This document shows, in pieces, positions 1 to 33,632 of a stretch of DNA of 33,632 nucleotides. The notes beneath the pieces were generated by a model. That model made no database searches. It was not told where the DNA came from and saw nothing but the letters and a program-made list of their open reading frames with translations. Position 1 is the first letter of the stretch, and every line of letters begins with the position of its first letter. The translations under genes and the position numbers were made by a program. The stretch lies in assembly GCA_021775895.1 (NCBI GenBank), contig JAJFGX010000113.1, positions 1-33,632 of the forward strand, given 5' to 3'. The DNA is from Alphaproteobacteria bacterium. GTDB lineage: Bacteria > Pseudomonadota > Alphaproteobacteria > Micavibrionales > CSBR16-224.

Positions 1-1
1 A

Positions 2-1387
2 ATTTCTATGGACGATGGACAAAAGATTACATTTTTAGATACTCCGGGGCATGCTGCCTTTACAGAGATGCGGGCTCGTGGTGCAGATGTAACTGATATA
101 ATTGTGTTAGTGGTTGCGGCTAATGACAGCGTTATGCCACAAACAATTGAAGCGATTAGCCACGCTAAAGCAGCTGAGAAGCCTATTATTGTAGCGATTA
201 ATAAATGTGACTTGCCTGAGGCTGATCCAGATAAAGTTCGTACAGAGTTACTACAATATGAAATTCAAGTTGAAAGCTTGGGCGGTGAAATTCAATGTAT
301 AGAAGTCTCCGCAAAAGAGAAAAAAGGACTAAAAGAGCTTGAAGAAGCAATATTATTGCAGTCAGAAGTTTTGGAGCTGAAAGCAAATCCTGATAGAACA
401 GCGGTTGCTGCGGTTGTTGAATCTAAGATGGAACAAGGTAAAGGTTCTGTGGCAACCATACTTATTCAACGTGGAACACTTAATATTGGTGATATATTTG
501 TTACAGGTACAGCATGGGGAAAAGTTAGAGCGATTATTAATGATCATGGTAAACGCTTAAAGACAGCAATACCAGCAGAACCAGTTGAAGTTCTTGGTCT
601 TAATAGCACACCTAATGCAGGTGATGATTTTGTTGTAGTTAACAATGAGGCAAAAGCACGTGAGATAGCGGAATTCCGTATTCGACGTGAACGTAATATG
701 AAGGCTGCAAAAAGTCATAAATCTGCATTAGATCACTTAATGGCACATATGAAGCAAGGGGAAGTAAAAGAGCTTAATGTTGTAATTAAGGCCGATGTTC
801 ATGGTTCAGTTGAGGCAATTAATAGTTCTTTAGAAAAATTAACCAAAGATAATAGCGAAGTTGTGGTTAATATATTGCATAGTGCAGTTGGAGGAATTAC
901 AGAATCTGACGTTACCTTAGCTAACGCTTCAGGAGCGTTAATAGTAGGTTTTAACGTTAGAGCAAATATTCAAGCAAGGGAACTTGCTAATTATGAAGGG
1001 GTTGAAGTTCGCTACTATTCTGTTATTTATGAAGTAATTGATGAAGTTAAAGCTCTTCTTGGTGGTCTATTATCTCCTGAAGTAAAAGAAAATCTAATTG
1101 GTTATGCTGAAATTCGTGAAGTATTCAATGTTAGTAATGTTGGTAAAGTTGCTGGTTGTATGGTGACAGAAGGCGTTGTTAAACGTGGCGTTGGCGTTAG
1201 ATTGTTGCGTGATAATGTGGTTATTCATACAGGTAAGCTGAAAACACTTCGTCGTTTTAAAGACGAAGTTAAAGATGTTCGTGATGGCTTTGAGTGTGGT
1301 ATGGCATTTGAAAAATATGATGATATTAAAATTGGTGATATTATTGAAGCCTTTGAAACATCTGAACATGCTAGAACATTAGAATAA
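2..1387 (+). CDS. infB: Translation initiation factor IF-2, C-terminal part (5' end outside window)
   Basis: GTPase that places initiator tRNA on the 30S subunit. The reading frame is open to the left edge, so the N-terminal region and the G1/G2 motifs are missing. Counting from the first ATG (position 8), the G3 motif DTPGH is at residues 11-15, G4 NKCD at 65-68 and a G5-like SAKEKKG follows. After these come domain II, the helical linker and the C-terminal domains that bind fMet-tRNA. The protein ends normally. In many bacteria rbfA and truB follow infB; here a hairpin terminator and an unrelated membrane-protein gene follow. Seen: motifs and length. Known: the IF-2 family. Identification is essentially certain. 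Confidence 0.97.
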
Positions 1388-1400
1388 AGCTATCTTAACC

Positions 1401-1460
1401 CAAGTTTTGATTTCATATAAGCTATTGAAAAATAAGCTTCATTAAACCGCCTTATTTTTT
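1401..1460 (+). terminator. Terminator-like hairpin inside a repeated element (copy 1)
   Basis: The arm AAAAATAAGC (1428-1437) pairs with a GC(C)TTATTTTT arm (1449-1459) across an 11-nt loop, with one bulged C, and ends in six T. It lies just after infB and before P1. The 5' portion (1401-1437) recurs at 7562-7598 with 34 of 37 bases identical, so this is more than a generic terminator. Confidence 0.65.
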
Positions 1461-1481
1461 ATATAAATATGTGAAAATAAC

Positions 1482-1510
1482 TTGACATAGTTGTAATTAC
1501 AATGTATGTT
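1482..1510 (+). promoter_or_regulatory. Sigma70-like promoter of P1 with internal palindrome
   Basis: TTGACA at 1482-1487, 17-bp spacer, TATGTT at 1505-1510. The spacer contains the perfect 12-bp palindrome TTGTAATTACAA (1491-1502), a possible operator. The hexamers are identical to those in front of P4 (14280-14308). Confidence 0.7.
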
Positions 1511-1571
1511 AAATCTTGAAATTAACAATGAAGTTAAGGGTTGAGATAAAACACATGTCAAATACAAAAAA

Positions 1572-2318
1572 ATGGAAAATTTAAAATACGGAGCAAACCT
1601 TGCAAAATATCATTTTGCTCAAGCCTCGGTATCTGAGACTGGAAAAAATATTGCTTATTTGGCTACGGTTGCAGCTTTAACGTTTAGTGGTTATTCTTAT
1701 ATATATCCTGCCCCAGATGATGTTGGTACTAACAATAGAGATCAGGCATTTAAACAGCTAGTAGATGAGAAGCAAAACCTTACAGAGTTATTTGATGAAT
1801 ATCAACAAATACGTATGGACTTGCGAGATACAAATGCTGAAGAGCATCAATCTTACATAGATAAAAGTAATGAATTAAAATTAAAGAGTAAAACCTTTTT
1901 CGCACATCTTTTAACTAGTGGCTCAATGGGTGAAGGCTTGGATGTTTCAGAGGCTGATATATTGAAAATTGTTAATGATTTACAAGAGCATGTAGGTGAT
2001 TTTGACTGGGATAAACATGTTAATCCTAATATCAGTACTATAATTGAATATATAAAAGAAGATGCAGGTTTTTTGGACGAAGCTAGAGCAGAACACCGTG
2101 TCGATGTAGTGGATTCGGTTAATTATCAATTTAAAACAGCATTTGAAGTAGCAAATAACGCTGATATGAAAGGTAATGGAAGTTATATGAGTATGTTTTT
2201 GGCTGGTGCGCTTTCACTAGTGCTTGGGGTGATTGCACCAATAACTATAGAAAGTAAAGAGCCAGAAATAAAAAGAATGAGGCCGCCTAGAAAGCCTGAT
2301 AAGCCTAAAAATTACTAG
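1572..2318 (+). CDS. P1: two-helix membrane protein of a dispersed paralogous family (divergent, Cys-less)
   Basis: Not a protein I recognise by name. It has 248 residues: a short N-terminal part, a hydrophobic segment at about 27-44, a charged helical region to about 200, a second hydrophobic segment at about 205-224, and a basic proline-containing tail ending KPDKPKNY. This is the plan of P2, P4 and P5. Where P4 and P5 have YLxECR, P1 reads FLDEAR (167-172), so the first Cys is Ala, and the second Cys is also absent. The start is uncertain. The ATG at 1572 has no clear ribosome site and sits at the end of an A7 run (1566-1572). An ATG at 1555 with a better upstream sequence (GAGATAAAACAC) is one frame off. 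Downstream Lrp is convergent. An envelope role is inferred from topology only. Confidence 0.8.
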   Translation: MENLKYGANLAKYHFAQASVSETGKNIAYLATVAALTFSGYSYIYPAPDDVGTNNRDQAFKQLVDEKQNLTELFDEYQQIRMDLRDTNAEEHQSYIDKSNELKLKSKTFFAHLLTSGSMGEGLDVSEADILKIVNDLQEHVGDFDWDKHVNPNISTIIEYIKEDAGFLDEARAEHRVDVVDSVNYQFKTAFEVANNADMKGNGSYMSMFLAGALSLVLGVIAPITIESKEPEIKRMRPPRKPDKPKNY

Positions 2319-2337
2319 ATTAGGACTATAAGTAAAA

Positions 2338-2814
2338 TCAATCAGGCTTAACAGGAATTCCTGTATGATATTTACAGTTTTTAACTGTCAGAGATGATTT
2401 TACATGTGATACATTAGGTGCAGAGGTTAAGTGACGAGTTAAAAATTGCTGATAACTATCCCAGTCTGCTTCGACAATTTTTAGTAAGAAGTCTGCCTCG
2501 CCTGCAATCATATAGCATTCACGTACTTCGTCCCAATCATTGACCATATCGATAAATTTATTTAAATCTTTTTCTGATTGATTTGCTAGTCCGACTTGAG
2601 CAAACACAGTTACCCCATAACCCAGCATGCTAGCATTTAAACGAGCATGATAATCAATAATAAAACCATTATCCATTAATGAACGCACACGACGTAAACA
2701 TGGGGGAGCAGAAATGCCGACTTTCTCAGCAAGTTCTATATTTGTCATGCGACCATCAGCTTGTAGTTCATACAAGATTTTGCGGTCAATACGATCAAGC
2801 TTGATTTTTCCCAT
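2338..2814 (-). CDS. Lrp/AsnC-family transcriptional regulator
   Basis: A DNA-binding regulator of the feast/famine type. The N-terminal winged HTH covers roughly residues 3-55 (LDRIDRKILYELQADGRM, then AELAEKVGIS-like sequence with the APPCLRRV recognition region). A RAM/ligand-binding domain fills the rest, with the family-typical pattern around ECYMIAGEADFLLKI. Total length is about 158 residues, normal for the family. I chose the second ATG (at 2814) because GGA lies 5 bases upstream; the frame could also begin at 2829, five codons earlier, where no ribosome site is visible. It is divergent from the ELM1-like gene across a very AT-rich gap. The effector (often an amino acid) cannot be told. 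Family assignment is secure. Confidence 0.9.
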   Translation of the reverse strand: MGKIKLDRIDRKILYELQADGRMTNIELAEKVGISAPPCLRRVRSLMDNGFIIDYHARLNASMLGYGVTVFAQVGLANQSEKDLNKFIDMVNDWDEVRECYMIAGEADFLLKIVEADWDSYQQFLTRHLTSAPNVSHVKSSLTVKNCKYHTGIPVKPD

Positions 2815-2907
2815 TTTATTCCCATTCAAAGTAATAATTATATATTAAAATGCACTTACTTGTAATAATATTATCATACTATAAATACAACATTAAAGCT
2901 TCAAATA

Positions 2908-3903
2908 ATGATAAAAAAAATAATTCATAATAAAAATCTAGAGCAAACATCTTGCTGGATTATCACTGAGGGCATGGCTGGCACGGAAAATCAGTGCATT
3001 GGTATTGCTGAGGCTCTTAATATTGCGCCAATTATAAAACATGTAAAATTGCGTTTTCCATGGAAGCAGCTAACTCCATATTTGCGTATTGGACAAAAAT
3101 GGGCATTTTCAAATGAAGGTGATTCTTTTTCTGCTCCTTGGCCAGATTTGGTTTTGGCCAGTGGTCGTAAAAGCATTCCTGCGGCTCTTTATATTAAACA
3201 AGCCAGCAAGAATAAGACTTTAGTTGTCCAAGTCCAAGACCCTCGTATCTCTCCTAATTTATTTGACATTGTTGTTGTGCCTCAACATGACCCTGCTAGA
3301 GGTGATAATGTTGTAAATACTATAGGTTCTCTGCATAGAGTGACGGTAGAGAAATTAACATCAGAAGCAGAGAAGTTTCAAAATTTACAACAATTGCCAG
3401 CTCCACGTATTGCTGTTTTAATTGGTGGAAATAGTAAAGCTCACACAATAACTATAGAACGCACAGAAGAAATTGCAGAGCAATTAAAAGCTTTCGCTGA
3501 AAAATACAGTATAATGATTACAGTATCTAGGCGCACACCAACAGACTGCTTGAAAGTTCTACAAGAAAAATTATCTAACTTGCCAAATATTTTTCTATGG
3601 AATGGAGAAGGCGACAATCCATATTTTGCGATGTTAGGGCTTGCTGATATAGTATTTGTGACTGAAGACAGTGTTAGTATGACATCAGAGGCTATATCAA
3701 CAGGAAAACCAGTATATACTATAGCTTTAGATGGTGGAGCATTAAGGATTAACAAGTTTCATCAATTGTTACATGAGCAAGGCTATACTCGTAGATTAAA
3801 TAAAAATATGGAGCTTAAACAATGGCAATATACTCCTCCGCATGATACATTAATGGTAGCAAACAGAATTATTGATTTATTAAAAGAAAGAGGACAAATC
3901 TAA
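2908..3903 (+). CDS. ELM1/DUF1022-like protein
   Basis: 331 residues resembling the bacterial relatives of plant ELM1 (mitochondrial fission ELM1 family, formerly DUF1022). The family hallmark ITEGMAGTENQCIGIAEAL is near the N-terminus. A Rossmann-like half follows, with VLIGGNSKAH and, near the C-terminus, VFVTEDSVSMTSEAISTGKPVY, which resembles the nucleotide-sugar-binding face of GT-B glycosyltransferases. No signal peptide or membrane helix is evident, and the bacterial function is not established. It is the first gene of a tight cluster: its stop overlaps the trxB start by one base (TAATG), so the two are probably translationally coupled. A glycosyltransferase-like activity is inference from the fold-like motifs. 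Confidence 0.82.
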   Translation: MIKKIIHNKNLEQTSCWIITEGMAGTENQCIGIAEALNIAPIIKHVKLRFPWKQLTPYLRIGQKWAFSNEGDSFSAPWPDLVLASGRKSIPAALYIKQASKNKTLVVQVQDPRISPNLFDIVVVPQHDPARGDNVVNTIGSLHRVTVEKLTSEAEKFQNLQQLPAPRIAVLIGGNSKAHTITIERTEEIAEQLKAFAEKYSIMITVSRRTPTDCLKVLQEKLSNLPNIFLWNGEGDNPYFAMLGLADIVFVTEDSVSMTSEAISTGKPVYTIALDGGALRINKFHQLLHEQGYTRRLNKNMELKQWQYTPPHDTLMVANRIIDLLKERGQI

Positions 3904-4892
3904 TGACAGAAACAAAACACTCAAAAGTTCTTATTATAGGTTCAGGCCCTGCTGGTTATACGGCTGCAATTTACACTGCTAGAGCAAACTTGTCACCTGT
4001 AATGGTCACAGGTATGCAACCGGGGGGACAAATGACAACGACTACTGAGGTTGAAAACTATCCAGGTTTTGCCGATGTAATTCAAGGACCTTGGCTGATG
4101 GAGCAAATGAAATCGCAAGCAGAGCATGTTGGTACTGAAATGATACTTGATATGATTAATGATGTTGATTTAACTTCTACTCCTAAAAAAGCTATTGGAG
4201 ATTCTGGTACGATATATACAGCAGATGTAATTATAATTGCTACAGGTGCACAAGCAAAATGGCTTGGATTGGAAAGTGAAGAAACTTTTAAGGGTTATGG
4301 AGTTTCTGCTTGTGCAACTTGTGATGGCTTCTTTTATAAAGATCAAAACGTTGCGGTAATTGGCGGTGGGAATACAGCGGTTGAAGAGGCTTTGTTCCTA
4401 ACAAATTTTGCCAAACATGTAACGCTTATCCATCGTCGTGATGAGCTACGCTCAGAGAAGATTTTACAAGATAGACTATTTGCACATGAGAAAGTATCAA
4501 TTATGTGGGATAGTGATTTACATGAGGTTCTAGGAACTCCTCCCGGTGGTGAAGGTGTTGTTGGAGTTTCTGGCATGAAAATACGCAATACAAAAACTGG
4601 TGATATTTCAGAACATGAAATTGATGGCATTTTTGTTGCCATTGGGCATTCACCGTCAACAAGCTTGTTTAAGGGGCATTTGGATATGGATGCTACTGGA
4701 TATTTAGATACTGCACCAGATTCTACGGCTACTAATATAGAAGGTGTTTTTGCGGCTGGTGATGTTACTGATCATAAATATCGTCAAGCAATTACGGCAG
4801 CTGGTATGGGCTGTATGGCAGCACTTGAGGCTGATAGGTGGCTTGCTGAACAGCCTGTAATTGATGAAGCAAAGAGTGATAATGCCGCATAA
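3903..4892 (+). CDS. trxB: Thioredoxin-disulfide reductase
   Basis: An FAD enzyme that uses NADPH to reduce thioredoxin in the cytoplasm. The FAD-binding GSGPAGYTAAIYTARA lies at residues 13-28, the redox pair CATC at 137-140 followed by DG, the NADPH-binding GGGNTAVEEA at 154-163 with HRRDELR at 177-183, and the C-terminal FAD motif AGDVTD near 280. The length of 329 residues is typical. It overlaps the ELM1-like gene by 1 bp and the rluD-like gene by 11 bp, so it lies in the middle of an apparent operon. All key residues are present. Gene name confidence is high because the low-molecular-weight TrxB pattern is complete. Confidence 0.96.
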   Translation: MTETKHSKVLIIGSGPAGYTAAIYTARANLSPVMVTGMQPGGQMTTTTEVENYPGFADVIQGPWLMEQMKSQAEHVGTEMILDMINDVDLTSTPKKAIGDSGTIYTADVIIIATGAQAKWLGLESEETFKGYGVSACATCDGFFYKDQNVAVIGGGNTAVEEALFLTNFAKHVTLIHRRDELRSEKILQDRLFAHEKVSIMWDSDLHEVLGTPPGGEGVVGVSGMKIRNTKTGDISEHEIDGIFVAIGHSPSTSLFKGHLDMDATGYLDTAPDSTATNIEGVFAAGDVTDHKYRQAITAAGMGCMAALEADRWLAEQPVIDEAKSDNAA

Positions 4893-5871
4893 AATCACAG
4901 TAACTATACCAGAAATATTGGCTGGCTCTAGGCTTGATAATGCTTTATCAATTCTTATTGATGATAATTTTTCTAGGGCTAGATTACAAAAATTGATAAT
5001 GTCTGGTGAATGTGTACGTGATAAGCAGGTAATAATAAAACCATCAATTAAAGTTAAGGAAGAAGAAGAATATTCAATTACAATTCCTCCAGCAATTGAG
5101 GCAGAGCCAAAGGCTCAAGATATACCGCTGGATATTATTTATGAAGATGAAGATATTATAGTACTAAATAAACCTGTGGGATTAGTCGTTCACCCTGCTG
5201 TCGGTCATGCTGATGGCACATTAGTAAATGCACTTTTAGCACATTGTGCAGGGGAGCTATCAGGAATTGGTGGAGTTAAACGCCCCGGTATTGTCCATCG
5301 GCTTGATAAAGACACATCTGGGCTGATGGTGGTCGCTAAGAATGATTTTGCACATAAACATTTATCTGAGCAGTTATCATCAAGAACGCTAACAAGAAAA
5401 TACCAAGCGATTATTTGGAAAGTTTTATCGCCGATGTCTGGTGTTATCGAAGGTAATATTGGACGTTCATCTAGTAACCGCAAGAAAATGGCTGTTCTTC
5501 GCAATGGTGGAAAAGAAGCAATTACAGAATATGAAACAGAGCAGATTATATCTCAAGGAGTAGCAAGTTTAGTTAAATGTAAGCTTCGTACAGGTAGGAC
5601 ACACCAAATTCGTGTACATTTATCTAATATGGGTCATTGGTTGGTTGGTGATACTCTATATCGTCCTAACAGTTTTAAAACTTTGCGTAGAGGTAAACCA
5701 GAGATTTTTGATATTCTACATAAGTTTCCACGGCAAGCTCTGCATGCTGAGGGTTTAAGTTTAATACACCCAAGAAGTGAAGAAGAATTAAGCTGGACAG
5801 CACCTTTACCAGACGATTTTAAAGAGTTATTATTGTCATGTGGTGTTAATATCAATATGAAGAAGGGGTAA
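4882..5871 (+). CDS. rluD: RluD-type large-subunit rRNA pseudouridine synthase
   Basis: It converts uridines to pseudouridine in 23S rRNA. The N-terminal S4-like RNA-binding domain (SRLDNALSILIDDNFSRARLQKLI) is followed by the catalytic domain with GIVHRLDKDTSGLMVVAK, in which the catalytic Asp is residue 142, and the C-terminal GRTHQIRVHL motif. I placed the start at ATG 4882, with AAGAG a few bases upstream, giving 329 residues and an 11-bp overlap with trxB; earlier in-frame alternatives (TTG 4861, ATG 4864) would add seven residues with no better signal. The three-base gap to the terD-like gene suggests co-transcription. RluD is the most likely member; RluC/RluA cannot be excluded from motifs alone. 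Confidence 0.9.
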   Translation: MPHKITVTIPEILAGSRLDNALSILIDDNFSRARLQKLIMSGECVRDKQVIIKPSIKVKEEEEYSITIPPAIEAEPKAQDIPLDIIYEDEDIIVLNKPVGLVVHPAVGHADGTLVNALLAHCAGELSGIGGVKRPGIVHRLDKDTSGLMVVAKNDFAHKHLSEQLSSRTLTRKYQAIIWKVLSPMSGVIEGNIGRSSSNRKKMAVLRNGGKEAITEYETEQIISQGVASLVKCKLRTGRTHQIRVHLSNMGHWLVGDTLYRPNSFKTLRRGKPEIFDILHKFPRQALHAEGLSLIHPRSEEELSWTAPLPDDFKELLLSCGVNINMKKG

Positions 5872-5874
5872 GTT

Positions 5875-6708
5875 ATGAATCATCAAGATATACCAGAGGA
5901 TAAGGGAACTCCTATAGATCCTTATGCAGAAAAAGAAGAGAATATTATAGCAGAAGGGGACACAGAGTTAGAGGCAGAGGTTGTAGAAGCTGCAGTAGAA
6001 AAAGAAGACATTGTAGATGAAGCTGAGACTCCAAATATAGTTGAACCTAGTGAAAATAAGCAATCCAGAGGTTTTGATATTTCAAAATCAATTGATGCAG
6101 ATACAACGACTTCAGAAAAATTGGCTAAAGATCAGTCTATTAATTTAACAGAAAAAATACAAAATCTACGTAGCGTGCTTATTGGTTTGGGTTGGGACGC
6201 TCAAAAAACTAGTGAAGATGATGATGAAGGTCGTGAGTTTGATTTAGATGCTAGTGCTTTCGTGTTAAATAATGAAGGTCGAGTAGATGATGACAGTGAC
6301 TTTGTATTTTATAACAATACAGAAACAAAAAATAAGACTGTGCGTCATCATGGTGATAATAAAGATGGTGCAGGTGCAGGCGATGACGAGATAATAACTG
6401 TAGCATTAGATGAGGTATCACTTAAAGCTAACTCCATCGTTTTTGCTGTTACAATTCATGAAGCATTTGAACGTATGCAACATTTTGGTCGAGTAGAAAA
6501 TGCGTATATTCGAGTGGTTGATCTTGATACTAATAAAGAGATTCTGCGTTTTAACTTAACAGAAGATGCTGATAAAAAAGACGCTGTGATACTTGGTGAG
6601 TTAATACGTAATTCGACAGGCTGGACATTCCGCTCAATTGGTGAAATGTCAGTTAGTGGACTATATGGAATAGCTAAGAGCTATGGTGTTTACGTAGCCC
6701 CAACTTAA
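5875..6708 (+). CDS. TerD-domain protein with long acidic N-terminal extension
   Basis: Residues 98-275 match the TerD (tellurium resistance / calcium-binding stress protein) domain closely: GLGWD (104-108), DLDASAFVLNNEGRV (123-137), DFVFYNN (142-148), HHGDNKDGAGAGDDE (158-172), VTIHEAFERMQHFGRVENA (192-210) and GELIRNSTGW (241-250). The acidic Ca2+-coordinating clusters of the family are present. Residues 1-95 form an acidic, low-complexity extension not seen in standard ~190-residue TerD proteins. There is no signal peptide. The ATG has AAGGGG upstream, inside the 3' end of rluD, three bases away. No other ter genes are adjacent, although a VWA protein occurs at 11930. A stress or membrane-surveillance role is known only loosely for the family. 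Confidence 0.92.
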   Translation: MNHQDIPEDKGTPIDPYAEKEENIIAEGDTELEAEVVEAAVEKEDIVDEAETPNIVEPSENKQSRGFDISKSIDADTTTSEKLAKDQSINLTEKIQNLRSVLIGLGWDAQKTSEDDDEGREFDLDASAFVLNNEGRVDDDSDFVFYNNTETKNKTVRHHGDNKDGAGAGDDEIITVALDEVSLKANSIVFAVTIHEAFERMQHFGRVENAYIRVVDLDTNKEILRFNLTEDADKKDAVILGELIRNSTGWTFRSIGEMSVSGLYGIAKSYGVYVAPT

Positions 6709-6732
6709 AGATAAAATAAATTCAAAGAACAT

Positions 6733-6761
6733 TTGACATATAGATAGGATTGTGGTAGTGT
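6733..6761 (+). promoter_or_regulatory. Sigma70-like promoter of P2
   Basis: TTGACA at 6733-6738, 17-bp spacer, TAGTGT at 6756-6761. It shares TTGACATA with the P1 and P4 promoters. It begins shortly after the terD-like stop, so P2 can be expressed independently of the upstream cluster. Confidence 0.6.
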
Positions 6762-6794
6762 AATAACCGAAATAATTATTACAGGAGATAAAAT

Positions 6795-7544
6795 ATGTCT
6801 ATTAGTCAAAAATTTGCAAAAACAGCGCTGAAAACTGCTACTAGTATTGAGTGTTTCAATATGGGAAACAGTAAAGCTGATAGAGATTCTTATATGTGTG
6901 CGTTGGCAACAATATTTTTTTTCACTGCTGGGGCTTATGGTGCGTTTCTTGAAAGTGATCCAGGTAATCAATATGCAGATGAAATCAATCAAGAATATAA
7001 CGTTCTTATGACAACATTGGAACAACAAAAACATGCATATGATTTAAGGTATAATAACGATGATTCTGCAAAAGAAGCAAGCGAACGAACCTCAAGTATT
7101 ATGAACGCTATAAATAATGCTAATAATGCAGAGCCAGAAGTAAACTATGCGGCTGATAATGAATATCTTGAAATATATAGCCAAGCAGACTTACTTGCAA
7201 AACATATACAAGAAGATAGTAAGCTTTCAGAATATGATGCTGGAGAATTGGCGGAGCGTTTAAACAACGTAGTTTCATTTGAAGACTTAGGATATGAAGC
7301 TATGCCAGATGCCGATGATTTACGTGAATGTCAGGAATATTCTTCTGATGCAAGCAAAATTAACAAATGTACAATTAGTGGAGAAAAAGCCGACCCCGAG
7401 GATGTTTTTATTCCTGCAGGGCTGGGAGTTTTATTAAGTTTGCTTGCGTACCCAACGATACCAAAGGTTATTACTTACGGAGTTGATAAAAACCGTGAGC
7501 GTTTAAAAAGAATGGCTAAAGGCAGATCTAAGAACCCATGGTAA
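6795..7544 (+). CDS. P2: two-helix membrane protein of the dispersed family, with Cys pair
   Basis: 249 residues, function unknown. The first hydrophobic segment is at about 33-52, then a helical charged region, a Cys pair C179/C192 in the pattern LRECQ-x(n)-KCT (C-x12-C), a second hydrophobic segment at about 204-222, and a basic tail ending GRSKNPW. Cys pair, helix positions and basic tail with terminal aromatic residue match P4 and P5. If the C-terminus is cytoplasmic (positive-inside rule), the Cys pair faces the periplasm and could form a disulfide. The ATG is well supported by AGGAGATAAAAT just upstream. Two further Cys (20, 35) lie in or before the first helix. It follows terD but has its own promoter. 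Confidence 0.85.
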   Translation: MSISQKFAKTALKTATSIECFNMGNSKADRDSYMCALATIFFFTAGAYGAFLESDPGNQYADEINQEYNVLMTTLEQQKHAYDLRYNNDDSAKEASERTSSIMNAINNANNAEPEVNYAADNEYLEIYSQADLLAKHIQEDSKLSEYDAGELAERLNNVVSFEDLGYEAMPDADDLRECQEYSSDASKINKCTISGEKADPEDVFIPAGLGVLLSLLAYPTIPKVITYGVDKNRERLKRMAKGRSKNPW

Positions 7545-7561
7545 TTTAATTTAGTCCTACT

Positions 7562-7621
7562 CAAGTTTCAATTTCATATAAGCTATTAAAAAATAAGCAT
7601 CTTTGCCCCACTGTTTATTTT
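7562..7621 (+). terminator. Terminator-like hairpin inside a repeated element (copy 2)
   Basis: The arm AAAATAAGC (7590-7598) pairs with GTTTATTTT (7613-7621) over a 14-nt loop, with one G-U pair. It lies just after P2. The 37 bases 7562-7598 match 1401-1437 at 34 positions. The right arm differs from copy 1 but keeps the pairing, so the hairpin appears to be preserved. Confidence 0.6.
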
Positions 7622-7686
7622 ACATAGTCCTGTTTTTGTTATTTCGTCTTTCATCTAGGGTAATGACTTATTAATCTTATTTATTC

Positions 7687-7715
7687 TTGAAAGAGTTTGA
7701 ATGGTTGGTTAGTAT
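7687..7715 (+). promoter_or_regulatory. Probable promoter of purA
   Basis: TTGAAA at 7687-7692, 17-bp spacer, TAGTAT at 7710-7715, leaving a leader of roughly 55-60 bases before the purA ATG. No purine-responsive element is recognisable. Confidence 0.5.
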
Positions 7716-7778
7716 GAAGATACTAAAAAGACCATCAAAAAAAACTATCGAAATAACTTTATTTAGAAAGGTATATCT

Positions 7779-9071
7779 ATGGGCAATGTTGTTGTTGTTG
7801 GCTCACAATGGGGCGATGAGGGTAAAGGTAAAATTGTTGATTGGCTTGCTCATAGAGCTGACATAGTGGTTAGATTTCAAGGTGGTCATAACGCAGGTCA
7901 TACCTTAGTTATTGATGAAATGGTTTATAAATTGCACTTGCTACCATCTGGTATTGTGCGTAAGAACACTTTGTCGATGATAGGCAATGGTGTTGTTTTA
8001 GATCCTTGGGCTTTATTTGAAGAAATTACAACAGTTGAGAAACAAGGGCTTCATATTACACCAGAAAATCTATGGATTGCTGAAAATGTGCCATTAATAT
8101 TGCCATTACATTCAGAGCTTGATCATATTATGGAGGAAGCCAGAGGACGCAATAAAATAGGCACAACAGGCAGAGGTATAGGGCCTGCTTATGAAGATAA
8201 AATAGGGCGCAGAGCAATTCGTCTTTGTGATTTAGCAAATAAAGAAACTTTGATTGAAAAACTGGATAAGCTTTTATTCTTTCACAATGCCCTTAGACGT
8301 GGTTTTGGTGGAATGGAAGTTAGACAAGATGATTTATTGGATAAATTATTGGAAATAGCACCAAAGCTATTGCCTTTTGCCAGACCTGTATGGAAGGAAC
8401 TTGCAAGAGCTGAAGAAAATAACAAGCAAATTCTCTTTGAGGGGGCTCAAGGCATTATGCTGGATATTGATCATGGTACTTATCCATATGTTACGTCTTC
8501 GAATATAGTTGCCGCTCAAGCAGCGACGGGGAGTGGCTTTTCTCAATCCAATTTAAACTTTGTTCTAGGTATTACTAAGGCGTACACAACCAGAGTAGGT
8601 GAAGGGCCTTTTCCAACCGAGCAAAATAATGAAATAGGTCAAAAGCTTGGTGAACGTGGACATGAATTTGGCACGACAACAGGGCGTAAGCGTCGCTGTG
8701 GTTGGTTTGATGCAGTGCAGGTACGTCAATCAATTACCACTGGTGGAATCACTGGAATTGCTTTGACAAAGTTAGATGTGCTTGATGGCTTTGATGAAAT
8801 AAAAATTTGCACTGGTTATAAGTGTGGGAAAAAATCTTTTGATTATATGCCAGCACTATCTGACATACAGGCTAATTTAGAGCCCATATATGAAACAATG
8901 TCAGGTTGGAGTGGAGAGACTAAAGGTGCAACGACTTGGTCTGATATTCCAGATGCAGCTGTGAAATATATTCGTCGTTTAGAGGAGTTAATTGGCGTTC
9001 CTGTGGCAATATTATCTACGGGCCCAGAGCGTGATGAGACAATTCTAGTATCAGATCCATTTAACCCTTAA
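7779..9071 (+). CDS. purA: Adenylosuccinate synthetase
   Basis: It joins IMP and aspartate using GTP to give adenylosuccinate, the first committed step to AMP, in the cytoplasm. The N-terminal [16 protein letters not shown] holds the catalytic Asp and P-loop-like glycines, GGHNAGHT holds the catalytic His region, and [34 protein letters not shown] and the [13 protein letters not shown] region follow in family order. The C-terminal GTP-binding LTKLDVLDG is present. The 430-residue length is standard. AGAAAGG precedes the ATG. It stands alone with its own likely promoter. With the adenosine deaminase nearby (10252-11262) it covers two opposite ends of adenine-nucleotide metabolism. Confidence 0.97.
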
Positions 9072-9133
9072 ACATATGTTAATCTTTATTGTTTATTGTA
9101 TTAAGTAATGCAAGAATAATAAAGGAGCATGAT

Positions 9134-9679
9134 ATGGAAGATGCAATAACTGGCTTTAAAGTTGCCACAGAGAAGAAAAATAATGATTTAAGTGCGGTCA
9201 TTTCACCATTGATGGATATGTCAGTGAGATTTATTCAAGAACATGGATATAGCATGGAGATATATGAATCAGATCCAAATGATACTACAGGTAATGATCC
9301 ATTGTTTCTAAGTATAACGCCATATTTAAAAGGTGAAGTTGCTCATATAAGCAATCGTGAGATATCAGCGACAGGTAATCTTACTTATAAATTTTCTAAA
9401 GATGATAAAACTAAGGAAGTATCAATAGTTGGAATTGTAAGTACACGTAATTTTAGTGATTTTGCTTTAGTTCGTGAAAATAGAAATCCTAAGAGTGTTA
9501 CAGAGGTTGATAACTCTCATAACAAAGAGATACATGTAGTATTAAATTGTTTTGATGATGCTGCTCTTTTAATGGAGCAATGGCAAAGTGTACAAAAATC
9601 TGAGACATATGCAGGTATGAGAAAAAATATTGGTGGTGCTGCAAAGGCTAAAAAACAATCTAATCCACTTAAAAAATAA
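9134..9679 (+). CDS. Unknown soluble protein, 181 residues
   Basis: I do not recognise this protein. The ATG at 9134 is preceded by AAAGGAG at the right distance; a longer reading from a TTG at 9089 adds 15 residues with no ribosome site and was not chosen. No signal peptide or membrane helix is visible. The middle (about residues 55-125) alternates hydrophobic and polar residues as a beta-rich domain would (DPLFLSITPYLKGEV, LTYKFSKD, EVSIVGIVSTRNF), then a helix (DDAALLMEQWQSVQKS), then a lysine-rich tail ending KKQSNPLKK. It follows purA by about 60 bp and precedes P3, which has its own strong promoter. The coding call is secure because of the ribosome site and length; the function is open. 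Confidence 0.8.
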   Translation: MEDAITGFKVATEKKNNDLSAVISPLMDMSVRFIQEHGYSMEIYESDPNDTTGNDPLFLSITPYLKGEVAHISNREISATGNLTYKFSKDDKTKEVSIVGIVSTRNFSDFALVRENRNPKSVTEVDNSHNKEIHVVLNCFDDAALLMEQWQSVQKSETYAGMRKNIGGAAKAKKQSNPLKK

Positions 9680-9686
9680 CAATGAC

Positions 9687-9715
9687 TTGACATTACAATG
9701 CAGAAGCTCTATAAT
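9687..9715 (+). promoter_or_regulatory. Perfect consensus sigma70 promoter of P3
   Basis: TTGACA at 9687-9692, exactly 17 bp, TATAAT at 9710-9715. Both hexamers are the full consensus, the best promoter I found in the window, in front of a small membrane protein of unknown function. Confidence 0.8.
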
Positions 9716-9749
9716 TATGTTTAATTTAACAACATAAAGGTGCAATATC

Positions 9750-10235
9750 ATGTCTAAGAATGAAAGTGAAGCTGAAACTAAAGCCAAAAGTGAAGTGAAA
9801 CCTAAAAAAGTAGGCTTTTTTGGCTTTGTTGCAAGACTTGTTGTAAATACAGCGCTATTTCTTGGTGTTGTTGTCGGAGCTACCATTGGTTTAGGTGAAT
9901 GGAATAACCATGAGGAACGTAAATCAGAAGATAATCAGATGGAAGGTAATAGCCTTGTTCATTCAACTCCGTTATATGGTCAAACTCAATTACAAGTATT
10001 TCAGAATAATGAAACAGGCAACCAGTTTTTTAGCTTGTTAGATAGATTTAATAATACACGCTGTGATGTTGGGTTATCTGCTGATAATTCTGCAAATATA
10101 ACAGACCTATCTAATTGTCGTCCTATTGGGACTGAAGTTGCACCTGAACAGTCAATTATTGAAGAATATATTCTTATTATTCCAGAGCTTGATAAGCAAC
10201 CAAGAAAAACACCACCTAAATATACAGTAATTTAA
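9750..10235 (+). CDS. P3: single-helix membrane protein with Cys pair, unknown function
   Basis: 161 residues. A lysine/glutamate-rich N-terminal region (1-20) is followed by a hydrophobic segment at about 25-48 (a glycine/valine-rich helix) and a polar domain of about 110 residues. By charge distribution the N-terminus should be cytoplasmic and the polar domain periplasmic. The domain holds two cysteines, C105 and C123, that could form a disulfide. It resembles the P1/P2/P4/P5 family in style (membrane anchor plus Cys-pair domain, lysine-rich cytosolic part, strong own promoter), but I could not align it to them and it lacks the second helix. AAAGG lies upstream of the ATG. It is convergent with adenosine deaminase. 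Function unknown. Confidence 0.8.
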   Translation: MSKNESEAETKAKSEVKPKKVGFFGFVARLVVNTALFLGVVVGATIGLGEWNNHEERKSEDNQMEGNSLVHSTPLYGQTQLQVFQNNETGNQFFSLLDRFNNTRCDVGLSADNSANITDLSNCRPIGTEVAPEQSIIEEYILIIPELDKQPRKTPPKYTVI

Positions 10236-10251
10236 ATTATTCTTTAAGTTA

Positions 10252-11262
10252 TTATAGGGGCTGACACTTAATTACAAGTCTATCTTTAGTTTCTTGATCG
10301 GAAAAAGCAGCATCAATAGAGTTTTTAGTTATTTGCATTAATTCTTCTTGAGTGAAACCAAACTCATTGTGAGCTATTTCGTATTCTTTACCAATTGAAG
10401 TATTGAAAAATGGTGGGTCGTCACTGCTAAGAACTAATTTAAACCCAGCTTGCCATAGCTTGCGTAATGGGTGGTGTTCGTAGTCTTTAAATACTTTTAG
10501 CGTTACATTGCTAGAAACGCAGATCTCTGGTACAGCCCCCCATTTTAGCATTTCATTTAAGAAGTTTTCATCTTCAATAACTCGCACCATATGACCAAAA
10601 CGTTTACAGCCAAGTAATTCTTTTACATCTCTAATGCTTTCAATGCCTGCTGCTTCACCAGCATGGGCAGTTGCTTTTAGTCCACCTTTTTCACAGGCAA
10701 TTTTAAAAGCAGGTAAAAAATCCACTACATTAAGTGTGTTTTCATCTCCTGCCATTGTAAATCCTGTAACTAGTTCATGAGGATATGCAATTGTTTGTTT
10801 TGCTACGTTAATTGCTTTTTCCACACCAAAATGCCTAACACAAGCAGATATTAGACGGCATTCAATACCTGTTTCTTTATGAGCTTTATAAACTCCATCA
10901 GCTATTGCATCTACCATTTCTTTATAAGACAGTCCTACCATTGCACCATGATCTGCTGATATTGTAAGTTCTGTGTATATTACTCCTTCATTAGAGCTAC
11001 GAATTAGGTAATCATAAGTTATATCCGTGTAGTCATCGGCAGTTTTAATAAATGAAGATACAATATCGTATATGCTTATAAAGCCTACAAGGCTGCTAGC
11101 TGCTGTGCCGTCATCTATCCATTTATAGCTGTTGCCATCGCTGTTAAATATGTTACTTGGTATAGGTATATTATTTTTATTAGCCAGTTCACGTGCTTTA
11201 TCAGGAGAAATAGTTCCTTCAAGGTGAACATGCAGTTCTGCTTTTGGTAGTGTTTTCAACAT
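10252..11262 (-). CDS. add: Adenosine deaminase (adenosine/adenine deaminase family)
   Basis: A metal-dependent deaminase converting adenosine to inosine, or adenine to hypoxanthine. Metal ligands H11 and H13 lie in LPKAELHVHLEG, H200 and E203 in ATAHAGEA, H224 in RFGHMVR, and D281/D282 in SSDDPPFF. The length of 336 residues fits the bacterial family. The ATG has AAGGAAAA upstream. The gene is divergent from a TetR regulator with a palindrome between them, so the regulator may control it. The SSDDPPFF form is shared by enzymes annotated either as adenosine or adenine deaminases, so substrate preference is not settled by sequence. Enzyme-family identification is secure. Confidence 0.92.
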   Translation of the reverse strand: MLKTLPKAELHVHLEGTISPDKARELANKNNIPIPSNIFNSDGNSYKWIDDGTAASSLVGFISIYDIVSSFIKTADDYTDITYDYLIRSSNEGVIYTELTISADHGAMVGLSYKEMVDAIADGVYKAHKETGIECRLISACVRHFGVEKAINVAKQTIAYPHELVTGFTMAGDENTLNVVDFLPAFKIACEKGGLKATAHAGEAAGIESIRDVKELLGCKRFGHMVRVIEDENFLNEMLKWGAVPEICVSSNVTLKVFKDYEHHPLRKLWQAGFKLVLSSDDPPFFNTSIGKEYEIAHNEFGFTQEELMQITKNSIDAAFSDQETKDRLVIKCQPL

Positions 11263-11283
11263 ATTAGTTTTTCCTTATACTTG

Positions 11284-11299
11284 ACCTAATAAATTAGGT
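11284..11299. promoter_or_regulatory. Palindromic candidate operator between add and tetR
   Basis: Two perfect 7-bp arms ACCTAAT and ATTAGGT are separated by AA. The site lies in the 74-bp divergent gap, overlapping a TTGACC that could serve as a -35 for tetR. Position and symmetry fit an autoregulatory TetR operator; this is inference. Confidence 0.6.
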
Positions 11300-11336
11300 A
11301 TGAAAGAATGTAATATCATCGTGGAAGGGGAGAGCC

Positions 11337-11960
11337 ATGTCAAATAGCATTATAATAAAAAAGCATAAACAACATAAAAAACAAGAGAGTTACCATCACG
11401 GTAATTTGCGTCAGGCATTGATTGAAGCTGGAATACAAATATTACAGTTTGAAGGCGTAGATAAGCTTGGTTTGAGGAGTTTGGCTAGAATATTAGATGT
11501 AAGTCAAACTGCACCATATAGCCATTTTAAAGATAAAACTGAGCTATTGGCAGCAATTGCAGAAGTTGGCTTTCAACGCCTTGCTATGCAAATGTTGGAG
11601 CATGTTAATAATTCTACAGATATAGAAAAACGAATTAAAGCGATGGCGTCTGGTTATATATCTTTTGCAGTTGATAATAAAGCATTATTTTCGTTAATGT
11701 TTGGACGAGAATTAAAAGATATGAAGTCTTTTCCAACCCTTGCAATGACGGCGGGTAAGAGTTATGCCTTGTTTTCAGGTGCAGTGACTGAGGCAATAAA
11801 AGGTCGAGATGATATTTCTGCAAAAATAACAACAAATGCTATTTGGAGTTTGGTTCATGGTCTAGCCATTTTTTGTGCTGAAGGTAAATTAATCGTACCT
11901 AATAATGATATAGACTTATTTGTTTCAGATCATCTAGATGGCTTACTAAACACTCTGTGA
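11337..11960 (+). CDS. TetR/AcrR-family transcriptional regulator
   Basis: 207 residues. After a lysine/histidine-rich start comes the TetR DNA-binding domain: YHHGNLRQALIEAGIQIL then LRSLARILDVSQTAPYSHF (helix-turn-helix about residues 46-64). The C-terminal ligand domain contains AIWSLVHGLAIF near the end, the WHG-type signature of the TetR_C_33 group. GGGGAGAG lies just upstream of the ATG. The gene is divergent from adenosine deaminase and overlaps the convergent VWA gene by 31 bp at the 3' end. Target genes are unknown; add and tetR itself are the obvious candidates because of the palindrome at 11284-11299. Confidence 0.92.
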   Translation: MSNSIIIKKHKQHKKQESYHHGNLRQALIEAGIQILQFEGVDKLGLRSLARILDVSQTAPYSHFKDKTELLAAIAEVGFQRLAMQMLEHVNNSTDIEKRIKAMASGYISFAVDNKALFSLMFGRELKDMKSFPTLAMTAGKSYALFSGAVTEAIKGRDDISAKITTNAIWSLVHGLAIFCAEGKLIVPNNDIDLFVSDHLDGLLNTL

Positions 11961-12649
11961 TTTGGAACTTTATCAGAATTTGACCTACCTATATGAAGTA
12001 TGCTGTTAAGCAAATCTTCTTCAGATTTGATATGTTTTAAATTAACTTTCACACCTTTTTCTTCTAGCTCTCTGGCAAGCGCATCTGCTTGAGTGTGAGG
12101 GTGATTGTTTTGAATAATAAATATATTAATATTAACGTTCTTGTAGGTATCTTGTAATGTTGCTAGTGTTTTTACGCTTTTCTCTCTATCTCTGATACCA
12201 CCATTTGATAGAATTACTAGTTCTGATTGTTGCTCTGCACCTTCATGAAGCATTACACGTGACATAGTTCTTGCTGCTTTATCAAGGTAAGAACTAGAAG
12301 CAGAATATGAGTTCATGTCATCATAGAAACTTTGTACGCTATCAATTGAATGTTTTGAAGAGCAATTAACAATGTTTTTATAATCGTCTCCAAATACAAT
12401 AGTAGAAACTACATTATCTTTAGTACCAGAATCATCAAGTTGAACAGCTCTAGTTGCTAAATAGCTTACGTATAAAGCTTGTTTTAAAGGTGAGGTTTGG
12501 TCTCCAATAGATGTATCCATAGAACTATCTATTAAGAAGAACATATTTCTATCTAATGATTTTGATAGTAAAAACATGTCATTAGTAGCGTTAGGCTCAT
12601 AGAAAGGGTTATTTGTGCCGTCTAAATCATTGAAAATATCTTTTGCCAT
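11930..12649 (-). CDS. VWA-like domain protein with degenerate metal site
   Basis: 239 residues. A von Willebrand factor A-type fold is suggested by NMFFLIDSSMDTSIG (36-48) as strand 1 plus the metal-site loop, followed by a helix (LKQALYVSYLATRAV), ILSNGG (146-151) at the fourth strand, and VNINIFIIQ (172-180) at the fifth. The metal site reads D41-S-S43-M-D45 where the canonical form is DxSxS, and the usual late Asp is Asn149, so metal binding may be altered. No signal peptide or membrane helix. It starts 12 bp after cmk with AGAGGA upstream, so it is probably co-transcribed with cmk and possibly P4. VWA proteins (TerY) accompany TerD in ter systems, and a TerD gene lies 5 kb away. The link is inference. 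Confidence 0.65.
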   Translation of the reverse strand: MAKDIFNDLDGTNNPFYEPNATNDMFLLSKSLDRNMFFLIDSSMDTSIGDQTSPLKQALYVSYLATRAVQLDDSGTKDNVVSTIVFGDDYKNIVNCSSKHSIDSVQSFYDDMNSYSASSSYLDKAARTMSRVMLHEGAEQQSELVILSNGGIRDREKSVKTLATLQDTYKNVNINIFIIQNNHPHTQADALARELEEKGVKVNLKHIKSEEDLLNSILHIGRSNSDKVPNHRVFSKPSR

Positions 12650-12661
12650 TTTCTCTGTCCT

Positions 12662-13405
12662 CTATAATATTTTAGACTCTATAATCATGTGATTACGTAT
12701 TGCATCTAGCATTTTAGCAAATGCTTCTTCTATGCTCCAATCCGAAGTATCAATAATAATAGCATCATCGGCTGGTTTTGCAGGTGCCATCTCTCTGGAA
12801 GCATCACGAGCATCACGCTCCTTCATATCAGATAGAATTTGTTCGTAGCTAATATTCTTATTGGAAGTTTGCATTTCTTTAAATCGTCTCTCAGCACGAA
12901 TTTCTGGGCTAGCTGTAATAAATAATTTTATATCAGCTTTAGGGCAAACCACTGTTCCTATATCACGACCATCAAGGATTGCTCCACGGCCTTCTGGCGG
13001 ATTACTAGCAAATGTTTGTTGTTCTTCAAGCAGAGCGCCTCGCACTTTGGTATTAACAGCTACTTTAGATGCCATAGAGCTAACTTTCTCTGTTCGAAGT
13101 TCAGGTTGCTCTAAAAGCTCTGGAGTCATATATTTTTTGGCTGATTTAATAGCAAATTCTATGTCTTTTTCATTATCAATATTGCCATTCATATTAACCA
13201 TGTTGTAAGCAACAACTCGATAAAGACTACCAGTATCAAGGAAATCAAAACCTAGCTCTGTTGCCAGTCTACGACCAAGTGTTCCTTTTCCAGCACCAGC
13301 TAGACCATCAATAGCAATAACTATGGACTTTTGCTCGACCTGTTTTGGTTTAACTGCAATCTTTTTCTTTGCAATAGATTTTTGTTTTTTAATTGTTACA
13401 GCCAC
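12662..13405 (-). CDS. cmk: Cytidylate kinase with basic N-terminal extension
   Basis: It phosphorylates CMP and dCMP with ATP in pyrimidine nucleotide supply. The P-loop is IDGLAGAGKGTLGRRLA (32-48), with LDTGSLYRVVA (acceptor site) and GRGAILDGRDIGTVVCPKA following; LFITASPEIRAERR and the RDARDASREMAP lid region are present. The enzyme is 247 residues, longer than the usual ~215-225 because of a lysine-rich 27-residue N-terminal extension. The start is GTG with AGGGGA upstream. It is followed 12 bp later by the VWA-like gene and preceded by P4 on the same strand, with candidate promoter elements in the 89-bp gap. Confidence is high for function and moderate for the start codon. Confidence 0.93.
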   Translation of the reverse strand: MAVTIKKQKSIAKKKIAVKPKQVEQKSIVIAIDGLAGAGKGTLGRRLATELGFDFLDTGSLYRVVAYNMVNMNGNIDNEKDIEFAIKSAKKYMTPELLEQPELRTEKVSSMASKVAVNTKVRGALLEEQQTFASNPPEGRGAILDGRDIGTVVCPKADIKLFITASPEIRAERRFKEMQTSNKNISYEQILSDMKERDARDASREMAPAKPADDAIIIDTSDWSIEEAFAKMLDAIRNHMIIESKIL

Positions 13406-13450
13406 TTGTTTTCCCCTAATTATTTATAACATATAGGATACATTAACATA

Positions 13451-13479
13451 ATTTTAATGTTTTTGCAAGTGTTTTACAA
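13451..13479 (-). promoter_or_regulatory. Candidate cmk promoter
   Basis: Reading the - strand: TTGTAA (13479-13474), 17-bp spacer, TAAAAT (13456-13451). A second overlapping candidate (TTGCAA-17-TAATGT) uses nearby bases. Both are plausible in this AT-rich gap, so confidence is limited. Confidence 0.4.
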
Positions 13480-13494
13480 GATAAAAACAAATTT

Positions 13495-14247
13495 TTACCA
13501 TTTGTTATATGGTTTAGTTTTTCTTTCTTTAATATACTCTATGCCTTTAAAGCTTCCAAGCATTAATGCTAAACCAAGAGGAAAAGCAGAAAGAACGGAC
13601 ACCAGAGCCATCTCAGCGGTTTTATCAGCTGTGCAAGCATAAATTTCACTAGAATCATCTGAATTTGCTACTCTGCATTCATTTAAATAAGCTGGGTTTA
13701 TATTAATTGGTCTACTGTTGCTATTTATATAGCTACCGCCGTTAATTCCAGCATTTGCCAACTGATCTATAATGTTTTCTGCATCCTGCTCTGTTATATC
13801 GCTGGCATGAGCAAGAGCATTAAATAAGTTATATATATCCATACCCCTTGAATTGGTACTTACTTCAGGAGCTTGATAAGTTTCACCATCTAACATTCCC
13901 AAGATATTATCTGTTGTTGGTGCTGTTGGCTTATGCACTTGCTGAAGAATAGAATCAGTTCTTTCTTCGAATGCTTCTAATACATCTGCACGATTTTCAG
14001 TTTCTATATTATCTGGTGATTCTTGAAGGATAGCATTCATGCTAAATATAGATACAAGAGCAGAAACGATACCAATACTGAAAGAGGCAAATGGTCTACT
14101 AGGTTCAGTTTTGGGTTTTGTATTCTTTGGTTTCCTAGGAGGTTTTACATTGGGCACTTCACGGTCTTTATCTGGTGGCGGTGGTGGTGTATCAAAAGCT
14201 TCAGGAGATATAGGCCATAATGCAGATAATAGCTTTGGGTCAATCAT
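13495..14247 (-). CDS. P4: two-helix membrane protein of the dispersed family, proline-rich N-terminus
   Basis: 250 residues, function unknown. A proline/lysine-rich N-terminal region (20-52) precedes a hydrophobic segment (54-74), a helical domain, NPAYLNECR (184-192), a Cys pair C191/C205 (C-x13-C) ending ACT, a second hydrophobic segment (212-232), and the basic tail ERKTKPYNKW. Against P5 the alignment is obvious: F-x-ALA, EQ, L-x-N-x-GIN, INPAYLxECR, IYxCT. The Cys-containing domain is predicted periplasmic. The PPRKPKN of its N-terminal region resembles the PPRKPDKPKN tail of P1. AAGGAG precedes the ATG and a TTGACA-17-TATGTT promoter lies 33 bp further up. cmk and the VWA gene follow on the same strand. 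Confidence 0.87.
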   Translation of the reverse strand: MIDPKLLSALWPISPEAFDTPPPPPDKDREVPNVKPPRKPKNTKPKTEPSRPFASFSIGIVSALVSIFSMNAILQESPDNIETENRADVLEAFEERTDSILQQVHKPTAPTTDNILGMLDGETYQAPEVSTNSRGMDIYNLFNALAHASDITEQDAENIIDQLANAGINGGSYINSNSRPININPAYLNECRVANSDDSSEIYACTADKTAEMALVSVLSAFPLGLALMLGSFKGIEYIKERKTKPYNKW

Positions 14248-14279
14248 GATTCTTACTCCTTATTATTCTTTAAAGGAGC

Positions 14280-14308
14280 AACATATACGATTTGTACAGA
14301 TATGTCAA
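14280..14308 (-). promoter_or_regulatory. Sigma70-like promoter of P4
   Basis: On the - strand: TTGACA (14308-14303), 17-bp spacer, TATGTT (14285-14280). The hexamers are identical to those of P1, and 20 of the 29 promoter positions match P1. It lies immediately beyond the secA stop codon. Confidence 0.72.
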
Positions 14309-14317
14309 GCAAATATT

Positions 14318-17035
14318 TTACCCTTGCTTTGAATTACCATGACAATGCTTATATTTCTTTTTACTTCCACAAGGGCAGGTAGCGTTTCTAGGAGTTTTCC
14401 CCCATGTTGCAGGGTCACTTTCATCAAAATCTGGAGCAGTGTAAGTACCACCAGAATATAATAATTGTGCAGAGCTACTATTTTCAGGCTCTAATCCTTC
14501 GCCACGACCTGTAATCATTTGTTGTTCTGGGGAGTTTGGAAGGCTTGGGGCAGGGGAGTCGGCTCTCATTTCAATCAGGCTCAACATGTTTGTAACATTA
14601 CCACGTAGCTCAACCATCATATTTTCAAACATACTAAAGGCTTCAGTTTTATATTCATTTAAAGGGTCTTTTTGTCCCATAGCACGCAAGAAAATTCCTT
14701 GGCGTAAATGCTCTAAAGACAGTAAGTGATCTTTCCATGTTTGGTCTAATATTTGTAATAGCAGGCTTTTTTCGACTTTTCGCATAATTTCAGGTGTGAA
14801 GCTAGCTGCTTTTTCTGCCATTTTATTATTTGATGCATCTTGTAAGCGTTCTTCTATTTCTTGATGTGCAACTCCTTCTTCTTTGCCCCATTCTTGGGCA
14901 GGCACTGTAACACCAAGAACTTTATGTGCTTCGTGTTCTAAAGCTTCCATATCCCATTTATCAGCATAGCTATTAGCAGGCATGTATTTCGCTACCATAT
15001 CTTCGACAACATCATAACGCATGTCTTTTATAATATCAGATACATCATCGTCTTGCATAATATCAAGGCGTTGTTCGTAGATTACTTTACGCTGGTCATT
15101 CATTACGTCATCAAATTTAAGTAAGTTTTTACGTACTTCGTAGTGTTGACCCTCAACTTTTTTCTGAGCTCGCTCTAAGGCTTTATTAATCCAAGGATGA
15201 ATAATTGGTTGACCATGTTTTAGTCCCATTTTTTTGAGGAACACGTCCATACGCTCTGAGCCAAAAATACGCATTAAATCATCTTCTAGAGATATATAGA
15301 ATTTACTTGCTCCAGCATCTCCTTGTCTACCTGCACGTCCACGAAGCTGATTATCAATACGGCGAGATTCATGTCGTTCTGTACCGATCACATAAAGTCC
15401 ACCTTGCTCTTTTACAAGTTCTGCCGCTTCGGCAATTTCTTTGGTTATTTTTTCTTTGATTGCATCACGCTCTTTTGCAGTTGCTGTAGCTGGTACTTCT
15501 TCTGCTAAACGTACGCTTAAATTGCCACCTAATTTAATATCAGTTCCACGACCAGCCATGTTTGTTGCAATGGTGACAGCGGCTGGGATACCTGCTTGAG
15601 AAATAATTTGAGCCTCTTGTTCATGATACTTCGCATTCAGGACTTTATGAGCGATTTTTTCTTTTTTGAGCATTCTGGAGAGCAACTCTGATTTTTCAAT
15701 TGAGGTAGTACCTACTAAGATAGGTTGTTTTCTATCATGGCATTCTTGGATAAGCTCAATAATAGCTTCGTATTTTTCTGTTGCGGTACGGTAAATTTCA
15801 TCATGGTGATCTATACGAACCTGAACAACATTAGTAGGCATTTCAATTACTTGTAGATCATAGATGTCTTCAAATTCAGTAGCCTCTGTCATCGCAGTAC
15901 CAGTCATGCCAGATAGTGTTGAATATAGTCTAAAGTAGTTCTGAAATGTGATTGAAGCTAGAATTTGATTTTCATGCTGAACATGAACGTTTTCTTTTGC
16001 CTCAATTGCTTGGTGTAAGCCCTCAGAGAGTCTGCGACCCTCCATCATTCGTCCAGTAAATTCATCAATTAAAATAATTTGATTGTCTTTAACAATATAA
16101 TGGTCGTTAAGGTTGAACATTTTATGAGCTGAAAGTGCTGAGTTAACATGATGAACTAGATTAACATTTTGTACATCATATAAGTGTCCTTCAGGCATTA
16201 ATCCCATTTCTCTTAAAAGCTCTTCCACATGATCAGTACCTTTATCAGTTAGCATGATGCTTTTAATTTTTTCATCTAGCTCATAATCTTCTTCTATAAG
16301 AGACGGAATAACCTTGTCAATTGCCATGTACATTTCAGATAGGTTATCTAAAGCTCCTGAAATAATCAGAGGTGTTCTAGCCTCATCAATTAAAATTGAG
16401 TCAACCTCATCAACAATCGCAAAGTTAAAGCCACGTTGAACCATGTCTTCTAAACGCATTTTCATGTTGTCACGTAAATAATCAAAGCCAAATTCATTAT
16501 TTGTGCCATAGGTTATATCGCAGGCATATGCTTTCTTGCGTTCTTCATCTCTCATATTTCCTACTATATAGCCAACTGTCATACCTAGAGCTTCATAAAC
16601 TGGGCCCATCCATTTAGCATCACGTTCTGCTAGGTAGTCATTGACAGTAACTAAGTGTGCTCCTTTGCCACTTAAGGCATTTAAGTAAGCAGGTAGCGTT
16701 GCAACTAAGGTTTTTCCCTCACCAGTACGCATTTCAGCAATTTTTCCTTGGTGAAGGACGATTCCTCCCATAAGTTGCACGTCAAAAGGACGGTGAGAGA
16801 TTGCTCGCATAGCTGCTTCACGTACAGCAGCAAAAGCTTCTGGAAGCAATGATTCTAGGGACTCACCACTTTCAATTCGCTTACGGAATATGTCGGTTTG
16901 TGTTTTTAGCTCATTATCAGATAGTTTTTGCATCTCTGCTTCTAAAGCATTGATTTCTTCCACATATTTATGAAGACCTTTAATAGCTCTTTCATTACTT
17001 GATCCAAATAGTTTATAGGCGATTGATCCAAACAT
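14318..17035 (-). CDS. secA: Protein translocase ATPase SecA
   Basis: The motor that pushes preproteins through SecYEG at the inner membrane. The 905 residues are the usual length. Walker A MRTGEGKT is at 102-109, the [19 protein letters not shown] stretch carries the DEAD-like Walker B, the second nucleotide domain has [18 protein letters not shown] and the arginine-rich [16 protein letters not shown]. The preprotein crosslinking and helical scaffold domains lie between. The C-terminus carries a zinc/SecB-binding tail with C887, C889, C898 and H899. It is divergent from an exported PPIase gene, and P4 starts 70 bp after it on the same strand with its own promoter. Confidence 0.98.
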
Positions 17036-17215
17036 TGATACTTAAACTCCATGTGTTTATTTTATAATTATCAATTTATACACCCTGCAGTACAAGGATA
17101 CAAGCGAAAGAAACATACTTATATTAATTTAATTTTTTCTAATACTTGCAATATTTTTGAAAGAATGGCATAAATTTACTTAGCTTAGTATGAATCATAA
17201 ATTAGGAGAATAGAG

Positions 17216-18052
17216 ATGAAAAAATATTTTAAAGGCTTTGTTGCTGTTGCAAGTATCGCTATCGTTGGAGTTTCTTTGAGCTTGTCACCAACATTTGCAA
17301 AAACTGATGATTTAACGTTGGCGATTGTTAATGGCAAGGAAATTAAACATAGCCAAGTTATGGAGATTTTGAAAACTCTTCCTGTTCAGCAGGGCGTTGA
17401 CTTAGAGCGTATTTATCCACAAGTTATTGATCATGTAATTAATGAACAATTGTTGCAAGTGGAAATTGGGAAAATCAATTTGAAAAATGATCCTGATGTA
17501 CAAAAACGTATGGCAATGGCAAAAGATCAGATAATTAAAGCGGTTTATTTAGAGCGTAAAGTTAAAGAGCTGGTTACAGATAAACAGGTTAAAAAAGAAT
17601 ACAATAAATTAAAAAAAGAACAGTCTGGTATTAAAGAGATTAAGGCTCGCCATATTTTAGTTAAAACTGAAGATGAAGCTAAAGCTATAATTAAACAATT
17701 AGATGGTGGTGCAGATTTTGCAGGTTTGGCTAAAGAAAAATCTACTGGGCCAACAGGTGCTAGAGGTGGTGATCTTGGTTATTTCACTAAAGAAGCTATG
17801 CTTCCTGAGTTTAGCAAAGTTGCTTTCGCTCTTAAATCTGGCAAATATAGCAAAACACCAGTACAAACACAGTTTGGCTGGCATGTTGTTAAAACTGAAG
17901 ATCATCGTAGTAAGCCTGCTCCAAAATTAACAGAGGTTGAAGGTGCTATTCGTGGAAAATTAGGTCAAGAAGCATTAGAAACATACGTTAAGAATTTGCG
18001 GAAAACAGCTGAAATAAAACGTTTTAGCTTAGATGGTAAGCCATTAAATTAA
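17216..18052 (+). CDS. Exported parvulin-type peptidyl-prolyl isomerase
   Basis: 278 residues. A signal peptide (lysines, hydrophobic core, then SPTFA with predicted cleavage after A28) sends it to the periplasm. A SurA-like N-terminal helical region (30-140) precedes one rotamase domain (143-229): IKARHILVKTEDEAKAII, DFAGLAKEKSTGPTGARGGDLGYF, AFALKSGKYSKTPVQTQFGWHVVK, all family-typical. A short helical tail follows. It would assist folding of envelope proteins, probably outer-membrane ones. AGGAGAATAGAG precedes the ATG. It is divergent from secA, a context that fits export-linked work. It could be called PpiC/PrsA/SurA-like; the exact subgroup is not certain. Confidence 0.92.
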   Translation: MKKYFKGFVAVASIAIVGVSLSLSPTFAKTDDLTLAIVNGKEIKHSQVMEILKTLPVQQGVDLERIYPQVIDHVINEQLLQVEIGKINLKNDPDVQKRMAMAKDQIIKAVYLERKVKELVTDKQVKKEYNKLKKEQSGIKEIKARHILVKTEDEAKAIIKQLDGGADFAGLAKEKSTGPTGARGGDLGYFTKEAMLPEFSKVAFALKSGKYSKTPVQTQFGWHVVKTEDHRSKPAPKLTEVEGAIRGKLGQEALETYVKNLRKTAEIKRFSLDGKPLN

Positions 18053-18090
18053 TTTTTTAATTGATAGATGAGAATATTAGAATAAAATGC

Positions 18091-18119
18091 TTGACGTTAA
18101 CTAATTTTATACGTATTCT
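18091..18119 (+). promoter_or_regulatory. Promoter of tRNA-Lys
   Basis: TTGACG at 18091-18096, 17-bp spacer, TATTCT at 18114-18119, about 28 bases before the tRNA. Confidence 0.6.
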
Positions 18120-18146
18120 CCGCTATGCTATCAATACGATAGTGAA

Positions 18147-18222
18147 GAGCCCTTAGCTCAGCTGGTAGAGCAACTGACTTTTAATCAGTAGGTCGAGCGT
18201 TCGAATCGCTCAGGGCTCACCA
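18147..18222 (+). tRNA. tRNA-Lys (anticodon TTT)
   Basis: A 76-nt cloverleaf. Acceptor GAGCCCT pairs with AGGGCTC, D-arm TAGCTCAGCTGGTAGAGC, anticodon stem ACTGA/TCAGT around loop CTTTTAA, T-arm with GTTCGAATC, and an encoded ACCA end. Confidence 0.97.
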
Positions 18223-18287
18223 TTCGCTCTATAAATTCTAATACTTTTGTTGCAATAATATAAAAAACTACAAAGAGTTCTATAGGC

Positions 18288-18860
18288 ATGACAGGTAATA
18301 AAATTTTAGATCGTCGTTTCTATCCTGCGGGTACTTTAATCATTGAAGAAGGTGAGAAAGGTAACTGTGCGTACTATATCGAAAGCGGCTCTGTTGATGT
18401 ATTTACTAAAGATTTAGATGGACGAATTATACATCTTTCTGAAATTAAAGCTGAAGATATTTTTGGAGAAATGGCTTTAATTACGCAAGAGAAACGGACA
18501 GCAAGTGTACGCACTTTAGAAGACTCAACATTAGTTACTATTAGCCCAGAAGACTTTAAACTGGCTTATTCTTCATCAGATAAAGTTTTTAGACGATTAC
18601 TAAATGTATTGGTTCAGCGACTTGCAGAAGCGAATGATTATATTGTTTCACAACATAAAACGATTGCTGATTTTGAAGAAGCGACACATTTAACTATAAA
18701 AAATGTAAGCTATTCTTTGCCAGATGAATTACAAAATCGATTTCAAGCTGAAGTTAGACCAGTTCTAGAACATTTGCGAGTTGTCTTAAAAAAATACAAA
18801 GAAATGACTCCAGAAAAATTAGCTCAGCTTAAAGAAGAAGTTGATAAAAGCAGCAAATAG
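18288..18860 (+). CDS. Cyclic-nucleotide-binding-domain protein without HTH
   Basis: 190 residues. Residues 8-105 form a CAP_ED-type cyclic nucleotide-binding beta-roll: AGTLIIEEGEKGNCAYYIESGSVDVF, then the phosphate cassette with FGEMAL (59-64) and RTASV (70-74), keeping the Glu61 and Arg70 that contact cyclic nucleotides in the family. The rest (about 105-190) is helical and charged, with no recognisable helix-turn-helix, so it is not a CRP/FNR-type activator. It may bind cAMP or a related ligand and act through a partner protein. It sits between tRNA-Lys and tRNA-Arg on the same strand and ends 8 bases before tRNA-Arg, so the three may share a transcript. The ligand is not proven. Confidence 0.87.
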   Translation: MTGNKILDRRFYPAGTLIIEEGEKGNCAYYIESGSVDVFTKDLDGRIIHLSEIKAEDIFGEMALITQEKRTASVRTLEDSTLVTISPEDFKLAYSSSDKVFRRLLNVLVQRLAEANDYIVSQHKTIADFEEATHLTIKNVSYSLPDELQNRFQAEVRPVLEHLRVVLKKYKEMTPEKLAQLKEEVDKSSK

Positions 18861-18868
18861 CAAATAAA

Positions 18869-18945
18869 GTGCCTGTAGCTCAGCTGGATAGAGCGTGTCC
18901 CTCCGAAGGACGAGGTCGGAGGTTCGAATCCTCTCAGGCACACCA
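18869..18945 (+). tRNA. tRNA-Arg (anticodon CCG)
   Basis: A 77-nt cloverleaf. Acceptor GTGCCTG pairs with CAGGCAC, D-arm TAGCTCAGCTGGATAGAGC, anticodon loop CTCCGAA, T-arm GGAGGTTCGAATCCTC, encoded ACCA end. It reads CGG codons. Confidence 0.96.
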
Positions 18946-19208
18946 TTTTGTTAGATATGCCTGATTTACTTGATTATAGTAGTTCCATCTGTTTTTACCC
19001 ATAAATTTGCAGGAACACAGTTTAGTTTTTTCTCTTTACTTTAAGGATATCAAATTGTTGTTATATTGGGTTAAGGTGAGATGAATATGGTGATAAAATA
19101 ATAATATATGTTCTGCATTTTCAATGATTTTTTTTGTTCTTACTGACTTATGAAAGTATGAATTATACCCAATATGGGCAAACTATCTATCACAATAATG
19201 ATCGTCTT

Positions 19209-19844
19209 TTAAGGCCTTTCATTTAGAATGTCAATAACAGAATTATTTTCATCAACCCATTTAGATGTTGTTTCACACATCCAACCAATTGTACGAGTGA
19301 TACTTTTATAGTCTTTTTCAAGGTGTCGGGTAAAAATAGGTTCATGGTGTGCGACACGATTACGCAATATACGCAAATGATCTAGTTCTCTATGGATTTT
19401 TGCTCTAGGCTTTCTTGCATTGGAAAATTTACGTCCAAAACAAGGAATCCATAAAGATTGGTGGTACTGTTTATTTAATAAAGAGAGCCAAAAACCAAAA
19501 GAGAGTTCTGCAACAACATGTGGTGCATTAACTTCTTCGTGCAGGCGTTTGACCTGTTTTTTAGCCGAATCAATAAGTTCATATGCTCTATTATCTAAAA
19601 AATTAATATAATTATACCATTCTTCATCATATTTTTCTGATAATGCTGTATGTAGTGTATTGCGTAAGCAAATTTCTAATCCCTGCAAAGGAATGTAAAA
19701 CGTCGCACTAATTCTTGTATTCCAGAGATAGAGCTTCAATGCTTTTTCTTCATTGTTTTCAGTGGTTTGTAAATATGTAGATAAACGATCTACTGAAATA
19801 GTTGTTTTTAAAGCCTCTATATTATTTTCTGTATATTCAAACAT
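19209..19844 (-). CDS. Abi-family protein with HEPN RNase motif
   Basis: 211 residues resembling the Abi_2 / AbiD-AbiF abortive-infection family. Typical features are the N-terminal DRLSTYLQTTENNEEKALKLY-like helix pair, the SATFYIPLQGLEICLRN stretch, the AELSFGFWLSLL motif and, near the C-terminus, ILRNRVAHHEPIF. The last holds the HEPN catalytic pattern R-x4-H (R161 to H166), expected of a toxin-like RNase that is triggered on phage infection. The ATG at 19844 is preceded by AAGAGATATAAAT; an upstream TTG six codons earlier was not chosen. No antitoxin or partner is adjacent. It is the only defence-type gene in the window and stands alone between two tRNA genes. Family assignment good; antiphage activity is inference. 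Confidence 0.85.
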   Translation of the reverse strand: MFEYTENNIEALKTTISVDRLSTYLQTTENNEEKALKLYLWNTRISATFYIPLQGLEICLRNTLHTALSEKYDEEWYNYINFLDNRAYELIDSAKKQVKRLHEEVNAPHVVAELSFGFWLSLLNKQYHQSLWIPCFGRKFSNARKPRAKIHRELDHLRILRNRVAHHEPIFTRHLEKDYKSITRTIGWMCETTSKWVDENNSVIDILNERP

Positions 19845-20170
19845 ATTTATATCTCTTAACAATTTACTTACATTTTTACAAGTTTACCTATTTTTTTACT
19901 GGATTTTAACTATTTTTATGTTATATTTACCTTGTAAGACCCCAGATGTCCCTGCCTTCGGCATACTACTGGGGTTACGCCGTTTTAGGAAGTGCTTTTA
20001 ATCTTTTTATTCTCTTTTACAATCATTAAATCTTCTAAATAATTTTCTCAAGATAAAAGAGCCATTTTTTTTTCATATTCATAGCGATTGTGAACTGCCT
20101 CAACACAGCTAATAATTCCTGATGAGTGGTTTAGAGTTTTTGCAAGAAATTTTGCATACTGTAAAATAAA
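19845..20170. other. Gene-free gap upstream of the Abi gene
   Basis: No convincing gene. It is AT-rich apart from a GC-richer structured stretch at 19934-19978 (listed separately). The left part should carry the Abi promoter on the - strand, but no clear consensus is visible. A short + strand frame crossing it has no family resemblance. Confidence 0.5.
19934..19978. repeat. GC-rich nested inverted repeat, candidate structured element
   Basis: Outer arms GTAA-(GA)-CCCCAG and CTGGGGTTAC pair over 10 bp with a 2-nt bulge. Inside, TGCC-TTC-GGCA forms a second stem. No T run follows on either strand, so it is not a plain terminator. It stands out from AT-rich surroundings and may be a repeat of REP type or part of a small RNA. 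Confidence 0.55.
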
Positions 20171-20172
20171 AA

Positions 20173-20209
20173 ACACCGCCTTGATTATCTCAGGGCGGTG
20201 TGTTTTTTT
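20173..20209. terminator. Strong hairpin terminator after tRNA-Asp
   Basis: ACACCGCC (20173-20180) pairs with GGCGGTGT (20194-20201) over a 13-nt loop. A T run follows on the + strand and an A run precedes, giving T-rich ends both ways. On the - strand it closes the tRNA-Asp transcript. Confidence 0.85.
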
Positions 20210-20220
20210 GATTTTAAAAG

Positions 20221-20297
<77 letters not shown>

Positions 20298-20395
20298 TTT
20301 TAAAATATGCTTTATTGTCTAACAATCTTAGCAAGCTCTACTTTTTATAAGATATAGCTTTGCATGTCAATAGACATCTAGCGTTATTATAAAAA

Positions 20396-21823
20396 TTATT
20401 TTTGAGAGCAATTATACTCCACTATCTCCATAATATCGGCAAGTCTGGCAAGTGTTTCATCTTTGCCTAAAATAGCGGCAACATGGGTGATTGATGGTGA
20501 ATTTCCAGTGCCTGTTAGGGCTGCACGTAAAGGCATGCCGACATTGCCAAACTTCAAGCCATTACCTTTTACAAATGCTTTTACAGCAACCTCTATATTT
20601 TCAGCCGAGAAATCACTTAGTTTTGCTAGTTCTATGCTAAGACTTGCCAGAATACTACGTGCTTCATCAGTTAGAATTTCCTCGGCTCTATCATCTAAAG
20701 GTAGTGGTCTTACGTGAGCGTAAAACAAGGCTTCATTTGCTAAATCAGGCAATCTTTTTGCCCGCTCGACTAAATCAGGCATACCACTTGTAATCCATTT
20801 AATAGCTTGCTTTGAAGGTGCATATTCCAACTTATCTGTAATAATAGGAATTATCATGTTTGTAAGTTCGGCAGGCTTCATTTTTGTCATGTAGTGAGCA
20901 TTTATGCTGTCTATCTTGTCAAAATCAAATCGTGACGGAGATTTGCCGATATGTTCTAAATCAAACCATTTAATAGCTTGTTTTGTTGGAATGATTTCAT
21001 CGTCTCCATGCCCCCAACCTAAACGCAATAGGTAATTACGCATCGCCTCTGGCAGATAGCCCATATCACGGTATGCCTCAACACCCATAGCACCATGGCG
21101 TTTAGATAGCTTTTTACCATCTGGCCCATGTATCATCGGCAGGTGAGCAAAAGTCGGAGTATCCCAACCTAAAGCGTCATATAACATTTTTTGACGGAAG
21201 GCATTAGTTAGGTGATCGTCACCACGAATAATGTGAGTAATACCCATGTCATGGTCATCAATTACGACTGATAACATATAGGTAGGTGTGCCATCACTAC
21301 GCAACAGAACCATGTCATCAAGTTGTGTATGCTCGACTGTAATTTCGCCTTGTACTTCATCATGAATGGTGGTTGCTCCATCATTTGGAGTTTTGAGACG
21401 AATGGTTGGAGCAATCCCCTCTGGAGCATCAGCAGGGTCTGCATCACGCCATTTACCGTTATAAGCGGCAGTTCTACCCTCTGCTCTGGCTTTGTCACGC
21501 ATTTCATTTAATTCTTCAGCATTGCAATAGCAATAATAAGCTTTTCCCTCATCAAGTAGCTTTTTTGCCATGGCAACGTGTCGTTCTTGACATGAGAATT
21601 GTGAAACGGCTTCTTCGTCCCAATCTAGCCCAAGCCATTTCATGCCTTCATAGATTTTTTCAATTGCCTCATCAGTTGACCTTACTCTATCAGTATCTTC
21701 TATCCGTAGTAAAAACTTCCCCCCATGATGACGGGCATATAGCCAGTTAAATAGAGCGGTTCTAGCCCCACCAATGTGTAAGTATCCTGTTGGCGATGGT
21801 GCAAAGCGTGTTATAACTTTCAT
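20396..21823 (-). CDS. gltX: Glutamate-tRNA ligase
   Basis: It charges tRNA-Glu (and, in many alphaproteobacteria, tRNA-Gln as well, with later amidation). Class I signatures are RFAPSPTGYLHIGGARTALFN-type with HIGG at 16-19 and KLSKR at 238-242, with IEDTDRVRS and IRGDDHLTN between. The anticodon-binding helical part follows. Length 475 is normal. AAGGA precedes the ATG. Its upstream neighbour, a Nudix-like gene, is divergent across an 81-bp gap. Whether it is discriminating or not cannot be decided here; the alphaproteobacterial pattern of two GltX paralogues cannot be tested in this window. Confidence 0.96.
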   Translation of the reverse strand: MKVITRFAPSPTGYLHIGGARTALFNWLYARHHGGKFLLRIEDTDRVRSTDEAIEKIYEGMKWLGLDWDEEAVSQFSCQERHVAMAKKLLDEGKAYYCYCNAEELNEMRDKARAEGRTAAYNGKWRDADPADAPEGIAPTIRLKTPNDGATTIHDEVQGEITVEHTQLDDMVLLRSDGTPTYMLSVVIDDHDMGITHIIRGDDHLTNAFRQKMLYDALGWDTPTFAHLPMIHGPDGKKLSKRHGAMGVEAYRDMGYLPEAMRNYLLRLGWGHGDDEIIPTKQAIKWFDLEHIGKSPSRFDFDKIDSINAHYMTKMKPAELTNMIIPIITDKLEYAPSKQAIKWITSGMPDLVERAKRLPDLANEALFYAHVRPLPLDDRAEEILTDEARSILASLSIELAKLSDFSAENIEVAVKAFVKGNGLKFGNVGMPLRAALTGTGNSPSITHVAAILGKDETLARLADIMEIVEYNCSQK

Positions 21824-21904
21824 TGTTTATTGTCCTTGATTGCTTTTTTTAGTTAATTTCACTATGATTACTATAAACAAGCTTAAAATATAAGGAAAGA
21901 TATA

Positions 21905-22729
21905 ATGCAAAATATACCCGACACGCCTAAAGAACGTATAGAATGGCTTAAAGATGCTGAGAATCGTGATGCTATTAAACGCATGGGAGCAGGGGCTATT
22001 TATTATCGTGGAGATTTATCAGATATAAATAGCATTTGTGTTATCGTTAGCACTCGTAGTGGTAATGTTGGTGGGGGGTTAGCTCATTTTGGTGGCTTAA
22101 GTGAAGAAGAAGACAAGGTTCTTAATGATGAACTAGCGACAGGAATTAATAATGCTTGCCGAGAAGGCAGGGAAGAAATGGAAGAGCTTTTGGGCTATCA
22201 ACCAGATTTAGAAAAAGATAATTATGCTTTTCTTTATGCGGCTCACGATGATGGTTTTTTTATAAGAAATGGTAAAGGGTTTGCTATTGATGCTCGCATA
22301 CATAGTTATAAAATAGATGATTGCTTGTGGGAGGAGTTTTTTCCTGAAAATGCAAAAATCTCTGATCGTCATGAGAACCATGAAGGGTTTGAAGAAACGG
22401 AAAAGGCTGAGCCCTTGACTTTTAAAGATGCAATGACAAGACAACAAGATTATCACTACCCACATGAATATTTTTCTCTATGGGTGATGGCAGCAAAAAT
22501 GATTGATGTTGATGTGATGGAGTTATTAAAAGACTTAAATAGCTCTATGTCGCCAGAAAGAATTGACTTCACAAAGTTAGCTTTAGATATGAATATTGAA
22601 ATATCAGAGCTTGAAAATCATTTAGGGCAGGGTTATAAGGGCAAGCTACAAGAATATGAGTGCAACTGTAAAGCAGCGGTTCATAGGAAATCTAGCGTGC
22701 AAGCAAGGCAAAATAATTATGGCAGCTAA
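21905..22729 (+). CDS. Nudix-like protein with stretched Nudix box
   Basis: 274 residues. The N-terminal half resembles a Nudix fold: AGAIYYR and [21 protein letters not shown] lead to a helix with [13 protein letters not shown] (85-97). The REEMEELLG piece resembles REUXEEXGU, but about a dozen extra residues lie between the Gly and the RE motif, and the final Gly is one position late. The C-terminal half (about 170-274) is helical with no known motif. No signal peptide. AAGGAAAG precedes the ATG. The gene overlaps smpB by 11 bp, which suggests coupled translation. Nudix assignment is moderate; it may be a divergent NTP hydrolase or an unrelated fold. Confidence 0.6.
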
Positions 22730-23201
22730 GAAAAAGAGTAAAACTAAGTCAAATAATATAGCTAAAAATAAGCGTGCATATCATGATTATTTTGTTGAAG
22801 AAAAGTTAGAGGCTGGAATAGTTCTGTATGGTTCAGAAGTAAAGGCCTTACGGGATAAGCAAGGCAGTATTAATGAGAGCTATGCAGGCGAAAAAGACGG
22901 TGAAATATACTTGTTTAACGCACATATTCCCGAATATTCATATACTAATCAAAAATTTCAGCACACACCTAGAAGACCTCGTAAATTATTATTGCATAAA
23001 CGTGAAGTGAATAGAATATTAGGGGCAATACAACGTAAAGGTATGACGCTTTTGGCTTTGTCGATGTATTTTTCAAGTAAGGGGTTAGTAAAAGTAGAGT
23101 TAGGGCTAGCTAAGGGTAAAAAACAACACGACAAGCGTCAAACGGAAAAAGATCGTGATTGGGATAGGCAAAAGTCACGTCTTATGAAGGATAATAATTA
23201 G
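22719..23201 (+). CDS. smpB: SsrA-binding protein SmpB
   Basis: It binds tmRNA and brings it to stalled ribosomes for trans-translation. The OB-fold core is complete: [67 protein letters not shown] and [19 protein letters not shown], ending in the basic tail. The ATG at 22719 gives 160 residues, the family length; a longer reading from 22656 adds 21 residues unlike SmpB and was rejected. It overlaps the Nudix-like gene and is convergent with the BamF-type lipoprotein gene 15 bp away. Confidence 0.96.
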
Positions 23202-23216
23202 AGTCATTACTATAGC

Positions 23217-23795
23217 TTAGAATAACTTATCTATAGTACTTTTCTTTTTTTCTATCGTTGGAACGTCGCCAGTATTAATAGGGAGGTCTTCATCAATATT
23301 TTTTTGTATGCGTTCTTGCTCTTCAGTCGCATTAATAATTGATGGCTCGTTGTTATCTTTCCAAAACAATATTTTCTCTGAAATATTTTTTTCCTCATCA
23401 AGAACTACGTAGCCTGTTTCTCTATCAATAGTTTTGCGAATATCAGGATTTGCATCTGTAACACCAATATTATTTAACAAAGTGGCTTCAGAAGAGAAAC
23501 TACTTTCTGTTAGGTCGGTATTATCTTCGCCAAAAACTATAGATTGAGCCTGCTCTGTAAGATCTCGACCGTTGCTAGTTGCTTTGGTTTGTCTGTCAGG
23601 ATCTGGTGGTAATAAGTCATATTCAGGTGGCAGGCTAAGTGGAGCTCTTTTTACGACTGTGAATTCATCGGGAGAATTGCGTCCAAAGCCCAATTCCTTA
23701 TGAACTTTTGAACAACCAGATATACTGATAGTCCCTATAATTAGAGTCAAAATTAATAAAGAGTAGCGTTTTTTATAAAAGCTCATTCTAAACAT
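23217..23795 (-). CDS. DUF3035 / BamF-type outer-membrane lipoprotein
   Basis: 192 residues. A signal peptide ends in a lipobox (ISISGC, lipidated Cys28), so the mature protein is membrane-anchored in the periplasm. The conserved stretch NSPDEFTVVKRAPLSLPPEYDLLPPDPD (positions about 40-67) is the hallmark of DUF3035, an alphaproteobacterial family linked to the beta-barrel assembly machine and named BamF in Pfam as I recall it. The rest is polar and acidic without other domains. It overlaps the lspA end by 8 bp; lspA makes the peptidase that would process this lipoprotein, a fitting neighbour. Family match is good; the BAM role rests on the family. Confidence 0.82.
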   Translation of the reverse strand: MFRMSFYKKRYSLLILTLIIGTISISGCSKVHKELGFGRNSPDEFTVVKRAPLSLPPEYDLLPPDPDRQTKATSNGRDLTEQAQSIVFGEDNTDLTESSFSSEATLLNNIGVTDANPDIRKTIDRETGYVVLDEEKNISEKILFWKDNNEPSIINATEEQERIQKNIDEDLPINTGDVPTIEKKKSTIDKLF

Positions 23796-24366
23796 CCACA
23801 GTTTCGTTTATATCATCATTAACAAATAGCAGTATATAAGCCAAAATGAAAGCCCCAATAGTAATACATATATCAGCGACATTAAATGCTGGCCAATGAT
23901 GCTCATTATAATGTACGTCAATGAAGTCTGCGACAGCTCTAAAACGCAGTCTATCAAGAGCATTACCAATTGCACCTCCAGCGATAAGTGCTATAGCAAT
24001 GCTTGTAATAAAATGACGTGTAAGTGCAAGCCATATAATCATAAATATAGAAATCAACATAGAAATTGATGCAAAAACATATGAAATTTCAGGAATGTTA
24101 GTATCAAACATGCCAAAGCTTATTCCTTGATTCCAAACCATCAGTAGATTCACAAAAGGATTAATGGTTTTAAAATTGAAGACTTCTCGTTCATCAAAAA
24201 AGAATTCTAAAGGATCATGTGTGATGAACCATTGAGTAAATGGTAAAAAGTCTCCATCAACCCTTAAAACTGTTTCTATAATTAACCACTTAGTATATTG
24301 GTCAATAAAAATGACAGACAATAATAAAATAAAACCATAGATAAAATATTTACCTGCTTTGTTCAT
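23788..24366 (-). CDS. lspA: Lipoprotein signal peptidase
   Basis: An inner-membrane aspartic peptidase that cuts signal peptides in front of the lipidated Cys. Four hydrophobic segments are visible. The catalytic motifs are GNALDRL with D138 and FNVADICITIG with D165. NQGISFGMF corresponds to the family NxGxAFG segment. Length 192 is longer than the usual ~160-170 because of an insertion at about residues 36-68 between the first helix and the NQG motif, which would lie in the periplasm. It overlaps ribF by 4 bp (ATGA) and the BamF-type gene by 8 bp, so the three are translated together. Two lipoproteins of the same operon are likely substrates. Confidence 0.95.
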   Translation of the reverse strand: MNKAGKYFIYGFILLLSVIFIDQYTKWLIIETVLRVDGDFLPFTQWFITHDPLEFFFDEREVFNFKTINPFVNLLMVWNQGISFGMFDTNIPEISYVFASISMLISIFMIIWLALTRHFITSIAIALIAGGAIGNALDRLRFRAVADFIDVHYNEHHWPAFNVADICITIGAFILAYILLFVNDDINETVDV

Positions 24367-25241
24367 ACGCTTAGTAGTTCCTTCTCATATTCTATGTTGG
24401 TTAATATAGATTCTGGATAGAGACTTATAACATCTCCAACAGAATATATATGCTCTGGTAATTGTTCTTGCAAGAAAAGTTTAATGTAATTACTAGTATC
24501 GTGCAAAGAAAAAACAGTAGTTTGATTGTATTTTCCATGTTTTATAAGTGATTGGTATTTTCCTGCTTTTAAAGGGATAATATTTTGATCTAAATACTTT
24601 GCTTGTATCTGCTTATGTTGTTTTTTATCTGCGTCAATTTTGGTTATTTCTAGTTCTATAAACCAATTCCAGTTTAGTAGTTTATTTGTCAGCTCTATAT
24701 TACCATTTATAATAGCTTCACGAATTAAGGAGGAGGATATTACCGTATCGTCATTATCTTTTTCTAATTCTGCAATATGTATGGTGGTTGAATATTGTTT
24801 GCAGGTGTTTTTTAGTAGCTTTATATCACCCTGCCTGTCTTTACCAAAACGAAAATTATTACCAATAATTATATGCATTGGATCTATAGTTTTGTTTAGA
24901 AAAAGGTGAATGAAATTTATTGCTGATGTATTTGCTGTAAATTCGTCAAAATTGACGCTGTAAAAATAGTCTACGCCATGTTTTTCTAAAAGTTCTTGTT
25001 TTTGACTTAGTGAAACTATAGAAAACGGAATGGTATCAGATTTGAAAAAAAGCCTTGGGTGAGGGGTGAAGCTCATTACTGCTAATGGAACCCCCTCTTT
25101 TTTTGCAATGAATTTTGCATGAGTGATTAATTTTTGATGTCCTTTATGAACTCCGTCAAAATTGCCAATTAATAGTACTGGTCTTGCATTGGTAATTTTC
25201 TTGATACCAATGTTGTTCTGGTCAATGTGAATTATTTCCAT
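24363..25241 (-). CDS. ribF: RibF-like FAD synthetase with unrecognisable riboflavin kinase domain
   Basis: Residues 1-180 are a clear FMN adenylyltransferase domain: LLIGNFDGVHKGHQKLI (23-39) with the HxGH-type H32/H35, IIIGNNFRFGKDRQGD, and the late SSSLIREAI (169-177). The C-terminal part (185-292) should be the riboflavin kinase, but the usual GRPYxxxGxVxxG...GFPTAN segment is missing and the catalytic region is not recognisable; the part is also shorter than usual. The protein may therefore only do FMN to FAD, or the domain has diverged greatly. It lies between a lipoprotein gene (9-bp gap) and lspA (4-bp overlap); ribF-lspA adjacency is common. No frameshift was seen that would restore the motif. 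Confidence 0.88.
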   Translation of the reverse strand: MEIIHIDQNNIGIKKITNARPVLLIGNFDGVHKGHQKLITHAKFIAKKEGVPLAVMSFTPHPRLFFKSDTIPFSIVSLSQKQELLEKHGVDYFYSVNFDEFTANTSAINFIHLFLNKTIDPMHIIIGNNFRFGKDRQGDIKLLKNTCKQYSTTIHIAELEKDNDDTVISSSLIREAIINGNIELTNKLLNWNWFIELEITKIDADKKQHKQIQAKYLDQNIIPLKAGKYQSLIKHGKYNQTTVFSLHDTSNYIKLFLQEQLPEHIYSVGDVISLYPESILTNIEYEKELLSV

Positions 25242-25250
25242 TTTTGTTTA

Positions 25251-25634
25251 TTATTCTGCGGAAATTTTAATATCGATGCTATTAGGGTAGCTATAAATAG
25301 TTTGAGTAACAACATCAGTAGAGATACCAGGGGTATAGTAATTTATATCTCGCCATACTTTTTTAAATGTAGCTGTAGATGAAACTGTCTTATAGCCATT
25401 TTTATAGCCAGTTTTGCTACATTTAATAATCATATCCTTAGGGGATCGTTCAACAAATAAAACAGTAGGCGTTATAACTTGGTATCGTAACCCGTCCCCT
25501 ATATCCAGAGTACATCTAGCTCCAGCAATATCAGATGTTGTTATATTAATTTTTTGTGTAGTTCTACCAAATACAAATGCACAGCTAGTAGTAAATATAC
25601 AAATTAAGCATAAGAAAAGAATACGTGTCTTCAT
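25251..25634 (-). CDS. Small lipoprotein, unknown function
   Basis: 127 residues. A signal peptide ends in FTTSC with the lipidated Cys at 18. The mature part is beta-rich, with ARCTLDIGDGLRYQVITPTVLFVERSPKDMIIKCSKTGY, which has the look of a PEGA-type repeat used to brace envelope structures (two cysteines, at 37 and 76, could bond). It leads the group lipoprotein-ribF-lspA-BamF-type with a 9-bp gap to ribF. Lipidation is well supported; the PEGA comparison is a loose resemblance, and no specific role can be named. Confidence 0.78.
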   Translation of the reverse strand: MKTRILFLCLICIFTTSCAFVFGRTTQKINITTSDIAGARCTLDIGDGLRYQVITPTVLFVERSPKDMIIKCSKTGYKNGYKTVSSTATFKKVWRDINYYTPGISTDVVTQTIYSYPNSIDIKISAE

Positions 25635-25701
25635 AAATTGTTATCCCATTAGATTAAAATCGCTAATTTCAATTCTATAGAATATTTTCTTATTAGAAAA
25701 G

Positions 25702-26697
25702 TTATTTGTTTGTGGGTGTTTTTTCACGAGCCTTACTAAGGCTATTGGGGCTATGATTAACATGTTCTTCTATAGAAGTAATAAGTTTATCTATAATTCC
25801 AATTTCTGTGGATGAATGACCCGCATCATCAATTACGTAGTATTTTGAATTTGGATAGTTTTGGTGTAATTCCCATGCGGTTGTGGTTGGGCAGACCATA
25901 TCATATCTGCCTTGTACGATACTACATGGTATATGCTTGATTTTATTAATATTACGCAAAAGTTTATCATCTGGTTGAAACATATTATTGCGAAAGTAGT
26001 GAGCTTCTATTCTAGCTATAGCTAATGATTCTTTTATGTCTGCATCTTCTATGCTAGGATTTTTAGCTTTTAAGTGACTAAAAGACCCTTCGTAAGTTGC
26101 CCAATGTAATGCAGCTGGAATGTGAATATCTGGATCTGGATTTATAAGCCGTTTGTAGTAATTCTCTAAAATATTTGAACGTTCCTCTTTTGGCAGATGT
26201 TTTTCGAATTTGTCCCATACCTCTGGAAAAACATTTTTCATGCCACCTAAGAACCAATTAACTTCAGTTTGACGCATTGTGAATATTCCACGTAAAAGAA
26301 GGCTGTCACAACTATCAGGATGTTCTTCTGCATAGGCTAAGGCTAGAGTGCTACCCCACGAGCCACCAGAAACATGCCAAGTATCAATATTAAGCCTTTT
26401 ACGCAGAGCCTCCATATCAGAAATTAGGTTTTCTGTGTTGTTGTCTTTAAGCTCTCCATGAGGAATAGATTGTCCACAACCTCGCTGGTCAAATAATATG
26501 ATACGAAAAATACTAGGGTCAAAAAAACGGCGCATTATTGGGTCAGAGCTACCACCGGGTCCACCATGTAATACAACTACAGGAATACCAGATGGATTGC
26601 CTGTTTGTTCCCAATAAATACTGTGTAAGTCAGATACTTCTAACATACCAGTCTCATATGGTTCGACTTCAGGGAAAAGTTTACGTAGATTGTTCAT
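25702..26697 (-). CDS. pip: Proline iminopeptidase
   Basis: An alpha/beta hydrolase that removes N-terminal proline from peptides (peptidase family S33). The oxyanion motif HGGPGG is at 44-49, FDQRGCGQS at 69-77, the nucleophile elbow GGSWGS with Ser113, the acid in GRYDMVCPT and the His in DAGHS near the C-terminus. Length 331 is slightly above the usual 310-320 owing to a polar tail. No signal peptide, so cytoplasmic. It is divergent from the class-I amidotransferase gene across 45 bp. All catalytic residues are present. Confidence 0.94.
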   Translation of the reverse strand: MNNLRKLFPEVEPYETGMLEVSDLHSIYWEQTGNPSGIPVVVLHGGPGGSSDPIMRRFFDPSIFRIILFDQRGCGQSIPHGELKDNNTENLISDMEALRKRLNIDTWHVSGGSWGSTLALAYAEEHPDSCDSLLLRGIFTMRQTEVNWFLGGMKNVFPEVWDKFEKHLPKEERSNILENYYKRLINPDPDIHIPAALHWATYEGSFSHLKAKNPSIEDADIKESLAIARIEAHYFRNNMFQPDDKLLRNINKIKHIPCSIVQGRYDMVCPTTTAWELHQNYPNSKYYVIDDAGHSSTEIGIIDKLITSIEEHVNHSPNSLSKAREKTPTNK

Positions 26698-26742
26698 GGC
26701 TAATATAGTAGCATTGACTATAGTTCGTTAAAAGGAAAAAAT

Positions 26743-27465
26743 ATGTCTAAACCTGTCATTGGTATTACTTTAGATTGGCAAGCTGAGGGAAGTTTTTCAA
26801 GCTATCCTCACTATGCTTTAAGAGCGCATTATTTTGATGCTATTGCAAAAGCAGGGGGCTTGCCATTCGGTATCCCATATATTCATGATTCTATTGCTGG
26901 GTATGTAGATAAGTGTGATGGCTTCTTAACTCCCGGTGGTGGCTGTGCCTCGCCACTAGAATGGTATGTTGATGAAGAGCAAAAAACAGGAAGCCCATAC
27001 GATCCATCTCCTAGGGTTTCTTTTGAATTGGAGCTAACCAAAGCATTTTTAGATGCAGACAAGCCAGTGTTGGGAATATGTATGGGTATGCAACAGCTTG
27101 GTGCAATGCACGGTTGCCGAATGACAGGTGATGTGCATACTTATCTTGATACGGATATAGTGCATGCTCTTGCAGGCAGGTCGCCAGAGGAATATACCCA
27201 TAGCATTAGCATTGTAGAAGACACTTTGTTGTCTATGGTTATAAAAAATAAAAATTTACTAGTAAATACAGCACATAAAGAGGCTATTGTTAAGGTTGGA
27301 AATGAAGTAAAAGTTAGTGCTTTATCTGATGATGGTTGTATTAAAGCTATTGAGTTAATGGATTATAAATTTGCTTTGGGAGTACAATGGCACCCTGAAT
27401 ATTTTATTGATGCGGAAGAAGAGGGACATTTAAATGTTTTTAAGGCTCTAATTCAAGCATGTTAA
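26743..27465 (+). CDS. Class-I glutamine amidotransferase-like hydrolase (peptidase C26 / PuuD-like)
   Basis: 240 residues. The triad is visible: nucleophile C113 in LGICMGMQQLG, and H217 with E219 in VQWHPEY. FLTPGGG (61-67) marks the substrate pocket. The closest general group is gamma-glutamyl-gamma-aminobutyrate hydrolase (PuuD) and other C26 peptidases, which free glutamate from gamma-glutamyl compounds. The ATG has AAAAGGAAAA upstream. It is divergent from pip and its 3' end overlaps the convergent OB-like gene by 26 bp. Without other putrescine-degradation genes nearby, the substrate is open; a cell-wall or polyglutamate amidase role is also possible. Confidence 0.85.
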   Translation: MSKPVIGITLDWQAEGSFSSYPHYALRAHYFDAIAKAGGLPFGIPYIHDSIAGYVDKCDGFLTPGGGCASPLEWYVDEEQKTGSPYDPSPRVSFELELTKAFLDADKPVLGICMGMQQLGAMHGCRMTGDVHTYLDTDIVHALAGRSPEEYTHSISIVEDTLLSMVIKNKNLLVNTAHKEAIVKVGNEVKVSALSDDGCIKAIELMDYKFALGVQWHPEYFIDAEEEGHLNVFKALIQAC

Positions 27466-28051
27466 TTTGAACAGGGTTTGTGACTTTCATCATAGCACCA
27501 TTATATTCTTCAACCCAGCCACGTACACGAATATGTTTTCCGCTCCATTCTTTAGGTGTTAGTCCAGCTTTTTTAAAAATCTGTAGTGCTTGCTTCGGTA
27601 TTGCAATAGTAAAGTCAGTTTTCCAGTCTTCACCAAAATTTAGATACAGCTTATCTTTTCTAAGGCTGGTATTAACGATAGTGCCTTCAATGACTTGAAA
27701 GCTGTTCTCGTAGCCGTTAATAGTGTCTGGTGTTTTAACCTTGTATTGTTCTTCTGACCATAAACCCAGAAGTTTTTCTCTTGCCTCTGATTCGAATTCA
27801 TAAAGGTTTTGTTCTGTTAATTTGGTGCTTGGTATAACAATGCCAAATCCTTTTGATAGTAGAGTATATTCTTTAGTAGCTGTTGTTGCTTGCATTAGAG
27901 CTATTTCAGCTCTTTCTTTGTATGAATCTGGAATCCATATATTCTCAAAATCATCAATATTTTTTCCTAAGGCGGAAGAAAATATTAGTAATGAAAATAT
28001 AAATACTGCCTGAATCGTTATTTTTTCTATGTTTCTTACAATTGTATTCAT
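27440..28051 (-). CDS. Exported OB-fold / nuclease-like protein without clear catalytic residues
   Basis: 203 residues. A hydrophobic N-terminal segment (about 12-29, ending SSALG) looks like a signal peptide. The C-terminal half, from FQVIEGTIVNTSLRKDKLYLNFGEDWKTDFTI onward to GKHIRVRGWVEEYNGAMMKV, has the beta-strand pattern of an OB-fold domain that in alphaproteobacteria often accompanies thermonuclease-like proteins. The thermonuclease active-site Arg/Glu pattern is not visible, so binding rather than cutting is likelier. The N-terminal half is charged and helical. It overlaps the amidotransferase gene by 26 bp at the 3' end. Function uncertain. Confidence 0.7.
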   Translation of the reverse strand: MNTIVRNIEKITIQAVFIFSLLIFSSALGKNIDDFENIWIPDSYKERAEIALMQATTATKEYTLLSKGFGIVIPSTKLTEQNLYEFESEAREKLLGLWSEEQYKVKTPDTINGYENSFQVIEGTIVNTSLRKDKLYLNFGEDWKTDFTIAIPKQALQIFKKAGLTPKEWSGKHIRVRGWVEEYNGAMMKVTNPVQINMLELEP

Positions 28052-28224
28052 TAACTATCACTTTCAAATCGTTATTTAACTATGTGATTTTATTTACAAA
28101 TTATTAACATTAGGCTACCTATATTACATAATTTTATAATATTATATCTTTTTTGTTTAAAAGGGGAAATTTTTTCCGTTTGTAAAAAAGTTGTTAACTA
28201 TCTTCGTGCGATGATGAAGTTATA

Positions 28225-28248
28225 GCAAAGTAAACGGCAAAGTAAATG
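28225..28248. repeat. Tandem 12-bp direct repeat upstream of the 28.3-kb gene
   Basis: GCAAAGTAAACG is followed directly by GCAAAGTAAATG (one mismatch), about 80 bp before the ATG of the next gene, in the 276-bp gap after the divergent OB-like gene. It could be a regulator site; no function is shown. Confidence 0.4.
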
Positions 28249-28327
28249 GTTGTTTTAAAGTGTGTGTCATTAATGAATAAGCAGAAGATATAAATAGATA
28301 AGAAACATTAGTAGAGGGTGTGAATTA

Positions 28328-29335
28328 ATGGTTAAGGAAACGGATGATAAGAGTGAGATTTCAAAAAAACCACAATTACGAAATTTTAAAGAGAGAACAG
28401 AATATTTACGTACAGGCGGCGGTACTGGTGGTTTAGGTCATCGTGGAACTTTGGAGTGGCACTTAAGTCAAGATATGTGTGCTATTTCAACAGAAAGTGA
28501 TAATTATTCTGTATTAAAGCAACTAAAATCAATGTTAGAAAAAAGTCGTACTGGTAAAGCTTTCTTAGATGATGCTGATGTGACTGGGATTAATATTGAA
28601 TTTGATTCGCAAGTTGCTGTTTCCCAATTTTACCCAGAAATGAATATGATTACGCTTAATCCCAATCAACCTAGTATGACGATGATGATTCATTTGATTG
28701 GTGAGTTACGTCGTGGTTGGCAAAATGAACGTGGACTTTTGTTTAATCCGTTAGAATATCAGCCTGATGAGGCTGTTTTGTTGAATCGAGCACAATATGC
28801 TGACACTGCAATGATGTGTGTTCGCATTGGTTGGGAGTTAAAGCTACTTGGAGATAATGTGCTTTGGGATTATATGCTCTCCTCATCTAATGCAGATATT
28901 GCTAGATGTTTTGAAATGCATGCCCGTAATGACTTTCGTTCTTTAAACAGTGGAGATGCAGCACGTAAAGCATATGATATGTGGTTTGCCAGTGAGCGTA
29001 TGCGTTTCTATGATAAAGATATAATTCATCAAATGCTTTTAGATGAAAACGTATCTGAAAGTAATCACGGTACAAAAGAGCTTAATTCGCAAGAATTATA
29101 CGGCTTCGCTAGTATGCCATATGGTCGTAATTATATGTCATTATCGGGATATCGTGATCCTACAGATAAAGATTATAGCATTGTTGAGGATCGCTCTAAT
29201 GCTAATTTCCTTTGGTTTATAAAATTTGAGCGTAGTTTTCAGGCTCGTGAACGTGAAATGATGCAAAATACGGCGGCATCTCCGTTAAATATTATAGATA
29301 TAAATGGCTGGAAACAGCAACGCTTAGCAGAATAG
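28328..29335 (+). CDS. DUF6782-like protein, metallopeptidase-like with zinc motif lost (copy 1)
   Basis: 335 residues, cytoplasmic by sequence (no signal peptide). The middle contains MMIHLIGELRRGWQNERG followed by FNPLEYQPDEAVLLNRAQYADTAMMCVRIGWELKLLG. This resembles the putative-metallopeptidase family DUF6782, in which I recall a helix of the form HELRHAWQ; here the His ligands are replaced (GELRRGWQ), so activity is doubtful. The following gene is a clear paralogue sharing G-x-LR-x2-W, FNP, ADT and WEL. GAGGG precedes the ATG. The two are 49 bp apart on the same strand, probably one transcript with the lipoprotein downstream. Family name is tentative; the paralogy is seen directly. Confidence 0.72.
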   Translation: MVKETDDKSEISKKPQLRNFKERTEYLRTGGGTGGLGHRGTLEWHLSQDMCAISTESDNYSVLKQLKSMLEKSRTGKAFLDDADVTGINIEFDSQVAVSQFYPEMNMITLNPNQPSMTMMIHLIGELRRGWQNERGLLFNPLEYQPDEAVLLNRAQYADTAMMCVRIGWELKLLGDNVLWDYMLSSSNADIARCFEMHARNDFRSLNSGDAARKAYDMWFASERMRFYDKDIIHQMLLDENVSESNHGTKELNSQELYGFASMPYGRNYMSLSGYRDPTDKDYSIVEDRSNANFLWFIKFERSFQAREREMMQNTAASPLNIIDINGWKQQRLAE

Positions 29336-29384
29336 TTGATTTAGACAGATAGATAATAGATAGATAAATAAAGGTAAAATAAAG

Positions 29385-30290
29385 ATGGGAATATATGATT
29401 ATAGTGATCAATTGTTAGATTTGCAGCATCACCATGCAGGCACAATGAGCTTGAGAGACGTGCTAACTGGAGATGGCAGGGACAATATGCCAGCCCCTGA
29501 GTTATATGTTGGGCAGGCTTTAAATATAATGAAAACAAGCTATACGGCTAATTTGCTATTGCAGCACTGTATGAAGTCTGATGTTGGTTTGCGTCTAGAT
29601 TCTATGTTGCCAGCAGATGGCTCTTTCTTTGATGAGCAGGAAAATGCCTTGGATATTTCAGAGCAAAATCAATTGTTTAATGTAGACATGCATAGTGCTA
29701 GGTTAGGTCAAATGATCATTGGGCTTGCTGTTGGACTGCGTAAGGCTTGGCATTATCATAAGGGTAATGGTTTTAACCCTGAATTATGTGTGCAAGATCT
29801 TTTGCACCTTTGCCGTTCAGCTGATGCTGACACGGTTGTTTTTGTAACACTTATATGTTGGGAGTTACGAGAAAAAGGTAATAGCTCGCCTTGGAAACAA
29901 TGGTCTACAGGTGAGAATGAAGATGTTGCTAAGGCATTCGAATTAACTCAAGCAAATTATGGCAGTACAAAAAATGTACAAGGGCTAAACAAGGCTTTAC
30001 AGGCATCTTATAGACAATGGTTTCAGCATAAAGATAGAGGCACAGCTTCTGAACATACAGCTTTAGAAAAACTTGATAGAGTACTGATAAAATGTCGTTC
30101 TGAAGATGTTGATACTAGCTGGATAGGTAAAAATCCACTAACGCCTAGTACATGGTCTAGGCTTGGAGAAATACCTGGGTGTCAGAATTATTTAAACCAT
30201 GAAAAGCTACTTAAGCACGGCTATAGCGAACAACCGTATGATGCTTTTAATCGTGTACATTTAAAACATGTGTTGGAAGATATTTCTTAA
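29385..30290 (+). CDS. DUF6782-like protein, paralogue of the preceding gene (copy 2)
   Basis: 301 residues. Core segments align with the preceding gene: GLAVGLRKAWHYHKG with FNP in place of GELRRGWQNERG with FNP, then DADTVVFVTLICWELREKG against YADTAMMCVRIGWELKLLG, and GENEDVAKAFEL against SSNADIARCFEM. No HExxH is present. The N-terminal (1-70) and C-terminal parts differ between the two copies. The ATG has AAAGG at a normal distance; the 49-bp gap before it carries GATA-type short repeats (29347-29368). Both may be binding proteins derived from a peptidase fold. Function unknown; family name tentative. Confidence 0.72.
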   Translation: MGIYDYSDQLLDLQHHHAGTMSLRDVLTGDGRDNMPAPELYVGQALNIMKTSYTANLLLQHCMKSDVGLRLDSMLPADGSFFDEQENALDISEQNQLFNVDMHSARLGQMIIGLAVGLRKAWHYHKGNGFNPELCVQDLLHLCRSADADTVVFVTLICWELREKGNSSPWKQWSTGENEDVAKAFELTQANYGSTKNVQGLNKALQASYRQWFQHKDRGTASEHTALEKLDRVLIKCRSEDVDTSWIGKNPLTPSTWSRLGEIPGCQNYLNHEKLLKHGYSEQPYDAFNRVHLKHVLEDIS

Positions 30291-30309
30291 AGAGTGAGGG
30301 GCGTATTTC

Positions 30310-30744
30310 ATGAGGCAATTTATAAAATATACGATATTTGGTTTTTGTATTTTAATGGTATCTGCTTGTGCACCCGCACGTGAAGATGCTGATGCAAAGT
30401 TGCTAAAGGCTTGCAAGGCTTCTGTAGAGGCTGTTTCTAGTTCTAATGAAAAAATACATAAAATTACAGCTCAAACCTTTGTTGATAAGAAATCTCATGA
30501 TGGTTTGGATTTGAGGGTGGTGACCATTAAAGCCAGAGTAACCGTTGGCGATAGTGCTTTTCGTCAGAAAAAATATGTTTGCTATTTCCAAGAGAGAATT
30601 GGCGTTTTCGGCATTGGTTATTCAGTTGAATTCTATCGTCTGGATAAAAGTGGTAGAATGTATGGCAATGTTGATGGCACAATTATGGGTGATTTCAACG
30701 ACAACATGAAAATCAACCAAGCCGTTGAGAAAATCTTCTATTAA
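30310..30744 (+). CDS. Small lipoprotein, unknown function
   Basis: 144 residues. A signal peptide ends in the lipobox MVSAC with the lipidated Cys at 20, so the mature protein is anchored in the envelope. The mature part starts helical (DADAKLLKACKASVEAVSSSNEKIH) and becomes beta-rich (VVTIKARVTVGDSAF, KYVCYFQERIGVFGIGYSVEFYRL). Two more cysteines (C34 and C98) could pair. GAGGGG precedes the ATG. It begins 19 bp after the second metallopeptidase-like paralogue, so the three likely share a transcript. No family recognised. Confidence 0.8.
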   Translation: MRQFIKYTIFGFCILMVSACAPAREDADAKLLKACKASVEAVSSSNEKIHKITAQTFVDKKSHDGLDLRVVTIKARVTVGDSAFRQKKYVCYFQERIGVFGIGYSVEFYRLDKSGRMYGNVDGTIMGDFNDNMKINQAVEKIFY

Positions 30745-30801
30745 AATTACTCCTCATTATATTATCTTGCAATAAGAGCATTATTAAATTTACATCAATC
30801 A

Positions 30802-30830
30802 TTGCTTAACATATTCGTAATTCATATGTT
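30802..30830 (+). promoter_or_regulatory. Sigma70-like promoter of P5
   Basis: TTGCTT at 30802-30807, 17-bp spacer, TATGTT at 30825-30830. The -10 equals those of P1 and P4; the -35 is weaker. Confidence 0.55.
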
Positions 30831-30879
30831 GTAGTTGGTAGATTGAATAAATAGTAAATAATATAAAAGGAGAATTAAA

Positions 30880-31593
30880 ATGGCTCGTCAGTATGGTGAT
30901 TTTCGAGATATAGTAGATGAAGATGAAGGATTAAGTATGAAAGAATCTATAATTGCCTATTCTCTGTTTTTAGCTTCTTTTACAATTGGTTTTGGTGGTG
31001 CTTATGGGATTATAGATGAGCCTATAGAAACAACATCAGGAAGCCCAAAGCAAGAAAAAGTTATGATAGCTTTTCAAGATGCTTCAGCGTTGTTGATTTC
31101 ACAATATAATGAAATAAGAGGTATCGACGACCAAAGAAATGTGACAAGCACGATGAATGCACTTAATAGTATTGGCAATACAGAAGACGTGGCTAATAAT
31201 GCACTAAATATTGAGCGGAGTGACCTAACTCATGCATTTAATAATGATGTTACTAAGTTTTTCGATGCACTTGCATTTGACGCAAATATTCCAGAGCAAG
31301 CTAAAGCGGACTTAATAGAAACGTTAGGTAATGGTGGTATTAATATTCTTGAGTATACAGGACATGATGAAATAAACCCTGCATACTTAACTGAATGTAG
31401 AATTAGTAATGGTAATAGTGCCAATAGTATTTATGAATGTACAGATTATTCTAATGATAGTGATTGGGCAATAATACTTTTATTAGGGGGGGCAATGAGT
31501 GCTGGATTAATGTCTAAAGTAGTGAAGCCACTATGGAATAGCGAACGTGTAAAAAAAATGGTGAAACCTAAACCTAAAGCTAAAAATTATTAA
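30880..31593 (+). CDS. P5: two-helix membrane protein of the dispersed family, with Cys pair
   Basis: 237 residues, function unknown. An acidic N-terminal piece (7-18) is followed by a hydrophobic segment (22-44), a helical domain, INPAYLTECR (165-174), the Cys pair C173/C187 (C-x13-C) ending ECT, a second hydrophobic segment (196-212), and a lysine-rich tail ending KPKPKAKNY. It is the closest relative of P4; the shared pattern over the Cys domain is L-x-N-x-GIN, INPAYLxECR, IYxCT. AAAGGAG precedes the ATG at standard distance. It follows a lipoprotein gene by 135 bp with its own promoter and overlaps the uracil-DNA glycosylase gene by 4 bp at the 3' end (convergent). Confidence 0.87.
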   Translation: MARQYGDFRDIVDEDEGLSMKESIIAYSLFLASFTIGFGGAYGIIDEPIETTSGSPKQEKVMIAFQDASALLISQYNEIRGIDDQRNVTSTMNALNSIGNTEDVANNALNIERSDLTHAFNNDVTKFFDALAFDANIPEQAKADLIETLGNGGINILEYTGHDEINPAYLTECRISNGNSANSIYECTDYSNDSDWAIILLLGGAMSAGLMSKVVKPLWNSERVKKMVKPKPKAKNY

Positions 31594-32225
31594 GCAAGTA
31601 GAGATTTTACTCTTTTAAACACAGAATCAAACATATCTTGGGTCAAACGATTGGTGTTGATATTGTATCTGGAACAATGATAGCTATCAATCAGTAGATG
31701 CTCTGTAGGGAGTTGGTGTTCATGGCAATGCCCGAATTTATAATCAGCTAGTCTTAAATCAAAACAACGCAAAATACTATTATGAGCAATAGAGCCTAGA
31801 GCTAAAATAATTTTTAAATTAGATATTTCTGTAATTTCTTGTTTTAGAAAACTACCACAGGTATTAATTTCAGTTCCAATTGGCTTATTTTGTGGTGGAA
31901 CGCAACGAACTGCATTTGTAATGCGACAATTATTAAGGGTTAGATTATCATCTATAGTTTTTTGATAATCGCCGACAGCAAAATCAAACTTTTGTAGAGT
32001 GCTATATAGTGTATCGCCAGCATGGTCACCAGTAAAAGGGCGACCAGTGAAATTAGCACCTTTTAAACCAGGGGCAAGCCCAACTATTAAAAGCTCTGGG
32101 TTTTCTGCACCAAAAGAAGGCACAGGTTTATTAAACTTATCAGGGAATTGCTTGGAGTTCTCAGAACGAAATTCGGCTAATCTGGGGCATAAATTGCAAT
32201 CTGTTGGCACATAGTTATGAAGCAT
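31590..32225 (-). CDS. Uracil-DNA glycosylase, family 5 (UdgB) type, Fe-S
   Basis: 211 residues. It removes uracil (and, in this family, other deaminated bases) from DNA. Motif A is GLAPGLKGANFTGRPFTGD (49-67), the form of family 5 with Ala in place of a catalytic Asp or Asn. Four cysteines suited to a 4Fe-4S cluster are C10, C13, C108 and C123. The second motif, usually HPS-x2-N, reads HCSRYN (183-188), with Pro replaced by Cys. It has no partner genes nearby; upstream on the other strand is rpoZ. Family assignment is good; the unusual Cys might alter the active-site loop. Confidence 0.88.
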   Translation of the reverse strand: MLHNYVPTDCNLCPRLAEFRSENSKQFPDKFNKPVPSFGAENPELLIVGLAPGLKGANFTGRPFTGDHAGDTLYSTLQKFDFAVGDYQKTIDDNLTLNNCRITNAVRCVPPQNKPIGTEINTCGSFLKQEITEISNLKIILALGSIAHNSILRCFDLRLADYKFGHCHEHQLPTEHLLIDSYHCSRYNINTNRLTQDMFDSVFKRVKSLLA

Positions 32226-32308
32226 TAGAATATCCGTTAATGAAGATTTAATAAATGTTATTGTACAATGCCTATGCTCTAACTAAAAAACTGTCAAGAA
32301 TAAAAGAT

Positions 32309-32324
32309 TCTCTAATTTTAGAGA
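32309..32324. repeat. Short perfect inverted repeat upstream of rpoZ and the glycosylase gene
   Basis: TCTCTAA and TTAGAGA flank two T in the 234-bp divergent gap. The small loop favours a protein-binding palindrome over a hairpin. No regulator can be named. Confidence 0.35.
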
Positions 32325-32359
32325 TTTTTAAAAACTTGAGCTTATTTGTAAATAAAGGC

Positions 32360-32388
32360 TTGCATAGACTGGATAAATCGTTTAGTTT
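32360..32388 (+). promoter_or_regulatory. Probable rpoZ promoter
   Basis: TTGCAT at 32360-32365, 17-bp spacer, TAGTTT at 32383-32388, about 70 bases before the rpoZ ATG. Confidence 0.5.
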
Positions 32389-32459
32389 CGCAAATCATAG
32401 GTAGGGCTGAGAAGCATACATAGATTTTTAAATTATTTTAAATGAATTGAGGTATAATT

Positions 32460-32909
32460 ATGGCACGCGTTACAGTAGAAGATTGCGTATTAAAAGTTCC
32501 AAACCGTTTTGAATTAGTTTTATTATCTTCACAGCGGGCTCGTGATATAGCATCAGGGGCTGAATTAACAGTGGATCGTGACAATGATAAAGACTCTGTT
32601 GTTTCACTTCGTGAAATTGCAGATGAGACTATTGATTTAGATGCGTTGAATGAAGTAATGATCCGTAATCACCAAAAAGTTATAGAAGTTGAAGAAGATG
32701 AAGATGATATTATCGACTTAATGGACGGTGAAATGGATCTTATGGATGGTGAAGTACTTCTGGAAGCAGAAGGCATGCACGAAACAACTGCAGAAGATAT
32801 GGACGCTTTAGACAAAAAGCTAGATGATGAATCTGAAATGGATTTAGATGATGATATAGATACTGATATGGACATGGATTTTGATGTTGATATGGATATT
32901 GAAGAATAA
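32460..32909 (+). CDS. rpoZ: RNA polymerase omega subunit with long Asp/Glu/Met tail
   Basis: Residues 1-62 are the omega domain: [36 protein letters not shown] with the family RFELV...RARDI pattern, which binds the beta-prime subunit. Residues 63-149 form a very acidic, Met-rich extension built of irregular short repeats ([12 protein letters not shown], then [14 protein letters not shown] at the end), expected to be disordered. Some alphaproteobacterial omega proteins have acidic tails, but this one makes up over half of the protein. GAGG precedes the ATG. A hairpin terminator follows, then the rel/spo homologue, the usual alphaproteobacterial neighbour. Omega affects how RNA polymerase responds to (p)ppGpp. 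Confidence 0.94.
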
Positions 32910-32940
32910 ATATTGAATTATTTATATTCTATGATTTTAA

Positions 32941-32982
32941 AAAATGCTCAATGTGCTTATAATGCTGTTGGGCATTTTTTTT
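32941..32982 (+). terminator. Rho-independent terminator of rpoZ
   Basis: AAAATGCTCAA (32941-32951) pairs with TTGGGCATTTT (32968-32978), 11 bp with one G-U, 16-nt loop, ending in a run of eight T. Confidence 0.85.
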
Positions 32983-33009
32983 AATATCAATCTTATTTTG
33001 TGAGGCGAA

Positions 33010-33632
33010 ATGATTCGTCAGTATGAACTTGTTAACCGTGTAAAAGCGTATGATCCAGATTTGGACGAGAATGCATTAAATCGTGCCTATGTGTACGCTA
33101 TGAAGATGCATGGCCCACAGAAAAGAGCCTCTGGCGATCCATATTTTTCTCACCCATTAGAAGTTGCGGCTATTCTAACTGATATGAAACTGGATACAGC
33201 TTCAATAATTACTGCATTATTGCATGATACAGTGGAGGATACGGAGGCCACGCTTGAAGATATTAAAGAGCTGTTTGGTGAAGAAATTAGTCAGCTTGTT
33301 GATGGTGTAACTAAACTTAATCGTATCGAAATACAAACCCCTGAAGATAAACAAGCAGAAAATTTCCGTAAGCTTATTTTAGCGATGTCAGATGACATTC
33401 GTGTTTTATTAGTTAAGTTGGCAGATCGCCTGCATAATATGCGTACATTGCACCATATTAGTAAGCCTGAAAAACAAAGGCGTATTGCAAGGGAAACCTT
33501 GGAAATATATGTACCATTGGCAGAGCGTATAGGTATATCAAAATTAAAAGAAGACCTTGAAGATTTGTCTTTTAAGTTTCTTAACCCAGAGGCAAGAGAA
33601 GGTGTTAGAAATCGATTTAAGTTTCTTCGTAA
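33010..33632 (+). CDS. Rel/Spo (p)ppGpp synthetase/hydrolase, N-terminal part (3' end outside window)
   Basis: 207 codons are visible from ATG 33010, preceded by GAGGCGAA. The N-terminal HD hydrolase domain is complete in its key residues: H48 in PYFSHPLEVA, H72/D73 in ALLHDTVEDTEA, E77/D78, and D139 in KLADRLHNMRTLHH. This is the spacing of the Rel/Spo hydrolase site. The synthetase, TGS and ACT regions lie beyond the edge and cannot be judged. The protein controls (p)ppGpp levels, the stringent-response signal, which acts on RNA polymerase; rpoZ just upstream fits this role. Alphaproteobacteria usually have a single bifunctional Rel (Rsh), which is the likely identity. Confidence 0.95.
   Translation, partial: MIRQYELVNRVKAYDPDLDENALNRAYVYAMKMHGPQKRASGDPYFSHPLEVAAILTDMKLDTASIITALLHDTVEDTEATLEDIKELFGEEISQLVDGVTKLNRIEIQTPEDKQAENFRKLILAMSDDIRVLLVKLADRLHNMRTLHHISKPEKQRRIARETLEIYVPLAERIGISKLKEDLEDLSFKFLNPEAREGVRNRFKFLR

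Follow-up and report, generated by a model that had tools for sequence, protein, structure and literature searches.

Order-wide loss of the predicted zinc site in two neighbouring DUF6782 relatives of Micavibrionales, and their linkage to the P200 family

Nearly all genomes of the order Micavibrionales carry a pair of neighbouring genes whose products descend from the putative metallopeptidase family DUF6782 (PF20573) and have lost its predicted zinc site. The window, by which we mean the whole stretch of DNA analysed, 33,632 nucleotides of an alphaproteobacterial contig (C17) carried by a 2.0-Mb assembly, contains one such pair, the members of which we designate C1 and C2. We estimate the probability at about 0.5 that C1 and C2 are ancient, order-wide pseudo-zincins derived from DUF6782 metallopeptidases, acting as a non-catalytic binding subunit together with the product of a frequently neighbouring gene, here called P200. 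The features of the pair in the window are as follows.

28328..29335, + strand: C1, the upstream dead DUF6782 protein, 335 aa (ORF; PF20573 match at E 6.5e-30; orthologues order-wide)
28700..28714, + strand: GELRR of C1, residues 125-129, at the HExxH position (profile alignment; codons derived from residue numbers)
28796..28804, + strand: YAD of C1, residues 157-159, at the position of the third-ligand EAD (profile alignment)
29183..29230, + strand: C-terminal motif of C1, VEDRSNANFLWFIKFE (alignment of the order's C1)
29385..30290, + strand: C2, the downstream dead DUF6782 protein, 301 aa (ORF; PF20573 match at E 2.9e-16)
29730..29744, + strand: VGLRK of C2, residues 116-120, at the HExxH position (profile alignment)
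29823..29831, + strand: DAD of C2, residues 147-149, at the position of the third-ligand EAD (profile alignment)

C1 and C2 are separated by 49 bp. Both belong to DUF6782 by profile score, at 104.6 and 59.9 bits respectively against a curated cut-off of 27 bits, with most of the domain matched, and PF20573 was likewise matched (E<=0.001) in all 24 C1 and all 23 C2 proteins scanned. An earlier note, made from the letters of the window alone, had read the two as tandem metallopeptidase relatives without HExxH and had proposed an HMM comparison with DUF6782; both the relation to this putative metallopeptidase family and the absence of HExxH are borne out, with GELRR and VGLRK in register above the cut-off. 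FNP, ADT and WEL are indeed shared by both proteins, as that note had it, but G-x-LR-x2-W does not hold up as a single motif: the alignment places the G of C1 at the first-His position and that of C2 at the Glu position, and the common part is LR-x2-W. The claim that the zinc ligands are gone also stands, the third-ligand Glu being replaced by Y in C1 and by D in C2, except that C1 retains the Glu of HExxH. The closest named relative found for C1 is in a Micavibrio sp. metagenome-assembled genome (L028; 67% identity). The motif VEDRSNANFLWFIKFE, which lies beyond the borders of the Pfam domain, is almost invariant in C1 across the order.

We compared family members read from the window's genome, from its order and from six genomes that represent other orders in the class, recognising C1 orthologues by the C-terminal motif [AS]NFLWF and C2 by its position directly downstream. 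HExxH was missing from 60/60 C1 and 53/53 C2 across the order, two sets pooled (38/38 and 32/32 in the first; 22/22 and 21/21 in the second, of 22 genomes), whereas it was kept in 86/86 other readable members, 55 from the order and 31 from other orders. The zinc-site loss in the pair is thus ancient and beyond chance, as judged from these sequences. All 31 members read in the six genomes of other orders were intact. Of the 88 members remaining in the first set 86 have HExxH; a C1-like protein that ends at a contig edge (L102) and a 103-aa fragment were not counted as intact. Column by column, intact members have the first His, the Glu and the second His in 86/86 each, the third-ligand Glu in 84/86 (both misses come from the L030 pair, in which EAD is nonetheless visible) and a conserved Tyr in 72/77. 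The corresponding counts are 1/38 (first His), 1/38 (second His), 5/38 (third Glu) and 4/38 (Tyr) for C1, and 2/32, 0/32, 9/31 and 0/31 for C2, so that in the alignments both lineages have lost the predicted zinc ligands and the conserved Tyr. Single ligands persist in some C1 (e.g. HELRR in G124), and all three occur together in no C1 and no C2 of the first set. An HETRH in one C2 (G013) was considered as an active site and ruled out, as it lies off the active-site columns and is a coincidence.

What stands at the old site differs between the two proteins. Most C1 orthologues have R/K-E-L-R-R at the HExxH position, former ligand positions being mostly R or K, and near the site an Arg and an Asp are each present in 38/38; where the catalytic Glu used to be, E stands in 27/38 C1 and in 0/32 C2. 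The alternative zinc site that the earlier note had asked to be looked for did not emerge: no His or Cys is invariant in C1 and C2 lacks a set of three ligands, so that neither shows a further conserved zinc site; one built of Asp and Glu only may be possible. In a tree of the family C1 forms a clade (support 0.98) and C2 groups weakly (support 0.28), and because C1 and C2 do not make up one clean clade, either one loss or two losses could have produced the pair. Several other members of the family have unusual forms. One copy (G020:C2:970089-970748) is split into two ORFs by an in-frame TAG, a recently broken gene; DUF6782 domains lie within open frames of 2208 and 2810 aa (G133:C160:8833-9453 and G135:C3:503445-505046), the usual length being 300-450 aa; and three genomes of other orders (G143, G191 and G214) hold at least 21 DUF6782 matches each, many of them in tandem, those read being intact.

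By profile match, C1 is a near-universal core gene of Micavibrionales. Of 142 genomes in the order, 134 gave a match to the C1 profile at E<=2.2e-90; two others matched weakly and the remaining six had no match. In a sample of the class, 286 of 289 genomes had no match at the same threshold, the three exceptions all being Micavibrionales; six other C1-profile matches in this sample were to members that proved intact wherever they were fetched. Together with C1, hemE and a close P200 are missing from five genomes (G047, G063, G089, G127 and G026), which led us to reject independent loss of the gene and suggests that the locus was lost as a whole or fell into a gap of the assembly; four of the five are listed as 97-100% complete. 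G006 has a close P200 and a partial hemE together with no strong C1 match, and G010 and G016, also without a strong C1, are 62-64% complete. Both genes are present in a genome that we take to be Micavibrio aeruginosavorus ARL-13 (G072), no more than 7 kb from where the deposited sequence ends. In seven pairs dN was 0.07-0.38 and dS 0.58-2.0, the latter near saturation in four, and C1 and C2 thus combine loss of the catalytic residues with continued purifying selection, as expected of pseudoenzymes. C2 evolves faster than C1 and is missing next to it in 6/38 loci, suggesting that C1 can at times do without its neighbour.

We modelled C1 with AlphaFold2 from an alignment of four sequences. Mean pLDDT was 56.9, with residues ~57-223 mostly in the 70s-80s apart from a weak loop at 137-152. 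This core has the predicted order H-H-E-E-E-H-H, and the two helices that bear the ligands in zincins here carry GELRR and YAD. A Foldseek search with the model gave no match at E<=0.001, every E being above 0.3. VIA comparison returned mainly zincins, many of them at Z 5-7.6 and among them Wss1, lethal factor, IrrE/PprI, selecase and ArdC, the best row having Z 7.6 over 157 residues at 4.3 A, where a Z below 8 may reflect a common arrangement only. Intact DUF6782 members match IrrE weakly by sequence in the region of HExxH (E 2.2e-4). Taken with modest confidence, the model suggests that C1 keeps a zincin-like core; the predicted model of C2 gave no useful structural match.

The usual gene order around the pair, found across families, is hemE–P200–C1–C2–ppsR, with hemE/hemH on the opposite strand to the pair and ppsR being the kinase/pyrophosphorylase gene recognised by Pfam; the genes that follow, by eye, we take to be maf, aroE, coaE and dnaQ. 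P200 is a family of ~205 aa for which Pfam and NCBIfam searches gave no matching model, and its gene lies upstream on the same strand in 28/38 C1 loci. The adjacency is loose, with gaps of 74-2557 bp and, in 10 of the 38 loci, no P200 within the stretch fetched. In some members of the window's family the pair is relocated, and this holds for the window's genome, in which the pair sits behind a peptidase-C26-like gene and a gene of unknown kind, and P200 stands beside hemE on another contig (C42).

P200 also keeps company with DUF6782 genes outside this arrangement. In other orders it adjoins an intact member (G143, G191) or a dead one (G242). Within Micavibrionales a second cassette, in which P200 is followed by a dead DUF6782-like protein of 168-203 aa, was found in three genomes (G000, G002 and G030). 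Among 20 further loci, 16 had P200 after ORF filtering; seven of these had the short dead protein as well, eight were without it and one was fused, a 393-aa ORF (L180:2411-3592, G015) joining P200 to a short dead DUF6782-like domain. Across 114 genomes outside the order P200 occurred in 10, PF20573 in 12 and both in six (Fisher 6e-5, uncorrected for kinship). DUF6782 genes, living and dead, are in these assemblies recurrently linked with P200, in one case by fusion. We also tried a mirror-tree test of a C1-P200 complex, in which the partial correlation given hemE was 0.72 and hemH controls were near 0. We set this test aside because it is unspecific: unlinked P200 paralogues correlate with C1 at 0.86-0.87, as high as or higher than linked P200. 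At one locus (L148, G241) P200 genes are flanked by tandem ankyrin-repeat proteins of ~490 aa.

Downstream of the pair, window positions 30310-31593 hold a small lipoprotein-like ORF and a 237-aa ORF, both without a Pfam match. The earlier note had pointed to a lipoprotein and P5 following on the same strand; they do, at 30310 and 30880, but neither adjoins the pair in any of the other loci fetched. Among the loci read, the lipoprotein and the 237-aa ORF seem confined to this genome, the lipoprotein having one weak match at 24% identity (L103). Rfam found three tRNAs in the window and nothing else, promoter-like sites were as frequent as expected from shuffled sequence, and terminator-like sites fell within one standard deviation of expectation.

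Given that the zinc site has been lost while the genes are retained under constraint, a non-catalytic role is reasonable, and the linkage of P200 together with the fusion makes a complex of P200 with pseudo-zincins the most economical idea. C1 and C2 would no longer hydrolyse peptides, the peptidase activity of the intact members being itself putative. C1, joined by C2 where present, would serve, together with P200, as a cytoplasmic subunit for binding and not for catalysis; the old substrate cleft, with Arg/Lys and Glu replacing the metal site, would hold a partner, and the C-terminal segment specific to C1 may help to hold it. At a guess, the Arg/Lys residues, the invariant Arg and the usual Glu of C1 could form salt bridges in the metal's stead. 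The function would be of a housekeeping kind and not one of immunity against intact relatives in the same cell. More tentatively, Micavibrionales might possess a universal, undescribed pseudo-zincin complex of P200 and C1, usually with C2, in which a cationic Arg/Lys-Glu-Leu-Arg-Arg takes the place of zinc, and which was domesticated from an older, still catalytic P200-metallopeptidase system that grew to 21 or more copies per genome in other orders of Alphaproteobacteria; we regard this fuller account as possible but less than probable.

The earlier note had suggested a binding or regulatory role, of which the non-catalytic part is reasonable. The pair could in principle be a pseudoenzyme regulator (an inhibitor, a decoy or an immunity-like partner) of intact DUF6782 proteins in the same cell. 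The active-type copy that the note wished to see sought elsewhere in the genome does exist, as eight members with intact HExxH in the window's genome, and inactive paralogues often partner active ones, TldD/TldE being an example. We screened 20 genomes drawn from 67 with exactly two Pfam matches, however, and at least 15 have the pair and lack any intact member that could be recognised (counting G025 and G034, each with one extra unread short match, and G018, with a match containing four stops), while C1 is still strongly conserved; a weak HExxH-bearing candidate was seen in the other five (G021, G028, G054, G056 and G068). Control of intact relatives is therefore unlikely as the conserved role. 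That the pair is instead a decaying remnant or an annotation artefact without function would account for the missing catalytic residues and for the faster evolution of C2, and is very improbable, as nearly all genomes of the order have the pair, dN is well below dS and the C-terminal motif of C1 is almost invariant.

A role for new residues at the old site, such as the conserved Arg, Glu or Asp, in a different catalysis draws on the strong conservation around the C1 site and on the top structural row, itself weak, which is an HExxH-type oxygenase domain. We consider it doubtful, since the old catalytic Glu position is variable, no His or Cys is invariant in C1, and the oxygenase takes its name from the very HExxH that C1 and C2 lack. 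It is similarly improbable that C1 and C2 are nucleic-acid-linked regulators of the IrrE/PprI and ImmA-like zincin type whose own protease activity has been given up. IrrE/PprI with ssDNA is among the zincin rows, as are transcriptional regulators of M. tuberculosis, and the position close to the sequence end in the presumed M. aeruginosavorus genome could be read in the same direction; against this, the two proteins of the window have an acidic pI (5.3 and 5.8; C1 median 5.2), a Pfam scan found no DNA-binding domain or HTH family in either, and the fold rows are weak. Returning to the binding subunit, nearly every genome searched keeps the dead pair, so its conserved job is probably binding, not cutting.

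The pair, both members dead throughout an order while dozens of relatives are intact, lets binding be set cleanly against catalysis in a natural comparison within one family. As a gene set it also defines a lineage with epibiotic bacterial predators among its members, it exposes P200 as a family without a Pfam or NCBIfam model, and its role is testable because it is found in the genome taken as M. aeruginosavorus ARL-13. In database searches the PADLOC defence library gave no match, PHROG matched neither C1 nor C2 (and one intact copy weakly), C1 relatives were looked for in viral contigs and none were found, and the PDB searched by sequence yielded nothing for C1 and two meaningless matches for P200. 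A full-text literature search for DUF6782 found no paper among those it covered.

Compared with DUF6782 at large, C1 and C2 share the frame LR-x2-W, AD, W-x-x-L and NYL; unlike it, they have lost the zinc ligands and the Tyr, and C1 has its own C-terminal motif outside the domain. As they lack HExxH, and none of those in the first set keeps all three ligands, they are members by descent and, judged by this site, not working metallopeptidases. IrrE/PprI and selecase, which are M78-type zincins, have a weak structural likeness to the C1 core (Z ~5), and C1 and C2 differ from them in having no HExxH, no detected HTH domain and an acidic composition. TldE is the inactive member of TldD/TldE, a family unrelated to DUF6782. 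This heterodimeric protease is a precedent for an inactive paralogue serving as a protease partner; C1 and C2, by contrast, are two inactive paralogues side by side, and often there is no active partner. The FtsHi proteins of Arabidopsis are pseudo-proteases with an important function, and unlike C1 and C2 they are AAA+ membrane proteins of another family. Since inactive protease paralogues are described in other families, the pseudoprotease kind is known, and the case of C1 and C2 in DUF6782 is new.
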